NCBI GenBank assembly: GCA_000739535.1
Contig: DF820464.1
Location: 508,359-569,882, forward strand
Origin: Candidatus Vecturithrix granuli
GTDB lineage: Bacteria; Moduliflexota; Moduliflexia; Moduliflexales; Moduliflexaceae
Reading direction: 5' to 3'
DNA: 61,524 bases
The notes beneath the pieces are model-generated. The model worked only from the letters and a program-made list of their open reading frames with translations, did no database searches and was not told the origin of the DNA. A program made the position numbers and the translations under genes. This document shows, piece by piece, positions 1 through 61,524 of this stretch; within the stretch, counting starts at the first letter, position 1; each line of letters opens with the position of its first letter.

Positions 1-724
1 CAAAGAGCTAACACAGTTAAAAACAATGTATAATATCTGACTTTTTTATATGAGTGCGTAATGTGAGCTGCTAAGATGCTAATAATTCCGCCAACGACAT
101 GTTTTTCTCTCTGTTGAATCCGTTGGAGTAAGGGGGTCACATCGCTGTACAGTTCAAAGACCCCTTCAACCATAGATGTTTGATCGCCGCGTCTGAGCGG
201 GGTATAGGTAAAAATCAGGCTGCGATCTTGAATTATGTCATCAAAGGCATTGAACGTATCGCACTGGATCAGTTCGCTGGTAATCTGCCCTGAACGTGCA
301 GCGAGAAATCCAAGGTTATCAGTTTGTATCTCTCCTATTTCTTCCTCATCAGTTGAAAACACAGTTACGCCGTTAAGAGCATAGATTTTGCCCTTGACAA
401 CGCCCATGTGTCGCATTTGTAGTATAAAATCGCCTGCCGCAGTTTTGTCATTCCAGAATGATTCCGGATGGATTCAGCGTCGAGTTGAGTGGCAGAGACG
501 ATGAACGGGGCAAATTGCGGCCATTGGGAATTGGCAAAAGCTTGCGTTAACGCCACATTTTTCCCTTCACCCAGTTCAATCAGTTCACGCAAAATTGCCC
601 GATGATATAACTGACCTAATAGGATCGTCACAATCAAGAATGCGATGAAACTTGTGACTGAAAAATAGCGTGACAATTTAAACATAAGTCCCTGATTTCT
701 TCTGATCTGCCTCCTGTTATCCAT
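1..724 (-). pseudogene. Membrane sensor protein, N-terminal part, frameshifted
   Basis: Start of a membrane-bound sensor, probably a histidine kinase or diguanylate cyclase, running off the left edge. From 724 leftward a basic start is followed by a membrane helix (about residues 18-42) and an extracytoplasmic region; a second hydrophobic helix begins at about 1-30. The initial frame stops at 365, but a frame shifted by one base is open from about 422 to 1 and gives a sensible continuation with residues such as KIYALNGVTVFST and TYTPLRRGD. One frameshift near 419-422 therefore breaks the gene, or it is a sequencing error. The output domain is outside the window, so the enzyme class cannot be told. 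Confidence 0.6.
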
Positions 725-898
725 CTTGTAACAACTTCATAGCCGGCTTTCCGTATATTCTATCTCCCCTGAAATAGGCAAGTTATTTCTTGCTGGAAAT
801 TTTTCACCAGTATTCTTTGGATGCTTTCTGTAAGAGGAGGTTGAGTGTGAATCTACGCTTTATACACTATGGCGATGCCGTGCAACACAAGTTTTTAC

Positions 899-1064
899 AG
901 AGGAGCTATCATGCGCGTGCGCTCGTCCATCGCCATGAACATGACAATGTCGTACCTGCGATAGCCGTGTTCGCAGAGAATTTCGACGAACACGGCTGTT
1001 CGTTGGTACGGGTATGTTCAAAGGAGTCATCGTGAGCGTATACTCGCCCGGTACAATGAAAATC
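899..1064 (+). repeat. Two SD-ATG leader modules around a GTACC palindrome
   Basis: The gene-poor stretch 725-1160 holds repeat modules rather than a gene. Two units (about 899-943 and 1019-1064) have the form GGAG, about 6 bases, ATG or GTG, a CG-rich stretch, then a second ATG. They flank an inverted repeat at 948-1012 with ends GTACC and GGTAC. The same module-palindrome arrangement recurs at 23998-24334 and 43390-43672. A weak open frame through here is made largely of repeat sequence and is not called a gene. Confidence 0.6.
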
Positions 1065-1140
1065 AGGCTTTTAGTAGCCGCCTTAGCGGCATGATGAAAC
1101 GCTCAAGAGTTTACTACGAACGGCTATTTTCCAAGGAGAA

Positions 1141-1183
1141 CGAAAGCTCGGCTTTCGCTGTCAAAGCCGAGCTTTGACACTCC
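1141..1183. repeat. Double palindrome, CGAAAGC/TCAAAGC family
   Basis: Two back-to-back palindromes, one built on CGAAAGCTCGGCTTTCG and one on TCAAAGCCGAGCTTTGA. Relatives lie at 3013-3051, 21661-21703 and 45286-45373. The right arm overlaps the 3' end of the peptide deformylase gene and supplies its last residues and stop codon. Confidence 0.75.
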
Positions 1184-1703
1184 GGTTATTTGCCTTCTCT
1201 GCCCGTTCCCATTCCTGGCGTGTGGAAAAGGAGGTCGAGGAAATCGCACGTTGGATTGACAGAATGCCATCTAAATGGTCAATTTCATGTTGCAGCAGTT
1301 CCGAAAAATCGCCTTCAGCGTGGATGATCTGCGGCTGGTTTCGCTGATCGAGATAAGCGACCTCAATCTCTTTCGCGCGTTTGACTTTGACGAGTAAATC
1401 GGGAAAACTGAAACAATCATCCCATAATTCAATCTGTTCATCAGACGCCGAGGTAATGATTGGATTAATTAGTGCACCGCAAAAGCCAGTGGGCTGCATG
1501 CGCACAAAAAGTATTCTTTTGAGGTAGCCGATTTGCGGCGCGGCGATGGCGCGTCCGAATCCGTGCGTCCGGTGGAAATCAGCGAGCGTCTCATCAAGAT
1601 CACGGATCACGGCAAGTGTGTCTTCAGCAAACACATCCTCTATCGGAGCGGAATGCTCCCAGAGAATCGGGTTGCCGAGTTGTAAAATCTCACGTACTGG
1701 CAT
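1161..1703 (-). CDS. def: Peptide deformylase
   Basis: Removes the N-terminal formyl group from nascent proteins in the cytoplasm, a metal-dependent reaction. The 180-residue product carries the three family motifs: GFGRAIAAPQIG (residues 48-59), a divergent second motif DDCFS with the metal ligand Cys97 in place of the usual EGCLS, and HEIDH (139-143) with both histidine ligands and the catalytic Glu140. I chose ATG 1703; a longer frame would begin at a TTG inside a hairpin and add residues with no family similarity. An AAGGAG lies about 60 bases upstream, on the far side of the hairpin at 1718-1754. The last residues and the stop come from the repeat at 1141-1183. It follows the AI-2E permease gene on the same strand. 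Confidence 0.9.
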   Translation of the reverse strand: MPVREILQLGNPILWEHSAPIEDVFAEDTLAVIRDLDETLADFHRTHGFGRAIAAPQIGYLKRILFVRMQPTGFCGALINPIITSASDEQIELWDDCFSFPDLLVKVKRAKEIEVAYLDQRNQPQIIHAEGDFSELLQHEIDHLDGILSIQRAISSTSFSTRQEWERAEKANNRSVKARL

Positions 1704-1717
1704 TGATGTGTTGCGAC

Positions 1718-1754
1718 AAAGAAACCGGGTTTTTGACAAAAACCCGGTTTCTTT
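1718..1754. terminator. AAACCGGGTTTTT hairpin between two genes
   Basis: Perfect hairpin with arms AAAGAAACCGGGTTTTTG and its complement, between the AI-2E permease stop and the deformylase start. Near-identical hairpins occur at 4318-4350, 37221-37254 and 54493-54525, so it is a dispersed element that may act as a terminator. Here it separates an AAGGAG from the deformylase ATG. Confidence 0.55.
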
Positions 1755-1767
1755 GTCTGGCTCCTTT

Positions 1768-2994
1768 TTAATTTTGATCTTGCTGCGTTAAAAATGATTC
1801 AAATTCCAGGCTATAGATATAGAGAAATACGATGGTTAATCCAATCAGTAATGGACCGTAGAGCAAACCGATCAGACCAAAATACTTCAATCCGCCCAGA
1901 ACGGCAAGGAAAATCAGTAAAGTACTCATATTCGTTCCGGCACTTTTCATAAACAGTGGTCTGACAAAATTATCGAGCATGCCGACAATAAGGGAACACC
2001 AGAGCACCATAAAAATTCCATAGCCCCAATGGCCTGACAAGAATAAATACAGGGTGACTGGAACCCAGATTAACGCGGTGCCGACCACAGGGATCAACGA
2101 GGCGAAGGCCATGACTGTGCCCCAGAATAGGCCTGGGAGATGAGCGATACTAAACGCGACTCCTCCGGCAACCCCCTGCGCAACGCCGGTCACAAACGTT
2201 CCTAAAAACACAGATTTCGCCACTGTTTCGATCTTCGAGAGAATCTCTCGTTCTTGCGTATTTGATAAGGGACTCAGGTGCAAAATCGCTTTAAAGATGA
2301 TGTCTTGATCCCGTAAAAAAAAGAACAAGACAAACAACATCAAAAAAAACTGGATCGCGATGGCAGACAGATTCGTCACCAACATCCCGCCCTGGTTCAA
2401 AAGGTATTTCCCTGTGGTTGAACTCAATTGCAGCAACACCTTGTCAAGCCGGATATTCGTCAGTTCAAAGTCGGGAAATAATTTCTGAATACTCGGCAGA
2501 TACTCCTGCGCAGCAGCGACCAGATCATCAAGTAAAGGATGTTCGAGAATGACGCGATATTTCTCCTGGGCGACCCAATCATAGATGGCGTTAAAGGATT
2601 GTACCCCTTGCTGAAGCAGCGCAAAGAAGAGAAACAACAAGGGAATCATCACCACAAGGGTTAGAAGGGTACAGGCCAGAAAAGCGGCAATATTTTTTCG
2701 CCCTCGCGTCCACCGCAATAATTTTTCATAGAACGGGCGTAACACAATTGCTAAAATTCCCGCCAGAATAATGGGGTTCAAATAGGGTTGAATCAGTTTA
2801 TAGGAGGTAAACAAACTCAGAAACAACAGAAAAAACAAAAAATAGTGCCCATAATTGAGATGGACTTGTCGTCGAGGTTTATCCATATTGGTTTTCTGAG
2901 AAGTTTCTTGTTTCTCTGTCTGTGTTTCTGCTGTGCTCGTTGTTTTACGATTTTTTGAGATGTTTTCCCGGATTTTTTGCTGTCTTTTTTTCAT
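1768..2994 (-). CDS. AI-2E family transporter (UPF0118 permease)
   Basis: Polytopic inner-membrane protein of the AI-2E/PerM family, 408 residues, with roughly seven to eight hydrophobic helices starting near residue 50. The first 45 residues are very hydrophilic and rich in K, T, Q and E, longer than usual for the family. A start at Met37 (position 2886) is possible; neither start has a clear Shine-Dalgarno. The conserved C-terminal region with repeated GLI/GPLLIG segments is present. Members have been linked to autoinducer-2 export, sodium-proton exchange or small-molecule efflux, so the substrate cannot be assigned. It lies upstream of def and may be cotranscribed with it. Confidence 0.85.
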   Translation of the reverse strand: MKKRQQKIRENISKNRKTTSTAETQTEKQETSQKTNMDKPRRQVHLNYGHYFLFFLLFLSLFTSYKLIQPYLNPIILAGILAIVLRPFYEKLLRWTRGRKNIAAFLACTLLTLVVMIPLLFLFFALLQQGVQSFNAIYDWVAQEKYRVILEHPLLDDLVAAAQEYLPSIQKLFPDFELTNIRLDKVLLQLSSTTGKYLLNQGGMLVTNLSAIAIQFFLMLFVLFFFLRDQDIIFKAILHLSPLSNTQEREILSKIETVAKSVFLGTFVTGVAQGVAGGVAFSIAHLPGLFWGTVMAFASLIPVVGTALIWVPVTLYLFLSGHWGYGIFMVLWCSLIVGMLDNFVRPLFMKSAGTNMSTLLIFLAVLGGLKYFGLIGLLYGPLLIGLTIVFLYIYSLEFESFLTQQDQN

Positions 2995-3012
2995 GGAGTA
3001 CAGGAGGAGGAT

Positions 3013-3051
3013 AAAAGTTCCGCTTTTGCAGCGAAAGCGTTGCTTTCGTAC
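3013..3051. repeat. Degenerate AAAGC palindrome in the gene-free gap 2995-3299
   Basis: A decayed member of the CGAAAGC palindrome family lies between the divergent AI-2E and dctP genes. The rest of 2995-3299 is AT-rich. It includes a TTGACA at 3185-3190 without a convincing -10 box and holds no other recognisable feature. Confidence 0.4.
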
Positions 3052-3299
3052 CCCCTAGAAGTATTTTGGGGTATGTTATTCATACAATCCTTTACCAGTT
3101 CTCTTTTTCAGACATCTTCTTTAAATGTCAATAGAAAAATACTAACAGTACTTTTAGACTTGTGCTGTTCCCATGCTTTTTTGCTTGACAAGATTGTTTA
3201 TCTCAGGTCTAGCACTTCATGTATTCTTAATACTTCTCAAATTTCAATATTCAGGTTATGTTTTCTGTCATTTCATTTTTCCAGAAGGAGGAAAGGCGT

Positions 3300-4298
3300 A
3301 TGAAAAAGGTATGCAGCATGTTAGTCATTATTGGTATCATTTTGAGCATCACAGTCGTTCCCGGATTTGCCGCAACCAAATGGAATGCGAATTCCGTCTG
3401 GCCGCCGAATAATCATCAGAGTATCGGGTTGATTCAGTTTGCAGAGAAAGTGAAAGAACGTACCAATGGTGAGTTGGAAATTATTGTACAGACCGGAGGC
3501 GCTTTAGGGTTTAAAGGCCCCGAACTCCTCAAAGCCGTGCGCGATGGCCTGGTTCCATTGTCAGACATGTTGACTAGCGGCGTGGCTGGCGATGAACCGA
3601 TCTTTACGATTCCGACGCTGCCCTTCGTGAGCAGAAGCCACGAAGAAGCCAAATTACTCAGCGACATTTCCCGCCCCTATTTTGACAAAGTCGCTGAGAA
3701 GTGGAACCAGAAAATTCTCTACATTGCGCCCTGGCCGGCGGCCGGCTTATGGACGAAAAAAGAAGTCAAATCTGTGGCTGATATGAAAGGTCTGAAAACC
3801 CGGACTTATGATAAAAACGGGGCGTTAGTGATTGAAGCGGCCGGCGGCACGCCGTATGCGTTGCCATTCAGCGAAGTCTATTCGTCGCTGGCGACCGGTT
3901 TAATTGACTCGGTATTGACCTCAACTCCAACTGGCGTTGATGGAAAATTCTGGGAAGTGCTCGGCTTTTTCGAACGCATTAATATTACTCAGGCCACCGA
4001 TTTAGTGACAGTAAATCTCAAAGCTTTTCAGAAATTAGACGAAGCCACGCAGAACGTGCTGATTGAAGTCGGCAAAGAAATGGAAACGATCATGTGGGAT
4101 GAAGTGGCAGAACTCGATAAAGCTAAGGAAGCCGAGTGTAATGCCAATGGCATCGTCAGCTTATCGGTCTCAGACGAATTTCTAACGGAATTAAGCGACA
4201 TCACCAAACAGATTCGCGATGAATGGTATGCGAGTGCGCCTGAAGACGCCAAAAAGATTTATGATGAATTTCTCCAGGCTGTGGGTCGGCAAAAATAG
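3300..4298 (+). CDS. dctP: TRAP transporter solute-binding protein, DctP family
   Basis: Periplasmic receptor of a TRAP (tripartite ATP-independent periplasmic) transporter, delivering a carboxylate or related ligand to the DctQ-DctM permease. The 332-residue product has a typical Sec signal: basic start MKK, a hydrophobic core of about 18 residues, and likely cleavage after PGFAA. Start ATG 3300 follows AGGAGG at about 8 bases; an upstream in-frame start would bury the signal peptide. The body has the DctP fold signatures, including the WPAAGLW and KTRTYDKNGA regions. It is the first of three rightward genes (dctP, dctQ, dctM), with a hairpin at 4318-4350 between the first two. The ligand is unknown. 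Confidence 0.9.
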   Translation: MKKVCSMLVIIGIILSITVVPGFAATKWNANSVWPPNNHQSIGLIQFAEKVKERTNGELEIIVQTGGALGFKGPELLKAVRDGLVPLSDMLTSGVAGDEPIFTIPTLPFVSRSHEEAKLLSDISRPYFDKVAEKWNQKILYIAPWPAAGLWTKKEVKSVADMKGLKTRTYDKNGALVIEAAGGTPYALPFSEVYSSLATGLIDSVLTSTPTGVDGKFWEVLGFFERINITQATDLVTVNLKAFQKLDEATQNVLIEVGKEMETIMWDEVAELDKAKEAECNANGIVSLSVSDEFLTELSDITKQIRDEWYASAPEDAKKIYDEFLQAVGRQK

Positions 4299-4317
4299 TG
4301 GCATTATAAACCAAATA

Positions 4318-4350
4318 AGAAACCGGGTTTTTTCAAAAAACCCGGTTTCT
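4318..4350. terminator. AAACCGGG hairpin between dctP and dctQ
   Basis: Perfect palindrome AGAAACCGGGTTTTTT with its complement, 20 bases after the dctP stop. It may attenuate transcription so that the binding protein is made in excess of the permease. It belongs to the dispersed family also seen at 1718, 37221 and 54493. Confidence 0.55.
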
Positions 4351-4376
4351 GTTTCTCATACAAATTTTATTACATT

Positions 4377-4910
4377 ATGAAGAAATTTGTCTTGTATGCT
4401 GATAAACTCTCCTTAGCCGGGGGGGTCCTGTCTGGGATCATGATTTGTGCAGGAGTCTGCCTGGTTATTGGCGAAATTCTGGCACGCAGCGTGTTTAACA
4501 GCACCTTATATGTTGCCGAAGAGTACTCAGGCTATTTGATGGCTGGTTTGACCTTTGCTGCACTGGGATATACACTACGTGATAAAGGACATATTCGCAT
4601 GACCTTTTTGCGATCAGCTCTGGTGGAACGTGGAAAAGTAATCCTGGATCTCACCTGTTTTATGGTGGGATTTGTATTTTGTGTCGGATTGCTGTACGTG
4701 ACATTCATGTTCTTCTGGGATTCCGTGATCTCCGGGTCGCGTTCCATGCAGGTTTCTGAAACGCTCCTGGCGATCCCTCAATTTTTCCTTCCATTGGGCG
4801 CGTTTATTCTGTTGCTCCAGTTTTTAGCGGAATGTTTGAAAAGTTATCATGCCTTGAAGAGCAAGGCGTATGCTGAAATACCTGAAGAGGCAAAAGATTT
4901 AGGGCATTAA
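4377..4910 (+). CDS. dctQ: TRAP transporter small permease, DctQ family
   Basis: Small membrane subunit of the TRAP transporter, 177 residues with four predicted membrane helices, the usual size and topology for DctQ. It pairs with the large DctM subunit encoded 66 bases downstream. The conserved EEYSGYLMAGLTF segment follows the first helix, and the C-terminal tail is charged and cytoplasmic. No clear Shine-Dalgarno precedes the ATG; it begins just behind the hairpin that separates it from dctP. The assignment rests on topology, size and position. Confidence 0.88.
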   Translation: MKKFVLYADKLSLAGGVLSGIMICAGVCLVIGEILARSVFNSTLYVAEEYSGYLMAGLTFAALGYTLRDKGHIRMTFLRSALVERGKVILDLTCFMVGFVFCVGLLYVTFMFFWDSVISGSRSMQVSETLLAIPQFFLPLGAFILLLQFLAECLKSYHALKSKAYAEIPEEAKDLGH

Positions 4911-4975
4911 ATCGCAGAGGGATAGAGCCACAAAGAACGACGATCTGCTTTGTGTCTGTATGCCTTCAATATCTT

Positions 4976-6277
4976 ATGGAATTACTCACAGTATCTCTCA
5001 CCCTCGTCGGATTGCTTATTCTCTTTTTAGGTGGCGGCGTCTGGATCGGAATTTCCTTATTTTTGGTCGGCCTGGGAGGTTTTACCTTTTTTCTTGATAT
5101 TCCAGCAGGGATTATCATGGCCAATGTGGTCTGGAATAATACCAGTGGATCGGCAATGATGGCTTTACCCCTGTTTGTGTTCATGGGCGAAATTTTATTC
5201 CGCAGCCGCATTTCAGAAAACCTGTTTAAAGGGCTTTCCCCCTGGATGGATCGCATTCCCGGTCGTTTAATTCACGTCAATATTTTTGCCAGCGCATTAT
5301 TTGCAGCAGTGAGCGGGTCTTCCGCAGCCACCACAGCTACGGTGGGGAAAATCACTTTAGCAGAATTTAAAAAGCGCAATTATCATCAGAAATTATCAAT
5401 CGGCTCCCTGGCCGGAGCCGGGACCCTGGGCTTTCTGATTCCGCCAAGTATGATGATGCTGGTCTATGGCATTATGGCGGATGTGAGCATTGGCAAACTC
5501 TTTATTGCCGGTTTTATTCCCGGCATTCTCATTGCCCTCGTCTTCAGCGGGTACGTTATGTATCGAGCCATTTTGAACGGAGGAGTTGCGCCGCGCAGCG
5601 GCATCGAATATACCTGGACAGATCGTTTACACTCGATTCCGCTCCTTGCGCCAGTGTTCATCCTCGTGCTCGCCGTGTTAGGAAGTATCTATACCGGTTG
5701 GGCGACCCCAACCGAAGCCGCAGCCGTTGGGGTCGTCGGGTCGCTCTTTTTCGCAGGGATTTCCCGAAGTTTGAACTGGGAAGTATTTAAAGAAGCCTTA
5801 ATGGGGTCAGTCAAAACTAGTTGCATGATTATGTGGATTGTGTGCGGTGCCGCCTATCTTTCCGTTGCTGTCGGATATCTGGGCATTACGCGTAGTCTCT
5901 CGGAATATATCGCGTCACTCGACCTGTCCCCATATCTCCTGATTTTTATCCTTTCGATCATGTACATTGGGATGGGGTGTTTATTGGATGGGTTTTCAAT
6001 GATCGTTATGAGTTTGCCGATTACCCTGCCGTTAATCACTCAGGCCGGATTCGATCCGATCTGGTTTGGAATCTATCTGGTGATCATGATTGAACTGGCG
6101 CAGATTACGCCGCCGGTAGGATTTAACTTGTTTGTGATTAAGAGTTTGACTGATTGGGAAATTGGAGAGATTGCGGTAGCAGCGTTACCGTTTTTTATTA
6201 TCCTCTGTCTGGTGACAGCGGTCATTACCGTCTTCCCAGGGATTGTTCTTTATTTGCCAGGTTTGATGGTGCGCTGA
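4976..6277 (+). CDS. dctM: TRAP transporter large permease, DctM family
   Basis: Large ion-coupled permease of the TRAP transporter, 433 residues with about twelve hydrophobic helices. DctM hallmarks include AALFAAVSGSSAATTATVG near residue 105 and the GTLGFLIPPS segment of the first half. The second half ends with ITPPVGFNLFV, a typical DctM signature. ATG 4976 is chosen; an in-frame GTG at 4952 is possible, and neither has an obvious ribosome-binding site. With dctP and dctQ it forms a complete transporter that moves its ligand with a sodium or proton gradient. Confidence 0.9.
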   Translation: MELLTVSLTLVGLLILFLGGGVWIGISLFLVGLGGFTFFLDIPAGIIMANVVWNNTSGSAMMALPLFVFMGEILFRSRISENLFKGLSPWMDRIPGRLIHVNIFASALFAAVSGSSAATTATVGKITLAEFKKRNYHQKLSIGSLAGAGTLGFLIPPSMMMLVYGIMADVSIGKLFIAGFIPGILIALVFSGYVMYRAILNGGVAPRSGIEYTWTDRLHSIPLLAPVFILVLAVLGSIYTGWATPTEAAAVGVVGSLFFAGISRSLNWEVFKEALMGSVKTSCMIMWIVCGAAYLSVAVGYLGITRSLSEYIASLDLSPYLLIFILSIMYIGMGCLLDGFSMIVMSLPITLPLITQAGFDPIWFGIYLVIMIELAQITPPVGFNLFVIKSLTDWEIGEIAVAALPFFIILCLVTAVITVFPGIVLYLPGLMVR

Positions 6278-6354
6278 AATTTCTTGAAAAATCCCCTCCC
6301 CTGGCATCTCCTGACAGGGGTAGGTATAATTTTCAGGACAAGTTCGCCCCCTAT

Positions 6355-6465
6355 TTCTGGCGATCAATCACCAGTCTCAAAGCTGAAGGACGCTGAAGCG
6401 CTCTGCGGCATTGATGGGCGGGCTTCAGCCTGCTTCGGCTTTGAGGACCGGTCATTGATGCTGGG
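6355..6465. repeat. Imperfect inverted repeat after dctM
   Basis: The gap between the convergent dctM and the cobalamin-activation-type gene contains an imperfect inverted repeat. CAATCACCAGTCTCAAAGC on the left faces GGCTTTGAGGACCGGTCATTG on the right. It could end transcription from both sides, but it has no U-run. Confidence 0.45.
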
Positions 6466-6472
6466 ATAACTC

Positions 6473-7162
6473 TCAATATTTCATGTGCAGCAACATCTCG
6501 TCGTAAGGCGCTCTGCGCCCCGGACAGTTTTCACGAGGACATAACTGGCAGTTCACAAAGCTGACTTCGGTAGGGAAGATCAGTCCAGAAACGGATTTCA
6601 CCGGATACATTAAGTAACTTTCTGTTAGTTCGACCCCGATGAGTTGCTTCACATCGCCGAACAGGGAAAAAAGTTTTGGTTGTTCCGTAATCGGCCAATC
6701 TGTCAGGGATCCGGGATTCATCATAGAGATTTTTTGTAAATTATAGGTCTCTTTGAGATGAGTTTGCACGTATTCCAGTGCCTGTCTGAGCACAGTTTCC
6801 TTTAAAACATCAAGCGCGTATTGATGCAACATATCGGTGGTATTTCGCGTCGCCTCTTCCAGTTCTCTCCCGGCCGTGACGATAAAGGGAAACACGCGTT
6901 CTGTCTGCTCTAAATTCACCTGCATCACCCGGCTAGTAAAGTGGACTCCGCCAAACGTAATGGTATTCTCCTGCCGGGAATCAATATAACACAGGCGATA
7001 TACCGCTTTGGGCTGAATCGCCGGTTGCACTGACTCAATCAATTCTTGAATAATCTTTCCATCGCGGCTCTCCGTTTTGATCCGCGAGGCGGCTAAAACA
7101 GCATGAATATCAATATTCATCGGGATGCTTTGCAAAATTTCCATAGAATTTTCTACTTGCAT
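6473..7162 (-). CDS. Vitamin B12-dependent methionine synthase activation-domain-like protein
   Basis: Stand-alone protein of 229 residues resembling the S-adenosylmethionine-binding reactivation domain of cobalamin-dependent methionine synthase. The segment around residues 146-160 (NPGSLTDWPITEQP) matches the SPGY-DWP signature of that domain. The last 30 residues hold three cysteines in QLCPRENCPGRR, suggesting a metal or Fe-S site. Free-standing homologues usually accompany corrinoid methyltransferases, whose cobalt they keep reduced, but no such methyltransferase is in this window. Its ATG overlaps the lspA stop as TAATG, so the two are translationally coupled. Role in corrinoid reactivation is inferred from the family. 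Confidence 0.75.
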   Translation of the reverse strand: MQVENSMEILQSIPMNIDIHAVLAASRIKTESRDGKIIQELIESVQPAIQPKAVYRLCYIDSRQENTITFGGVHFTSRVMQVNLEQTERVFPFIVTAGRELEEATRNTTDMLHQYALDVLKETVLRQALEYVQTHLKETYNLQKISMMNPGSLTDWPITEQPKLFSLFGDVKQLIGVELTESYLMYPVKSVSGLIFPTEVSFVNCQLCPRENCPGRRAPYDEMLLHMKY

Positions 7163-7641
7163 TATTCACACCTCTCCTGAGATTCTTTCTCCTTTCGGCC
7201 TTCCAGTAATGTCACCAGAATCAGGATCCCCACACCGATACTAATTGAGGAATCGGCCACGTTAAAGGCCGGCCATTGATACTGTTTGATATAAAACAGG
7301 AGAAAATCAATAACCATTCCTGATCGAATCCGGTCAATCAAGTTTCCACAGGTTCCTCCGAGAATCAAAGCGAGAGCCAGGAGCAATCCGGTTTTTTCTT
7401 GACGTTCATGAAACAAAAGAAATAGTAACAATCCCATCGCCAACAGGCTCACTCCGACCAAAAAAGGCTGTTTTCCCTGAAAAATCCCAAACGCTGCCCC
7501 TGCATTCTTAATATACGTCAAATTAAAAAATCCGGGAATCACCACCATATTCGGCTGGAATACATTGACCAGATATTTGGTGAGTTGGTCAAGGATCACA
7601 ATAAAACCAGATAGACTGAGCATACACACACGTTTCTTCAC
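7162..7641 (-). CDS. lspA: Lipoprotein signal peptidase (signal peptidase II)
   Basis: Inner-membrane aspartyl protease that cleaves the signal peptide of diacylated prolipoproteins. The 159-residue product has four membrane helices and all family boxes: LDQLTKYLV near residue 17, NAGAAFG (46-52), GGTCGNLIDRI (95-105) and FNVADSSIS (126-134). The catalytic aspartates are Asp103 and Asp130. It is in a leftward group with the upstream LysM protein (14-base gap) and the downstream cobalamin-activation-type gene (1-base overlap). The length is normal and the start has no competing upstream ATG. Confidence 0.95.
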   Translation of the reverse strand: MKKRVCMLSLSGFIVILDQLTKYLVNVFQPNMVVIPGFFNLTYIKNAGAAFGIFQGKQPFLVGVSLLAMGLLLFLLFHERQEKTGLLLALALILGGTCGNLIDRIRSGMVIDFLLFYIKQYQWPAFNVADSSISIGVGILILVTLLEGRKEKESQERCE

Positions 7642-7655
7642 AATAGTCTCTTTCG

Positions 7656-8099
7656 TTATTCTTCAAGAATAATCATTAATTGATCGCCAGGAAAAATGCG
7701 AGAACGGGGTGATAAATTGTTCCATCGCATCAAAGCGTTTACATCAACATTATACAGAGCCGCAATATCCCAGATCGTATCCCCCTTTTTCACCGTGTAC
7801 GCAAAACTTCGTTGATTTGCCTGTTCGAGTTCAGTCTGAGATGTTTCAGAAGTAGATGATGAACGGTCTATTTCAGGAGGACAGAGATACTCTAATTCCT
7901 GGTTTCGTTCAAGCAGTTGATAATTCTCTTCACGTAAGCGTTGCAATTCGTTTCGTAAAATATTTTGCGAGGAAACTTCTTTCCGGTGTAACAGAAGGGC
8001 ATAGGCACCGAACACACCGCACACAAGGACAAAAAAACCACTCTTAACGATCACAGTCAACGAAATGTGCAATTTTTGTGTTCGGTGTTGTTCATCCAT
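7656..8099 (-). CDS. LysM-domain membrane protein with coiled coil
   Basis: Small envelope protein of 147 residues. A cytoplasmic N-terminus is followed by one membrane helix (about residues 17-38), a coiled-coil stretch rich in L, R, E and Q (about 42-72), a serine-rich linker, and a C-terminal LysM domain (about 98-143) containing YTVKKGDTIWDIA and PGDQLMI. LysM binds N-acetylglucosamine chains of peptidoglycan, so it probably ties the membrane to the cell wall. It lies directly upstream of lspA. The partner and exact role are unknown. Confidence 0.8.
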   Translation of the reverse strand: MDEQHRTQKLHISLTVIVKSGFFVLVCGVFGAYALLLHRKEVSSQNILRNELQRLREENYQLLERNQELEYLCPPEIDRSSSTSETSQTELEQANQRSFAYTVKKGDTIWDIAALYNVDVNALMRWNNLSPRSRIFPGDQLMIILEE

Positions 8100-8144
8100 G
8101 CAGCCAATAGAATAATGAAGGCAAAGTCAAGGAAATGGCACAGA

Positions 8145-8180
8145 ATCGTGCGTTGTGAACATCCGTCCACAACGCACGAT
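8145..8180. terminator. Hairpin downstream of rplC
   Basis: Perfect 13-bp stem ATCGTGCGTTGTG with its complement around a 10-base loop, just after the rplC stop on the minus strand. The short T-rich run expected of a strong intrinsic terminator is missing, so it may instead shape the mRNA end or be another palindromic repeat. Confidence 0.5.
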
Positions 8181-8197
8181 GCGAAAAAAGGTGCTAC

Positions 8198-8851
8198 TCA
8201 GGCTTTTTTCTGTTTTTTCCTGGCTTTGCGAATAATGAGCAAACCGTTTTGAGGGCCAGGTACTGCCCCTTTAATCAGCAGAATATTCTGATCAGGACGA
8301 ACGTCAATCACTTGCAGATTCTGGATCGTCACGCGCTCATCCCCTTTGTGACCTGGCATTTTTTTGCCTTTAAACACCCGTCCTGGAGTTGTCGCGCTTC
8401 CAACGGAGCCGCCATGCCGGAAATATTCGTGCGACCCGTGCGTGAGCGAGGACACGCCGGCAAAACCCCAGCGTTTGACCACTCCGGTAAACCCTTTCCC
8501 TTTGGAAAAACCTGTGACATCAACATACTCCCCGAGTTCAAACAAATCCGCTTTCAATTCCTGTCCAACTTCGAACTGCTGAATTTCCGTGTCATCCAGA
8601 CGAATTTCACGTAAATACCGTTTTGGCGGCACTTTGACTTTATCAAAATGCCCAAGATTTGGTTTTCTAATCCGCTGCCGTTTTTGATCGAGAAACCCTA
8701 ATTGAATGGCATTATAGTGGTCAGTCTCAATGGTTTTCTTTTGAACAACCGGGCACGGTCCGGCTTCAATTATAGTGACAGGAATCATGACACTATTCTC
8801 GTCAAATACCTGCGTCATCCCGACTTTTCTTCCCAAAATTCCGATTGACAT
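8198..8851 (-). CDS. rplC: 50S ribosomal protein L3
   Basis: Ribosomal large-subunit protein that binds near the 3' end of 23S rRNA and helps start assembly. The 217-residue product is full length: MSIGILGRKVGMTQVF at the start, and the conserved THGSHEYFRHGGSVG and FKGKKMPGHKGDERVT segments around residues 137-172. An AAGGAG lies about 11 bases upstream of ATG 8851. It stands alone: rpsJ is not upstream, rplD and rplW are not downstream, and the next leftward gene encodes a LysM protein. This may be a displaced essential gene or a second copy. Confidence 0.93.
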   Translation of the reverse strand: MSIGILGRKVGMTQVFDENSVMIPVTIIEAGPCPVVQKKTIETDHYNAIQLGFLDQKRQRIRKPNLGHFDKVKVPPKRYLREIRLDDTEIQQFEVGQELKADLFELGEYVDVTGFSKGKGFTGVVKRWGFAGVSSLTHGSHEYFRHGGSVGSATTPGRVFKGKKMPGHKGDERVTIQNLQVIDVRPDQNILLIKGAVPGPQNGLLIIRKARKKQKKA

Positions 8852-9032
8852 AAGTTACGTATCTCCTTGTTTCCTCTTCTGTGTTCATGTTTTTCGCGCA
8901 GCGGTTCCCGATACGCCCGGGAACGTACTTATGGGATGTCTCACCCAGAATTCGCTGACAACTTGTCTCTACCATGTGGAAAACCACAGGTTGATCTTCT
9001 TTTGAAAAGATCGAGATTCTTGTCAAGTAGTT

Positions 9033-10238
9033 TCAGTGTAAATTTTCCAGAAACTCTGTACTTCGAACCGCGACATAAGTCGTCCAGGCCGCCGCCGAAG
9101 CTAAGATCCCTTCATTAATGGTAAATCTGGGGTTGTGCAAATCTTCATTGCTCCCAGAATTGAGCAATCCCAAACACGCAGGAATTTTGCGGGCATAAAA
9201 AGCAAAATCCTCTCCGACCATTGAAGGCTGCGACACGGTTGCTATCTGTTCCTTGCCCCAAAACTCTTCGGCCCAGATCATCACCTGAGCAGTGAGTTGC
9301 GGATCATTCACCACCGATGGATAATTGCGCACATACTTGAATGTGCCAGTCGTTCTGAAGGCGGAGGTGATACCTGTCAGGACTTCTGCCAAGCGTTTTT
9401 CCAGGAAATCCTGAGTGGTAAAGGTCTGCGTACGCACCGTGCCTTCCAATTTCGCTTTTTCTGAAATCACATTATAGGTATCGCCGGCCTGGAGTTTGCC
9501 AAAAGTGATCACCGCCGGGTCGTACGGCGCGATTTCGCGAGAAATAAGTTCCTGGCAGGCCAGCACATAATGCGAGGCGATGATCACCGGATCGATCCCC
9601 ATATTCGGGCGTGCGCCATGCGCCCCTTTCCCCACAATTTCGACAAATACGGCATCCGAATTGCTGGTTAAGACTCCCTGGCGCGTGGCGTAAGCACACC
9701 CTTCTGGCAAATTAGACCAGACATGATGGCCAAACATGGCCTGGATGCCAAATTCCTCAAGCAAACCATATTCTACCAGCTTACGTCCGCCGCCGCCCCC
9801 TTCTTCCGCAGGTTGAAAGACCAACACAATTTTTCCGGACAGTTCATGATGCAGTTGATTCAACAGATGGGCCGCCCCCAGGAGAATCGCGACATGTGCG
9901 TCATGCCCGCAGGCGTGCATTTTCCCGGGGATTTTTGACGCAAAGGGTAAACCGGTGTTTTCTTGCACTGACAGAGCATCCATATCCGCCCGCAACGCTC
10001 GCGTCGGCCCGGATTGTTCCCCGTGAATGACACCGATCACGGCGGTTGTCTCTGCATAGTTGGAATGGACTTCCACTCCTAGCTGCTGTAATTCTTTTTG
10101 AATGAGTTGTGCTGTGCGTACTTCCTGATAGGCTAATTCAGGATATTGATGAATCTGCCGTCTGAGTTCGATGATGCGCGACGATTTTTCCTGAGCAGTT
10201 TGACGTAATATTTCAATATTCATCATAAAGAGTGCCAA
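9033..10238 (-). CDS. M20 family amidohydrolase (N-acyl-amino-acid hydrolase type)
   Basis: Cytoplasmic metallohydrolase of the M20D/HipO group, which removes acyl groups from N-acyl amino acids or similar amides. The 401-residue product has the dimetal motifs in order: RADMDAL near residue 83, MHACGHDAHV near 106, PAEEGGGGG near 141 and GEDFAFY near 345. TTG 10238 follows AAGGAG at 12 bases and is taken as the start; ATG at 10226 or 10223 is possible. It is encoded beside a TAXI-type TRAP transporter on the same strand, so the imported compound may be its substrate. Confidence 0.88.
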   Translation of the reverse strand: MALFMMNIEILRQTAQEKSSRIIELRRQIHQYPELAYQEVRTAQLIQKELQQLGVEVHSNYAETTAVIGVIHGEQSGPTRALRADMDALSVQENTGLPFASKIPGKMHACGHDAHVAILLGAAHLLNQLHHELSGKIVLVFQPAEEGGGGGRKLVEYGLLEEFGIQAMFGHHVWSNLPEGCAYATRQGVLTSNSDAVFVEIVGKGAHGARPNMGIDPVIIASHYVLACQELISREIAPYDPAVITFGKLQAGDTYNVISEKAKLEGTVRTQTFTTQDFLEKRLAEVLTGITSAFRTTGTFKYVRNYPSVVNDPQLTAQVMIWAEEFWGKEQIATVSQPSMVGEDFAFYARKIPACLGLLNSGSNEDLHNPRFTINEGILASAAAWTTYVAVRSTEFLENLH

Positions 10239-10306
10239 AACGTCTTTGCACTCCTTAATTATTCAGAAGTGCAATGCCGTCGTTGCAAAAAATGGGGCGA
10301 CTTGAT

Positions 10307-12226
10307 TCATCCCTTTATTGTCTGTTTCCTGGCACGCATGAGATGAAATGTACAGCCGCTGCCAAAGAGCAGAAGTCCGATAATCCCTAAACCATGACTG
10401 GGACTGACGAGCAAAAAGGCCGCAATAGCAAAGGGAATTCTTTCCGGAAGGAGCAGTGGACATTTAAGATACCCGATAATCACGATGGCAATGGAGTATA
10501 ACCCCACTAAGGAGGTGATAAACACCGGCAAAAAGCGAACCCAGCTAAAATCGATGCCTAACAGTACCGGGCTATAAATATACATATACGGCAGCAAAAT
10601 TCCGGCACTTCCTAAAAATAAGCCAGTGATGGCAACTCGATTCGGATCGGTTTTTGCAATTGCGGCGGCTGTGTAGGATGTTAATGCAACCGGAGGAATA
10701 ACCGCGGACATTGTTCCAAAATAAAAGGCGAAAAAATGGGCGGCTAACATGGGAACGCCCATTTGCACGAGGGCCGGGGCCGCAATTGTGGCGGTAATAA
10801 TATAACAAGCGGGACCCGGCAATCCCATGCCGAGAATAATGGCGGTGATCATACACAAAAAGGCTGTTAACCAGAGCTGTCCTCCCGCCCATTTCACGAC
10901 ATTTGTGCCGATCACTTGTCCCACGCCAGTCATGCCGACAGAGGCAATAATAAAGCCGATAATGCCACAGATAATCGCAATCGTGGCTCCATTACGCGCG
11001 CCTTCATCGAGCGCAAAAATGATGTCTTTTAAGGACAGGCGCGTGCTTTTACGCAGCGAGGAGACAACCAGCACCGAAATAATGCCGATAAAAGCCGAAA
11101 GTAAGGGGCTGAACCCCAGGATGAGAAAGACGATGATAAAAATTAACGGCAACAGCATGTGTCCGCGTTCAAACAGCACCTGTTTCAATTGTGGGAGTTG
11201 TTCTTTTTCCAGGCCAACTAAGCCGACTTTTGCGGCTCGTAAATCCACCATGTGATAGAGCGTAAAATAATACAGGATCGCGGGGGCAATGCCGGCAATC
11301 ATGATCACATTATAAGATACTCCCAGGTAGGAACTCATGATAAAGGCGGCCGCCCCCATAATCGGCGGGGTCAGCACGCCGCCGGTCGAAGCTATCGCTT
11401 CAACGGCGCCAGCAAAATACGGCTGATACCCAATTGATTTCATGAGTGGAATGGTAAATGATCCAGTCGTGGCGACATTGGCTTGAGAACTCCCACTAAT
11501 CGTGCCGGTCAAGGCGCTGGCAAAGATCGCAACTTTTGCTGGCCCTCCTCGTGTCTTTCCGGTCAAAGCTAAAGCTAGTTCATTAAAAAAATCGGAAGCT
11601 TTGGTGACTTTTAAGAAACTGGCAAATAAAATAAACATGAAAATATACGAGGCTGAAACCATGGCCCCAATCCCCAGAATGCCTTCGGAGGTCATCGTGA
11701 TCCGGATAAAAATCCGTCGTAAACCGAAGCCCTGATGGGCAAATACCCCAGGCATATATGGTCCGACATAAATATAGACCAGAAACAGCACAGAAAGCAA
11801 TGTCAACGGAATCCCAACTGTTCGTCGCGAGGCTTCAATGAGTAAAATCAAGAAAATCACACCGTAGATATTGTCAAAAAAAGTGGGCTGCAAAAATGAC
11901 TCAACTAAACGGTTATAAATGCTCAGAAAATAGATCCCTATGCCTAAGGATAATGCAAAGAGCACCCAATCAACAACCGATGGGCGATCTTTGGAAGACC
12001 GTGATGTCGACGGTTTGATTAAAAAGACAATCGCCATCATGAGTGCGATATGCAGCATGCTCTTTTTCACTACATCAATTAAACCGAAACTGTTGTACCA
12101 GATATGAGCGAGAGAGACAACAACGCAAAACACAACACTAAAGAACCCTATCCTGCCAGATAGAATTCGCGTCGAACCGGATTTTTCCTCAGCACCGTTC
12201 TGTTGTTTTCTTGCTGACAATGCCAT
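10307..12226 (-). CDS. TRAP transporter fused permease (4TM-12TM, TAXI type)
   Basis: Fused DctQM-type permease of 639 residues. The first part has the short-subunit helices and the remainder the large-subunit fold, with DctM-like TGTISGSSQANVATTGSFT near residue 250 and a second re-entrant region GMGLPGPACYI near 470. The terminal residues are hydrophobic helices and a short basic tail. GAGGAGG precedes the ATG at the usual spacing. Its binding partner is the TAXI protein encoded upstream at 12399-13397, separated by a strong palindrome. The substrate is unknown. Confidence 0.9.
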   Translation of the reverse strand: MALSARKQQNGAEEKSGSTRILSGRIGFFSVVFCVVVSLAHIWYNSFGLIDVVKKSMLHIALMMAIVFLIKPSTSRSSKDRPSVVDWVLFALSLGIGIYFLSIYNRLVESFLQPTFFDNIYGVIFLILLIEASRRTVGIPLTLLSVLFLVYIYVGPYMPGVFAHQGFGLRRIFIRITMTSEGILGIGAMVSASYIFMFILFASFLKVTKASDFFNELALALTGKTRGGPAKVAIFASALTGTISGSSQANVATTGSFTIPLMKSIGYQPYFAGAVEAIASTGGVLTPPIMGAAAFIMSSYLGVSYNVIMIAGIAPAILYYFTLYHMVDLRAAKVGLVGLEKEQLPQLKQVLFERGHMLLPLIFIIVFLILGFSPLLSAFIGIISVLVVSSLRKSTRLSLKDIIFALDEGARNGATIAIICGIIGFIIASVGMTGVGQVIGTNVVKWAGGQLWLTAFLCMITAIILGMGLPGPACYIITATIAAPALVQMGVPMLAAHFFAFYFGTMSAVIPPVALTSYTAAAIAKTDPNRVAITGLFLGSAGILLPYMYIYSPVLLGIDFSWVRFLPVFITSLVGLYSIAIVIIGYLKCPLLLPERIPFAIAAFLLVSPSHGLGIIGLLLFGSGCTFHLMRARKQTIKG

Positions 12227-12247
12227 AGCACCTCCTCAGAACATAAA

Positions 12248-12282
12248 AGGCGAAAGGAAAACCCTTCTTTGCCTTTCGCCTT
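12248..12282. repeat. GGCGAAAGG hairpin
   Basis: Hairpin with arms AGGCGAAAGG and CCTTTCGCCT between the fused permease and the TAXI protein genes, next to the larger palindrome at 12290-12381. Confidence 0.55.
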
Positions 12283-12289
12283 TCGCAGA

Positions 12290-12381
12290 ACTCTCACCCC
12301 TGGCCCCTCTCCCACAAGGCGAGGGGAGCAAAAACATCAGAAACTCCCCTCGCCTTGTGGGAGAGGGGCCAGGGGTGAGGG
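12290..12381. repeat. Long palindrome of the CCCCTGGCCCCTCTCCC type
   Basis: About 40 bp of nearly perfect inverted repeat (ACCCCTGGCCCCTCTCCC... and its complement) around a short AT-rich loop. Translated, it gives the LTPGPSPTRRGE-like peptide often seen when this widespread bacterial repeat is read as protein. It separates the fused permease from its binding-protein gene and could reduce read-through. Confidence 0.8.
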
Positions 12382-12398
12382 TTACAGAAATCTTCTTA

Positions 12399-13397
12399 CT
12401 ATTCGGATGGCAGTAAATGTTCGGGAATGTTAACACCGTTATCCTGATAAAATTTCACCGCCCCCGGATGTAACGGCGCGCCGGATAAACCTTTGAGGGC
12501 TTCTTCAAGCGTTAATGTCTTTAATGAGCCGTGTTGTTCCTGGATGCTTGCCAATTTTTTCAGATAGACAACTTCCAACATTTTATAGATAATGTCATCT
12601 TCAACGGCTGCATCTGCGATCAGAGAAGCTTTGACCCCAAAGACATTCAAATCGCGATCCTGTTTCGGATACGTCTCTTTCGGAATCACAATGCTGGTAA
12701 AATACGGCGCGGCTTCCTGGAGTTTTGCCACCTCTTCATCGGTAAACTCAACCATATCCACTTCGATCTGGCTGGCGTACAATTGAGAGACTCCAGAAGT
12801 TGGCAACCCTGCACTGAGATAACAGGCGTCAATTAAGCGGTTCTGCATAGCCTGCACAGAATCATCATATCCCAGATACTGAGGTTCAAAATCATCAAAC
12901 GTTAAACCCGCCACGGTTTTCAAAATAACGGGCATGTAGAGGCTTCCACCACCGGCCGGAGGGCCCACTCCTATTTTCTTCCCGGCAAAATCGGCCAATT
13001 TCGTGATGCCACTGGCTTTTCGATATACCAATTGAATGGCTTGCGGAAACAGGGCTGAGACAAAACGCACATTTTTAATGGCTTTGCCTTCGTATTTATC
13101 GTTCCCTGAATAAGCGTCGCCAGCGTCAATCGCCCCGGCAATAGCCATTGAAATTTCATGATTGCGAATCATTTCAAGGTTTTCAGCGGTGCCGCCAGAG
13201 GCTGAGGCTGAAAATTGATAGCCACTATCGGCTAACTCCTCGCCAAAGGTTTTGGCAAAAATGACGCCGACCGGATAAAAGGTACCGCCAGTTGACCCGG
13301 TCGCAATCCCGATAAATTTAGCCGCCAACACAGGATTTGCGATCAGGAATACCCCCACTACGCCGATGATCGTGCACAAAAATACACTTCTTTTCAT
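12399..13397 (-). CDS. TAXI family TRAP transporter solute-binding protein
   Basis: Periplasmic binding protein of the TAXI (TRAP-associated extracytoplasmic immunogenic) family, 332 residues. It starts with a Sec signal (MKRSVFL, a hydrophobic core, likely cleavage near VLAAKF). The TAXI signature ATGSTGGTFYPVG follows at about residue 31, with SGGTAENLEMIR near 61. ATG 13397 is preceded by GGGAGG; the frame stays open upstream, but that part reads through the palindrome at 13416-13478 and is not protein. It works with the fused permease and may feed the neighbouring amidohydrolase. Confidence 0.92.
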   Translation of the reverse strand: MKRSVFLCTIIGVVGVFLIANPVLAAKFIGIATGSTGGTFYPVGVIFAKTFGEELADSGYQFSASASGGTAENLEMIRNHEISMAIAGAIDAGDAYSGNDKYEGKAIKNVRFVSALFPQAIQLVYRKASGITKLADFAGKKIGVGPPAGGGSLYMPVILKTVAGLTFDDFEPQYLGYDDSVQAMQNRLIDACYLSAGLPTSGVSQLYASQIEVDMVEFTDEEVAKLQEAAPYFTSIVIPKETYPKQDRDLNVFGVKASLIADAAVEDDIIYKMLEVVYLKKLASIQEQHGSLKTLTLEEALKGLSGAPLHPGAVKFYQDNGVNIPEHLLPSE

Positions 13398-13415
13398 GAT
13401 GTCCTCCCTTGAAAA

Positions 13416-13478
13416 TGTAGCGCGAAACTCCAGTTTCGCGCATTGTTGATAGCCGCGAAACTGGAGTTTCGCGCTACA
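13416..13478 (-). repeat. Start-associated palindrome, copy 1
   Basis: Inverted repeat TGTAGCGCGAAACTCC... facing the TAXI protein gene. Its flank reads CTACATTTTCAAGGGAGG on the minus strand, so the repeat edge merges with the Shine-Dalgarno sequence, 19 bases before the ATG. Further copies with the same relation to a gene start lie at 24134, 24252, 33387, 47338 and 55573. The remaining gap to 13750 is AT-rich and holds no gene. Confidence 0.85.
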
Positions 13479-13750
13479 TCCATCTCCCCTGGCCAGAAAA
13501 TTTTTATTCGCCGTGGTGTGTTTGCCAAAACGAATGAATAACTCCTTTACACGAAAATACTTCATAATTATCAATACGCCTTCAGCTAACATACACGCAA
13601 AGTCTTGCGAAAACGTTATGAATTTGTCAAGGAAGAAAAAGCCTATAATTATTTTGCCCGTGAAACAAGCCAAACATGCGAAAAAAGATCAAAAACAAAC
13701 GGCTTTGTTGCATGATTAATTTAATTTTTTTCAATACGTTATATGATTGA

Positions 13751-13865
13751 GGTAGTGGCTACCTTGTACATGATGACCGGTCGTCGAACGGAGTCGAGAC
13801 GAGCATGCAGGCGTTCCCTTCGACTTCGCTCAGGGAACGTGCATCATGTACAGGATACCACTACC
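13751..13865 (+). mobile_element. 115-bp MITE-like element, copy 1
   Basis: Non-coding element with terminal inverted repeats of about 25 bp (GGTAGTGGCTACCTTGTACA at the left, complement at the right) and an inner imperfect palindrome. A second 115-bp copy in the opposite orientation lies at 25591-25705, with four differences by eye. No target duplication is visible at this copy. It directly precedes the TIR-domain fragment. Confidence 0.75.
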
Positions 13866-13881
13866 AAAAGGCGTTTTGTTT

Positions 13882-14409
13882 ATGCATTCAATCTTTCTGT
13901 CTTATAGCACTAAAGATGTTGAGTTTGCTCAAAAATTGAAAGAAACTCTGAAAGAAAGGGAGGTTGATGTCGAAATTGACTCTGAAAAGATTGAGTCGGG
14001 AGATAACGTTGAAACAAAAATTAGAGAAGCCATCGAAGGTATGAATGTTAGTATTACAATAGTATCTCAAGAAAGTTTGGCCTCAACCTCGGTGATTTGG
14101 GAATTTGTGGAAACTCTAAAATTTCAAGAAGTAATTGGACGGGAAAAGTTTATTCCAATCAGTCTCGATAAATTCGGTTTTGAAATGGAAAATACCGGCA
14201 TTGTAGCGGTCGTCGGCCTGATAGAAGAATTTGAGCAGGCGGGGATACACCTGCATACCATTCTGCAAAGCCATCAGCCGGCCGTATTCTTCAATGCCGC
14301 GATCTTCGCAGATGCGCAAGAAGATCAGGCGGTCAATCGTGCGCTGCACCGCAAAATTGAGTTCGCGCCGGGTCACACGCGGATTACGCAGGGCAATATT
14401 CCGCGCTAA
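13882..14409 (+). pseudogene. TIR-domain protein, truncated and fused to antisense sequence
   Basis: The first about 100 residues form a TIR-type domain starting MHSIFLSYSTKD, with the SVIWEFVE segment that in this fold carries the catalytic glutamate of NAD-cleaving members. TIR proteins commonly act in anti-phage defence. After about position 14190 the frame continues through sequence that is clearly the antisense strand of a restriction-modification gene, so the downstream part of the product is not native. I read this as a recombination junction that cut off the original effector. ATG 13882 is used because the family similarity begins there. Confidence 0.6.
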
Positions 14410-14517
14410 CAGATCGCGCCAGCGTTCGATCTCCAGCAAAAAGGCCACATCCACCTCAGCGGTGCCGCGTTTTTCTTTGTGTGAAGCTGAAGCATTTACT
14501 ACGAGCCAGATTTTCAT
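14192..14517 (-). pseudogene. Restriction-modification (type IIG/ISP-like) fragment
   Basis: On the minus strand, residues VVNASASHKEKRGTAEVDVAF, EIERWRDLLARNIALRN, RRELNFAVQRTIDRLIFLR and CEDRGIEEYGRL match the helical region preceding the methyltransferase domain in large single-chain restriction-modification enzymes. Similarity stops at about 14192, where the strand runs into the antisense of the TIR gene. The upstream part (beyond 14517) is also missing. About 108 codons of a gene normally over 900 codons long remain. It is a different family from the enzyme at 25820-29503. Confidence 0.7.
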
Positions 14518-14721
14518 GACAAACTATGGCACGACCTCCCTTTTTCGTCAATCTATTTTTTTGATTCCGCGTTCGTCACATCCGCACTGGTTGTTCTAAA
14601 AAATAGCTCTTTCTTGTTGACAAAACACGAATGAAGCAACATCGTATGTGTTCAAAGAGCAATACCATCTGTCTATCTCAGTTTTTTCTGGGCAGTATTC
14701 AGTAACGGAGTATAATTTTCG

Positions 14722-15921
14722 ATGGTTATTCATCCAGCCGCTTTAGAAAAACGCATAAAACGACATGTCCGCTCCCAGCAGCAGCGATTCTATGTCATCG
14801 TACCGCCAGGTTTTGAGGCGACGGCCTGCCGGGAACTGGCAGCTTACGATATTCCCGCCGTGCAGGAAGACCTGGGCGGAGTCGCGTTTACCGGTTCCTG
14901 GGAGGCGTGCTGGAAAACGCATCATCGCGCCAGAATTCCTGCCAGAATATTGGTGCGTCTGGCCCAATTTACCTGCACTCGCTTTGAGCAGTTAGAACGT
15001 CACCTTGAGGCCTTTCCCTGGGAACTGTGGTTTCAGCCTTGTCAACAAGTGGCGTTTCAGGTTGACGCACGCCAGTCCGTGCTCTATCATGAAGGCGCGA
15101 TCCAGGAACGCGCCGAACGCTGCGTGAAACGACGCTTACACCCCTGGCAGGCGATTTCCTCCGAGACCGATTCCCCTGATGGCGTGCAGACCATTTATCT
15201 GCGTAATGTTCACAACCAGATGACCGTCAGCCTGGATTGCAGCGGAGAGTTGCTCTACAAACGCGGCTATGACAAGCATGTCGCGGACGCGCCGCTGCGC
15301 GACAATCTCGCGGCTGCCATCTTGCAAGAAGCGAATTTCTCTGAATTTGACATGTTGATAGACCCGATGGCCGGCAGCGGTACGTTCGGATTAGAAGCCT
15401 TATTAGCCCTTACGGAGCGCGGCGCAGGACATCTGCGCCATTTTGCCTTTGAATATTTTCCGGCCTTTCGACCGGCTGCCTATCGCTATTTTCTCAATAC
15501 TGATGTTCCTTCACGTCATGAACGCCCAACTCTCCGGACGATTGTGTTAGGCGATATTCACGATCGCCCGATCACGATCATCCATCATAATCTGCAACAA
15601 CTCGCAGCGCTGGGGGTGGATACAACGCAGGTACGTGTGGAAAAAGCCGACTTTTTCAGCACAGGCGCGGAATTCATCTCTGGTAAGACCCTGGTTGTCA
15701 TGAATCCACCCTACGGAACACGACTCAAGAGTGCCCAGAGCACGCGAGCCTTTTTCGGCAAGATAGGACAGCAGTTGCGCCACAACTGGCGCGGATGCTC
15801 GTTCGCCATTCTTGCTCCGGGAACAGAGGCCGAGCGGGCACTTGCCCTGCCGGTCGCCCGAAAAATCGTCTTTTCGAACGGAGGGATTTCCACCGCCCTG
15901 CTTATGGGCAAGATCAGTTAA
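14722..15921 (+). CDS. THUMP-domain class I RNA methyltransferase (RlmL-like)
   Basis: SAM-dependent methyltransferase of the UPF0020 family, 399 residues. A THUMP RNA-binding region spans about residues 20-175. The Rossmann methyltransferase domain has motif I DPMAGSGTFGLEA near residue 214 and motif IV NPPYGTR near 330. Relatives such as the N-terminal half of RlmL make N2-methylguanine in 23S rRNA; others modify tRNA, so the RNA target is inferred only. The start ATG has a weak upstream ACGGAG. It stands alone between the TIR remnant and a small membrane protein gene. Confidence 0.87.
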   Translation: MVIHPAALEKRIKRHVRSQQQRFYVIVPPGFEATACRELAAYDIPAVQEDLGGVAFTGSWEACWKTHHRARIPARILVRLAQFTCTRFEQLERHLEAFPWELWFQPCQQVAFQVDARQSVLYHEGAIQERAERCVKRRLHPWQAISSETDSPDGVQTIYLRNVHNQMTVSLDCSGELLYKRGYDKHVADAPLRDNLAAAILQEANFSEFDMLIDPMAGSGTFGLEALLALTERGAGHLRHFAFEYFPAFRPAAYRYFLNTDVPSRHERPTLRTIVLGDIHDRPITIIHHNLQQLAALGVDTTQVRVEKADFFSTGAEFISGKTLVVMNPPYGTRLKSAQSTRAFFGKIGQQLRHNWRGCSFAILAPGTEAERALALPVARKIVFSNGGISTALLMGKIS

Positions 15922-15947
15922 CATCATGGTGATTTTCTGAAAAATCG

Positions 15948-16033
15948 TTGCTGTGAATAATTTTGTGCTGGAAGGCAAAGGTTCTACTTTTATGCGTCAG
16001 CTTTCTGGTGAACACGAACTTGTGAAAGGAAAA
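15948..16033. repeat. Degenerate copy of the GTGCTGGA/AAAGTTCTACTTT repeat
   Basis: Decayed relative of the 120-bp repeat at 19481-19603 and 60236-60357, recognised by TGCTGTGAATAAT, TGTGCTGGAAGGC and AGGTTCTACTTTTATGCG in the same order. Confidence 0.5.
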
Positions 16034-16088
16034 CTTTTGCACTCCTGATAATTTGTGTTACAATTTAGTCAGGGCAAAAACATACATA

Positions 16089-16292
16089 ATGATTGAGAAT
16101 ATTGTTCTTACGATAATTTTTGTTGTGGCCGTGAGTTTTATTGCTCGCTCCGTGTATAAGACATTTACCGGCAAAAGCAGCGGATGCGCAAATTGTCCTG
16201 GAAACTGCGGACAGAGTTGCGGATATTTCCATGATTTCCAAAACGACGCGTCTCTTGCGGATGATGCGGCACATCGGGAACATAACGCATGA
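16089..16292 (+). CDS. FeoB-associated cysteine-rich membrane protein
   Basis: Small protein of 67 residues with one N-terminal membrane helix (about residues 3-20), a short basic stretch, then CANCPGNCGQSCG and an acidic tail. This layout matches the small cysteine-rich proteins often encoded beside the ferrous iron transporter FeoB. No feoA or feoB is in the window, so a role in iron uptake is inferred from family only. ATG 16089 is chosen because an upstream in-frame start would add residues before the helix without a ribosome-binding site. Confidence 0.7.
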   Translation: MIENIVLTIIFVVAVSFIARSVYKTFTGKSSGCANCPGNCGQSCGYFHDFQNDASLADDAAHREHNA

Positions 16293-16433
16293 AACCTATC
16301 ATTCAATCCTGAACGAATTGAAAGCAGGTGCCAATCCGTTGTTGTCTTCCAAACTCGTTCTTGGACTATTCATCAAGCACTGAAAGTTTCGCCTATAGGG
16401 ACAAATTCAAGACATCATCCAATTTCTATCAAC

Positions 16434-17309
16434 TCAGGAACAGGCCGGATATGAGCCTAAGATCCTGACTGCGCTTAAATGGCTGTTTTTCGGGGTGAAC
16501 TTATATTCCAGGGCGTCAACACAGTGCTTGAAATCCTCGTTGTCTTTATGACACATAATTTCCAGATAAAACATTTGGGGTTCAACACCCAAATTCCCAA
16601 CCTCATCTATCGCTGGCCGCGAGTGGATTTTCGCAAGGTTTAAATCGTAAAATGAAACCTGAGCCAAAATTTCTTGCAGTAATCCCACCCGGTCAATGTA
16701 AGGTGTGACGGCAATCATCGTGAAATAGTCCGTTTTTTCGTGATATTGGGAAATGTCTTGCCGGGCCAGGAGAAAAAAATCGGTAAAATTCGTTTTGCCA
16801 TGCTTGATGTTGCCAATATCTTCTTTGATGAGAGGCAACTCATACTTCAGCAACCCCTCTTTGCTCACCACGGCGAAGCCGGAACGGCGCTCGCCCACAA
16901 TCCTTGCGCCCTCAGTTGTACTTGATACCTCGACATGAGGGATATTGGGGTAATATTGGTTCAAATATTGCGAACACTGAGCCAGGGCTTTGGGATGCGA
17001 AGAGATGCCAGTCTGTTCAAGACCTCGCTCATAGCCACCGAGACAAAAGATGATCGGAACGCGCTGCGACCCGACAATATACACCTGATTTTCATAGATC
17101 AAATCCAGAGATTCCTGTACAAGTCCCTCAAGATAATTGTAATAGGGGATGATTGCTACAGCGTCAGCGCCTTCAGCGCATAAACTTTTCACAACATTTT
17201 CTAATGGAACTTTTGGAATATATTCAATTGCACTGCTTCGGTTACGCATACTTAATCCGGCCGCCTGATGGGAAAACGACCCTTCTGGCCCCAAATAAAA
17301 CAATTTCAT
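16434..17309 (-). CDS. Prephenate dehydratase-like protein with ACT domain
   Basis: Resembles prephenate dehydratase (phenylalanine biosynthesis), 291 residues: a periplasmic-binding-like catalytic fold (1-180) beginning LGPEGSFSHQAA, then an ACT domain (about 190-285) with LLQEILAQVSF and LAKIHSRP. Catalytic signatures are altered. The usual TRF motif reads T176-D177-F178, and the PIENS segment reads PYYNYLEG. The ACT GALxxIL and ESRP motifs are also changed (VGLLQEIL, HSRP). GGAGGG precedes the ATG. It may be a dehydratase with unusual active site or a protein that has changed function. No other aromatic pathway gene is adjacent. Confidence 0.75.
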   Translation of the reverse strand: MKLFYLGPEGSFSHQAAGLSMRNRSSAIEYIPKVPLENVVKSLCAEGADAVAIIPYYNYLEGLVQESLDLIYENQVYIVGSQRVPIIFCLGGYERGLEQTGISSHPKALAQCSQYLNQYYPNIPHVEVSSTTEGARIVGERRSGFAVVSKEGLLKYELPLIKEDIGNIKHGKTNFTDFFLLARQDISQYHEKTDYFTMIAVTPYIDRVGLLQEILAQVSFYDLNLAKIHSRPAIDEVGNLGVEPQMFYLEIMCHKDNEDFKHCVDALEYKFTPKNSHLSAVRILGSYPACS

Positions 17310-17531
17310 CGCTGTTACCCTCCGTAGTTAGAGACATTCAGAAAAATCATTGCATTTATTCCACCAGAATTTATTTCAGAATAAAATCAAGCCTAATCAT
17401 CCAACTTTTAAAAATTGTAAAAACACAAATCAGGGGAAAATATGTTGACGAAAACCGGAAAGATGAATTATCGTACACTCTGACAGCAGAAGTGTATGGA
17501 AACATTCACTCTGAAAGAAGGAGGACAATGC

Positions 17532-18155
17532 ATGGCAGCAACGGTCATATCAAGACTGGCAAAACGGCCAAAACCAAAAACAACAATACGACCTCGAAAA
17601 AAGAACATCCCAGACGTATTAATCTATGAAATGGTGCGTAGTAAACCTATTTACTATAAAGGATATCAAGAAGTGATGCAAGGCAAAAAACATGCGGAGG
17701 ATATTATGGGCAGCAGCTTTTTTCAATCCTTAATTATTAGTCGATTGGTTCGTGTTCTCTTAACCTGTCTGCCTGAAGTCTATGAAGTGTTGACAAACGA
17801 ACTGGGTCTCCAATTTGCCAAAAAACATTGGCGAGCAGCAGATATTGCCATTTATCATAAAGAGCAATTACGCAACATTCCATTGCAGAATACATACCTG
17901 GATATTCCTCCGAAAATCGTCTTTGAAATTGACACGAAAGCTGATATTGAGCAGTTCACCACACCGTTGGATTATTATTATACAAAGACTGATGAGCTGC
18001 TTGCATTTGGTGTGGAAAAAGTGATCTGGATTTTCACTGAAACCCAAAAAACCATGATTGCAGAACCGGAAAAAGATTGGGTGATCACAAATTGGAATCA
18101 GGATATTTCCGTAATTGACGACCTTCATGTGAATCTATCGCAGATCATTGCATGA
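17532..18155 (+). CDS. Uma2 family (DUF820) endonuclease-like protein
   Basis: Member of the Uma2/DUF820 group, PD-(D/E)XK nuclease-fold proteins abundant in cyanobacteria and in repeat-rich genomes; the cellular role is not established. The 207-residue product has a basic N-terminus. The core includes KHWRAADIAIY (predicted acidic active-site residue) and IVFEIDTKAD, where E and K/D of the nuclease motif would fall. ATG 17532 follows AGGAGG at 7 bases; an earlier in-frame ATG at 17496 lies before the Shine-Dalgarno and is rejected. The stop is 13 bases before the next start. Confidence 0.75.
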   Translation: MAATVISRLAKRPKPKTTIRPRKKNIPDVLIYEMVRSKPIYYKGYQEVMQGKKHAEDIMGSSFFQSLIISRLVRVLLTCLPEVYEVLTNELGLQFAKKHWRAADIAIYHKEQLRNIPLQNTYLDIPPKIVFEIDTKADIEQFTTPLDYYYTKTDELLAFGVEKVIWIFTETQKTMIAEPEKDWVITNWNQDISVIDDLHVNLSQIIA

Positions 18156-18168
18156 AAAAGGATTATAC

Positions 18169-19383
18169 GTGAGATCTTACACAGTAGCTGACAGCCCATT
18201 TCGACCCGCTGACCCGACTGTGTATGTTATGGGAGGATGCGGCCCTTATGCAAACACGCGCGCGGCGCTGATGCACATTGATCTCAGCCTTGCTCGCGGA
18301 AAACGGGTTCTGCTGAAACCGAATGCCGGGAGAATGGCCTCGGCCGGTTCCGGTATTGTTACCCATCCGCAGGTGATCGCAGCGGCAATTGACGCCTTTC
18401 TCGAAGCTGGCGCAGAGGTCGCTGTTGGCGAAAGTCCCATTGTCGGCGTGAACGCTCTCGAAGCATTTGCCGCGATGGGAGTTACAGAGATCGCGCAAAC
18501 ACGGAATTGCCCGCTGCTCGACATGGATACTCGCCCTTTTGTAGAAGTCGCTATTCCTGGCGGGATCGCCATTCAAACGCTCAATGTGTGCCCGGAGGTG
18601 TTTGAGTATGATCTGATTGTTTCGCTCCCGGTCATGAAAATGCACATGCACACCGGCGTCACGCTGGCCGTGAAAAATATGAAAGGCTGTCTCTGGCGGC
18701 GCAGCAAAGTCAAACTGCACATGCTGCCGCCGGTCGAAGGGTATCAGGAGAAGCCGATTGATATTGCGATTGCGGACATGGCCTCAGTACTGCGACCGCA
18801 TCTCGCCATCATTGACGGCACAGTAGGCATGGAAGGTTTAGGCCCGAGCGCAGGGCAGAAGAAATCCCTCGATGTTGTCGTGGTCAGCGCTGATGCCTTT
18901 GCAGCGGATGCGGTCGCATGTCGTTTGATGGGCACGCAGGCAGAGCATATTCCGCATTTGCGGATTGGCGCAGAACGGGGATGCGGTGTGATCGATCTCG
19001 ATCAGATCACAGTGTTCCCGGAAGATTGGCGCATCTGGAGCGATCCTTTTTGCCCGCCGCCGCAAAATCTCACCCTCGAATTTCCTAATATTACCATTTT
19101 AGACCGGAATTCGTGCAGCGCCTGTCAGTCCACTCTATTGTTGTTCTTAAAACGCTACGGAACCCGTATTTTCGATTATTTCCCGAATGGGGCCGACATT
19201 CATTTTGCGATTGGAAAAGGACATGATCAGGTTCCTGAAGGAACGCTGTGCATCGGAAATTGTACCTTGCGCCACCAGAACTCCGGCATCTTTATTCCTG
19301 GCTGTCCGCCTGTGGCAAGTCAAATTCTCACCGTATTATCCGGCAAACCCTCAGTAGATACCGAAGATAAGGGAGAACTTTAG
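18169..19383 (+). CDS. DUF362 domain protein with C-terminal cysteines
   Basis: DUF362-family protein of about 404 residues. The N-terminal and central parts have the family features KRVLLKPNAG, VTHPQV and SLPVMKMHMHTGVTLAVKNMKG. The C-terminal 110 residues add cysteines in SCSACQS, CIGNC and GCPP, a possible Fe-S or metal site seen in part of the family. GTG 18169, preceded by AAAAGGA, is preferred to a TTG at 18148 that would overlap the upstream gene. The reaction catalysed by DUF362 proteins is unknown. It is probably cotranscribed with the Uma2-type gene. Confidence 0.78.
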   Translation: MRSYTVADSPFRPADPTVYVMGGCGPYANTRAALMHIDLSLARGKRVLLKPNAGRMASAGSGIVTHPQVIAAAIDAFLEAGAEVAVGESPIVGVNALEAFAAMGVTEIAQTRNCPLLDMDTRPFVEVAIPGGIAIQTLNVCPEVFEYDLIVSLPVMKMHMHTGVTLAVKNMKGCLWRRSKVKLHMLPPVEGYQEKPIDIAIADMASVLRPHLAIIDGTVGMEGLGPSAGQKKSLDVVVVSADAFAADAVACRLMGTQAEHIPHLRIGAERGCGVIDLDQITVFPEDWRIWSDPFCPPPQNLTLEFPNITILDRNSCSACQSTLLLFLKRYGTRIFDYFPNGADIHFAIGKGHDQVPEGTLCIGNCTLRHQNSGIFIPGCPPVASQILTVLSGKPSVDTEDKGEL

Positions 19384-19480
19384 AGCATACATGTCGGGAC
19401 AATCTTTCTCAAATTCTGGAAGTAAGGAGATGCACTTCCGCTGCGTAGTCAAACAGGGTAGTAAACAAAAAAATTCTTCC

Positions 19481-19603
19481 TGTAAATCATTCTGTGCCGG
19501 AGTGCGAAAGTTCTACTTTCGCGCGTGAGTCGGTGCTGGAAAACTGACAGGCGAAAGCAGAGCTTTCGTCCAGCCACCGAACACAGAATTATTTACAGCA
19601 ACA
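19481..19603 (+). repeat. 120-bp interspersed palindromic repeat, copy 1
   Basis: Long imperfect palindrome running from TGTAAATCATTCTGTGCCGG to ACAGAATTATTTACAGCA, with inner stems GTGCGAAAGTTCTACTTTCGC and GCGAAAGCAGAGCTTTCG. A closely similar copy in opposite orientation is at 60236-60357. It occupies most of the 354-base gap 19384-19737. Confidence 0.75.
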
Positions 19604-19608
19604 AAAAA

Positions 19609-19637
19609 TTGACAAGAATATCATCTATACATCTAAT
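19609..19637 (+). promoter_or_regulatory. Sigma-70-type promoter for 19738
   Basis: TTGACA at 19609-19614, a 17-base spacer and TCTAAT at 19632-19637, about 100 bases before the start of the membrane protein gene. It begins just outside the repeat at 19481-19603. Confidence 0.6.
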
Positions 19638-19737
19638 GTTGTAAGCGACGTTGTTCTCTACCTCACAAATGAACTTTTGCTCCCTCATAAGATGAGAACG
19701 TGCTCACGGACAGGGGGAGAGAATCTGGGGAGACGCA

Positions 19738-20565
19738 ATGAGTGAAGAAAAGTACACCAATATGAAAGTTCAAGCCACAGAAATTCTCCACAATGTGTTA
19801 CAAGATGTCAGATTTACCCTATCTGATGTGAAAATAGACGAATCCGCTGCCTCTCAGGTGGACCAGAAATCAGAGATCAATCTGGCAGCATGGGACGGCA
19901 AAACCTATGGACAGATTCTCCTGAGTTCTCGCAATGCCCTGTTTGAAATTATTTCTTGCACAGAAAATCTGGACCAACTGATGAAGTATTTCCTGGTACG
20001 ATTGATTCTGTTTGCCGGGATCTATGGCGTGTGTTTAGGAGGATACTCGTTAAATTTGCAAATCATTGCCTCAGCAATCAAGATGCCGCTTTTTCTGCTA
20101 GGCACCATGGGCATCTGCCTGCCAGCCTTATTTACGTTCAATATGCTCTTAGGTTCAAAGCTGAATATGCGCCAGACGGTGTCGCTGTTATTGGTTTCCA
20201 ACTATCTGCTGGCCTTTATTTTGGCCTCGTTAGCCCCGATTCTGGTGTTTTTTGCTATCGCCACCCCTGACAAGCACTTTATTTCGCTGCTCAATCTGAT
20301 GTTTTGTGGGTTATCAGGCGTATTTTTCCTGATGTTTTTATGGAGCGGCATGCGATACCTGACCCGTCGAGCCGGAGTGACGTATAACCCGCACATCATT
20401 CAAATCTGGAGTTTGATTTATATGTTTGTCGGGACGCAGTTTTCCTGGCTGCTTCGTCCCTTTATCGGCGACAGAGGCGCATTTGCCCTGTTCCGAGATA
20501 TTGAGGGAAACTTTTATGTAGCGGTCGTGCGAATAATTGTCAATTTTATAGACAAAATCGTGTAA
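19738..20565 (+). CDS. Conserved polytopic membrane protein of unknown function
   Basis: Protein of 275 residues with a hydrophilic N-terminus of about 80 residues and six predicted membrane helices. The C-terminal region ends in a conserved-looking LLRPFIGDRGAFALFRDIEG block. I recognise the layout from uncharacterised membrane proteins in several phyla but know no function. The product ends 8 bases before the zinc-ribbon gene, with which it should form a unit. GGGGAGA precedes the ATG and a promoter lies at 19609-19637. Confidence 0.7.
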   Translation: MSEEKYTNMKVQATEILHNVLQDVRFTLSDVKIDESAASQVDQKSEINLAAWDGKTYGQILLSSRNALFEIISCTENLDQLMKYFLVRLILFAGIYGVCLGGYSLNLQIIASAIKMPLFLLGTMGICLPALFTFNMLLGSKLNMRQTVSLLLVSNYLLAFILASLAPILVFFAIATPDKHFISLLNLMFCGLSGVFFLMFLWSGMRYLTRRAGVTYNPHIIQIWSLIYMFVGTQFSWLLRPFIGDRGAFALFRDIEGNFYVAVVRIIVNFIDKIV

Positions 20566-20573
20566 GTGGCTAC

Positions 20574-21464
20574 ATGAAACCAGTGCAATGCCGTCAGTGT
20601 CATTTTTGGGTAAACGCCTGCGAGAAGTATTGCCCGAATTGCGGCAGTGCTCATCCTGCCATTCTTCAAAAAAATGTGGAATGGTATGCCGGCCAACACC
20701 TGATCGCTCTGATGACGGGATGCGGCAGTTTGGCGATTGCGGTGAGCCTTATTCGCGCTGTTGGAGCCTTCGCTGGATATTTTCTGGGAGGACTCGTCAT
20801 GCTCATCAGCCTGTCGTATTACGGTTTTGTGCTCTGGAAAACCAGACAATTTGCGCAAACTTCCCCCATTTCGCTTCACCACAGTGAAACCATTATTCAA
20901 GAACGACTCCGGGAGCTTGAAACTCGCCAAATACGAATTCACGACATGTTGCAGCGTGATGCTCCAGAGCAGATATTCAGCAGCCATCCGCTTCCGCTGC
21001 TTGAAACCCTGCAACAGGCGTTGACAACGCTTCAGGTGCAACAAGATCAGTATCGAGCCAAATTATGGGAAATTGCTTTGATTCGATGGATGAACCGCTT
21101 GAAACCACTGATCGAAAATTGGCAATCGATCACCTATGAACAGTGCCAGATGTATCTAAAAACCCTGGCAGAAATGGATGCGAGCGGAGAGACCCTTTTG
21201 CACGAATACAGATCGCTTTCCAGGGCAACAACGGCTGAAAAGGAGAGTATTGCGCTGTGGGAGCAGGCCTTAGAAAAAATTCAGGAAATACGACAGGCCT
21301 TGCAAGCAAAGCAGATTGCTGTTACGGTGAAAGGCATCAGCCGGTTTAACGATGCAGAGCCCATTCTGGTCAATGGCTTTGCTGACGCCTGGGAATTTTC
21401 TGCAAGCTTGCAAGAATTGGAAGAGGAATATTTTCGTCTCAAAAGCGAAGAAGAAATTTATTAA
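20574..21464 (+). CDS. Zinc-ribbon membrane protein with coiled coil
   Basis: Protein of 296 residues. A zinc ribbon at the start has CRQC at residues 6-9 and CPNC at 20-23. Two membrane helices follow (about 44-64 and 68-88), then a cytoplasmic helical region of about 200 residues rich in L, E and Q that looks coiled-coil. No enzymatic motif is visible. It is 8 bases downstream of the six-helix membrane protein and probably works with it. Confidence 0.7.
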   Translation: MKPVQCRQCHFWVNACEKYCPNCGSAHPAILQKNVEWYAGQHLIALMTGCGSLAIAVSLIRAVGAFAGYFLGGLVMLISLSYYGFVLWKTRQFAQTSPISLHHSETIIQERLRELETRQIRIHDMLQRDAPEQIFSSHPLPLLETLQQALTTLQVQQDQYRAKLWEIALIRWMNRLKPLIENWQSITYEQCQMYLKTLAEMDASGETLLHEYRSLSRATTAEKESIALWEQALEKIQEIRQALQAKQIAVTVKGISRFNDAEPILVNGFADAWEFSASLQELEEEYFRLKSEEEIY

Positions 21465-21512
21465 AGAAGAGTCTGGGTAACAACACGCAAAAAACATCAC
21501 AAAGGAGGCGTT

Positions 21513-21602
21513 ATGCAGCAGCAAGAAATCATCTATCGCCCGATTGGCTTTATTCACAGTCCACATACGATCCCATCGGAAACTCCAATAGCTGAACTCT
21601 AA
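21513..21602 (+). pseudogene. TrmO-like gene remnant (29 codons)
   Basis: A short frame with a strong ribosome-binding site (AAAGGAGG, 5 bases before ATG) encodes EIIYRPIGFIHSPH followed by a TP-rich turn, the characteristic N-terminus of TrmO/YaeB, the tRNA m6t6A methyltransferase. It stops after 29 residues, where the full protein has about 150 or more. The sequence behind it is a repeat element. I read it as a gene cut short by insertion or deletion. Confidence 0.55.
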
Positions 21603-21626
21603 TGTCATCAGCCAGGGGAAAGCCTG

Positions 21627-21753
21627 AGAAGCTGTTTTAAAAGTTTGCAGGTGAGGAGTGCGAAAGCTCTGCTTTCGCTGTCAAAGCAGAGCTTTGACAC
21701 TCCTGTTCACCTCTCTCGAAATGCCCGTTGCATGGACTTCTAAAACAGCTTCT
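21627..21753. mobile_element. 127-bp element with AGAAGCTGTTTTA inverted ends
   Basis: Terminal inverted repeats AGAAGCTGTTTTAAAAGT and ACTTCTAAAACAGCTTCT enclose a copy of the CGAAAGC/TCAAAGC double palindrome at 21661-21703. No coding capacity. It looks like a small non-autonomous element and follows the truncated TrmO-like gene. Confidence 0.55.
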
Positions 21754-21811
21754 GAGTGCCATTGTTTGTACCTCAGAAAGAGGGAGCCGTCAATGATGAA
21801 GGAGATTGGTT

Positions 21812-22186
21812 ATGCTTGATAAAATCTTGCTCTATATTGGTGCTGCGTTACCTTTATTTTGGGGTATCGCCCATCTATTTCCGACAAATTCTGTCGTGAA
21901 AGGCTTTGGGAATATTTCCCTGAACAATAAAAGAATTATCACTATGGAATGGATCATTGAGGGTGTGGCTCTAATTTTTATTGGGGTTGTCATAGCGGCT
22001 GTCACATATATTGACGACACCAGCGTGGTTTCAAAAGTTGTCTATACCATATCATTCATGTTTTTGAATATTCTCTCTGTAATATCATTAATGACAGGAT
22101 CCAAAATTGATTTTATTCCGTTCAAGCTGTGTCCAATAATTTTCACAAGTGCTTCAATTATGGTTCTACTTGGAAATTATCTTTAG
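21812..22186 (+). CDS. Small membrane protein, four helices
   Basis: Protein of 124 residues with four predicted membrane helices: residues about 4-22, 42-65, 72-94 and 104-122. The segments FWGIAHLFPT and KRIITMEWIIEGVALIFIG are the most conserved-looking parts. ATG 21812 follows AAGGAG at 7 bases. No function is known to me. The gene converges with the sigma-54 activator gene, whose stop is 13 bases away. Confidence 0.65.
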   Translation: MLDKILLYIGAALPLFWGIAHLFPTNSVVKGFGNISLNNKRIITMEWIIEGVALIFIGVVIAAVTYIDDTSVVSKVVYTISFMFLNILSVISLMTGSKIDFIPFKLCPIIFTSASIMVLLGNYL

Positions 22187-22199
22187 CCATATCCATTTC

Positions 22200-23762
22200 T
22201 TATTCTGTTGACAGTCCATAACGTTTGATTTTTTTATGCAACCCCTGGCGCGTAATGCCAAGCAGGTCGGCGGCCTGAGTTCGGTTGCCTCTGGCCTGCT
22301 TCAATGCACTTCGAATCAAAGCAATTTCAAGGTTCTGCATCTGATCCGGCAGCGACAGATCAAGCGACGAGCCTGATTGCAAGGTGCGAGAAATAGTTGA
22401 AGTCGCCAGATCGCGGGAACATGTGTCGAGCGTGATCTGAGCGTTCACCGGGGTCAGGGCAACCATGCGTTCAATTTCGCGCCGGAGTTGGCGCACATTG
22501 CCAGGCCAGGCGTAGTCTTCAAACAGATTGATCACTTCAGAGGCGAAGCCTGCGACCTGTTTGTCAAAGCGTTGACAGATCTCTTCCAGAAAAGTGAAGG
22601 CCAGCGGGACAATATCTTCTTTACGCTCTCTGAGCGGCGGCAGATGGATTTCCACTGAAAATAAACGGAAAAACAGATCCTCACGAAACCGATTGTGCTG
22701 CACTTCCCGGGTCAACGGCTTATTTGTGGCGCTGAGAATGCGCAGATCATACTTGTGCAAGCGGTTGCTGCCCAAACGATAGCCTTCTCCTTCCTGAATG
22801 GCGCGCAGGAATTTTGGCTGAATATTCAGCGGCATGTCAGCGACTTCATCCAAAAAGAGCGTGCCGCCGCTGGCCTCTTCAAAATAACCTCTTCGACTGG
22901 TTTCCGCCCCGGTAAACGCACCTTTTTCATAACCAAAAAACTCGCTCTCTGCCAAATTTTCAGGAATGGCGGCGCAATTCACGGCCACAAAGGGTTGGTT
23001 GCGGCGGGCTGATTCCTCGTGAATCATGCGGGCGATCAATTCTTTACCCGTGCCGTTTTCACCCTGAATCAACACATTTACAGGCGTGGAACTGACCAGG
23101 TGTACCTGGGTCAACACGTCCTGCATGGTCGGACTCTCAGCGATGAAAGGAATATCGCGGAAATAGCCGGTATCAACGCGCTCAACTTCGCGGTTTAACT
23201 GGCTGGAAATCCGCAAAATTTCCCGGTTCAGCAAAAAACTTTCAATCGAAATCGAAAGATGCCCGGCAATGTCGCTGACCTGCTGTAAATCCTGAGCGAT
23301 GAAGCCTTCCCGGTTTTTGCGGTTAAGCACCTGAATAGCCCCGGTTACGCCATGTCCGGTCAGACTTTTGATCGGCGCGCACACCATATTGCGGGTTACA
23401 AAACCGGTCATGGCGTCAACCTCAGAATGATAGCCGCGCCAGGATTCCAGATCATTGGCAAGTAACGCCCGGCCTGAGGAAATAGCTTTACCGACAATGC
23501 TCTTATCTTTGGGCGGTTCGATCTGCATTTTTTGCAGACCCGTGCCAATAATCGAACAGATTTTTTCCGTGCCAATTTCGAGCACAAAGATGGTACAGCG
23601 TTCGGCCGGCACGATCACCGGCAGAATATTCACATAAAATTCCAGCAACGCCCAATAATCATCAACTGTCCAGGCATGAATCACCTGTTCCAGCCGAAAT
23701 TTCAGTTCGGTCAAACGCTGGCGGATCAACTCCGGTCCTTTTTCCATCAAGGAATCTCTCAT
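22200..23762 (-). CDS. Sigma-54-dependent transcriptional activator with GAF domain
   Basis: Bacterial enhancer-binding protein. A GAF sensory domain (roughly the first 200 residues) is followed by an AAA+ domain with Walker A GENGTGKE, the sigma-54 contact loop GAFTGA, and Walker B GGTLFLDEVAD. A Fis-type helix-turn-helix closes the protein (NRTQAADLLGITRQGLHKKI). It should remodel sigma-54 RNA polymerase at a -24/-12 promoter after binding an upstream site. The start is uncertain: TTG 23801 and ATG 23780 are upstream options, but that DNA carries the dyad operator at 23769-23803, so ATG 23762 is shown. It diverges from the gene at 24335. Confidence 0.9.
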   Translation of the reverse strand: MRDSLMEKGPELIRQRLTELKFRLEQVIHAWTVDDYWALLEFYVNILPVIVPAERCTIFVLEIGTEKICSIIGTGLQKMQIEPPKDKSIVGKAISSGRALLANDLESWRGYHSEVDAMTGFVTRNMVCAPIKSLTGHGVTGAIQVLNRKNREGFIAQDLQQVSDIAGHLSISIESFLLNREILRISSQLNREVERVDTGYFRDIPFIAESPTMQDVLTQVHLVSSTPVNVLIQGENGTGKELIARMIHEESARRNQPFVAVNCAAIPENLAESEFFGYEKGAFTGAETSRRGYFEEASGGTLFLDEVADMPLNIQPKFLRAIQEGEGYRLGSNRLHKYDLRILSATNKPLTREVQHNRFREDLFFRLFSVEIHLPPLRERKEDIVPLAFTFLEEICQRFDKQVAGFASEVINLFEDYAWPGNVRQLRREIERMVALTPVNAQITLDTCSRDLATSTISRTLQSGSSLDLSLPDQMQNLEIALIRSALKQARGNRTQAADLLGITRQGLHKKIKRYGLSTE

Positions 23763-23768
23763 AGAAAA

Positions 23769-23803
23769 CAGTGTTGACATGCGCGTAAACACTGTTGACA
23801 ATC
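23769..23803. promoter_or_regulatory. Operator-like site A, TGTTGACA dyad
   Basis: CAGTGTT and AACACTG form a dyad with 12 bases between, and TGTTGACA occurs twice in direct order. On the minus strand it reads TTGTCAACAGTGTTTACGC, almost the same as site B at 23855-23893 on the plus strand. Together they suggest paired binding sites for the adjacent sigma-54 activator. Confidence 0.5.
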
Positions 23804-23854
23804 TCCTGAACGCTCCTGCAAGACAATGATTTTAGAATATGTCGTATCCACCTG

Positions 23855-23893
23855 TTTGTCAACAATGTTTACGCTCAAGAACACGTTGTCAAA
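23855..23893. promoter_or_regulatory. Operator-like site B (enhancer), TTGTCAACA
   Basis: TTGTCAACAATGTTTACGC shares 18 of 19 bases with site A read on the other strand, and is followed by CGTTGTCAAA. It lies about 70-105 bases upstream of the -24/-12 element, the usual distance for an activator binding site. Confidence 0.5.
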
Positions 23894-23961
23894 TACGCTT
23901 AAAATCTGTTTTGCCCTGATAATTGGCACGATCTCCGAGATTTTTCTCTCCTCTCATCATA

Positions 23962-23978
23962 TTGGTATGCACATTGCA
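23962..23978 (+). promoter_or_regulatory. Sigma-54 (-24/-12) promoter
   Basis: TTGGTATG, four bases, TTGCA. This has the invariant GG and GC with the required 10 bases between them and a perfect -12 half, with only C-to-T changes in the -24 half. It points toward the metallo-beta-lactamase-fold gene, leaving a leader of about 345 bases made of repeat modules. Confidence 0.6.
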
Positions 23979-23997
23979 TTCCAGGAGGGTGTACTTT

Positions 23998-24334
23998 ACC
24001 GTACCGACGGACAGCCGTGTCCGCCGAAGTCCCTTCTTGACAAACCGAACGACGGACAAGGCTGTCCATCGGTACGGGTGGTTTCAAAGGAGTTAACATG
24101 AACGGGTGCTCACCCGACGCCATGAAAAAGAGATGTACCGCGAAATTCCTTTTCGCGGCCATATCAGGTGTATGCGCGAAAAGGAATTTCGCGCTACTTT
24201 TTCAAAGGAGTTCTCATGAGCGGGCGTTCACCCGACGCAATGAACATCAGATGTAGCGCGAAACTCCAGTTTCGCGCATTTTTGACAGCCGCGAAACTGG
24301 AGTTTCGCGCTACATCTTCATAGGAGAAACTTCT
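23998..24334 (+). repeat. Chain of palindromes and SD-ATG modules forming the leader of 24335
   Basis: Three inverted repeats follow one another: 23998-24079 (GTACCG ends), 24134-24197 and 24252-24314 (TGTA..GCGCGAAA.. family). Each is followed by TTTCAAAGGAG or TTCATAGGAG and then an ATG. The first two ATGs begin units of the form CGGG-N-CACCCGACGC-ATGAA leading into the next palindrome; the last ATG is the real gene. The whole leader therefore consists of repeat units. Confidence 0.7.
24216..24323 (+). other. Possible leader peptide in the repeat chain
   Basis: A 35-codon frame with AAAGGAG 5 bases upstream starts MSGRSPDAMN, runs through the 24252-24314 palindrome, and stops at TAG 24321-24323. 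That stop overlaps the AGGAG of the downstream gene, 11 bases before its ATG. The position would allow translational coupling, but the frame is made of repeat sequence and may be accidental. Confidence 0.3.
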
Positions 24335-25375
24335 ATGAAAATAACAGCGATTGGCGTCAATTCAGCATTTGCAACCGGGGAATACGAACAGGCACTGACC
24401 ATTCAACAGACTGTTGATGTGCTAAAACGTTTACTGCACGTTCAAAAAACCAGAGAGCTTTCGGAAGAGATGATTTCGCGGGAAGTTCAGAAAATCAGCC
24501 GCCGCATGTATGTTCCCAGATGGCAATCCAATTTCCTGATTGAGTTTGACATGCCGGGCAAGAAGGGGAAATCTCCCTATCGCCTGCTGATTGACGCGGG
24601 GGCCGATGTGCGCCATGCACTGAAGCGGACAGGCCTAACATCCAACGACATTGACGGCGTTTATCTTTCACACCCACACAGCGATCATATCGGCGGCATG
24701 GAGTTTCTGGGCTTAACCACCCTGTTCAATCCGTTTTATACGCCTTCCAAAAAGGAATGGCTGGGCGAGCAGTTCATTGCGGATAAACTCTTTTTTGAGC
24801 ATTACTGGTGGCCGAAACCCCCGGAAAATACCAAACCGGATTTATTTATCCATCGCAAAGTGCTCGAACCGATTAAACGCGCGCTGGGGCCTGGACTGGA
24901 TACAGTGCAGGGTGTGCCGAATGTGGAATTGGAAACCTATTTCGATCTGCACCTGGTCGGCAAACAGGAGAACGGCGAACTGAGAACTCATACGTTTCGA
25001 GACGGCGACGGGTATTGGGTACTCAAGCCGGTGTTTGCCATGCACGTGATTTCCAGTTCCGAAGAGATGGCGAGTTACGGCCTGAGCCTGGAACATTCGA
25101 GCGGCTACAACGTGTTAATGCCGACCGACACACAGCACATGATGCCGCCGCAGTTAGAAGCCCATTATCGCCGCGCCAACCGGATTTACATGGACTGTGA
25201 AACCTCACAATTCCCGTCCGGCGTACATCCGCACATTTCCGACCTGGTGAATCACATGGCCCCGGAGATTCAGAAAAAGTACCTGCTCTACCATTACGAC
25301 GCGTATCCGCAAGTGCCCGAGGGCATGTTCTGCGGCATTCTCCAGACCGGCGATATTCACACCTACCCGGAATAA
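24335..25375 (+). CDS. Metallo-beta-lactamase-fold hydrolase
   Basis: Metal-dependent hydrolase of the MBL superfamily, 346 residues. The metal motif SHPHSDHIGG lies at about residues 111-120, with IDAGAD before it and later ligand candidates in PTDTQH and YMDCE. An insertion of about 100 residues after the HxHxDH motif gives an unusual length for the RNase Z/phosphodiesterase-like group, so the substrate is not assigned. TAGGAGA precedes the ATG. The divergent sigma-54 activator, the -24/-12 promoter at 23962 and operator sites A and B suggest it is switched on by that regulator in response to a GAF-sensed signal. Confidence 0.8.
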   Translation: MKITAIGVNSAFATGEYEQALTIQQTVDVLKRLLHVQKTRELSEEMISREVQKISRRMYVPRWQSNFLIEFDMPGKKGKSPYRLLIDAGADVRHALKRTGLTSNDIDGVYLSHPHSDHIGGMEFLGLTTLFNPFYTPSKKEWLGEQFIADKLFFEHYWWPKPPENTKPDLFIHRKVLEPIKRALGPGLDTVQGVPNVELETYFDLHLVGKQENGELRTHTFRDGDGYWVLKPVFAMHVISSSEEMASYGLSLEHSSGYNVLMPTDTQHMMPPQLEAHYRRANRIYMDCETSQFPSGVHPHISDLVNHMAPEIQKKYLLYHYDAYPQVPEGMFCGILQTGDIHTYPE

Positions 25376-25432
25376 AGAGCAGAACTGTTGTGAAAAATCC
25401 CAATTCTTTGCTATATTCTCATTGACATTATT

Positions 25433-25579
25433 ATGAAAAAACGCTGTCATGTCACTTTGATGGGTTCGCTGAGATTTGAAAATGTGAAAGTCATTTCCTT
25501 AAACGAGTTACATTCTCCAAAGGGGCAACAGCCCTATATTGTTAACGCATTGCAAAAAGGAATAAGTGTGATGACATGA
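25433..25579 (+). CDS. Small open frame of 48 codons, unknown
   Basis: Begins MKKRCHVTLMG and ends at a TGA that overlaps the 13-bp target duplication of the element at 25591. It could be a small gene or the surviving start of a longer gene interrupted by the insertion. A TTGACA sits only about 10 bases upstream and no Shine-Dalgarno is evident. No similarity recognised. Confidence 0.3.
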   Translation: MKKRCHVTLMGSLRFENVKVISLNELHSPKGQQPYIVNALQKGISVMT

Positions 25580-25590
25580 TACGAATATTC

Positions 25591-25705
25591 GGTAGTGGTA
25601 TCCTGTACATAATGCACGTTCCCTGAGCGAAGTCGAAGGGAACGCCTGCGTGCTCGTCTCGACTCCGCTCGACGACCGGTCATCATGTACAAGGCAGCCA
25701 CTACC
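25591..25705 (-). mobile_element. 115-bp MITE-like element, copy 2, with 13-bp target duplication
   Basis: Same element as 13751-13865 in the opposite orientation, differing at about four positions. It is flanked on both sides by the perfect direct repeat GATACGAATATTC (25578-25590 and 25706-25718), a target-site duplication that shows it arrived by transposition or a similar insertion. Confidence 0.85.
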
Positions 25706-25755
25706 GATACGAATATTCTAGTGTATCTTACTTCTACTTTGTTAAATTTCTTTTT

Positions 25756-25812
25756 TGAACCGCCAGGACGCGAAGATGCGAAGAGTTTTTAGGTTGCTTC
25801 TTCCTGGCGTTT
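25756..25812. repeat. CGCCAGGACGCGAAG hairpin
   Basis: CGCCAGGACGCGAAG faces CTTCTTCCTGGCG just before the methyltransferase start. This is the widespread repeat recognised by CGCCAGGACGCGAAG; related decayed copies occur at about 29515-29590 and 31002-31065. Confidence 0.55.
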
Positions 25813-25819
25813 AACAAAA

Positions 25820-28800
25820 ATGAATCTCAGTTATTTCAACCAAAGCAATCTCTACCAGGCCTTGCAACGATTTTTGGCCGAGTTGCACATTCCGGTGAAT
25901 GAGCTCACCGCTGCCCCGGCAACCGCCCCGGACATCCTGACGGCGACCTATAATCCTGATAACCCGGCGCATCAACTGATGCAGGAGGTGTATATCGCGG
26001 GCGGCGTGGATGAGGCCGTGTTTCAGCGCCAGGCCGCGCCGCTTGCTCCGGAAGGACTGAAACAGCAGCGCTATGAAGGTCTTCTGATTTTCGGCGTGAC
26101 GCTCAAAGACCGGGCGAACGGCTTGCTGCCGACCCGCCGACAACTTGCCGACATCACGCGCGCCTTTAACCGGGAATTTCATTATACGCCGGTGGTGGTG
26201 GTGTTTCGCTATGCGCAGTTCATCTCGATTGCCAATGCGGAGCGCATGCCCTACACACAGGAATGGCGGGAAGGGGAAAAAGTCGGCAAAGTCTCGCTGT
26301 TGCGCGATATTGACGTGACGCGCCCCCATACCGGCCATCTGAAAATCTTACAGGAACTCGCCATCAGCCGCGCCGGCAAGGGCGCGGTGAACACTTTTGC
26401 CGACCTGTATGCCCGCTGGCAGGCGGTGTTTAATGTTGCGCTGCTCAACAAGCAATTTTACAAAGAACTGTCCGATTGGTATTTCTGGGCGTTGCAGGAA
26501 GTCACGTTTCCCGCCACCGGCCGGCTCACAGATGATGAGCAGCGGAAAGCGCACACCGCGCAAAATCTGATCCGGCTGCTGACCCGGCTGTTATTCGTCT
26601 GGTTTGTGAAGGAAAAACACCTGATCCCTGAAGAACTCTTTGATGAAACGTATCTCAGCGAACATCTGCTCAACGGGTTCGAGCCGCGCAAACGCGAGGA
26701 GTGCGACCACGCCGCCCAGGGCAGCCGCTATTACCGCGCGATTCTGCAAAACCTGTTCTTTGCCGCGCTCAATCAGACGGTCGGCAAACGGGCCTTCCGC
26801 AAAGACGGACAGCAGATGAACGTGACCAACCTGATGCGATACAAACGCTATTTCAAAGACCCACAGGCGTTTATCAGCTTAGTGGAAGCGCAGGTGCCGT
26901 TTATGAACGGCGGACTGTTTGAGTGTCTGGACGCCCCCGATCCCGTGCGGAAAGGCAAAATGGGCGGCGATGTGATTGTGTATGAAGATGGCTTTTCCGA
27001 CCGGCCTGACAATCCGCTCTGCGTGCCCGATTATCTCTTTTTCGGCGTCGCCGAACACGCCGACCTCTCCGTCGAGTTGGGCGATGCAAAGCACAAAAAT
27101 GTGACCGTCAACGGACTGATCAACATTCTGAACAGCTACAAGTTTACCGTGACCGAAAATACGCCGATTGAAGAAGACGTGGCCCTCGACCCGGAACTGT
27201 TAGGCCGCGTCTTCGAAAACCTGCTGGCTAGCTATAACCCGGAAACCAAAACCACGGCCCGTAAACAGACCGGCAGTTTCTACACCCCGCGCGAAATCGT
27301 CAATTACATGGTGGATGAAGCGCTCAAAGCCTATCTGACCCAGAAACTTGAAACCGAAGCCGGCATGACGCGAGAAGACGCGGAACGCAGACTGGAGTTG
27401 CTGATCGGCTATCATGCGGCCTATTTTCAGGACGAGAACCGCTTTGACGACGGCCAAACCGCGGTGATCATCAACGCCATTGATCGCTGCAAAATTCTCG
27501 ACCCGGCCTGCGGGTCCGGCGCGTTCCCGATGGGCATCCTGCACAAGCTGGTGCATATTCTGCACAAACTCGACCCCGATAATCAGTTGTGGAAACAGGC
27601 GCAAAAGGATCGGGCGATCGGCGAAAAAATCGCGGAACTGAAGCGCGACAAGGCCCTGGCCGCGCAACTCAGCGACGACACCGTACGGGCACAGGCGATC
27701 CGGTTGATTAACGACCGCCTGCGCGACATTGAAGCTATTTTCGACCGTGAGCACCAATTCGACGATTACGCCCGCAAACTGTTTCTGATTGAAAACTGTA
27801 TTTACGGCGTGGATATTCAGCCCATTGCCACGCAGATCAGCAAGCTGCGCTGTTTCATTGCGCTGATTGTTGACCAGAATGCCGCGCACGCCAGCGAGAA
27901 TTTCGGCATCCGTCCGCTGCCGAATCTGGAAACCAGGTTTGTGGCGGCCAATACGCTGATTGGGATTGAGAAACCGCAGGCCCAGGGCAATTTGTTTGAG
28001 AATTCCAGGATACGGGAACTTGAGGAACATCTGACCGAGGTGCGCCACCGGTTATTCAGCGCCCAAAAACCCGCTGAGAAACGCGCCTTGCGGGAACAAG
28101 ACCAGCAACTGCGCGAAGAAATGGGCACATTACTGACCGACGCCGGCTGGGGCCATGAAACCGCTAGACAACTGGCCGCATGGGACCCGTATAACCAGAA
28201 CACCAGCAGTCCGTTCTTCGACCCGGAGTGGATGTTTGGCATACAAGACGGGTTTGATGTGGTGATCGGCAATCCGCCGTATTTTAACTTAAATAAAGCT
28301 CCAAAAGAGTTTGTTCGCAGATTGAAAACATTCTATGAATCTATTCATACCGGGTACAATGATATTGTGTACTACTTTTTGTATTTGGGTATTGAATTAT
28401 TAAACCGTAATGGAGTAAGTGTTTTAATTACCTCTAATTACTTTTTAGGCAATGAATATGCTCAAAAACTGCGAAATTACTTGAAATCATATCTTGTCAA
28501 AATGATTAACTTTAAAGAATATAAAGTTTTTGAATCTGCCAGTATTCACACGTGCATTAGCATGTATCAAAAAACACACAACTTAACAACGATTTCATAT
28601 TTTGAACCCTATAATGATGAGGAGATGATGAATTCCTCAATTGAGAAGAGATGTAAGGCCTTTGAACTACAGCGCTCCGAATTAAAAGATAATTGGATTG
28701 TAGCAGAAGAAGGAAGTCAACTGCTTATCAAAAAGATCAATGGCAAGAGTCTGTTGCTTGGTCAAATTGCGGATATAGAGCAAGGTTCAAAATCTGGGAA

Positions 28801-29503
28801 GAATGACGTTTTTACTGTATCTCAAGAACAAATCAGGGAATATCAATTAGAAAAGGAATTGCTTCGTAGAAATGTAAAAAATAGCTGTATAAAAAAATAC
28901 TATTTCATAACGCGAGATGAATGGATAATTTATGTTGATAACGAGGTCGATATTATGAAATATCCAAATACTCTTTCCTACCTTTCAGAATATCGAGATG
29001 TTTTAGAAAATCGAAATGAGGTGAAGCAGGGATGTTATTCGTGGTATCGTTTTGATAGACCACGACGCAGACATATTTTTGATGCGGATGAAAAACTGAT
29101 TGTGCCATATCGAGCAGAACATAACCGCTTTGCCTATGATAATTCTCAGCACTTCAACAATGGTGGGGATATCCGCGCAATTGTCATAACAGACAAACGC
29201 TTTCATATAAAATATGTCTTAGCATTGCTAAATTCTTCATTACTTGACTGGCATTACGGTTTTATAGGTAAACCAAAAGGAAATGCGAGGGAATATTTCA
29301 ATGAACCGCTATCAAAAATTCCAATAATCCAGGCTTCTGAACAAGAACAACAAACATTTATAGTATTGGTTGACCAGATTCTCGCCGCCAAACAGCGCGA
29401 CCCGGCGGCCGACACCCGCGCCCTGGAAGCCGACATTGACCAGCGGGTGTATGCGCTGTACGGCCTGACGGACGAGGAGATTGCCATTGTGGAGGGGAAA
29501 TGA
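25820..29503 (+). CDS. Type IIG-like DNA adenine methyltransferase / restriction enzyme (COG1002 type)
   Basis: Large single-chain DNA methyltransferase of 1227 residues. Order: an N-terminal domain (about 1-470) of unclear function with no sure nuclease motif; the TGSFYTPREIVNYMVDEAL region at about 483; SAM-binding motif DPACGSGAF at 561-569; catalytic NPPY at 818; then a target-recognition region and a C-terminal helical tail. It should make N6-methyladenine at a specific site, and the family often carries restriction activity. From about 28283 to 29375 the DNA is clearly AT-rich, unlike both sides, pointing to an exchanged recognition module. No Brx, Drm or separate nuclease gene is adjacent. 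PglX- or DrmMI-like proteins are alternatives. Confidence 0.85.
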   Translation: MNLSYFNQSNLYQALQRFLAELHIPVNELTAAPATAPDILTATYNPDNPAHQLMQEVYIAGGVDEAVFQRQAAPLAPEGLKQQRYEGLLIFGVTLKDRANGLLPTRRQLADITRAFNREFHYTPVVVVFRYAQFISIANAERMPYTQEWREGEKVGKVSLLRDIDVTRPHTGHLKILQELAISRAGKGAVNTFADLYARWQAVFNVALLNKQFYKELSDWYFWALQEVTFPATGRLTDDEQRKAHTAQNLIRLLTRLLFVWFVKEKHLIPEELFDETYLSEHLLNGFEPRKREECDHAAQGSRYYRAILQNLFFAALNQTVGKRAFRKDGQQMNVTNLMRYKRYFKDPQAFISLVEAQVPFMNGGLFECLDAPDPVRKGKMGGDVIVYEDGFSDRPDNPLCVPDYLFFGVAEHADLSVELGDAKHKNVTVNGLINILNSYKFTVTENTPIEEDVALDPELLGRVFENLLASYNPETKTTARKQTGSFYTPREIVNYMVDEALKAYLTQKLETEAGMTREDAERRLELLIGYHAAYFQDENRFDDGQTAVIINAIDRCKILDPACGSGAFPMGILHKLVHILHKLDPDNQLWKQAQKDRAIGEKIAELKRDKALAAQLSDDTVRAQAIRLINDRLRDIEAIFDREHQFDDYARKLFLIENCIYGVDIQPIATQISKLRCFIALIVDQNAAHASENFGIRPLPNLETRFVAANTLIGIEKPQAQGNLFENSRIRELEEHLTEVRHRLFSAQKPAEKRALREQDQQLREEMGTLLTDAGWGHETARQLAAWDPYNQNTSSPFFDPEWMFGIQDGFDVVIGNPPYFNLNKAPKEFVRRLKTFYESIHTGYNDIVYYFLYLGIELLNRNGVSVLITSNYFLGNEYAQKLRNYLKSYLVKMINFKEYKVFESASIHTCISMYQKTHNLTTISYFEPYNDEEMMNSSIEKRCKAFELQRSELKDNWIVAEEGSQLLIKKINGKSLLLGQIADIEQGSKSGKNDVFTVSQEQIREYQLEKELLRRNVKNSCIKKYYFITRDEWIIYVDNEVDIMKYPNTLSYLSEYRDVLENRNEVKQGCYSWYRFDRPRRRHIFDADEKLIVPYRAEHNRFAYDNSQHFNNGGDIRAIVITDKRFHIKYVLALLNSSLLDWHYGFIGKPKGNAREYFNEPLSKIPIIQASEQEQQTFIVLVDQILAAKQRDPAADTRALEADIDQRVYALYGLTDEEIAIVEGK
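29411..29503 (+). repeat. Methyltransferase gene tail, copy 1 (in the intact gene)
   Basis: Last 93 bases of the methyltransferase gene, coding for an ALEADIDQRVYALYG and LTDEEIAIVEGK end. The same tail recurs at 30055-30147, 30889-30999 and 31827-31922, each time behind a toxin-antitoxin cassette. Confidence 0.85.
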
Positions 29504-29650
29504 AAGCATACTCACGCAAAGGCGCAAAGAAGAAATGAAAAAAAGTTCTTTGGTTGTGGTCTTCCCTGGCGAGCTTGGTGCCTTGACGTGAAAAATTTCT
29601 TTGGCCTGACAGACAAAAAATTGAGCTGATGGAAGGAGGGCAACAACAGT

Positions 29651-29801
29651 ATGATCCTTGAGGATCTGATTTGGCTGGAATCTATTGTTGAAAAATTGGC
29701 ATGGAAGCATCATATTTATCAAAAAATTGGACAATAAGGCATTGATTGTCACCGCGCGTGACATGACAACCCAGGAAAGGAGACGATATGGCAAAAAATA
29801 A
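29651..29801 (+). pseudogene. BrnT-like toxin remnant
   Basis: A good ribosome-binding site (GGAAGGAGG) and ATG 29651 begin MILEDLIWLESIVEKLAWKHH, the usual opening of a BrnT-like toxin. The frame ends after 28 codons. A second frame from about 29727 carries the typical end ALIVTARDMTTQERRRYG and stops at 29801, overlapping the antitoxin start. The middle, with the toxin's strands, is deleted. The toxin is therefore dead while its antitoxin remains. Confidence 0.6.
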
Positions 29802-30033
29802 AACTCTTCCTGATATGACCATTTCGGAGGCCTCTGAATTTTGGGATGAGCATCAATTTGATGAATTTGCTGATATTGAAGAAGTCCATGATATAGAATT
29901 TGCCTTAAAACGCAAGAAATATGTGGGAATTGACCTGGATTTATATTCCAGAATTACCATTCAGGCGAAACAACTCCATATTCCGGAAGAGCGATTGATT
30001 CAACAGTGGTTAGGTGAAAAAGTCAACGCCTGA
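29788..30033 (+). CDS. CopG-type antitoxin
   Basis: Protein of 81 residues. The N-terminal part LPDMTISEASEFWDEHQFDEF is the toxin-binding type segment of CopG antitoxins paired with BrnT-like toxins. The C-terminal part KKYVGIDLDLYSRITIQAKQL resembles the ribbon-helix-helix DNA-binding region. The start overlaps the end of the toxin remnant by 14 bases, so the original order was toxin then antitoxin. The intact antitoxin may still repress the local promoter. It is followed by methyltransferase tail copy 2. Confidence 0.75.
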   Translation: MAKNKTLPDMTISEASEFWDEHQFDEFADIEEVHDIEFALKRKKYVGIDLDLYSRITIQAKQLHIPEERLIQQWLGEKVNA

Positions 30034-30054
30034 ACGCCTGATGTGACGATCATG

Positions 30055-30147
30055 AAAACCCGCGCCCTGGAAGCGGAGCTTGACCGGCGGGTGTATGTGC
30101 TGTACGGCCTGACGGACGAGGAGATTGCCATTGTGGAGGGGAAATAA
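30055..30147 (+). repeat. Methyltransferase gene tail, copy 2
   Basis: Matches the 3' end of the methyltransferase gene, including CGCGCCCTGGAAGC and CTGACGGACGAGGAGATTGC, and ends in its own TAA. It begins close behind an ATG (30052) so a 31-codon frame exists. Its wording is closer to copy 4 than to copy 1, which suggests that the tails came from another allele. Confidence 0.8.
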
Positions 30148-30235
30148 AACGAGTATGTCAGAACGGCGAAGTCGCAAGGAATGGTCACAACGATTGCTTT
30201 CTGATGACGACCTCGCCAGTACCAGAGGAGGAACT

Positions 30236-30490
30236 ATGCACGCTGTCAGAATTAAAGAAATTGTTACGCCGGAGGGAATCACGATTCCCATCAACAAGGT
30301 TCAGCGCTTTCAGGGAAAACGAGTGGATATTATTATTCTCCCTGATATTGAGGTTGAAGCGCCGCCGCGCGTCCGAACGCCATCCCTCAAAAACGCGATA
30401 GCTGAGGTCTTTGCGCAATATCAGGATGTGGCGCCATATCAACAGATCGATCCACGACAATGGGAAAGGGAGATCCGCAATGAGTGGTAA
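30236..30490 (+). CDS. VapB-like antitoxin
   Basis: Protein of 84 residues encoded directly before a PIN toxin, with an 11-base overlap. It starts MHAVRIKEIVTPEGITIPI, a short beta-rich region, and ends in a charged tail (DPRQWEREIRNEW) likely to wrap around the toxin. AGAGGAGG precedes ATG 30236; the frame is open upstream into the repeat but that part is not protein. Antitoxin assignment rests on size, position and overlap. Confidence 0.7.
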   Translation: MHAVRIKEIVTPEGITIPINKVQRFQGKRVDIIILPDIEVEAPPRVRTPSLKNAIAEVFAQYQDVAPYQQIDPRQWEREIRNEW

Positions 30491-30887
30491 TGTGCTGTTG
30501 GATAGTAATATTATCGTTTACTTAGCCAAAGGCGAGCTCAACCGGGAGCAATTCTTTGATGACACCAACACTTATTGTATTTCAGTGATTTCCTACATGG
30601 AAACCTTAGGTTTTCAATTCGAAAACGAGCGGGAAAAAGAATTCATCCAACATTTGCTGTCACTTTTTCAGATGATCTATATTGATAAGAAGGTTGCTGA
30701 TAAAGTCGTCGCCATCAGGCAGCAGAAAAAAATAAAACTGCCTGATGCCATTATTGCCGCAACTGCCCTGGAAAAACAGTGTGTCTTAGTGACCAGAAAC
30801 GATGCTGACTTTAAACATATTGATCCGAATTTGCGCCTGCTCAATCCTTTTGTGACTGAGACCTCTGAAAATGAGTCAGAGCAGTAG
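30480..30887 (+). CDS. PIN-domain toxin (VapC-like ribonuclease)
   Basis: PIN-domain RNase of 135 residues, the toxin half of a type II pair. Acidic residues for metal binding are visible at LLDSNIIVY (Asp8), SYMETLG (Glu), LPDAIIAATA (Asp) and TRNDADF (Asp). It starts inside the antitoxin gene (ATG in the sequence ATGAGTGGTAA). It is followed directly by methyltransferase tail copy 3. Free toxin would cut RNA, perhaps initiator tRNA as in other VapC proteins; the target is inferred only. Confidence 0.85.
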   Translation: MSGNVLLDSNIIVYLAKGELNREQFFDDTNTYCISVISYMETLGFQFENEREKEFIQHLLSLFQMIYIDKKVADKVVAIRQQKKIKLPDAIIAATALEKQCVLVTRNDADFKHIDPNLRLLNPFVTETSENESEQ

Positions 30888-30888
30888 C

Positions 30889-30999
30889 CGACACCCGCGC
30901 CCTGGCAGGAGCGCACAGCCGTGCGCCCCTACAAACCGGCGGGTGTATACGCTGTACGGCCTGACGGACGAAGAAATCAGGATTGTGGAGGGAAAATGA
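30889..30999 (+). repeat. Methyltransferase gene tail, copy 3, interrupted
   Basis: Same tail with a GGAGCGCACAGCCGTGCGCCCC palindrome inserted in the middle (about 30909-30937). Begins GACACCCGCGCCCTGG and ends in TGTACGGCCTGACGGACG and a TGA. Confidence 0.75.
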
Positions 31000-31190
31000 G
31001 AAGAAAATCTCTCGCCAGGGTGCCAGGGGGGAGCGCAAATCTTCTTGGCGCCTTGGCGTGAGATCTTTTTCAGCAGAACTTGACAAAAACAGAGGACAAT
31101 GAACACACGTAATTGTTTGGCGGTGCGCAACATCCGCCCAGAAGGAGTGATTTTGCGCTCTATCGAGCGACTTCAGAGGAGGAAGAGATT

Positions 31191-31406
31191 ATGCTTGCTA
31201 TTCGTGGCGTTTATACCGGCGAATACATTCAGCTTTTAGAGGATATTCATGTTCGTCCGAATATACGCGTGATCGTGACATTTTTAGATGACGAACCGAT
31301 CGAGGTTCAACCCAGGGTTCCTGGCTCGGCAAAGGGACAAATCAGTATCGCTGATGACTTTGCCGCTCCATTGGATGGTGAGGCGTTGGAGGCATTTTAC
31401 CGATGA
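31191..31406 (+). CDS. VapB-like antitoxin (DUF2281-like)
   Basis: Protein of 71 residues. It starts MLAIRGVYTGEYIQLLED, a beta-hairpin opening typical of small antitoxins of this group, and ends with KGQISIADDFAAPLDGEAL, the toxin-binding tail form. AGAGGAGG lies about 7 bases before ATG 31191. The stop overlaps the PIN toxin start as ATGA. It is one of three antitoxins in the run behind the methyltransferase. Confidence 0.75.
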   Translation: MLAIRGVYTGEYIQLLEDIHVRPNIRVIVTFLDDEPIEVQPRVPGSAKGQISIADDFAAPLDGEALEAFYR

Positions 31407-31795
31407 GATATTTGTTAGACACACATATCTTTTTATGGTGGCTTGTTGATCAGCCGAAATTATCTGAGGCGACGAAACGCGTGATTGCTGCCTCTGACAA
31501 CGAAATTTATGTGAGCGCAGCCAGTACCTGGGAAATGATTATTAAGTCGGCGATCGGGAAACTCTCATTACCGCCGTCACCTCAAGGATTTATCAGGGAA
31601 CAATTGCGTATCAATCGAATGCTTCCCCTCCCCATCACGATCGAGCATTCTTTAGCTCTGGCAACTTTACCCATGATCCACAAAGATCCGTTTGATCGCA
31701 TGTTGATTGCGCAGACAATTTTTGAGAGAATGGTGTTGATCACAGATGATCCTGTGATCAACAGCTATCCGGTAACGGTGTTTTCAGCAGAATGA
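31403..31795 (+). CDS. PIN-domain toxin (VapC-like ribonuclease)
   Basis: Second PIN toxin, 130 residues, with MRYLLDTHIFLWW at the start and acidic residues in Asp6, STWEMIIKS, HKDPFDRMLIAQ and ITDDPV. The DPFDRMLIAQ form marks the Cys-less VapC group common in cyanobacteria and related genomes. It overlaps its antitoxin by 4 bases. Methyltransferase tail copy 4 lies 31 bases after the stop. Confidence 0.88.
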   Translation: MRYLLDTHIFLWWLVDQPKLSEATKRVIAASDNEIYVSAASTWEMIIKSAIGKLSLPPSPQGFIREQLRINRMLPLPITIEHSLALATLPMIHKDPFDRMLIAQTIFERMVLITDDPVINSYPVTVFSAE

Positions 31796-31826
31796 AAATC
31801 CTGACAAACTGCCCGCCCCCGTTGCC

Positions 31827-31922
31827 GACACCCGCGCCCTGGAAGCGGAGCTTGACCGGCGGGTGTATGTGCTGTCCGGCCTGACGGACGAGGAGATTGC
31901 GCTGGTGGAAGGGAAGGCATAA
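31827..31922 (+). repeat. Methyltransferase gene tail, copy 4
   Basis: Fourth copy, 96 bases, ending in GAAGGGAAGGCATAA. It closes the run of toxin-antitoxin cassettes. Confidence 0.8.
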
Positions 31923-31935
31923 CCAGGCTGGCATA

Positions 31936-32012
31936 AAAAGGACTGTCAGGACGGCAAGGATTGCAAGGACACGTACGATACGTGATTGTCCGTGACGTCC
32001 CGGACGTCCTTA
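31936..32012. repeat. AAGGAC/GTCCTT palindrome
   Basis: Imperfect inverted repeat from AAAAGGACTGTCAGGACGG to CCCGGACGTCCTTA, with an inner ACGTACGATACGT. It lies between the convergent toxin cassette and the Hsp70 gene and may work as a two-way terminator. Confidence 0.5.
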
Positions 32013-32024
32013 ACATATCGCTGC

Positions 32025-33368
32025 TCATTTCTCAAAGGCTGCGACGGCCAGGCCGGCCGACACATTTTTAAATTCATCTCTCATCAGCAGTTTTTCCTCG
32101 CCAAAGGTTTGCAACAACTTCTGATAAAAGAAGGGGATTTTTGACGAGCCGCCGACCCGAATCACGCGGTCAATCTGGTTGTAGCTCAAATTAGCGTCTT
32201 TTAAGGCGGCGTCAATGGCTCGAAACACCTTTTCGGAAAAATTGATGAGCAGTTCCTGGAATTCCTGGCGCGTGATCGGCTGGTCAATCAGAATCTCGCC
32301 TTCTTCCTCAAACACTTCCGGTACTTTATAGGTCACTGTGGCTTGCGGCGCAGCCGAGAGGGCTTTCTTGGCCCGTTCGATTTCGCGAAAAATGGCAAAT
32401 CCGTGATTTTCTTTGATCAGGCGTCGTAGCGATGTAAAGGGCCTGGGATCGTCGGCGTAATAAATCCAGTCGTCTAAGATCTTTAAGAAATGCCGGTCCC
32501 GGTTTAATTGCATGATAGATTGCCAGTTCAATAATTCGATGTAAGGGCCGTTTGAGACCGGCAAGCCGTCAACCTCCATTCCCCGGCCAAAGAGCGGCGT
32601 AATTTTTTCGTGCATAATGGCGCGATCAAAATCACTGCCGCCGACCGGCACGCCGCCTAAACCAAGCACATCAGACGCGCCATGTTCTACCCGCACGACC
32701 GTGACATCAAAGGTGCCGCCGCCAAAATCGAAGATGAGGATATTTTCCGCCTGCCTTGCCGTTAGCGCATAATTAAAGGCTGCGGCCACAGGTTCATATT
32801 GAAATTCAACCTGTGCGAATCCGGCGCGATGACAGGCAAGTTCGAGATTGCTGGCAAAATCTCGGTCGGTCTGTTCATCCTCGGAAAATTTCACCGGCCG
32901 GCCCAGGATCACGCCATCAAGCTCTTGAGCAAGGTATTCTTCGGCAACGATTTTGATGTGTTTCAGCAGAAGGGTAATCAATTGGTACGGTTTATAATAG
33001 GTCCCGAACACATTGGTTTGAAAATCTGCGTTCAAATATTTTTTGAGATATTGAAACAAGCGGCCGGGTACGTTTTTTTCAACCAGATAATGACTCTGCG
33101 CCACGTAGGTCATATCCCCGAAGGTCATCTCAATTTCGCCGAATTCTTCGCGTTCAAATTGAATCAGGAATCCGAGCATCTGTTCGATATATTCGTTAAT
33201 CGCTTTCTGCCCGTAGAACCGCTGCCCCGTGCTGGTGATATACAACATTGAACTCAGAATATTGACATCTTCCTTATTGAACGGATCTAAAGGAATGTGC
33301 CTGACCTGTTTGCCGTCATAGATGGCGGCGCTCGTATTGGACGTGCCAAAATCCAATCCTAAATACAT
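32025..33368 (-). CDS. Hsp70 family protein, YegD-like
   Basis: Short Hsp70-type ATPase, 447 residues. The actin-like nucleotide-binding domain is complete: phosphate-1 loop GLDFGTSNTSAA (4-15), phosphate-2 IFDFGGGTFDVTVV (about 211-224), connect and adenosine motifs RVGGSSKIP near 402. The separate substrate-binding and lid domains of DnaK are missing, as in YegD. No J-domain or GrpE gene is nearby. TAGGAGG precedes the ATG, supplied at the edge of the palindrome at 33387. The client is unknown. Confidence 0.85.
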   Translation of the reverse strand: MYLGLDFGTSNTSAAIYDGKQVRHIPLDPFNKEDVNILSSMLYITSTGQRFYGQKAINEYIEQMLGFLIQFEREEFGEIEMTFGDMTYVAQSHYLVEKNVPGRLFQYLKKYLNADFQTNVFGTYYKPYQLITLLLKHIKIVAEEYLAQELDGVILGRPVKFSEDEQTDRDFASNLELACHRAGFAQVEFQYEPVAAAFNYALTARQAENILIFDFGGGTFDVTVVRVEHGASDVLGLGGVPVGGSDFDRAIMHEKITPLFGRGMEVDGLPVSNGPYIELLNWQSIMQLNRDRHFLKILDDWIYYADDPRPFTSLRRLIKENHGFAIFREIERAKKALSAAPQATVTYKVPEVFEEEGEILIDQPITRQEFQELLINFSEKVFRAIDAALKDANLSYNQIDRVIRVGGSSKIPFFYQKLLQTFGEEKLLMRDEFKNVSAGLAVAAFEK

Positions 33369-33386
33369 GCGTTCCTCCTATGAAAA

Positions 33387-33449
33387 TGTAGCGCGAAACT
33401 CCAGTTTCGCGCATTGTTGACAGCCGCGAAACTGGAGTTTCGCGGTACA
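33387..33449 (-). repeat. Start-associated palindrome, copy facing Hsp70
   Basis: TGTAGCGCGAAACTCC-type inverted repeat. On the minus strand its flank reads TACATTTTCATAGGAGG and then the Hsp70 ATG, 19 bases from the palindrome. A leader-module relative (CACCCGACGCAATGAAAAT on the minus strand) lies at 33455-33493. Confidence 0.85.
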
Positions 33450-33525
33450 TCGTATTTTCATTGCGTCGGGTGAGCGTTAGCTCATGACAGATCCTTTCTG
33501 TTTCGGGTGTTTCCGCCAGACAAAA

Positions 33526-33605
33526 AAACACCCGGCGTACTTGCCCGCCGGGTGTCAACAGAATCAATATCAAAAAAATACCCGGAATCCCTGGAGATTC
33601 CGGGT
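33526..33605. terminator. Two GC-rich hairpins (CACCCGGCG and CCCGGAATC)
   Basis: CACCCGGCGTACTTGCCCGCCGGGTG and CCCGGAATC...GATTCCGGG form two stable stems in tandem in the gap between Hsp70 and the flavoprotein gene. No gene is visible in 33450-33905. Confidence 0.5.
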
Positions 33606-33707
33606 GAAAAAGCTCTATGTATGCGCTTCACAAGCATGACATCCTTTAAAGCGTCTTACGAATATTTTGTCAAGTCTAAAAAACGGGTATTCTGAAAAAA
33701 CATACCG

Positions 33708-33884
33708 GATCGGAAATAGTGAAATCGGCTCGTAGTAAACGCTTCAGCGTTTCTGAAAATGGCTAAGGCAACGCTAAAGTTTATCGGTGTCATTGTCGCC
33801 TGGTAGCCCTGCCCTACGTGGCGGGTTTATCGGTGTCATTGCCGCCGCGTAGGGCGGGACTACCGGTGTATACTATTTCCGATC
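33708..33884. mobile_element. 177-bp element with GATCGGAAATAGT inverted ends
   Basis: Terminal inverted repeats GATCGGAAATAGT and ACTATTTCCGATC enclose two direct copies of GTTTATCGGTGTCATTG (about 33779 and 33826) and short GC palindromes (CCTGCCCTACGTGG, GTAGGGCGGG). No coding capacity and no clear target duplication. Confidence 0.55.
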
Positions 33885-33905
33885 ATGTCTTCGGAAGTCT
33901 GGAGT

Positions 33906-34457
33906 TTACACCAGGCTTTGTCCAATTTGAAAAGCTTCAGCCAGATACTCCGGCCTATCGCGTACCTCCCCTTTTTTCGTCACGCCCGGCGCAATCAGTT
34001 TTGCCACGCATTGCACCTGCAAATACTGGAAACATTTATCAAAAAACGTAAGAAGAGGAGCGACCATCTCCGGATCATCTTCCTCAAAAGGGATGACCAG
34101 TACGGCGGATTTTCCCTGGATTTTGCCTCGATTGGCGGGACAGTTAAAATATACAAAGCGATCAATAAACGCTTTCATCAGCGCGGTGGGGGCATACCAA
34201 TAGACCGGGGTGCCAAAAATCAATACATCGCTTTCTGCGATTTTGGGATAGAGCGTGTTCATATCATCCTGTTTGCTGCACTCCTTCTCGCGCCAGCACG
34301 CATGACAGCCATTGCACTCATGAATTTGAAGCGCGTCCAGGGTTACAAGCTCTGCCTGCGCGCCTTTTTCCCTTGCTCCTTCCAGAACTTTCGCAATCAG
34401 CAGATGGGTATTGCCGTGTTTACGCGGACTTCCCAGGATCCCAAGAACTTTTTTCAT
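33906..34457 (-). CDS. NADPH-dependent FMN reductase / iron-sulfur flavoprotein
   Basis: Flavodoxin-fold reductase of 183 residues. The FMN-binding loop is GSPRKHGNT at about residues 9-17, and GTPVYWYAPTALMKAFIDR near 82-100 is the second flavin contact. CNGCHACWREKEC at about 49-61 has the cysteine spacing of iron-sulfur flavoproteins, so a 4Fe-4S cluster is likely. ATG 34457 follows AAAGGA; an upstream in-frame ATG lies in the mobile element's border. Electron donor and acceptor are unknown; such proteins are frequent in anaerobes. Confidence 0.82.
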   Translation of the reverse strand: MKKVLGILGSPRKHGNTHLLIAKVLEGAREKGAQAELVTLDALQIHECNGCHACWREKECSKQDDMNTLYPKIAESDVLIFGTPVYWYAPTALMKAFIDRFVYFNCPANRGKIQGKSAVLVIPFEEDDPEMVAPLLTFFDKCFQYLQVQCVAKLIAPGVTKKGEVRDRPEYLAEAFQIGQSLV

Positions 34458-34489
34458 GTACGATTTTTCCTTTCTTGTTGTTTTTTTTA

Positions 34490-34672
34490 GGTAGTGGTTA
34501 AATGGTAAGTGATGTCTCATTGACAGCAGTGCGGTCAGGAGTGCGACGCGGTCGTCGTACCGGCATCTCCGATGCCGCGCCTGTCAGGGCGTTGCCCTGA
34601 GGCGATGACCTCATCGCACTCCTGTCTCCTGGACAGGGTTCCGCCCCCATCACTTACCACTTAACCACTACC
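34490..34672. mobile_element. 183-bp element with GGTAGTGG ends
   Basis: Terminal inverted repeats GGTAGTGGTTAAATGGTAAGT and its near complement enclose an inner palindrome GTCAGGAGTGCGA...TCGCACTCCTG (about 34536-34623). The outer 8 bases GGTAGTGG match those of the 115-bp elements at 13751 and 25591, although the interiors differ, so all three may use the same transposase. Confidence 0.65.
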
Positions 34673-34738
34673 CAAAATTCTTGCCATAATCTCGAGTGTC
34701 AAAGCTCAGCTTTGACAACAAAAACACAATTTTCGCAT

Positions 34739-35416
34739 TCACCTTGTTCCATAGACTTCCAACAATGTGACTTCAGCCTGCGGGGCGACAATGTGCACGT
34801 AATCCCGAATATCTTCCAGGTGCTGCCGCACGGTTTGCGACTCAATTCCAGGCGGGGCATAGATTGTAAAAAGCACCTTGCTGGTTGCCGGGCTGATTTG
34901 TGTGCGTCGGTCAGGGCCATACAGGATACTCGACAGAATGCCTTGTCCATCGGCAATGTACATATCGCCGGCTTTCAACATCTGTTCCTGTCCGTTCATT
35001 TTGAGATACTGCTCATCTCCGGCCGCAACGTCAATTTTCACTGGGAGTTGCAGCTTTTCAAGGTCATGACCGGCGGTGAGCAGCATGTTTTTCAGTTCGG
35101 CCATAAACATAGCTTCAACCAGAGCGGCCACTGACGGGATGGTTTTCCCCTTCCAGACAACGGATTCGACTTGCGCCTGCACATGATAACTTTTTTTGAA
35201 CTGTTTGTAATACGCGTTGTATGCTTGCAAAATCGGCAACGCTTTCAAGTCTGCTCGCTCAAGATTGGCAAATTGCGACCGAAGCTGCGCTTCGATGTCT
35301 GTTTTACGCGCCTCTAATTCCGGATGGCGTTGGGGATTTACAACCTTTTCCATCGCCAGCAATCCGACAAAAGCATCGGGATACGTGATTTTCCAGGTAT
35401 TTGAAATAGTCAACAT
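34739..35416 (-). CDS. B3/4-domain protein (solo PheT B3/B4 type)
   Basis: Stand-alone B3/B4 domain of the kind found in the beta subunit of phenylalanyl-tRNA synthetase, 225 residues. The characteristic middle segment reads SYHVQAQVESVVWKGK and VEAMFMAELKNMLLTAGHD. The fold binds RNA or small molecules; free-standing versions have been proposed to edit misacylated tRNA, which remains an inference here. GGAGATT precedes the ATG. Confidence 0.8.
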   Translation of the reverse strand: MLTISNTWKITYPDAFVGLLAMEKVVNPQRHPELEARKTDIEAQLRSQFANLERADLKALPILQAYNAYYKQFKKSYHVQAQVESVVWKGKTIPSVAALVEAMFMAELKNMLLTAGHDLEKLQLPVKIDVAAGDEQYLKMNGQEQMLKAGDMYIADGQGILSSILYGPDRRTQISPATSKVLFTIYAPPGIESQTVRQHLEDIRDYVHIVAPQAEVTLLEVYGTR

Positions 35417-35437
35417 GCGGAATCTCCTTTTTCTGCC

Positions 35438-35682
35438 TTGTCAGGTTTGGGGAACTACAGTGAGAAGAGATAAGAAGAAGGATAGGTTTTTTTGATGATC
35501 GATGTCCCCAGAACATCCTGTTCTTATCTCTTCTCCCTGTAGTTCCCCAGAGTTGTTAAGTTCTCGCAAAACATTCCGTCTCGACTTCGCTCGACGTGCG
35601 GTATTCCGGTCATCGAGCGAAGTCGAGATGACAGACATTCACAGAACTTAACAGCCTTGCTGTAGTTCCCCAAACCTGGCAA
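35438..35682. repeat. Nested palindrome GGTTTGGGGAACTACAG
   Basis: A three-level structure: outer CAGGTTTGGGGAACTACAG and CTGTAGTTCCCCAAACCTG, an inner arm pair GAGAAGAGATAAGAA/TTCTTATCTCTTCTC, and a second inner block bounded by GTTAAGTTCT and AGAACTTAAC that holds TCTCGACTTCGCTCGA. No coding potential. It fills half of the 457-base gap 35417-35873. Confidence 0.65.
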
Positions 35683-35728
35683 CGTAAAATTGTGTAACAT
35701 AAAAAAATTAACAAATTGTAAAATAAAT

Positions 35729-35758
35729 TTGACAAATTGTAAAATAGGTATTTTTATA
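35729..35758 (+). promoter_or_regulatory. Sigma-70-type promoter for the DUF4097 operon
   Basis: TTGACA at 35729-35734 and TTTATA at 35753-35758 with an 18-base spacer, in AT-rich DNA about 115 bases before the gene. The 15-base word ACAAATTGTAAAATA occurs twice (35711-35725 and 35732-35746), once inside the spacer, as an operator might. Confidence 0.5.
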
Positions 35759-35873
35759 TAGAAAATGTATTGTCAAGAAATATTTTTGTACAAGAAAAAC
35801 CGAGCGCGACATTGTTTTTGCGAAGAAGGCAAACGCTGGTTTGCGCTCCTGATGGATAGAGGAGGCAATCATC

Positions 35874-36827
35874 ATGAGTGATGCACAAAAGGAAATTCTC
35901 AGAATGCTCTCTGATCACATTATCACGGTTGATCAGGCCGAAAGGCTTTTAAAAGCCTTAAATGAAGCAGAAACCCGTAAAGAAGAGTCAAAATCCCGTG
36001 AACGACCAGGCCATGGCATCGGTTTTCCTGACATCGGCGCAATGTTTGAATCCATTGGGGAAACCCTGTCTGAAATCGGCCCTATGGTGAAAAATACGAT
36101 GGAAGATGTGCTGACCGGCTTATTAGGCGACGATCTGGTGGAGTTCGATGAAGAAGAACTCACAGATGTTGAGCCGGTGTCAGGCCAATATACGCTGGCA
36201 GCCGGAACGCAGATGATTATCATGAATACCTGGAAAACCGGACATGCTAAAGGCGATCTCGTAATTCAGGGCGTTCCCGGTGATTCCTGCCGCATTGATT
36301 GCGATAATGCCAAACAAATCAGAGTGAGACAGGACGCCGTCCATTTTGTGATTCAATGGGCGGGCGGACCCCTGAAAATCGAAGTGCCCGCAGTCGTCAG
36401 CAGCCTCAAAGTACGCTCCACAGGCGGCAATATTCAGCTCAAACAACCGGCCTGTCCCTTAAATGTCAAAACCCTGGGCGGAGACCTGGAGCTGTTTGAT
36501 GTGCCGAAAGATTTTAAAGCCAAAACTATGGGCGGCAATATTGCGCTGCACCTGTCGCAAACATGGCGAGGAACCGGTCGGGCTAATACAGCCGGAGGGA
36601 ATATTTTTCTGGCGATCCCTGAGAAAGTGAGTGTCACCGTCAATTCATCAACCATCGGCGGCGCAATTCAAGTAGATGAACAATTTGGCCGGCCGGAAAG
36701 CAAGCAGACCTTTCCCGGCAAAAGTACGGTCAATGTTCAGATTGGTGAACATGCGTCCGAATCGGTCGTCGCCCTGAAAGCCATGGGAGGCAACATCGAG
36801 TTGAAGAAAATCTATGCTGAAAAATAA
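35874..36827 (+). CDS. DUF4097 / SHOCT-like domain protein
   Basis: Protein of 317 residues. A short N-terminal helical domain (ILRMLSDHIITVDQAERLLKAL, residues 8-29) is the SHOCT-like type found before YvlB/LiaX proteins. Residues about 110-317 form repeats with spaced GGNI/GGDL turns (TGGNIQL, LGGDLEL, MGGNIAL, AGGNIFL, IGGAIQV, MGGNIEL) that predict a beta-helix or beta-solenoid. No signal peptide is visible, so the protein is probably cytoplasmic or membrane-attached. The next gene starts 14 bases inside its end, and the two share the VDxAExLL helix motif. Related genes respond to envelope stress in Firmicutes. Confidence 0.78.
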   Translation: MSDAQKEILRMLSDHIITVDQAERLLKALNEAETRKEESKSRERPGHGIGFPDIGAMFESIGETLSEIGPMVKNTMEDVLTGLLGDDLVEFDEEELTDVEPVSGQYTLAAGTQMIIMNTWKTGHAKGDLVIQGVPGDSCRIDCDNAKQIRVRQDAVHFVIQWAGGPLKIEVPAVVSSLKVRSTGGNIQLKQPACPLNVKTLGGDLELFDVPKDFKAKTMGGNIALHLSQTWRGTGRANTAGGNIFLAIPEKVSVTVNSSTIGGAIQVDEQFGRPESKQTFPGKSTVNVQIGEHASESVVALKAMGGNIELKKIYAEK

Positions 36828-37182
36828 ACCACATCTTCCGGCTTCCTGTCCCTCCTGCGGAGGAATCATGAAGGTTGTACGGCTGGAATGTTCGCAGTGC
36901 GGCGCTGAAATCGCTGGAGAATTTGATCTGTGCCCGGTGTGCCATCTCGATGGGGAACTCAAGAAATTATACGATCTGTTCATCAAGGCGCGCGGCAATC
37001 TGAAACAAGTCCAGCGTGAATTAGGGCTGTCCTATCCCACGGTGCGCCTGAGAATTGAGGATATGTTCCGTAAATTAGGTCAGAACGAACGGGTTTCCCG
37101 CGATCCTGCCTCGATTCTAACGCGAGTCCGTTCAGGCGAACTCAGCGTGGATGAAGCCGAACAGCTTTTACGCGGTAACTAG
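36814..37182 (+). CDS. DUF2089 zinc-ribbon HTH protein
   Basis: Protein of 122 residues. A double zinc ribbon (CPSC at about 12-15, CSQC 26-29, CPVC 40-43) is followed by a helix-turn-helix-like segment NLKQVQRELGLSYPTVRLRIEDM and a C-terminal VDEAEQLLRG helix matching the N-terminus of its partner. It overlaps the DUF4097 gene by 14 bases and is likely its dedicated regulator or partner. The stop codon is formed inside the inverted repeat at 37178. Confidence 0.8.
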   Translation: MLKNKPHLPASCPSCGGIMKVVRLECSQCGAEIAGEFDLCPVCHLDGELKKLYDLFIKARGNLKQVQRELGLSYPTVRLRIEDMFRKLGQNERVSRDPASILTRVRSGELSVDEAEQLLRGN

Positions 37183-37287
37183 TCCAGAGTTTCGGAAATA
37201 AGTAAGCATGGGTACGACGAAGAAACCAGGTTTTTTCCTAAAAACCTGGTTTCTCGTGTATAGTTAATTCTGAAATTCTGGACTAGT
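37178..37287. repeat. ACTAGTCCAGA-ended inverted repeat with hairpin
   Basis: ACTAGTCCAGAGTTTCGGAA and TTCTGAAATTCTGGACTAGT enclose a hairpin of the AGAAACCAGG type (37221-37254). The repeat starts in the last codons of the DUF2089 gene, giving the TAG stop. It probably works as a terminator for the operon. Confidence 0.6.
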
Positions 37288-37332
37288 GTTCTACTGACGG
37301 GTTTGTAGTTCCGCTTTCTAACAGTCCCTATC

Positions 37333-37479
37333 TCAAACAGGCGCGTACTGAAAGGCCGCCTGGGATGCGCAATTGATCAATCTGACGCCCTCACAGGTCC
37401 CATCATAAGCATCCCAGTATTCGATAAAGACTCCTTCCGGCTCACTGGCCTGAATGATGGTGTTGAACCACACTCCATT
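37333..37479 (-). pseudogene. C-terminal gene fragment, unknown
   Basis: A minus-strand frame of 48 codons (WFNTIIQASEPEGVFIEYWD, then a CEGVRLINCAS end) has good coding character but starts directly after a TAG and has no ribosome-binding site. It overlaps the divergent tail of the HTH gene in another frame. It looks like the last part of a protein brought in by recombination. I cannot name the family. Confidence 0.3.
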
Positions 37480-37976
37480 CTAGAGGTAATTTCCCGGATT
37501 GCCAGGTCTTTGTCACGCGCTCTCTCGTCTCGAAGAGTATCTACGAGGGCAAGGAGTTCATAAAGCTTCCGATCCCTCTTCGCAGCTTTTGGAACACTTT
37601 TATATAATGGCGAGAATTCATACCCTCGACATTCCCCCTCCGGATCAGGCCACACGGGAATCATCTCATCTGTGGGTGTGAGTAAATCTTTCAAGGGCGG
37701 GGCAGCATAACAGGTTGGCAGCCCTCTCGTCAGACTTCCTCGTTCAGGGATATACACGTACTTCACTCCGTAAATTAAGAATTCTTTCAGAGCGGTCTTG
37801 AGAGGGACCTTTCGATACTGATCGAACAGTTTGGCATCCATCGCTCGCTTAATTCCGGCATGAACTTCAGAGGGACTCATAAACAATTCCTGGGAGAGGG
37901 AAGCATAGGACCACGCCTGGTTCTCCCACACAACAAGTTTTATCAAAATAACGACATCTTGAGGTTTTAAGATCAT
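37377..37976 (-). CDS. Winged-helix DNA-binding protein, altered C-terminus
   Basis: Protein of 199 residues. Residues 1-60 form a helix-turn-helix of the kind MILKPQDVVILIKLV with SLSQELFMSPSEVHAGIKRA as recognition region. Residues 60-160 carry the conserved RGLPTCYAAPPL, VWPDPEG and FSPLYKSVPKAA blocks of a widespread small transcription-factor family, often found beside nucleotidyltransferase genes. Members normally end near the LAIREI helix at about residue 162; the last 37 residues here look foreign, so the 3' end was probably replaced. A promoter with a perfect palindrome in its spacer lies at 38029-38057, suggesting autoregulation. Confidence 0.72.
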   Translation of the reverse strand: MILKPQDVVILIKLVVWENQAWSYASLSQELFMSPSEVHAGIKRAMDAKLFDQYRKVPLKTALKEFLIYGVKYVYIPERGSLTRGLPTCYAAPPLKDLLTPTDEMIPVWPDPEGECRGYEFSPLYKSVPKAAKRDRKLYELLALVDTLRDERARDKDLAIREITSRMECGSTPSFRPVSRKESLSNTGMLMMGPVRASD

Positions 37977-38028
37977 GGTTCAGAACTATTGTTAAAAAAT
38001 TTCTCTGCGTGTCTTCCTTTTGATATAT

Positions 38029-38057
38029 TCTCTATTCGCAAATTGCGAATATGTCAA
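38029..38057 (-). promoter_or_regulatory. Promoter of the winged-helix gene with operator
   Basis: On the minus strand TTGACA (38057-38052) is followed after 17 bases by TAGAGA (38034-38029); AGAATA a little downstream is an alternative -10. The spacer is almost entirely the palindrome ATTCGCAA-A-TTGCGAAT, so a bound dimer would block polymerase. Confidence 0.5.
38034..38050. promoter_or_regulatory. Perfect 8+1+8 palindrome operator
   Basis: ATTCGCAA and TTGCGAAT arms around a single A, lying between -35 and -10 of the promoter for the winged-helix gene. It is the best candidate binding site for that protein. Confidence 0.55.
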
Positions 38058-38157
38058 GCATTTTTTCCGCGCTGAAATTGCTGTGCGTCCCAAAAGTCCC
38101 TCTGCAAACACATTGTTCGGCAATTTCTTACCATCATTCCGTTCTCTCAACAGGGCA

Positions 38158-39243
38158 TTACGTATGATTTCTGAGTAACCCAAAGAACAATTTGAACTTT
38201 TCATAGTCATTCATGAGTATCTCGGCAGCATCATTGACACTTAACGAATCGTGTTCATAGGCTTTCGTGACTCGAAAATAACAATCCCTCATTTTCTTAG
38301 GGGCATACAGCATTAAGAGGACGCTCAAGGCTGATGAGCTGACATAGCCGAGTGGCAGCGTCATGTCAAATCCTGTATTCGGAATGTAAATCCGGTAATC
38401 TGGACACTGGAGCAGATGTTCGACGATTTGCCTATTCATCTGTTCATCGTGAACAAGCCTGGCAAGCAATTGTCCTTCGGCAAGTGAATGGGTTAAGTCA
38501 AAGCCATGTACAATAGCATCTTGATAAAACCCAAGCATAATTGAGGCGCGATGGATTTGTTTTTTTGCCGTTCCGACACGAATCATATAATATGGGGGAG
38601 TATTCCCAAAGTATGACGTATGAAAATATAACGTATGGGCCATGAAGAAGTCTTCAACGTGCTGTTTGACCCTTTCGAAGATGGGGATCACGTGATTCGT
38701 ATAATATGCTCGTTTGCTCTCTGGGGTATCTAATTTTTCAAAATACCGATACACATCAATAAGATCAGCGGGGTCTCCAATATCTTCTGGCAGTTTTATG
38801 GGACCGGTTTCAGCAGGACCAATGTACGTTAAGGGAAGGCCGAATATCTGTTTTCGGGAATTTTGCACCACTTTATATGTATAAAAATGTACTCTATTCT
38901 GTAATGGTGTGTAATTCGCAGCAGTTAAATCGCGTTGATAGTACGCAGGAGCCACTAAAATGACCCTGAGATGTTCCCAATTGATCTGATAAAAACTGAT
39001 TTTCTTGGCAATTTCCTCTTGATAGGACGGCACAATCGCCAAATATTGCGCAGCTTGCCCGACAATATGTCGATCTTTCTTCTTTTTAAACTCAATGATA
39101 AAGGGATTGTGATTGACATCTATCGCAAACATATCAATCCGCAAGCCTTCAATGATGAGTTCCTTTTCAGCTTTCACAAATCCATACGATGTGGCGGCAT
39201 CATAAAAAAAGTCACGGATATGCGCTTCGGTGATTCCTTTCAT
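38158..39243 (-). CDS. PD-(D/E)XK nuclease-like protein (cassette gene)
   Basis: Protein of 361 residues with an N-terminal restriction-endonuclease fold. Asp37 in RIDMFAID, Glu51 and Lys53 in IIEFKKK, and a QxxxY helix in GQAAQYL (63-67) match the RecB/NucS-type motif. The rest is unrecognised. It may be a DNA-cleaving defence or repair enzyme. ATG 39243 follows AAAAGGAG at 11 bases; upstream in-frame ATGs lie inside the attC-like site at 39277-39337. It is the leftmost cassette-type gene of the leftward array. Confidence 0.7.
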   Translation of the reverse strand: MKGITEAHIRDFFYDAATSYGFVKAEKELIIEGLRIDMFAIDVNHNPFIIEFKKKKDRHIVGQAAQYLAIVPSYQEEIAKKISFYQINWEHLRVILVAPAYYQRDLTAANYTPLQNRVHFYTYKVVQNSRKQIFGLPLTYIGPAETGPIKLPEDIGDPADLIDVYRYFEKLDTPESKRAYYTNHVIPIFERVKQHVEDFFMAHTLYFHTSYFGNTPPYYMIRVGTAKKQIHRASIMLGFYQDAIVHGFDLTHSLAEGQLLARLVHDEQMNRQIVEHLLQCPDYRIYIPNTGFDMTLPLGYVSSSALSVLLMLYAPKKMRDCYFRVTKAYEHDSLSVNDAAEILMNDYEKFKLFFGLLRNHT

Positions 39244-39276
39244 CCACTTTTTGCTCCTTTTGGTAAAACCAATATT

Positions 39277-39337
39277 GCCGAACGCTGGCATAAGGCGCGG
39301 CGGCTTTTTGCCGTCGCTCTTCATCCCGTTGTTAGTC
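39277..39337 (-). repeat. attC-like site 1 (61 bp)
   Basis: Read on the minus strand, it starts GACTAACAACGGGATGAAG, has a short AAAAA loop and ends in CCTTATGCCAGCGTTCGGC. The outer AAC pairs with GTT, followed by a bulged stem with GGGATGAAG against CTTATGCC and CGGC against GCCG. Length, ends and bulges fit integron attC sites; the GTTCGGC core deviates from the usual GTTRRRY by one base. The stop codon of the HNH gene lies in its left end. Confidence 0.55.
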
Positions 39338-40114
39338 TGTGGATTTTTTTTGTTTGTCGATAAACTCTCTCACCTCTTCAATGGAATAAGGTGGATACTT
39401 CTTATGAATAATAGCATGGCAGTTTGGACACACCGGACGAAGATCATGTATTGGATCAACTGGGTGGGGGCCCTCCATCATCCCAAGCGGAGCAAGATGA
39501 TGAATATGAATGTAGCCCTCTCCAATAGGACCGTATAAAACATCAAATTTAAATTTGCAGACCTGGCAGACAGCCCCCCAATGTTCAATGCATTTTCTTC
39601 TGGCTATGGGGTTGCGCTCATGCACGTCAACCAAAACTGTTCGAATCTCACCCTCCTGAAGGTCTGTTGGAGCGTTAAGTTCATCTGCGCTTCGAAATTC
39701 AGCCTGCATTTCTATTCGAGCTATCAGGTCTGCTGCCGTTACTTTTTGCTTCACTATTGGCTTCAAAAAACCTCGAGGGACATACCCAAATTCAGTGCGA
39801 GGGTCAATTGGGTTGGTTCGCAGATCTATATACCAATCGACTCGTAGGCGATATTCTGCGTAATCGAACTCGGTGTAGATTAACTTGGATGAGTGGGCCT
39901 GTCCATCCCAGATTTCAAGGACTCGTCCCACAGCGACAATTCCTAACCCGTTGTGGTACATAAGAAGAATATCTGATGGGTCAAGTTTGCTGAGCGGCAA
40001 ACCGTATGTGTCCCTGTCTCCTCCAGAACATGCCACCCCGTGTTCAAACCACAGATCGCATGTTCTCATGTCTTTGCGGACATCTTCATTTGTATTTATG
40101 AACCAATACGTCAT
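39332..40114 (-). CDS. HNH endonuclease with N-terminal EVE-like domain (cassette gene)
   Basis: Protein of 260 residues. The first about 130 residues (MTYWFINTNEDVRKDM, LYHNGLGIVAVGRV-type segments) resemble EVE/PUA-like domains that read modified bases. The C-terminal HNH nuclease has CQVCKF near 181, HIHHLAPL near 203 and HDLRPVCPNCHAIIHK near 223, giving the zinc knuckle and catalytic histidines. Such fusions are often modification-dependent restriction enzymes. It is framed by attC-like sites on both sides; AAAAGGA precedes the ATG. Confidence 0.82.
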   Translation of the reverse strand: MTYWFINTNEDVRKDMRTCDLWFEHGVACSGGDRDTYGLPLSKLDPSDILLMYHNGLGIVAVGRVLEIWDGQAHSSKLIYTEFDYAEYRLRVDWYIDLRTNPIDPRTEFGYVPRGFLKPIVKQKVTAADLIARIEMQAEFRSADELNAPTDLQEGEIRTVLVDVHERNPIARRKCIEHWGAVCQVCKFKFDVLYGPIGEGYIHIHHLAPLGMMEGPHPVDPIHDLRPVCPNCHAIIHKKYPPYSIEEVREFIDKQKKSTD

Positions 40115-40126
40115 TTGTTCCTTTTG

Positions 40127-40265
40127 GGCTAACGCCGGAAATAAAGGGTGTTTGGGAATCTGTGGTGAACGGCAAGAAACCTAACATCATTGATGCCCCT
40201 GGTAAATGGCGAGAAACTGGACGCCACGCGCTCCTCAAACATCTCCTTCATTTCGTTGGTTAGAT
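40127..40265 (-). repeat. attC-like site 2 (139 bp)
   Basis: On the minus strand, starts ATCTAAC (fits RYYYAAC) and ends GTTAGCC (fits GTTRRRY). Between them are imperfect complementary arms, for example AAATGAAGG against CCTTTATTT and GATGTTTGAGGA against TTCCCAAACACC. The size fits the long attC sites of chromosomal integrons. The stop of the next upstream gene falls in the left end. Confidence 0.65.
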
Positions 40266-40269
40266 CAAT

Positions 40270-41054
40270 TCAAAGATTAGCTGTTCAAGATATTCTATAG
40301 TTTCGTCTGTACGATACTCATATTTTATTTGAGCTTCCAAAATGAGTGCAACAATGGCCCTTAAGTAGTCATAGTTCGGAGTAATGATTTTCTTTGTTGA
40401 TTCAGTTGAGACAAAATGTCATACAGTTCACCTGGGAGACCGTAGACTTGTTGATACGATGTTTTTGTAAGTGTTCTAAAAGGAATTGTCGTTTCCACTA
40501 AACTTTGATAAATTCCGTTGTTAGGTTCAGGAAATAACGTAATTTGGGAAACTTCACTTTCAAGATATGTTTGCAGGAGTGGGCGATCGTTTTGCTTATT
40601 CGATAACGGTCTAAATGCTTTATCATAGGTAGGATGGCAACGATTTACTTGATGGATAATAAACTTATTGAGCAGCAGCAAAGCTTTGAAGTAATTTTCA
40701 AAACAGATAATAATGTTTGCACAATTTAATACTGGAAGCCCGGTCGCCCATACCCTCTCAAGAAAAGCGTTTATGGCTGCTGATTCGTGCGGCTTCCCTC
40801 CTTCCTTCATGAGCATCGTATAAAAGCTGCGATCCCATTCCTCTTTAAACCGTCTGCTTTCTGTAATGATTGCCGTTTTTTTTTATGATAGCAATTGACT
40901 GCTCTATCATAAGAAGAGCAATTAACTGCCATCGTTGATCGTCGATATAACACCTTGCATGTCCATTGTTCGCATCAAGCATCATTTTTTATAGAATATC
41001 TTTTGTCTCCGATCTATCCCTCAAATGGCAGATCGATTCAAAAATATCTTCCAT
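40270..41054 (-). pseudogene. Unknown cassette gene, frameshifted
   Basis: A leftward gene of about 260 codons broken by at least two frameshifts and possibly a stop. A start at ATG 41054 (MEDIFESICHLRD) stops early; coding sense resumes at about 41000 and crosses a run of nine A's near 40885, after which the frame ITESRRFKEEWDRSFY continues. A last shift near 40390 restores ITPNYDYLRAIVALILEAQ to the final TAA at about 40270. That TAA sits at the edge of attC-like site 2. Homopolymer runs make sequencing error a serious alternative. Function unknown. Confidence 0.5.
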
Positions 41055-41063
41055 TTCCCCTCA

Positions 41064-41131
41064 TTTAAACAAGCTCAACAGCCCAGGCGGAACGTAGTGG
41101 AGTCGGAGTTGACTGAAGCGACTTGTTATAG
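41064..41131 (-). repeat. attC-like site 3 (68 bp)
   Basis: On the minus strand, from CTATAACAAGTCGCTTCAG to CTGTTGAGCTTGTTTAAA. The AACAAG and CTTGTT arms pair perfectly and the inner TCGCTTCAG/CTGTTGA arms imperfectly. The box sequences are not canonical, but the form matches the other sites. Confidence 0.5.
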
Positions 41132-41425
41132 CGTATCATAGCGATGTATCAACATTGGAATGGCAGTGCTCACCCAGAATTCCGGACTAATGCCACCACT
41201 AGACATACCGCCGTGTTGAAACCTCTCAATGAAAAATGGTTCTTGATGGCTTAAAGGATACCCTGTGGCTTTTTCGTATTCTTCTTCAATGATTCTTTGT
41301 AACTTTTCAGGATTCTCCGGCATATTGGTTTCACTCAGTCGCTCTTTTAATTCACGCCAAAGATACGGATCACCCCGTAAACCCCACTGAACAGGTTCTT
41401 CTTCAAATATTTCAGATACTTTCAT
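41126..41425 (-). CDS. Conserved hypothetical protein (cassette gene)
   Basis: Protein of 99 residues starting MKVSEIFEEEPVQWGLRGDP, with the central segment GYPLSHQEPFFIERFQHGG and an acidic helix-rich middle. I recognise the pattern from small hypothetical proteins in many bacteria, but no function is known. The start is close behind attC-like site 4 and the stop lies at the border of site 3, so the gene together with site 3 makes up one cassette. Confidence 0.72.
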   Translation of the reverse strand: MKVSEIFEEEPVQWGLRGDPYLWRELKERLSETNMPENPEKLQRIIEEEYEKATGYPLSHQEPFFIERFQHGGMSSGGISPEFWVSTAIPMLIHRYDTL

Positions 41426-41437
41426 ATTTCTTGAGAG

Positions 41438-41507
41438 CTATAACGCGCCCTGCTCTAACGAGCGGGAACGTCGTCTGGAGATGCTGAATTGAGCAGCTCA
41501 GTTTAAT
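41438..41507 (-). repeat. attC-like site 4 (70 bp)
   Basis: On the minus strand, from ATTAAACTGAGCTGCTCAA to GAGCAGGGCGCGTTATAG. AAC pairs with GTT, and TGCTC with GAGCA after an unpaired stretch. The next cassette starts right behind its GTT. Confidence 0.5.
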
Positions 41508-41766
41508 TTGCGACATCTTTCCACGGCCAAAACTGCATTCTGACTTGCCGCAGTTGAACTGTTCCTTCAAGCTCTCCATGATCAATTTGATATAAACACC
41601 CTTTGAACCCGGCATACTCTTCTGGTTTTACAACCCGCATAAGGAGTTTTCCTGGCTCAGACCGTACAAATGTCACCATGTCATATCGAGCTATTTCATC
41701 AACCATTTCAAGAATGTCATCTGCCTGGATATCGGGTAATGTTCCTACAATTGTTAAACCTGGCAT
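41503..41766 (-). CDS. Small hypothetical protein (cassette gene)
   Basis: Protein of 87 residues starting MPGLTIVGTLPDIQADDIL and ending WPWKDVAN. It is mixed alpha/beta with no signal or membrane segment. ATG 41766 follows a GAGGAA; an earlier in-frame start lies within the duplicated segment at 41779-41886. No family recognised. Its stop touches attC-like site 4. Confidence 0.6.
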   Translation of the reverse strand: MPGLTIVGTLPDIQADDILEMVDEIARYDMVTFVRSEPGKLLMRVVKPEEYAGFKGCLYQIDHGELEGTVQLRQVRMQFWPWKDVAN

Positions 41767-41778
41767 AATATATTCCTC

Positions 41779-41886
41779 GCTGCTGTTCGTGCTGTCAACG
41801 GTTTCTGGCAAACTTTTGTCATGTTGTCAATCTTTTTTTGACTGAATATGAAAAAACGCAGGCGAACCGGAAATGATACTGACGGT
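41779..41886. repeat. 108-bp direct repeat, copy 1
   Basis: Nearly the same as 42707-42815, including TGTCAACGGTTTCTGGCAAAC and TGTTGTCAATCTTTTTTTGAC. On the minus strand it offers two TTGACA boxes pointing into the gene at 41766. The two copies bracket the DUF5647/DUF7718-like pair. Confidence 0.75.
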
Positions 41887-41960
41887 CGTGCTCAATACCA
41901 ATGAATAGCCTGCTAAAACAGTCCGCGCCATGCTTCGAAACCGGAAATATCGAAAAATTT

Positions 41961-42221
41961 CTAGGCGGCTTTTGCCAGCGATACTTCTTCGATTAACGAG
42001 TGAATGCGCCATTTTTGGATCTGAATGTGAATGACGGGTTGATCTGGCTCACGATGTTTGAGAGAGAGTGTGTGATGCCAGGTGTTAAACTCCTTTTCTC
42101 CACGGACTTCGAAGATGATCATCGCGTTTTGAGGGATATTTCTCGCAAATTCTTCATTTTCCATGACATATCGATCAAATTCGGTTGTAATCATGGTTAA
42201 AAATTTTTGATAAGTATTCAT
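41961..42221 (-). CDS. DUF5647-like hypothetical protein
   Basis: Protein of 86 residues. The pattern TMITTEFDRYVMENEEFARN followed by IPQNAMIIFEV is typical of the DUF5647 family; no function is known. The ATG overlaps the stop of the upstream gene by 4 bases, so both are made together. The pair lies between the two 108-bp direct repeats. Confidence 0.68.
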   Translation of the reverse strand: MNTYQKFLTMITTEFDRYVMENEEFARNIPQNAMIIFEVRGEKEFNTWHHTLSLKHREPDQPVIHIQIQKWRIHSLIEEVSLAKAA

Positions 42222-42532
42222 AACTTTTCACCTCGTAAAAATTTTTGTGTGTACTTCTCCCAGTTTTCATTCAGATCCCAATCTGCGTAACTCAATGCGC
42301 TTTCAAAAGTCAGGTCTAATTCTGTTTTCCGTTGATTTCCTCTCAGATCGTATGTGTCTATATGGGCAAAGCCATGTGCGCAATCATACCGGATGACTAC
42401 TTTCCAGACATCCTCGACTTTCACTTCTAACTGGACAACAAAATATTGCACACAGCCTTTCTCGGTTTGATGAGAATGACGTTTTCTGACGTTATCATCG
42501 AACATGATGACATATTCAGTTCTTCTGCCCAT
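42218..42532 (-). CDS. DUF7718-like hypothetical protein
   Basis: Protein of 104 residues with the RYDCAHGFAHIDTYDLRG segment and a C-terminal acidic LSYADWDLNENWEKYT helix, as in a family of small proteins often encoded beside DUF5647 genes. It overlaps that gene. It could be a two-gene module of toxin-antitoxin type, but nothing in the sequence proves that. Confidence 0.65.
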   Translation of the reverse strand: MGRRTEYVIMFDDNVRKRHSHQTEKGCVQYFVVQLEVKVEDVWKVVIRYDCAHGFAHIDTYDLRGNQRKTELDLTFESALSYADWDLNENWEKYTQKFLRGEKL

Positions 42533-42706
42533 ATTCTCTTCTCTTATCGCGCATTCCGTTGCGCCTGTTCAATGGCTTGCAGCAAACGGCTTCATGCCTG
42601 CTGCGTGCCAGATTGGACAATAGAGCGATCACTCCAGGACATCATGCCCTTCTGAATCTGGCGATCTCTTCCTATGAACGTCAGGAGCGTTCGGAAATAT
42701 GGCACT

Positions 42707-42815
42707 GCTGCTGTTTGGACTGTCAACGGTTTCTGGCAAACTTTTGTCATGTTGTCAATCTTTTTTTGACCGACTATGAAAAAACGCGAATGAACCGGAA
42801 ATAACGCTGACAGTC
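42707..42815. repeat. 108-bp direct repeat, copy 2
   Basis: Second copy of the segment at 41779-41886. On the minus strand it lies upstream of the DUF7718-like gene at about 175 bases and carries a possible TTGACA. The DNA between it and 42532 shows no convincing gene. Confidence 0.75.
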
Positions 42816-43190
42816 AACATTGGAAGATGATTTCGACGGGATCATCATCTTGAGATACATACGAGCATTCCAGACCGACAGAACTGGCACTGTGACAACC
42901 ATCTCCGTGTTCATGCCCATAATTGCCGCGGCTTTGCTGCGGGAATGCCGCGCGGCAAATTTCCCGCAATAACAGCAGTATTTCGGTTAAAGACGCCCAT
43001 TGTTTCCTCAGGCACAATTCATCCATGGTATTTCGGATGGCGGCTGAATACATGACGCATACACCCCGGCTAAGACGGGAATGTGCATGGTTTCTTCGAC
43101 AAAATCATGCACCATCATGCGTTCGAACAAGTGTTGACTCACTTTGGGAGCCATCACACGTTCTCCACATACAGGGCATTCTTCATACAC
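42814..43190 (-). CDS. Small zinc-finger-like protein, apparently split into two frames
   Basis: Two overlapping leftward frames. 43190-43008 codes 60 residues starting MYEECPVCGERVMAPKVSQH (a CxxC knuckle). 43053-42814 codes 79 residues starting MYSAAIRNTMDELCLRKQ and ending in a cysteine- and histidine-containing tail. The two may be one gene broken by a frameshift near 43040, or a pair. No family recognised. Confidence 0.4.
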
Positions 43191-43389
43191 TATAGAATCA
43201 TCAAGGTTTCATGGCAACATTTTTTTAGAAAATTTTAAAAACAACGGGAATGCTGCTGTATGAAAGCAACAAGAGAAGTATCCTGGTAAAATGCCCACCT
43301 TTTTCCCTTTCTCGTCCAGGAATGACGCTGGCGGCCAGTATTCGAAGTTCGCTTAGGAGTCGCCGAATGACATACGATGACACACACGG

Positions 43390-43672
43390 GATGAACATCA
43401 TGAGCAGGACGCTCACCCGATACGATGAAAATGACCGGTTTGTACCCCGGACAGCCCTGTCCGGAAAACGTGTCCGGAGACCGGACAGGGCTTGTTCGGG
43501 GGATAAGCATGTTCATAGGAGGTACCATGAGCCTTCGGATCACCAGTCATCATGAAAATGAGATGTAGCGCGGAACTCCAGTTTCGTGCCCCAGTGATAT
43601 GGCAGCGAAACTGGAGTTCCGCGCTACATTTTCAGAGGAGTGAACATGAACAAAAGCTCACCCGGCATGATG
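43390..43672 (+). repeat. Chain of SD-ATG leader modules and palindromes
   Basis: Module units at about 43390-43432, 43512-43560 and 43634-43672 alternate with the GTACCCCGGACAGCC palindrome (43441-43506) and a TGTAGCGCGGAACTCC palindrome (43564-43628). The same order of parts as 23998-24334, but here no gene follows directly; the chain ends in the hairpin at 43672. The stretch 43191-44001 has no gene. Confidence 0.7.
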
Positions 43673-43746
43673 AAACTACAGGAATGACATATAAGCAAGA
43701 ATTTTCTTCGGCACAATTCTTGCTTATATGCCATTCCTGTAGTTTC
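43672..43746. repeat. GAAACTACAGGAAT palindrome, copy 1
   Basis: GAAACTACAGGAATGACATA and TATGCCATTCCTGTAGTTTC with inner arms ATAAGCAAGAATT/AATTCTTGCTTAT. A relative lies at 52481-52557. Confidence 0.75.
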
Positions 43747-43788
43747 ACAGGCAAAATTCTCTCAATATAAAATTTTTAAAAATTTTTC

Positions 43789-43827
43789 TTGACATATTTT
43801 ATATATATTTTACTTTCACTTGAAAGT
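43789..43827 (+). promoter_or_regulatory. Possible promoter and operator for the sugar-uptake locus
   Basis: TTGACA at 43789-43794 is followed by a TA-rich stretch and TACTTT at 43811-43816 (16-base spacer). The dyad ACTTTC-ACTT-GAAAGT (43812-43827) overlaps the -10. A second dyad TTCTTCAAT/ATTGAAGAA lies at about 43833 and 43893. Transcription would run into the binding-protein gene at 44002. Confidence 0.4.
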
Positions 43828-44001
43828 TTAATTTTCTTCAATACAAAATATTTTTATTTCTAATAAAGATATTTATATTTCAAATGTGATTAATTGAAGA
43901 AGTTAAACAATGTTCGTAGTTCAGCAGTTTACAGGTAATCAGGGGTCTCTGCTCGAGCTGATGCTTCGAACTATGGGATCACCTAATCAAAGGAGGCTTG
44001 T

Positions 44002-45270
44002 ATGGTATTTTTCAAGCGTTTCAGTGTTCTGTTCAGTGTGTTATTTCTTGGAATGTGCGTCATTGGAGTTCAGGCGCAGGCCGCAGGACAATTGGAAGTG
44101 TTTTCCTGGTGGACATCGGGCGGCGAAGCAGCGGCTCTTGAGTCCTTATTTACCGCGTATAACGCAGCGTATCCGGGCGTTGAAATCGTGAATGCGACAG
44201 TGGCAGGCGGCGGCGGTTCGGCCGCGCGCGGTGTGTTACAAACTCGGTTAGCAGGTGGAACTCCGCCTGATACCTGGCAGGTACATCCGGGATTTGAATT
44301 GATCGGGCAATATGTGGAGCCTGAATTCATCGTGTCGCTGACTGATTTATACAAGGAAGAGGGCTGGTTTGACGTCACTCCGAAAGCGTTGATCGACCTC
44401 ATGTCAGTCGGAGATGATGTCTATCAGGTCACGGTTGGCGTCCATCGCGGCAACGGACTCTGGTATAACAAGAAGATTCTGGATGAGAAGGGGATCGCGG
44501 TTGGCGATGCTATGAGCGTTGATGAATTCTTTGAGATTGCCGAAAAATTGAAAGCCGCGGGTGTCACCCCCTTATGTGTGGGAGATTCGGGCATCTGGGC
44601 CACCGCTGAGCTGTTTGAAAATACATTACTGGGGGTTATCGGCCCTGAAAAGTATCTGGGCTTGTGGAATGGTTCGGCCTCCTTTGCTGATCCGGATGTT
44701 GTGAAGGCGCTGGAAACCTATGGTCGCATGTTGGATTATCAGAATAGTGATCATTCCGCCCTTTCCTGGGATCAGGCCGTGAAAAAACTGATTGAAGGTA
44801 CTTGTGTTTTTAATTCGATGGGGGACTGGGCCTATGGCGAATTTGCCAATGCGGGCTTGAAAGATAATGTTGATTTTGGCTGGGTCAGCCATCCTGGAAG
44901 CGCAGGCAGTTTCGTGGTTGTGGCTGATGGATTTATACAGGCCAATAATGCGCCCAACCCGGAAAATGCCAAAAATTGGTTGAGAACAGTCGGAAGCAAG
45001 GAAGCCCAGGAAGCTTTTAACCCGCTGAAAGGATCGATCTGTGCGCGCACCGATTGCGACCGGGCGAAATTCGGGGCCTATCACAACTGGTCTATGGATT
45101 CTTTTGCCAAAGACGCCCTTGTGCCGACGCTGGTACATGGTTCCGCTGCTCCGGCTGATTTTCAGCAGGCTGTGAATGATGCGGTTACAAGCTTTGTGGT
45201 TGATCGCAATGTCAAAGCCTTCTCGCAAAATCTGGTGCAAGCTGCGCAATCCTCTGGCTTTGGGAAATAA
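44002..45270 (+). CDS. Sugar ABC transporter substrate-binding protein
   Basis: Periplasmic receptor of a carbohydrate ABC transporter (family 1), 422 residues. A Sec signal ends near VQAQAAG. The mature start LEVFSWWTSGGEAAALESL is typical of glucose/mannose-type binding proteins, as are GTPPDTWQVHPGFEL and VGVHRGNGLWYNKK. AAAGGAGG precedes the ATG. It begins a rightward series with two permeases, a GlcG-like protein, a ROK kinase and a glycyl radical enzyme, so the ligand is likely a sugar or polyol entering that pathway. Confidence 0.92.
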   Translation: MVFFKRFSVLFSVLFLGMCVIGVQAQAAGQLEVFSWWTSGGEAAALESLFTAYNAAYPGVEIVNATVAGGGGSAARGVLQTRLAGGTPPDTWQVHPGFELIGQYVEPEFIVSLTDLYKEEGWFDVTPKALIDLMSVGDDVYQVTVGVHRGNGLWYNKKILDEKGIAVGDAMSVDEFFEIAEKLKAAGVTPLCVGDSGIWATAELFENTLLGVIGPEKYLGLWNGSASFADPDVVKALETYGRMLDYQNSDHSALSWDQAVKKLIEGTCVFNSMGDWAYGEFANAGLKDNVDFGWVSHPGSAGSFVVVADGFIQANNAPNPENAKNWLRTVGSKEAQEAFNPLKGSICARTDCDRAKFGAYHNWSMDSFAKDALVPTLVHGSAAPADFQQAVNDAVTSFVVDRNVKAFSQNLVQAAQSSGFGK

Positions 45271-45285
45271 GAGGAATGAAATAAG

Positions 45286-45373
45286 AGGAGTGTCAAAGCT
45301 CTGCTTTGACAGCGAAAGCAGAGCTTTCGCACTCCAATTTGCGTTGACAGCGAAAGCAGAGCTTTCGCACTCC
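45286..45373. repeat. CGAAAGC/TCAAAGC palindromes, two units
   Basis: Two neighbouring units of TCAAAGCTCTGCTTTGACAGCG and GCGAAAGCAGAGCTTTCGC between the binding-protein and permease genes, possibly reducing downstream expression. A further hairpin with CTGTCAGGTTCT/AAACCTGACAG follows at 45381-45412. Confidence 0.7.
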
Positions 45374-45430
45374 GAGAACCAGATCTGTCAGGTTCTCAAA
45401 ACCTGACAGATCCCTCCACCACGATTTATT

Positions 45431-46492
45431 ATGGCATCTATGGCAGTACAAGCAGCAATTCACCCGTCAGAACGAGTCGCCATCGTATCAGAAGCAACTC
45501 CGCCGCGACGCCGGTTTCATTCCGAATGTCTCCATGCTATTTTGTTGGTTGTGCCTTCACTGGTTGCTGTTGCGATTTTTGTCTATCTCTTTATCGGGAT
45601 GACCTTCTATTTTTCGATTTCCAACTGGCGGTCACTTAAACGCGATTTGAGCATCCGCGAGCCATTTTACCAGACCTACGTTGAAATGTTCTCGATGCCG
45701 CGTTTTCAGACCGATCTGCGTAATACTCTTGTATTTACGGTATTATTCATGGTAATGGCGATCGGCTTAGGCTTGATTCTGGCAATTTTTTTGGATCGCA
45801 ATGTAAAAGGAAGCGCGATCTTTAGGAATATCTATCTATTTCCTTACGCCCTCTCGTTTGTCGTCACAGGTGTGGCCTGGCGTTGGATTTTCAACCCGGA
45901 AACCGGGATCAATCTGTTTTTCAATATCTTTGGCGTTAACAAATTGCTTACCTTCCTGGGATTTGAGGCGATCAAACCAGGCTGGATCACGGATCCGAGT
46001 ATCTGGTTCAATATTAATGGGGCTTTAGCCACCGTCTGGCCAGCAGCGGCGGATTTTCAGGTTAAATTAGGCATCCCGGCCGCCTTGATTCCAGTCGCCA
46101 TTGCAGCCACCTGGCAGCTTTCGGGCTTTGTGATGGCGACATATCTGGGGGGCATGGCGGCTATTCCTGAATCCGTGCATGAAGCGGCGCGTATTGATGG
46201 GGCCAGCGAATGGCAAATCTACTGGCATGTGATTATTCCCATGCTCAAACCTGTGACGATCAGTGTGGCCGTCATTTTACTCCACGTGTCATTGAAAATT
46301 TTTGATTTAGTCTTCACCATGTCCGGCGTTGGGCCTGGCTTTGCGACAGATGTGCCGGCGATTTTTGTGTTTGAAATGACGTTTAAGGCCACGCGCTATA
46401 ATCTCGGAGCGGCTGCGTCCGTGGTGATGCTGGTCCTCGCTGGCGTCGTGATGATTCCTTATCTGCTTCGCAGCCTGCGGAAGGAGGATTAA
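45431..46492 (+). CDS. Sugar ABC transporter permease, MalF type
   Basis: Inner-membrane permease of 353 residues with about eight hydrophobic segments. The EAA loop AIPESVHEAARIDGASEWQIYWHV (about residues 240-263) contacts the ATPase. A cytoplasmic N-terminus of about 35 residues precedes the first helix. The second permease starts 1 base behind its stop, so translation is coupled. No ATPase gene lies in the locus. Confidence 0.9.
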   Translation: MASMAVQAAIHPSERVAIVSEATPPRRRFHSECLHAILLVVPSLVAVAIFVYLFIGMTFYFSISNWRSLKRDLSIREPFYQTYVEMFSMPRFQTDLRNTLVFTVLFMVMAIGLGLILAIFLDRNVKGSAIFRNIYLFPYALSFVVTGVAWRWIFNPETGINLFFNIFGVNKLLTFLGFEAIKPGWITDPSIWFNINGALATVWPAAADFQVKLGIPAALIPVAIAATWQLSGFVMATYLGGMAAIPESVHEAARIDGASEWQIYWHVIIPMLKPVTISVAVILLHVSLKIFDLVFTMSGVGPGFATDVPAIFVFEMTFKATRYNLGAAASVVMLVLAGVVMIPYLLRSLRKED

Positions 46493-46493
46493 T

Positions 46494-47336
46494 ATGGTCA
46501 ATACCGCGCGTGTTTCAAAAGAGCGTGTAGCACACTGGTTCATGATGACCGCTCTGATCCTGGCGTTACTTTTCTATCTGATGCCGGTGTATGTGATGGT
46601 CATGAATGGCCTCAAGGAAGCTCAAGGCGTGAGTTTAACAACTATGTGGAATTTTCCGAAAACCCTTTCCGGCGGCGGTTTTGTAGAAGCCTGGCAGCGA
46701 TTGCAGGCCAATATGCTGAACAGCTTAAAAATGGTGATTCCGGCGACGATTATTTCTTCCCTATTCGGGGCAGTCAACGGCTACATCTTCTCAAAATGGA
46801 AATTTCGAGGCTCCGATATCCTGTTTACTCTGATGCTCTTCGGCTTTTTTATTCCCTATCAGAGCATTCTGATTCCACTGGTTCGCTTTTTACAAACGAT
46901 TAAATTGTACGGCACTATTCCGGGCTTGATTCTGGTGCATGTGGTCTATGGTTTGCCGATTACCACGTTAATTTTTCGCAATTACTTTGCGGGTGTGCCA
47001 ACGGAAATGGTAGAAGCCGCCCGGGTTGATGGCGCGGGCGTGTTCAAAATTTTCACCCATGTCATGCTGCCGCTTTCGATCCCATCTTTTGTTGTTGTCG
47101 GCATTTTTCAGTTTACAAATATCTGGAATGATTTTTTGTTTGGCGTAACGGTGGTACCAAATCCGGCAGCCCAGCCAGTGACAATTGCGCTGAACAATCT
47201 TTCCGGGTCTTTTTCGGTTGATTGGAATGTGGTCATGGCTGGCGCGGTCGTAGCGGCCTTACCGACGGCAATCATCTACATGCTGCTGGGACGGTACTTT
47301 ATTCGCGGGTTAATGGCAGGTTCTGTCAAAGGGTAG
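46494..47336 (+). CDS. Sugar ABC transporter permease, MalG type
   Basis: Second permease, 280 residues, six hydrophobic helices. EAA loop PTEMVEAARVDGAGVFKIF (about residues 164-182). GGAGG lies at 6 bases before the ATG, inside the end of the first permease. Its TAG stop at 47334-47336 is followed one base later by a start-associated palindrome. Confidence 0.9.
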   Translation: MVNTARVSKERVAHWFMMTALILALLFYLMPVYVMVMNGLKEAQGVSLTTMWNFPKTLSGGGFVEAWQRLQANMLNSLKMVIPATIISSLFGAVNGYIFSKWKFRGSDILFTLMLFGFFIPYQSILIPLVRFLQTIKLYGTIPGLILVHVVYGLPITTLIFRNYFAGVPTEMVEAARVDGAGVFKIFTHVMLPLSIPSFVVVGIFQFTNIWNDFLFGVTVVPNPAAQPVTIALNNLSGSFSVDWNVVMAGAVVAALPTAIIYMLLGRYFIRGLMAGSVKG

Positions 47337-47337
47337 A

Positions 47338-47400
47338 TGTAGCGCGAAACTCCAGTTTCGCGGCTATCAACGATGCGCGAAACCAGAGTTTCGCGCTACA
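47338..47400 (+). repeat. Start-associated palindrome, copy facing the GlcG-like gene
   Basis: TGTAGCGCGAAACTCC-type inverted repeat. It starts one base after the MalG stop and ends in CTACATTTTCATAGGAG, so it gives the ribosome-binding site of the next gene (ATG at 47420). Confidence 0.85.
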
Positions 47401-47419
47401 TTTTCATAGGAGAAGATTC

Positions 47420-47848
47420 ATGTACCAGAGTTACCAGCTTTCACACTCCGATGCACTAAAAATTATTACTGCTATTCAAGCGGAATTGGAAAAAAATCAG
47501 AAAGGGGCGGCTATTGCAGTTGTTGACGCTCAGGGCGAACTGATGGCTTTTCTGCGTACTGATGGCTGCCGTTTACCGTCCATCAATATTGCCATCAATA
47601 AAGCCTTTACCGCGGCGCGTGAGCGCAAAGAATCCGCCGAAATCGGACAGGCTTCTCGGAACCAGGGATTTCCGATGAGCAATTTCGGGGATATGCGTTA
47701 TACCGGCTGGGGCGGCGGAGTGCCGATCGTGTATCAGGGACAAGTCGTTGGCGCGGTTGGAGTCAGCAGTTTGCCGGAACAGGAAGATATGAAAATGTCG
47801 CGCCTGGGAGCAAACATCATCAGCGGCGAAGGAGGTTCTCATGCGTAA
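47420..47848 (+). CDS. GlcG/HbpS-like (DUF336) protein
   Basis: Small soluble protein of 142 residues of the GlcG/HbpS family. Typical parts are KGAAIAVVDAQGELMAF, SINIAINKAFTAA and GGVPIVYQGQVVGAVGVS. Relatives bind haem or cobalamin, or lie beside diol and glycolate utilisation genes, so a role as accessory to a dehydratase or oxidase is possible. AGGAG from the flanking repeat is 9 bases before the ATG. It overlaps the ROK gene by 8 bases. Confidence 0.82.
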   Translation: MYQSYQLSHSDALKIITAIQAELEKNQKGAAIAVVDAQGELMAFLRTDGCRLPSINIAINKAFTAARERKESAEIGQASRNQGFPMSNFGDMRYTGWGGGVPIVYQGQVVGAVGVSSLPEQEDMKMSRLGANIISGEGGSHA

Positions 47849-48788
47849 CTGGGTGGTCGGTATTGATTTAGGCGCAACCAAGATTGATGCAGGTCTGGTC
47901 GATCCTGAAAACCGGATTGTTGCGCGTCGGCGCATTCTGACCGAAAGCGATGCCGGTCCGCAGACAGTGGTTGAGCGTATTGCACACAGCGTGGCTGAAC
48001 TGGAACAAGCAATCCCTGAAGGACAACACTTGAGCGCGATGGGAATTTGTTCGCCCGGCCCGGTCGATCATCAAGCCGGAATGCTGCTTGATCCACCCAA
48101 TATCCGGGCTTTACACTATACCCCATTGCGGCAGTTATTGGAAGATCGCTTGAAAATCCCGGTGAGTTTGGAACACGACGCCAAAGCCGCCGCCCTGGGC
48201 GAATTTTATTACGGCGCAGGCCAGGATGAGCAAAGTATGGTGTATATTGTCGTGGGCACTGGCGTTGGCGCAGCAATTATTATTGAGGGGCAAGTGTACC
48301 GGGGTTTGCACAATTTCGCCGGAGAAATGGGACATATCACGCTTGATCCGCAGGGCAATCTGTGTCCCTGCGGCTCCAGAGGGTGCGTGGAAACCTACAT
48401 GAGCGGTCCCTGGCTGGCGCGGCACTATCAAAACGCGCTTGCACAGCATAACGGAACGTCCTCTGAAAATCAGGAGGAAATCAGCGGGGCGTTAGTCGCG
48501 CAGTTAGCCGCGCAAGGCAATGAACTGGCGTTGCAAGTCATGACCAGAGCCGGCGAGGCTCTGGGGATCACGATTGCCTCGCTGTCCATGATCTTGAATA
48601 TTGACTTGTACGTCATCGGCGGCAGCGTCGCCAAAGCCGGCGATGTGTTTCTGGAACCGGCGCGGAAGATTGTGCCAAAATATTCCTTTAAATCGGTCAG
48701 CCCTGGCGTGCGCATCGTGGCGACCGAATTGGATACGGACGGCCCGATTCTCGGCTGCGCCTGGCAAGCCCGGCAGGTTGTTGCTTGA
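47841..48788 (+). CDS. ROK family sugar kinase
   Basis: ROK-type kinase, 315 residues. The ATP-binding N-terminus is VGIDLGATKIDAGLVD. ROK signatures include GVGAAIIIEGQVYRGLHNFAGEMGH with the zinc ligand His and the CPCGSRGCVE cluster near residues 171-180. GGAGG precedes the ATG. No N-terminal helix-turn-helix is present, so it is a kinase rather than a repressor. It would phosphorylate the sugar brought in by the neighbouring ABC transporter. Confidence 0.88.
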   Translation: MRNWVVGIDLGATKIDAGLVDPENRIVARRRILTESDAGPQTVVERIAHSVAELEQAIPEGQHLSAMGICSPGPVDHQAGMLLDPPNIRALHYTPLRQLLEDRLKIPVSLEHDAKAAALGEFYYGAGQDEQSMVYIVVGTGVGAAIIIEGQVYRGLHNFAGEMGHITLDPQGNLCPCGSRGCVETYMSGPWLARHYQNALAQHNGTSSENQEEISGALVAQLAAQGNELALQVMTRAGEALGITIASLSMILNIDLYVIGGSVAKAGDVFLEPARKIVPKYSFKSVSPGVRIVATELDTDGPILGCAWQARQVVA

Positions 48789-48803
48789 TCAAATTCAGAT
48801 GAT

Positions 48804-48984
48804 GCCCACGAAACACACGGAAAGACCCGGAAAAAGGAAAATAATGAATACTTTGGCACACTACACCGGATTTGAGAATGGAACGGATTTCTTCTTCGCA
48901 TCCGTTGAATTCTTTCATCTGTTGTAGTGTTTGACATCATACAAATTTTTCTTTTTTCCGTGTCTTTCCGGGTGTTTCGTGGGC
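48804..48984. repeat. GCCCACGAAACAC inverted repeat
   Basis: GCCCACGAAACACACGG and TCCGGGTGTTTCGTGGGC are the outer arms, with AAAGACCCGG and CCGTGTCTTTCCGG close by, around a weak inner palindrome (CACTACACCGG). It separates the kinase from the glycyl radical enzyme gene. Confidence 0.6.
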
Positions 48985-48995
48985 AATTCCGAATC

Positions 48996-51431
48996 ATGAT
49001 GAATAGTAATACTCTATTAACGCAATTACGACAAGAGCCGCAGATCGCCTTTCCGAAGGAAATCCGAAATACAACTCGCCCTTGCGAGCGGATTGCGCGG
49101 ATCAGAGACCGGCTTATTCGCAATGAGCGGGAGATCGATCTTGAACGCGCGCGCTATACGACTGAAAGTTATCAACAGACTGAAGGCGAGCCAATGTCCA
49201 TTCGACGCGCAAAGATGTTATTGCACCTTGTGCGCAAGATGAGCATCACAATTGATCAGGACGAATTGATCGTCGGCAACCGCTCATTAAAACCCAGAAT
49301 GGGCGTGATTGCCCCGGAAGGCGCGGTAGATTGGATTGATAAAGAATTGGAAATTCTGCCCACACGACCGCAAGATAAATTTCAGATCACTCCCGAACAG
49401 ATTACTGAATTGCGAGAAAAGATCTTTCCGTATTGGCGCGGCAAAACCCTGGAAGATACGGTGGCGGCCCGCGTCCCGGTCGATGTGATGACAGCGGTAA
49501 AAGGCAAAGCCTTCAGCTTGAATCAGACCGATCATGCCCAGGGGCACATTCTACCGGATGTAGAAGGATGGCTGTGCTTGGGAATTCGCGGGTTGCGAGA
49601 AAAAATCAATAAAGCCGCTGACTCACAAAAGCAGAATACCGACACGCAAAATTTTTATGACGCTGCATTCATTGCTTTACAAGCCGCGCAGGAATTTATG
49701 CGACGTTACGCCAAGGTCGCCCGTCGTCTATGCAAAGAGCATGAGAATGAACAGCGTCAGCGGGAATTAGCTCGTATCGCTGAGGTCTGCGAATGGCTTT
49801 CCGAACATCCGGCGCGTGATTTCCGAGACGCGCTGCAAGCGGTCTGGTTTCTGTTCGTGCTCCTGCAAATCGAATCGAACGCCAGCAGCTTTTCACCAGG
49901 TCGTTTCGACCAGTATATGCTGCCTTATCTTGAACAGGATTTGGAAAGCGGAAAACTGACGCTCGATGAGGCGCAAAATCTGCTCGAACACCTGTGGCTG
50001 AAATTTAATGAAATCGTCTTGTTGCGCAGCAGTTCCAGCGCGCGCTATTTTGCCGGATTTCCGATCGGTTTCAACATCGGCCTGGGCGGGCAGCGACAGA
50101 ATGGCAGCGACGCCACGAATTTTCTGAGTTATATGTGTCTGCGGGCGCAGGCAGATCTCGGTTTGACGCAGCCAAATCTTTCGATTCGCATTCACCAAAA
50201 TAGTCCGCAGGAGTTTCTCCTGGCAGCCTCGCAGGTCATCAGCAAGGGTAGCGGCATGCCGCAGGTGTTTAATGATGAAGTGATTATTCCGGGACAGATC
50301 AAGCGCGGCATTGCTCCTGAAGATGCGATCAATTATTCAGTCGTGGGCTGCGTCGAACTTTCCACCCCGGGCAAAGCCCTGGGCTGGAGCGACGCTTCGA
50401 TGTTCAATTTGACCCGCATTCTGGAATTGACGCTGTTTGGCGGAAAAGATCCGCACAGTGGGCAACAGATCGGGATCGTTACGCCAACCTTAGACCGGAT
50501 GACTAGTTTTGAGGAATTAGAAGCGGCCTACGATCAACAGCTCGCTCATTTTGTGCCTTTGATGGTCAAAGGGTGCAATATCGTGGACAGTATTCACGCT
50601 GAGATGCTGCCTTCTCCGTTCCTGTCGCTGGTGATCTCTAATTGTATTGAACGCGGCCTGGATGTGACTGCCGGCGGCGCGCGTTACAATTTTTCGGGAG
50701 TTCAGGGCGTACAAATCGCCAATGTGGCCGACAGTCTGGCCGCCGTCAAACAGGCGGTGTTTGACGAGCAATGGCTTTCGGCCGGAGAATTATTGGAAGT
50801 TTTACGTAAGAATTTTGACGGACAGGAAATTTTGCGTCAACGTCTGATTCACCGGGTCCCCAAATACGGCAATGACGACGACCGTGTTGACCAATTTGAA
50901 CAGAAATGGGCGGATCGCTATAGCGAATTAGTAGCGCAGCACCCGACCAGGCGTGGCGGCGTGTATCAACCGGGATTTTATACGGTTTCAGCGCATGTGC
51001 CGATGGGTGCCAATGTGGGCGCGACGCCTGATGGCCGTCTGGCCGGAGAACCTTTAGCCGACGGTGGGGTGTCGCCCATGGCCGGCCGCGACCGCAAAGG
51101 GCCGACCGCAGTACTGCGTTCTGTGAGCAAGATGAATCTGCGATTGGCGTCAAACGGTACTTTGTTAAATATGAAGTTTTTGCCCTCCTTTTTTGAGGGA
51201 AAGCACGCGTTGGAGAAATTTGTGACCCTGTTACGCGGATTTTGTACGCTCGAAATTCCACACGTGCAATTCAACGTGGTTTCCGCCGCCACCCTGCGCG
51301 AGGCGCAGGCGCACCCGGAACAGTATCGCCATCTGGTGGTGCGTGTGGCCGGCTATAGCGCGTATTTTATCGAGTTGGATCAAGAGTTACAAAATGAGAT
51401 TATCCGCCGAACCGAATTTGAATCTGTGTAA
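48996..51431 (+). CDS. Glycyl radical enzyme (PFL/diol-dehydratase-like family)
   Basis: Large oxygen-sensitive radical enzyme of 811 residues. The active-site thiyl loop is VVGCVELS with Cys452 and Glu454. The glycyl loop is VRVAGYSAYF with Gly786, 25 residues from the end. The GCVE form is that of dehydratases and C-X lyases, not of pyruvate formate-lyase, which has two adjacent cysteines. The context (sugar transporter, ROK kinase, alcohol dehydrogenase) suggests radical dehydration or ring opening of a sugar or polyol, perhaps phosphorylated. The specific substrate cannot be told from the sequence. ATG 48996 or 48999 is the start; no ribosome-binding site is evident. Its activase is at 53175. 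Confidence 0.9.
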   Translation: MMNSNTLLTQLRQEPQIAFPKEIRNTTRPCERIARIRDRLIRNEREIDLERARYTTESYQQTEGEPMSIRRAKMLLHLVRKMSITIDQDELIVGNRSLKPRMGVIAPEGAVDWIDKELEILPTRPQDKFQITPEQITELREKIFPYWRGKTLEDTVAARVPVDVMTAVKGKAFSLNQTDHAQGHILPDVEGWLCLGIRGLREKINKAADSQKQNTDTQNFYDAAFIALQAAQEFMRRYAKVARRLCKEHENEQRQRELARIAEVCEWLSEHPARDFRDALQAVWFLFVLLQIESNASSFSPGRFDQYMLPYLEQDLESGKLTLDEAQNLLEHLWLKFNEIVLLRSSSSARYFAGFPIGFNIGLGGQRQNGSDATNFLSYMCLRAQADLGLTQPNLSIRIHQNSPQEFLLAASQVISKGSGMPQVFNDEVIIPGQIKRGIAPEDAINYSVVGCVELSTPGKALGWSDASMFNLTRILELTLFGGKDPHSGQQIGIVTPTLDRMTSFEELEAAYDQQLAHFVPLMVKGCNIVDSIHAEMLPSPFLSLVISNCIERGLDVTAGGARYNFSGVQGVQIANVADSLAAVKQAVFDEQWLSAGELLEVLRKNFDGQEILRQRLIHRVPKYGNDDDRVDQFEQKWADRYSELVAQHPTRRGGVYQPGFYTVSAHVPMGANVGATPDGRLAGEPLADGGVSPMAGRDRKGPTAVLRSVSKMNLRLASNGTLLNMKFLPSFFEGKHALEKFVTLLRGFCTLEIPHVQFNVVSAATLREAQAHPEQYRHLVVRVAGYSAYFIELDQELQNEIIRRTEFESV

Positions 51432-51443
51432 ATGGAGTGAATT

Positions 51444-52463
51444 ATGAATACCATATATGTTCCTATTTTCAAAGGCGAAGGCCGCATTGAGTATGAAAAT
51501 CGTCCGATTCCGAAAATCATGCAGCCTAATGAGGTGCTCGTCAAAATTGACGCCTGCGGTATTTGCGGCACGGATATGAATATTCTCGCCGTTCCCCCGG
51601 CGCACAAAGCGACGCACGGCGTCATCATCGGGCATGAAGGCGTTGGTACGATCGCGGAGATTGGCCCGGCGGTCAGTGACTTGCAGCCCGGCGACCGCGT
51701 GGTGATCGCCCCACGTTTAACTTGTGGAAAATGCGTATATTGTCGCAAAGGGTTAGACAACCAGTGCATCAATTACCAGACCATCGGCACCACGATTGAC
51801 GGGGCCTTTGCGCCTTACGTCTGTGCGCCGCAACAGGCATTTTACAAAATCGGAAATGACGTTGCTCCTGATGATGCGCTTTTTTTTGAACCTCTTTCCT
51901 GTGTGGTCGGGGCGGCTGCTCGCATTCCTTTTCAGGCCGGAGATGCGGTTGCCATTATCGGCGCGGGACCAATGGGCTTGCTCTTTGCGCAGATGTACCG
52001 CACCCTGGGCGCAGGCAAAATTCTGGTTGCGGATATTTCAGCCTATCGGCTTGACTTTGCCCAAAAAATCGGTGTTGACGCTGCCTTGAATCCTATGACT
52101 GTTGACTTAGCAGAGGAGGTCAAAAAGAGCACGGGCATCGGAGCCGATCTTGTGATTGACGCCGTCGGAAACCAGATCGACGCCGCCATCAAACTCGTCC
52201 GGCGCGGAGGGAATGTTCTGCTTTTCGGTCTGCGTCCGCATGATAATCCGCCAGTCAATCAATACACAATTACCCGCTATGATTTAACCATACACGGAGC
52301 ATTTGTAGGGCTGAAACCCTTTGAACAGACGATTAAACTTTTGCAAAGCGGACGCATTCATCCTTCGACGCTGATTACGCATCGCGTACCCTTGACAGAA
52401 CTTCTGCGCGGCGTGGAATTGATGCGTTCCGGGCAGGCGATGAAAGTGATTGTAGAAAATTAA
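51444..52463 (+). CDS. Zinc-dependent alcohol dehydrogenase (sorbitol/threonine type)
   Basis: Medium-chain dehydrogenase of 339 residues. The catalytic zinc site is CGICGTDMN (about residues 36-44) with GHEGVG. The structural zinc cysteines are in CGKCVYCRKGLDNQC. The NAD-binding glycine motif is IIGAGPMGLLF near residue 171. It would oxidise a hydroxyl of a polyol or reduce the aldehyde or ketone product of the glycyl radical enzyme, 12 bases upstream. GGAGTG precedes the ATG. Confidence 0.9.
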   Translation: MNTIYVPIFKGEGRIEYENRPIPKIMQPNEVLVKIDACGICGTDMNILAVPPAHKATHGVIIGHEGVGTIAEIGPAVSDLQPGDRVVIAPRLTCGKCVYCRKGLDNQCINYQTIGTTIDGAFAPYVCAPQQAFYKIGNDVAPDDALFFEPLSCVVGAAARIPFQAGDAVAIIGAGPMGLLFAQMYRTLGAGKILVADISAYRLDFAQKIGVDAALNPMTVDLAEEVKKSTGIGADLVIDAVGNQIDAAIKLVRRGGNVLLFGLRPHDNPPVNQYTITRYDLTIHGAFVGLKPFEQTIKLLQSGRIHPSTLITHRVPLTELLRGVELMRSGQAMKVIVEN

Positions 52464-52480
52464 GACTTGACAAACACGAT

Positions 52481-52557
52481 GAAACTACAGGAATTGATAT
52501 ATAAGCAAAAATCCTTTTCGGAGCAATTCTTGCTTATATATCAATTCCTGTAGTTTT
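52481..52557. repeat. GAAACTACAGGAAT palindrome, copy 2
   Basis: GAAACTACAGGAATTGATATA faces TATATCAATTCCTGTAGTTT with the ATAAGCAAAAATC arm. A relative of 43672-43746 and the end of the first transcription unit. Confidence 0.75.
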
Positions 52558-52590
52558 CAATTTCTGTAGTTTGAAAGGAGAATACGAATT

Positions 52591-52935
52591 ATGATCCGAC
52601 ATATCGTGCTGATGAAATGTCAAGCAGAGGCGTCACAAAAGGATATTCAAGCGATGTTTGCGGCTCTTGCCGCTTTAGAGGAAAGCATACCTGGCATATT
52701 GGCGTTTGAGGGAGGCGCAAACAACAGTCCTGAAGGCTTAGCCAGAGGATATACGCATGGATTTACCATGGATTTTGCCGATGAGCAGGCGCGCGCCACA
52801 TATCTGCCTCATCCTGAACACAAAAAAGCGCAGGAATTTATGCGCAAAGTGCTCGCTAAAAGCCCGGACAATGTCCTGGTAATGGATTTTCCGATAGAAG
52901 ATACGGAAACGTACGACGTATATCAAACTTCGTAG
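52591..52935 (+). CDS. Dabb-domain (stress-responsive A/B barrel) protein
   Basis: Small dimeric-barrel protein of 114 residues, starting MIRHIVLMKCQAEASQKDIQ and containing HGFTMDFADEQARATYLPHPEH, the Dabb pattern. Relatives are used in sugar and polyketide metabolism as small lyases or isomerases, so it may act on an intermediate of the glycyl radical pathway. AAAGGAGA precedes the ATG. Confidence 0.82.
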   Translation: MIRHIVLMKCQAEASQKDIQAMFAALAALEESIPGILAFEGGANNSPEGLARGYTHGFTMDFADEQARATYLPHPEHKKAQEFMRKVLAKSPDNVLVMDFPIEDTETYDVYQTS

Positions 52936-53000
52936 CGAACAGAGACTACAACGGATGAAAGAATAGAACGGATATTTGATTTTTCTTTCAAATCCGTTTT

Positions 53001-53141
53001 TCGCCGTAGGCGATAGAGTATTGTAGCAACAAGGAAAGTTCCCACCTCTCTTATTTCGCCGTAGGCGATCCACAACCGCTACGCGGTAAGAAAGGGGTGG
53101 TTGTTGTTTATAACTACAATACCGTATCGCCTACGGCGAAA
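53001..53141. repeat. TCGCCGTAGGCGA palindromes
   Basis: Three units of TCGCCGTAGGCGA (53001, about 53056 and 53126) and a GAGTATTGTAG/CTACAATAC inverted pair. Intergenic; no coding capacity. Confidence 0.65.
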
Positions 53142-53174
53142 AGGCTGGCTAAATAGTAATACCTTGAAGTTACA

Positions 53175-54104
53175 ATGATGAATCAACTAACTTTAGCAGA
53201 ACGCACGAAATTCGAACAGGTTGAAGGGGTAATCTTTGATATTCAACGCTATTCTGTGCATGACGGTCCTGGTTTACGCACCAATGTGTTTTTCAAAGGC
53301 TGTCCGTTGCGTTGTCGCTGGTGCGCCAATCCCGAATCGCTATACCCGCAGCCGGAAATCGCGCTGTTTGCCGGACAGTGCATCAACTGCGGGCAATTTT
53401 CGGAATCCTGTCCTGTGCTCTGGCAGCAGAGCGGATCGAAAGAACGAACAGAATTATTTCAGGAAAGAATCGTTCTGTGTCCGACCGAAGCGATTCATTG
53501 GATTGGCAAACGCCGCAGCGCAGGTGAGGTGATGCAGGAAGTGTTACGCGACCGCCCTTTTTACGGCGATGGCGGCGGTCTGACCCTCACTGGCGGCGAA
53601 CCAACCATGCAGCCGCAGATGGCGGAAGCCTTGTTACGCCTGGCAAAAGCGGAACATATCTCCACAGCAATGGAAACCTGCGGCTATACCCAATGGCCGA
53701 CCCTGGAACGCTTATTGCCCTATCTTGATAACCTATTATGGGATATCAAACATGTGGATAATGAAATCCATCGCAAGTTTACCGGCGTGAGTAATGAGCG
53801 CATTCTTGCCAACCTGCGCCGCCTGAGCGAACTTGACGCTCCGGTCACGATCAGAATTCCCCTGATCCCCGGATTTAACGCTTCTACCGAGAGCGTCACG
53901 CAAATCGCTGAATATGTGAAACAACTGCCCGGCGCAACAAAGCGCATTGATCTGCTCCCGTACCATACCTTAGGAAAACCCAAATACGCGGCCTTACAGC
54001 GGTCATATCCCTGGGAACAGTATCAACGCCTGACAGAAGCAGAGATAAAAACCCTGACAGAGATATTCGAAGATTATGGCCTTCAAGCCAATATTGGCGG
54101 GTAG
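53175..54104 (+). CDS. Glycyl-radical-enzyme activase (radical SAM)
   Basis: Radical SAM protein of 309 residues that installs the glycyl radical in the partner at 48996. The cluster motif CPLRCRWC (Cys43, Cys47, Cys50) binds the SAM 4Fe-4S. A second set Cys69, Cys72, Cys79 and Cys102 probably binds an auxiliary cluster, as in dehydratase-type activases. The SAM motif is GGGLTLTGGEP near residue 133. The first ATG of two adjacent has no clear Shine-Dalgarno. It is set apart from its partner by two genes. Confidence 0.92.
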   Translation: MMNQLTLAERTKFEQVEGVIFDIQRYSVHDGPGLRTNVFFKGCPLRCRWCANPESLYPQPEIALFAGQCINCGQFSESCPVLWQQSGSKERTELFQERIVLCPTEAIHWIGKRRSAGEVMQEVLRDRPFYGDGGGLTLTGGEPTMQPQMAEALLRLAKAEHISTAMETCGYTQWPTLERLLPYLDNLLWDIKHVDNEIHRKFTGVSNERILANLRRLSELDAPVTIRIPLIPGFNASTESVTQIAEYVKQLPGATKRIDLLPYHTLGKPKYAALQRSYPWEQYQRLTEAEIKTLTEIFEDYGLQANIGG

Positions 54105-54234
54105 AGTTTTTTTACTCAATGATTCGGATTTCTCGTCATCCCAGTTCAGGAACTATTTATGCGAATCATGTCAACCTTTTTCTGTTATGAACTGTAAACT
54201 TATGATTGTAAGATTTACCAGGTTCCTTGCTGTT

Positions 54235-54432
54235 TCATCTGTTGGATGATCTTAAAACTTGGCGAGAGGAAAGGATGTGGGTCATGCCGAGTTGTTCGGA
54301 GATGCTGGTGGATTTTTCTTCATACATAGAGGCCAATTCCCTGTTTCCGGCTAGATGCTCGACCAGAGCCAGTTCGCAATGCAGTTCGGCGACGGTAAAT
54401 AAAGAATACACCTGTCCGATACAGCTTTGCAA
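54235..54432 (-). pseudogene. C-terminal fragment of a large TPR-type protein
   Basis: On the minus strand, CELALVEHLAGNRELASMYEE followed by LGMTHILS resembles the final helical repeats of ATPase- or cyclase-type signal proteins with TPR regions. No longer frame leads into it, and other frames take over upstream. The stretch 54105-54546 otherwise has no gene. Confidence 0.35.
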
Positions 54433-54492
54433 CAGCTTTGGAAAAGCAAAACAAATAGTCCTGTATGTCCAGACAAATTCTTTCCAAAAAAC

Positions 54493-54525
54493 AAAAACCG
54501 GGTTTTTTCAAAAAACCCGGTTTTT
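54493..54525. terminator. AAAAACCGGG hairpin
   Basis: Perfect hairpin AAAAACCGGGTTTTTT with its complement and flanking T/A runs, downstream of the substrate-binding protein gene on the minus strand. Confidence 0.6.
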
Positions 54526-54546
54526 ATCAGATTCAAACAGTTGTGC

Positions 54547-55554
54547 TCATTCTGATGTGGTAATCAGTTCAATTCCCTTAAGAATATGCGGTTTAGGTTT
54601 AATGTCCAGCGCTTTCATGGTATCCACGTTCAAAAGCCGCTTTCCTCTGGTATTTTTTGTGATGGGAAGTTGAGAAATGGGCGTGCCTCGCATGGCTTGT
54701 AATAGCATGTTTGCGGCAGTTTCTCCCTGTTCCTGTCCCATTTTGATCACGGCGCACAGCAGCCCATTTTTCACATGATAGGCATTGTTGCCAGCCGTCG
54801 GTTTGCCAAAATTTTTCAAGATTAACGGGATAAGTTCTTGATCGGTCAGGGACTTTCCCTGGTCGTCAAGTAACCCCGACAGTGTCTCGACAAACAGCAG
54901 ATCGCACTGTTCGCGCAGTTCCTCTAAGTCTGCCATCATTTCTTTCAGCGTCGCCGGCGTTTTAAAGGCCGTATATTTGGCAAGATAGCTCTCCGCTTCC
55001 TGCTCAATTTGCAGTTGAACCAGTCCAGCAGAAGCACTCTCTCGCAGGATATACCCAAACGTTTCGATTGAAGGAACCAACTGTTTGGCCAGGATAATAG
55101 ACTCTCTGGTATGGAAACGCTCCAGAACGCCGGAAACATTTGTGGCAGGGAACCCGTATTGCTCCGGTTCGGCATTCACTCCGCAAAACATGACCGGCGT
55201 TTTGACTTTATCTTTTAAATACGGGACGACAAACATGGATTGCGCATTGTCATCTGCAGCAATGACCCCATCAGGCTGGAGCTGCTGATAGAGCGCAAAC
55301 GCTTTTTCGGCCTTTTCTGGGCCTTGTTCAGGATGATGTTGCGTATCCATAAAGAAATAGGTCAGTTCTGCGGTATTCGCTAAAACCGACTCGATGCCTT
55401 CTTTCATCTCCTGGACCCAGGGATAGGTTTCATCATAACTCATCACTACCATGACCTTATACATCGCTGTTTCCCCTGACCGGACGAAGAATCCGCCCAT
55501 CACGATGAACCACACACCGATCCCAACCCACGCGCGATACCACTTCAGCTTCAT
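54547..55554 (-). CDS. ABC transporter substrate-binding protein (ABC_sub_bind family)
   Basis: Protein of 335 residues with an N-terminal hydrophobic signal (about residues 9-26). The fold is that of the TrpX-like family: VMSYDETYPWVQEMKEGIES, PDGVIAADDNAQSM, PVMFCGVNAEP and the NNAYHVKNGLLCAVIKMGQEQG end. Relatives bind tryptophan and other small compounds; often the gene stands next to a sensor kinase. No ABC permease is adjacent, so it may work as a sensory receptor. AAAGGAGG precedes the ATG. Confidence 0.85.
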   Translation of the reverse strand: MKLKWYRAWVGIGVWFIVMGGFFVRSGETAMYKVMVVMSYDETYPWVQEMKEGIESVLANTAELTYFFMDTQHHPEQGPEKAEKAFALYQQLQPDGVIAADDNAQSMFVVPYLKDKVKTPVMFCGVNAEPEQYGFPATNVSGVLERFHTRESIILAKQLVPSIETFGYILRESASAGLVQLQIEQEAESYLAKYTAFKTPATLKEMMADLEELREQCDLLFVETLSGLLDDQGKSLTDQELIPLILKNFGKPTAGNNAYHVKNGLLCAVIKMGQEQGETAANMLLQAMRGTPISQLPITKNTRGKRLLNVDTMKALDIKPKPHILKGIELITTSE

Positions 55555-55572
55555 ATTCTCCTCCTTTGAAAA

Positions 55573-55636
55573 TAGGCGCGAAATTCCTTTTCGCGCCTAC
55601 GCCTGACATGGCCGCGAAAAGGAATTTCGCGGTACA
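55573..55636 (-). repeat. Start-associated palindrome, copy facing 54547-55554
   Basis: GGCGCGAAATTCC-type variant of the family. On the minus strand the flank reads CCTATTTTCAAAGGAGG, then the ATG at 55554. Same relation to a gene as the other copies. Confidence 0.8.
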
Positions 55637-55951
55637 TCGATGAAAAACGGTAGCTCTCAGCTTGTTGAAATATATTCCCTGATGCCTGTCAATATTTATC
55701 TGCAATTATTCTTATGGTTCGATGTTGTCATATTGCCTGAATCTCCTGGAATTACAAGGAATTTTGATCGCTGATCGAAAATAATGATATTTTTCCTTGA
55801 CAATTTTCCCAGGAATCAAATCAGTAAGATACAGCTTGTCAGTTGTTTGTAAATTGTTGGTGTTCAGAAGGATCACCCTCTTTCCAAAAACACAGGCGTT
55901 TTGTTGTAAGTCACGTAGGATTATAGACATTTTTTGTAGGAGAGTACGATT
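55637..55951. other. Gap before the cold-shock gene
   Basis: AT-rich stretch with a TTGACA at 55797-55802 and weak -10 options; the cold-shock leader probably begins about here (100 or more bases long). A minus-strand frame of 134 codons covers part of it but has no coding character. Confidence 0.3.
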
Positions 55952-56152
55952 GTGGCACAAGGAACAGTAAAATGGTTTAATGATCAAAAGGGATACGGGT
56001 TTATTGAACAAGATAATGGGGAGGACATTTTTGTCCATTATTCCGCCATTCTGAATTCGGGATTTAAGTCTCTTTCTGAGGGTGATCGTGTTAGTTTTGA
56101 CGTTGGCACAGGCCAAAAAGGCCCTGCTGCCCAGAACGTGAAACGGATCTAA
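55952..56152 (+). CDS. Cold-shock protein, CspA family
   Basis: Single cold-shock domain of 66 residues. RNP1 KGYGFIE (13-19) and RNP2 DIFVHYS (25-31) bind single-stranded nucleic acid. It acts as an RNA chaperone. GTG is the start, with AGGAGA 8 bases upstream. A strong terminator follows at 56173, then a DEAD-box helicase gene of the same stress response. Confidence 0.95.
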
Positions 56153-56172
56153 TTTTCATCATTTCTGAACCC

Positions 56173-56212
56173 GGGGCATCTCGTCTGGACAAGATGAGAT
56201 GCCTTTTTCTTT
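56173..56212 (+). terminator. Rho-independent terminator behind the cold-shock gene
   Basis: GGGGCATCTC and GAGATGCC arms with a 13-base loop, followed by TTTTTCTTTG. It ends the cold-shock transcript 20 bases past its stop. Confidence 0.85.
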
Positions 56213-56291
56213 GTACTTCCCCGCTATTGACGCCATTCCAACCGGAATTTTACGAAAGAAAGAACTGTGCCATATCACAAAGGATAGATTC

Positions 56292-58040
56292 ATGAGAACA
56301 TTTGAAGAACTCGGAATTACTTCCGAGGTATTGAAGGGCATTCAGGAGTTGGGGTTTGACCAGCCGATGCCCATTCAGGAACAGGTTATCCCTGTTTTAT
56401 TGGAAACAGAAGGTGATCTGATTGGACTTGCCCAGACAGGCACCGGCAAAACGGCCGCGTTTGGTTTACCTATCATTCAACAGATTGATGCTGCCAAAAC
56501 AACCCCCCAGGCCCTTATTCTTGCACCAACCCGGGAACTTTGCCTGCAAATTGTCGGCGACTTGAAAAATTTTGCCAAATATCTGCCGGATATTCAGATC
56601 GTCGCCGTCTATGGCGGCGCCGATATTGAGCGGCAGCGCAAAGCCCTGAAGAAGGGCGCACAGATTATTGTAGCCACACCCGGCCGTATGAACGATTTCC
56701 TCAATAAACGTAAAGCGGTCAATCTTGCTGACGTTCGCACGGTTGTGTTGGATGAAGCGGATGAAATGCTGGACATGGGCTTTAAAGAAGAATTAGATGC
56801 AATTCTGGAACAGACGCCACCCTCGAAAAACACCTTATTATTTTCGGCAACCATGCCGGCTGAGGTGTTGGCAATTTCCAAAAATTATATGCGCAATCCG
56901 CGCGAAATTGCCGTCGGCCCCCGCAACGCGGGCGCGGAAAATGTGGAGCACTTCTGTTACCCTGTGCACTCAAAAGATCGTTATTTAGCCCTGAAACGGA
57001 TTGTGGACATTCACCCGGAAATTTACGGCATTATCTTCTGCCGCACCAGGCAAGAAACCAAAGAGATTGCGGAAAAACTCATGCAAGATGGCTATAACGC
57101 CGATGCATTGCACGGCGATCTTTCGCAGGCCCAGCGTGAAACCGTGATGCACAAATTTCGCATCAAACACCTGCAAATGCTCGTGGCAACGGATGTTGCG
57201 GCGCGTGGACTTGACGTCAAAGATATTACCCACATCATCAATTATAACCTGCCTGATGAAAACGATGTCTATATTCACCGCAGCGGACGAACCGGACGGG
57301 CTGGTCAGGAAGGAACTTCGATTGCCATCGTCAACTTAAAAGAAAAATATAAAATCAAACATATCGAAGCGAAACTCAAAAAGAAATTTAGCATGAAGAC
57401 GGTGCCCAGCGGCGATGAAGTCTGCGCGAAACAAGTGCTCTATCTGGTAGATAAATTGGAAAAAATTGAAGTTGACCATAAGGCGATTGATAAATTTCTC
57501 CCGGCTGTCTATGAAAAACTCGCCTGGTTAAGTCGTGAGGACTTGATTAAACATTTTGTTTCTCTGGAATTTAATCGTTTTCTGGATTATTACAAAGACA
57601 TTGAGGATCTGAATCCGCCAGAAGAGCCTCAGGAGCGAAAAGCTCGTAAGAAAAAAGACTTTTCCGATAAACGTCCAGATAGGCGCAGCGACAAGCGTGG
57701 TGAGAACCGCGTGGCAGAAGAAGGGTTTACGCGTTTCTTTATTAATCTGGGCTTTAAAGACAGCGTGGGCCCGCGCGATCTGATCGGTCTGATTAACCGT
57801 TGTACCCGTAAACGCGATATTGAAATCGGCCGTATCGATCTTATGAAATCCTTTTCTTTCTTTGAAGCGGATGAACGGTTTTCGCATACCATTCTCTCCG
57901 GATTCAAAGGCATTGAATATAACGGCCGTGAGGTCGTTGTTCAAATCGCTCAGGAAGATCCCTCCCTGCAATCAAACAACACGAAGAAGAAAGACCAAAA
58001 ACCTTCTTCTCACCGTCAACGATCCCGAAAGAAAAAGTAG
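56292..58040 (+). CDS. DEAD-box RNA helicase with DbpA-type RNA-binding domain
   Basis: ATP-dependent RNA helicase of 582 residues. Q motif FEELGITSEVLKGIQELGF, motif I AQTGTGKT, motif II DEAD, motif III SAT, and HRSGRTGRAG near residue 360. A basic linker (KARKKKDFSDKRPDRRSDKRG) precedes a DbpA-like RNA-binding fold (TRFFINLGFKDSVGPRDLIGL) and a lysine-rich tail, as in DeaD/CsdA. It assists ribosome assembly and mRNA unwinding, particularly in the cold. ATG 56292 follows AAAGGA; an in-frame ATG at 56199 lies beside the terminator and is rejected. Confidence 0.92.
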   Translation: MRTFEELGITSEVLKGIQELGFDQPMPIQEQVIPVLLETEGDLIGLAQTGTGKTAAFGLPIIQQIDAAKTTPQALILAPTRELCLQIVGDLKNFAKYLPDIQIVAVYGGADIERQRKALKKGAQIIVATPGRMNDFLNKRKAVNLADVRTVVLDEADEMLDMGFKEELDAILEQTPPSKNTLLFSATMPAEVLAISKNYMRNPREIAVGPRNAGAENVEHFCYPVHSKDRYLALKRIVDIHPEIYGIIFCRTRQETKEIAEKLMQDGYNADALHGDLSQAQRETVMHKFRIKHLQMLVATDVAARGLDVKDITHIINYNLPDENDVYIHRSGRTGRAGQEGTSIAIVNLKEKYKIKHIEAKLKKKFSMKTVPSGDEVCAKQVLYLVDKLEKIEVDHKAIDKFLPAVYEKLAWLSREDLIKHFVSLEFNRFLDYYKDIEDLNPPEEPQERKARKKKDFSDKRPDRRSDKRGENRVAEEGFTRFFINLGFKDSVGPRDLIGLINRCTRKRDIEIGRIDLMKSFSFFEADERFSHTILSGFKGIEYNGREVVVQIAQEDPSLQSNNTKKKDQKPSSHRQRSRKKK

Positions 58041-58042
58041 TG

Positions 58043-58166
58043 AAGCTCCAGGGACTCCAGGGACTCCAGGGACCCAAGTTGAAGAAATTTGCAAGCGGCC
58101 AACGTTTGCGGAGGGATCTTCAACTTTAATTCCTTAAAGTCCTTTAAGTCCCTTAAGTCCCTTGAA
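58043..58166. repeat. CAGGGACTCCAGGGACTC / AAGTCCCTTAAGTCCC repeat
   Basis: Short direct repeats AGGGACTCC on the left and AAGTCCCTT on the right make an imperfect inverted repeat around AAGTTGAAGA/TCTTCAACTT. It ends 14 bases before the TypA start. Confidence 0.65.
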
Positions 58167-58180
58167 CTCACTTAAGAACC

Positions 58181-60016
58181 TTGCCAAACCAAAAACGACG
58201 TAAAGATGTCCGTAATATTGCGATTATTGCGCATGTTGATCATGGCAAAACCACACTGGTTGATGCTCTATTGAAACAGACAGGAGCATACCACTTTAAA
58301 GACGGTGAAGCCACGATTATGGATTCCAACCCAATAGAAAAAGAACGAGGTATCACCATTTTCTCGAAAAATGCCTCGTTGAAATATAAAGATATTCAGA
58401 TTAATATCGTTGACACGCCAGGACACGCAGATTTCGGCAGCGAGGTTGAACGCATTCTGCGCATGGTAGATGGCGTGCTCCTTTTGGTAGATGCCTTTGA
58501 AGGGCCGATGCCGCAAACGAAATTTGTCCTTCGAAAATCCCTGGAACTGCACCTGAAACCAATTCTGGTAGTCAACAAAATTGATCGGCCCCAGGCGCGC
58601 CCGCATGAAGTTGTGGATCTGACGTTTGATCTGTTCTGTGAACTGAACGCCACCGACGAACAGCTTGATTTTCCGATTGTGTTTGCTTCGGCGAAAGACG
58701 GCACAGCCACTTTTGATCCGGCCGACAAGCCGCGAGATATGAAACCGCTGCTGGAAACCATGATCCACCGCGTTCTCCCGCCAGTTGCTGATCCGGCCGA
58801 GCCTTTTCAAATGTTAGTCACCATGCTGGATTACGATTCCTATATCGGGCGGATTTCCATCGGCCGAATTGTTCATGGATGCGTCAAAGTCGGCGAGACG
58901 ATCGCGTTGGTGAAACGTAACGGCGATGTCAAGCGCGGCCGCGTGACGAAAATTCTCAAATACCAGGGCCTCCGGCGCATTGAAGCCGAAAGCGGCGAAG
59001 CCGGCGATATTCTGTCAATTGCCGGAATTGATGAGGTGAAAGTGGGGGAAACCCTGGCTGCCGCGCAAAATCCGGTCGCTTTGAAAACCATCAAAATTGA
59101 CGAACCTACGATTTCCATGAATTTCTCGCACAATACCAGCCCTTTTGCCGGAAAAGATGGCGGACGTTTCTTGACCTCGCGTCATTTACGCGACCGCCTC
59201 CAACATGAAGCCATGATGAATGTCGGCATTAAGGTTGAAGAAGTTGAAGGGCGTGAGAGTTTTAAAGTCTCCGGGCGTGGGGAACTCCATCTTTCGATTT
59301 TGATTGAAACTATGCGTCGGGAAGGCTACGAAATGGAGGTCTCCCGCCCACAAGTGATTTTAAAAACGATGGGGGATGAAGTGCTCGAACCGGTTGAAGA
59401 GGTGTTTATCGAAGTCGATCCGGGGTACCAGGGCGCGGTTATTCAAGCGTTGGGAAACCGTCAGGCGGAATTGCGCTCCATGCAAGTCAGCGCGATTGGT
59501 ACCATTCGCCTGGAGTTCCTGGCGGCATCTCGCGCCTTAATCGGATTTCGGGGAGAATTTTTGACCATGACGCGCGGTACGGGAGTGATGTATCAAAACT
59601 TTTATAAGTATCAGAAATATAAAGGAGCACTTCCCCATCGTCAGCTTGGGGTGATGATCTCACAACAGGAAGGCCCGGCAGTTGCCTATGCTTTGTGGGG
59701 GCTTCAGGATCGCGGTGAAATTTTTATCCGCCCCGGTGAAGATTTATACGAAGGCATGATTATCGGCGCTAGCAACAAAGGCAATGATCTGGTCGTCAAT
59801 GCGCAGCGAGAAAAGAAACTGACAAATATCCGCGCGGCCGGGTCAGATGAGGCGATTCAACTCATCCCAGTACGGGACATCACGCTGGAATTCGCCCTCG
59901 AATTTATTGAAGACGATGAATTGGTGGAAGTGACGCCCAAACATATTCGTCTGCGGAAAAAAGATCGGAATGAACATGCCCGTCGCCAGGCCAATAAACG
60001 GAGGTTAGCCGCGTAA
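58181..60016 (+). CDS. typA: GTP-binding protein TypA/BipA
   Basis: Ribosome-binding translational GTPase, 611 residues, complete. P-loop AHVDHGKT (16-23 region), switch I RGITI, DTPGH and NKID motifs, then EF-G-like domains and the unique C-terminal domain ending in an RK-rich tail. It is involved in 50S assembly and cold or stress growth, in line with the csp and helicase genes just upstream. The only start is TTG 58181, without Shine-Dalgarno, because the repeat at 58043-58166 fills the upstream region. Confidence 0.95.
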   Translation: MPNQKRRKDVRNIAIIAHVDHGKTTLVDALLKQTGAYHFKDGEATIMDSNPIEKERGITIFSKNASLKYKDIQINIVDTPGHADFGSEVERILRMVDGVLLLVDAFEGPMPQTKFVLRKSLELHLKPILVVNKIDRPQARPHEVVDLTFDLFCELNATDEQLDFPIVFASAKDGTATFDPADKPRDMKPLLETMIHRVLPPVADPAEPFQMLVTMLDYDSYIGRISIGRIVHGCVKVGETIALVKRNGDVKRGRVTKILKYQGLRRIEAESGEAGDILSIAGIDEVKVGETLAAAQNPVALKTIKIDEPTISMNFSHNTSPFAGKDGGRFLTSRHLRDRLQHEAMMNVGIKVEEVEGRESFKVSGRGELHLSILIETMRREGYEMEVSRPQVILKTMGDEVLEPVEEVFIEVDPGYQGAVIQALGNRQAELRSMQVSAIGTIRLEFLAASRALIGFRGEFLTMTRGTGVMYQNFYKYQKYKGALPHRQLGVMISQQEGPAVAYALWGLQDRGEIFIRPGEDLYEGMIIGASNKGNDLVVNAQREKKLTNIRAAGSDEAIQLIPVRDITLEFALEFIEDDELVEVTPKHIRLRKKDRNEHARRQANKRRLAA

Positions 60017-60235
60017 AAGTGCAAGATGACTCTTGACAAAACGTCGCCTGGCATCATGTTATAAGAAATTCACGTTGTTTTGAGAATGAATCTTCGAAAT
60101 TCCCAAAACAATCGCCATCCGGCATGTTAAAAATGTCCGCATTTATTTGAATACCATCTTGAACATGGCTACCCATGTTCTCAATATTTCCAGAAGGAAC
60201 AGACCATGTGGTGTTGACATGAACGAAAAAATTTG

Positions 60236-60357
60236 TTGCTGTAAAGAATTCTGTACTTACTGGCTGGACGAATATTCTGCTTTTGCCTGTCAGCTTTCCA
60301 GCACCTACTCACGCGCGAAAGTAGAACTTTCGCACTCCGGCACAGAATCATTTACAG
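60236..60357 (-). repeat. 120-bp interspersed palindromic repeat, copy 2
   Basis: Near-identical to 19481-19603 but inverted, from TGCTGTAAAGAATTCTG to CACAGAATCATTTACAGAA. It fills much of the gap 60017-60405, which also has a TTGACA at 60033-60038 with a weak -10. Confidence 0.75.
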
Positions 60358-60405
60358 AAACAAAAATTTCGTTCTACATCGCTCTACATGTCCATTGGAA
60401 TAAGT

Positions 60406-61278
60406 ATGAAAACAACACGTACAATTACCCATATTTGGCAAAGTCAGCCCACAATCGAAGGGGCGGGCGTACATCTCAAACGGGCGTTTGGCTATTCTCA
60501 GGTTCCTCAGCTTGATCCCTTTCTCATGCTTGATGATTTTCATTCTCAGCACCCTGCTGATTATCTGGCCGGATTTCCCTGGCATCCGCATCGCGGCATT
60601 GAAACCGTCACGTATATGCTGCGCGGCGAAGTGGAACATGGCGATAGCCTGGGAAATCGAGGGGTGATCGGAAGCGGCGACGTGCAATGGATGACCGCCG
60701 GCAGCGGCATCATTCATCAGGAAATGCCGCAGAAAACTGAGGGTGACTTCCAGGGGGTGCAGCTCTGGGTAAATCTGCCTGCTTCCCATAAAATGATGCC
60801 GCCTCGCTATCGAGATGTTTCGACATCCCAAATCCCGGAAATCACTTTAGAATCCGGCGTTCGTATCAAAATTATCAGCGGGAACATTGGCGAAACAGTT
60901 GGACCGGTTCAGGATATTGTTGTGCCTATTCATTTTCTGGATGTGCTTGTTCCGGCGCAGACGACCTTTATTCATCCCGTTAATGCTGAAGATACCGTGT
61001 TTGTGTATGTACTCGAAAGTCAGGGCAACTTTGCTCCTGAGAGGTCAGAACTGATTCCGGCAGAACGCTTGATCCTGTTTGCCAAAGGAGACCAAATTCA
61101 TGTGAGTACTCACACTGATCCCGTTCACTTTTTACTTCTCTGTGGAAAACCATTAGGCGAACCGGTTGCCTGGCGCGGCCCGATTGTCATGAATACCACT
61201 GAAGAACTCGCGACAGCCTTTCGAGAATATCACGAAGGAACTTTCATAAAGCACGGCGAACAAATCCGTAAGATGTGA
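60406..61278 (+). CDS. Pirin family protein
   Basis: Double-cupin protein of 290 residues. The metal ligands are in HPHRGIETVTY (two His), the following GEVEHGDS and SGIIHQEMP (His and Glu). Bacterial pirins have quercetin dioxygenase or regulatory activity; a pyruvate-metabolism link is known in some. ATG 60406 (MKTTRTITHI) or the in-frame ATG 60388 is the start; neither has a strong ribosome-binding site. Confidence 0.9.
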   Translation: MKTTRTITHIWQSQPTIEGAGVHLKRAFGYSQVPQLDPFLMLDDFHSQHPADYLAGFPWHPHRGIETVTYMLRGEVEHGDSLGNRGVIGSGDVQWMTAGSGIIHQEMPQKTEGDFQGVQLWVNLPASHKMMPPRYRDVSTSQIPEITLESGVRIKIISGNIGETVGPVQDIVVPIHFLDVLVPAQTTFIHPVNAEDTVFVYVLESQGNFAPERSELIPAERLILFAKGDQIHVSTHTDPVHFLLLCGKPLGEPVAWRGPIVMNTTEELATAFREYHEGTFIKHGEQIRKM

Positions 61279-61396
61279 AACAAGAGCCATGCGAACCGAT
61301 TGCGTTCGGCCCCCGATTGTTTGCACTCAGTATTTCGCCCTGCGAGGCGTGCTGCGACAACAAGACGTTGTATTTTTATCTATACAGGTCACTTTT

Positions 61397-61524
61397 TTAT
61401 GTCACTCGCATAAAGTCTATAAATCCGCGTTCCACATCTGTGCTGATTAACTGCACGCGGAGCTTGTCGCCGACATCCAGACCTTCAAAACCGCGCTCCA
61501 ATCGGCCCTCAATCGGCGGATGCA
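61397..61524 (-). CDS. RNB-type exoribonuclease, C-terminal end (partial)
   Basis: The last 42 codons of a gene running off the right edge. HPPIEGRLERGFEGLDVGD followed by KLRVQLISTDVERGFIDFMR is the S1-like end of RNB-domain ribonucleases (RNase II/R type). The stop is at 61397-61399. The catalytic domain is outside the window. The space from 61279 to 61396 shows nothing else. Confidence 0.65.
   Translation of the reverse strand, partial: HPPIEGRLERGFEGLDVGDKLRVQLISTDVERGFIDFMRVT

Follow-up and report, generated by a model that had tools for sequence, protein, structure and literature searches.

Does a run of small minus-strand genes in the genome of an uncultured wastewater bacterium represent an integron cassette array, and if so, how did the cassettes come to lie where no integrase is encoded? 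The host, Candidatus Vecturithrix granuli UASB270 of the phylum KSB3/Modulibacteria, has a genome of 8,384,694 bases in 21 contigs. The window, the whole stretch of DNA that was analyzed, covers 61.5 kb of one of them (C20:508359-569882), and the candidate array lies at about C20:547-550 kb. A preliminary description of this DNA had proposed an integron cassette array with four attC sites on the minus strand. Our results suggested that the locus is indeed integron-derived, as a cluster of two sites rather than an array of four. The features are collected in Table 1.

Table 1. Features of the candidate array and of the integron system elsewhere in the genome (window positions unless a contig or locus is named).
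Feature	Position	Strand	Details
attC site 2	40127..40265	-	139 bp; R'' ATCTAAC (40265-40259), R' GTTAGCC (40133-40127)
attC site 1	39277..39337	-	61 bp; R'' GACTAAC (39337-39331), R' GTTCGGC (39283-39277)
Proposed site 3 (not supported)	41073..41131 (about)	-	score 5.0; reached by 13/60 gap shuffles
Proposed site 4 (not supported)	41438..41507 (about)	-	score 7.5; reached by 6/60 gap shuffles
Complete gene cassette	39283..40132	-	850 bp; borders set by the R' boxes of the two sites
HNH, McrA-like nuclease gene	39332..40114	-	260 aa
Frameshifted gene of the preceding cassette	40260..40882	-	open segments 40882-40361 and 40418-40260 (six-frame reading)
PD-(D/E)XK-type nuclease gene	38158..39243	-	361 aa
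Intact integron integrase	C3:83857		over NCBIfam cut-off
Two tandem integron integrases	C13		over NCBIfam cut-off
Split integron integrases	C14, C18		reading broken between frames
Degenerate integrase relative	C21:1034427-1035338 (L070 427-1338)		beside a nine-site attC array
Resident attC family loci	C3, C13, C14, C15, C18, C20, C21 and others		L009-L013, L051-L055, L069, L071

To examine the sites, a scorer was built on the geometry of 22 attC collected outside the window: 14 come from arrays of the host that carry an integrase, one from a relative (G028), and seven from class 1 integrons of plasmids. In all of them, the R'' box is followed by 8-9 bases, a single additional base, and a 6-bp box; an extra A usually comes next, before further stem. 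The best scores of 100 dinucleotide-shuffled windows had a mean of 23.6 (sd 2.5) and a maximum of 33.1, reached once, and two plasmid attC sites outside the training set scored 38.8 and 37.8. Site 2 scored 44.2 on the minus strand and 19.9 on the plus strand and ranked first in the 61.5-kb window. Site 1, with 33.0 and 21.6, respectively, ranked second and lay at the shuffle maximum; the third-best place of the window scored 23.0. On the minus strand, both sites score above chance. None of 60 shuffles of the respective gap reached the real score of either site, and two same-strand scores of at least 24 within 1.5 kb did not occur in any of 200 shuffled windows. Furthermore, the left arm of both sites contains extra unpaired bases, as in known attC.

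A second version of the scorer, trained on foreign attC only, gave 41.6 for site 2 against a shuffle maximum of 29.1, and 27.1 for site 1, which is within the shuffle tail (maxima up to 29.1). Known attC left out of this training can also be weak, for example those of an OXA cassette (21.6) and an IMP-1 cassette (32.3). Both sites lie where the preliminary description had placed them. The boxes of site 2 fit RYYYAAC and GTTRRRY completely; those of site 1 fit RYYYAAC in R'' and depart from GTTRRRY at one position in R', with a sequence, GTTCGGC, that was also present in 6 of the 41 attC examined in the host's own arrays. Read from their sequences, site 2 is securely a genuine attC, and the assignment of site 1 as attC is well supported by its score, position, and company combined, being only moderately secure under foreign-only training.

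Several other tools were tried. Rfam yielded no hit anywhere in the window. With a simple palindrome scorer, site 2 stood out from shuffles and site 1 did not. A short R-box pattern was rarer across the genome than its reversed control and is therefore uninformative. A small covariance model (R1), run unfiltered, placed site 1 second in the window with an E value of 0.19 and did not report site 2; it was set aside as too narrow, as it misses most resident attC. Another covariance model (R2), fitted to resident sites, gave E values of 0.0009 for site 1 and 1.7 for site 2, with inverted repeats scoring higher. Its matches in the window were not used as stand-alone evidence, because it also responds to MITE-like inverted repeats there. 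The presence of such repeats raises the alternative that the hairpins at sites 1 and 2 belong to the dispersed MITE-like elements that are frequent in the host genome and that the hairpin-heavy R2 detects. We regard this as highly improbable: the repeats are near-perfect palindromes, whereas the two sites are imperfect, asymmetric, and different in sequence; each of the two follows a gene stop; and no copies of them outside a cassette context were seen among the loci read.

The near-perfect inverted repeats (GAAACTACAGGAAT...) are found at about 43670-43748 and 52469-52575 of the window and at 15758-15840 of locus L010, and are common to contigs C20 and C13. Further inverted repeats lie at about 12289-12383 and 35445-35552 of the window. 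A separate repeat of about 100 bp (TTTCCGGTTC...GATTGACAACATGACAAAAGTTTGCCAGAAACCGTTGACAG), at 41779-41900 and 42704-42822, precedes the gene at 41766-41503 and the gene pair DUF7718/DUF5647.

The other two proposed sites did not survive the same analysis. The scores of sites 3 and 4 do not stand out from those of dinucleotide shuffles of the same gaps, and neither site is supported as an attC. Single-strand folding predicted a single attC-shaped hairpin for neither of them, and two hairpins for site 4. The motif GTTGAGC (41079-41073) at proposed site 3 could possibly mark the left junction or end of the cassettes. A 99-aa gene at 41126-41425 has a relative, 67% identical, in a Burkholderiales MAG (L049); no attC stands beside the relative at that locus, so it gives site 3 no support.

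These results are relevant to a second alternative, an ordinary defense island in which small genes of one direction are interspersed with chance or terminator-like hairpins and have no integron history. The chance-level scores of sites 3 and 4, the 99-aa gene relative without an adjacent attC, and neighbors such as the gene at 37377-37976, which match candidate defense profiles and have no attC, speak for such an island. Sites 1 and 2, with their scores, strand bias, extra bases in the left arm, and gene stops within R'', argue against it, and we consider it improbable.

The arrangement of genes around the two sites follows cassette anatomy. In minus-strand order, the segment consists of the frameshifted gene, site 2, 12 bases counted from its R' box, the HNH gene, site 1, 33 bases, and the PD-(D/E)XK gene, which starts with ATG at 39243. 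The last stop of the frameshifted gene (TAA, 40262-40260) lies inside the R'' box of site 2, and that of the HNH gene (TAA, 39334-39332) inside the R'' box of site 1. The preliminary description was accurate in reporting small minus-strand genes of one direction, stop and start codons near the sites, and an HNH and a PD-(D/E)XK nuclease as cargo. Cassettes usually cross over at G/TT in the R' box, and a complete cassette can be delimited between the R' boxes of the two sites. The frameshifted gene gave no family match and no plasmid relatives. Behind the PD-(D/E)XK gene, no attC was found. TTCGGC opens the segment that carries this gene, a start shared by 6 of the 41 resident cassettes examined; the segment may therefore itself be a cassette, probably a third one that has lost its own attC.

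A role in defense is likely for the cargo, with matches that are either weak or made against candidate defense profiles. The HNH protein scored 21.7 bits with Pfam HNH, barely over the cut-off of 21.4, and its C-terminal half matched McrA (6ghc, E 4e-4) and the PADLOC profile mREase_IV for type IV restriction (E 2e-4). McrA-like type IV restriction enzymes are defined by an HNH domain and a domain that reads modified bases; for the N-terminal half, no useful match was obtained, and an AlphaFold prediction of the protein alone was uninformative (pLDDT 34). Its plasmid relatives are annotated as HNH endonuclease, and no relatives were present in the searched genome contigs and viral contigs. The PD-(D/E)XK gene matched the PADLOC candidate defense profile PDC-S18 (E 5e-12) and, weakly, the NucS profile (E 4e-4), and had no plasmid relatives. 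Restriction of phage or other foreign DNA is the probable role of the two nucleases. The gene at 37377-37976, which adjoins the PD-(D/E)XK gene, matched the candidate defense profile PDC-M21A (E 3.5e-41), and its 3' end appears to be altered by a frameshift.

Another genome, G008, has a further McrA-like HNH gene, whose N-terminus differs; 4 bases separate the end of this gene from an attC with a score of 39.8. This attC-like site (contig C4, L068 134-215) stands alone right behind the gene, and no close integron-integrase relative was detected in that genome.

Where, then, would the integrase come from? None was found in the window or near C20:547-550 kb, nor were intI and attI beside the array, which would define a complete integron. 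Clusters in which two or more attC are separated by less than 4 kb, with no integrase nearby, are called CALINs; sites 1 and 2 are 790 bp apart on the same strand with no local integrase match. The search for an integrase that the preliminary description had recommended was rewarded on other contigs, where host proteins exceeded the NCBIfam TIGR02249 cut-off of 265 with 451, 438, and 398 bits. The reading given there had been tied to attC sites above threshold or an integrase somewhere in the genome, and two sites scoring above chance as well as integrases were found.

The second C13 copy (L009 7553-8533) has GLQ for GLR and CRSLRH for CHTFRH and lacks the KG-KDR motif. The chemistry of tyrosine recombinases is known, and with these motifs lost the copy should be inactive. 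Catalytic residues are likewise lost in the C21 relative; the C13 copy stands in tandem with an intact one.

The host is rich in cassettes of its own. A model of the resident attC family, about 111 bp in length, identified at least 60 sites at 60 bits or more in 19 clusters, with both-side changes in 23 of 31 pairs compared to 9-13 in slid controls. Two of these sites are on C20 itself (985-994 kb). Integrases are absent near the arrays at C14:354-380 kb and C15:427-457 kb, indicating that CALINs are common in this genome. Ten cassette-borne genes from resident arrays, picked by hand and hence giving no estimate of enrichment, include DNA methyltransferases, a caspase-domain protein, and FtsK/HerA-like ATPase, Cas4-like, and BrxL-like genes. 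Runs of N within two integron arrays (L009 9189-11467 and L012 11021-12750), which are either assembly gaps or withheld sequence, make attI and the first cassettes unreadable there. Sites 1 and 2 are unlike the resident family. Three relatives (G001-G003) carry attC-like sites of 59-87 bp and 138-145 bp, and both length classes of the window therefore occur in the clade.

Collectively, these results make it quite probable that the locus is a CALIN in which two attC surround a complete HNH cassette, preceded by a decayed cassette and followed by a probable PD-(D/E)XK cassette without attC, all placed by IntI. First, the two sites share a strand, lie close together, and have the correct geometry and strand bias. 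Second, both upstream genes stop inside R'' boxes. Third, an intact integron integrase and arrays are present in the same genome, with resident-family attC on the same contig. Fourth, a second McrA-like HNH gene stands beside an attC in G008. Finally, the GC content of the cassette segments is low (39-46%, compared to 47% for the window and 50-51% for chromosomal neighbors). Counted against this interpretation are the score of site 1 under foreign-only training, the dissimilarity of both sites to the resident family, the weak or candidate-level defense matches, and the absence of an attC behind the PD-(D/E)XK gene and of any empty site among the sequences searched. The attC sites, the borders of the cassette, the lack of an integrase at the locus, and the integrases on other contigs are read directly from sequence, and from these the mobility of the cassettes, their route of insertion, and their defense function are inferred.

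Mechanistically, an IntI encoded elsewhere in the genome would work, or have worked, in trans: it would bind each attC as a folded bottom strand and recombine it at G/TT. A chromosomal GTT site other than attI would most likely have been the recombination partner through which the cassettes arrived. A third alternative differs only in this arrival route: a complete integron may once have been present here, with its integrase, attI, and most cassettes since deleted and two sites with several decaying neighbors left behind, which matches the degraded-integron view of CALINs (PMC9024848). Decay at other host loci (the split integrases and the degenerate C21 relative) and the frameshift upstream of site 2 speak for such a leftover, while no integrase fragment was found near the array and the genes on either side show no relation to the integron loci that were read in other parts of the genome. 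We consider it a serious contender, if an unlikely one. The locus is most likely a cluster of two to three cassettes placed by IntI that is now either a relic or mobilizable in trans. A broader and rather doubtful suggestion is that cassettes, among them nuclease cassettes whose attC are of foreign type, are scattered over many places of the chromosome, so that defense genes are kept in dispersed mini-arrays. A few intact integrases, present alongside catalytically dead relatives, would mobilize these mini-arrays in trans.

The kind of system is already known, and our literature search found no report of an integron in KSB3/Modulibacteria; the word "integrase" is absent from the main text of the UASB270 genome paper (PMC4312070). 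The present results add this candidate phylum to the hosts of integrons. The wider system, which comprises 60 or more attC spread over 19 loci plus several integrase copies, is more interesting than the small CALIN of the window. Its dispersed organization, with intact and apparently dead integrases, would suit studies of cassette movement outside attI, and the nuclease cassettes add to the case for integrons as stores of phage-defense genes.

Like known CALINs, the locus has attC separated by less than 4 kb, no integrase nearby but one elsewhere in the genome, and mostly unknown cargo. It differs in its KSB3 host, in the number of its sites, which is just two, and in attC types that do not resemble the main family of that host. 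Insertion of cassettes at attG sites (Loot et al. 2024, as cited in PMC12901181) would explain cassettes far from any attI and may be the route taken here. According to studies cited in PMC12444791, sedentary chromosomal integrons of Vibrio hold anti-phage cassettes. Like those integrons, the present system has small cassettes that include nucleases or restriction-type genes, and its host has one type of attC family genome-wide; unlike them, its host arrays are spread over 19 places, several of them free of integrases, and the defense function is a predicted one.
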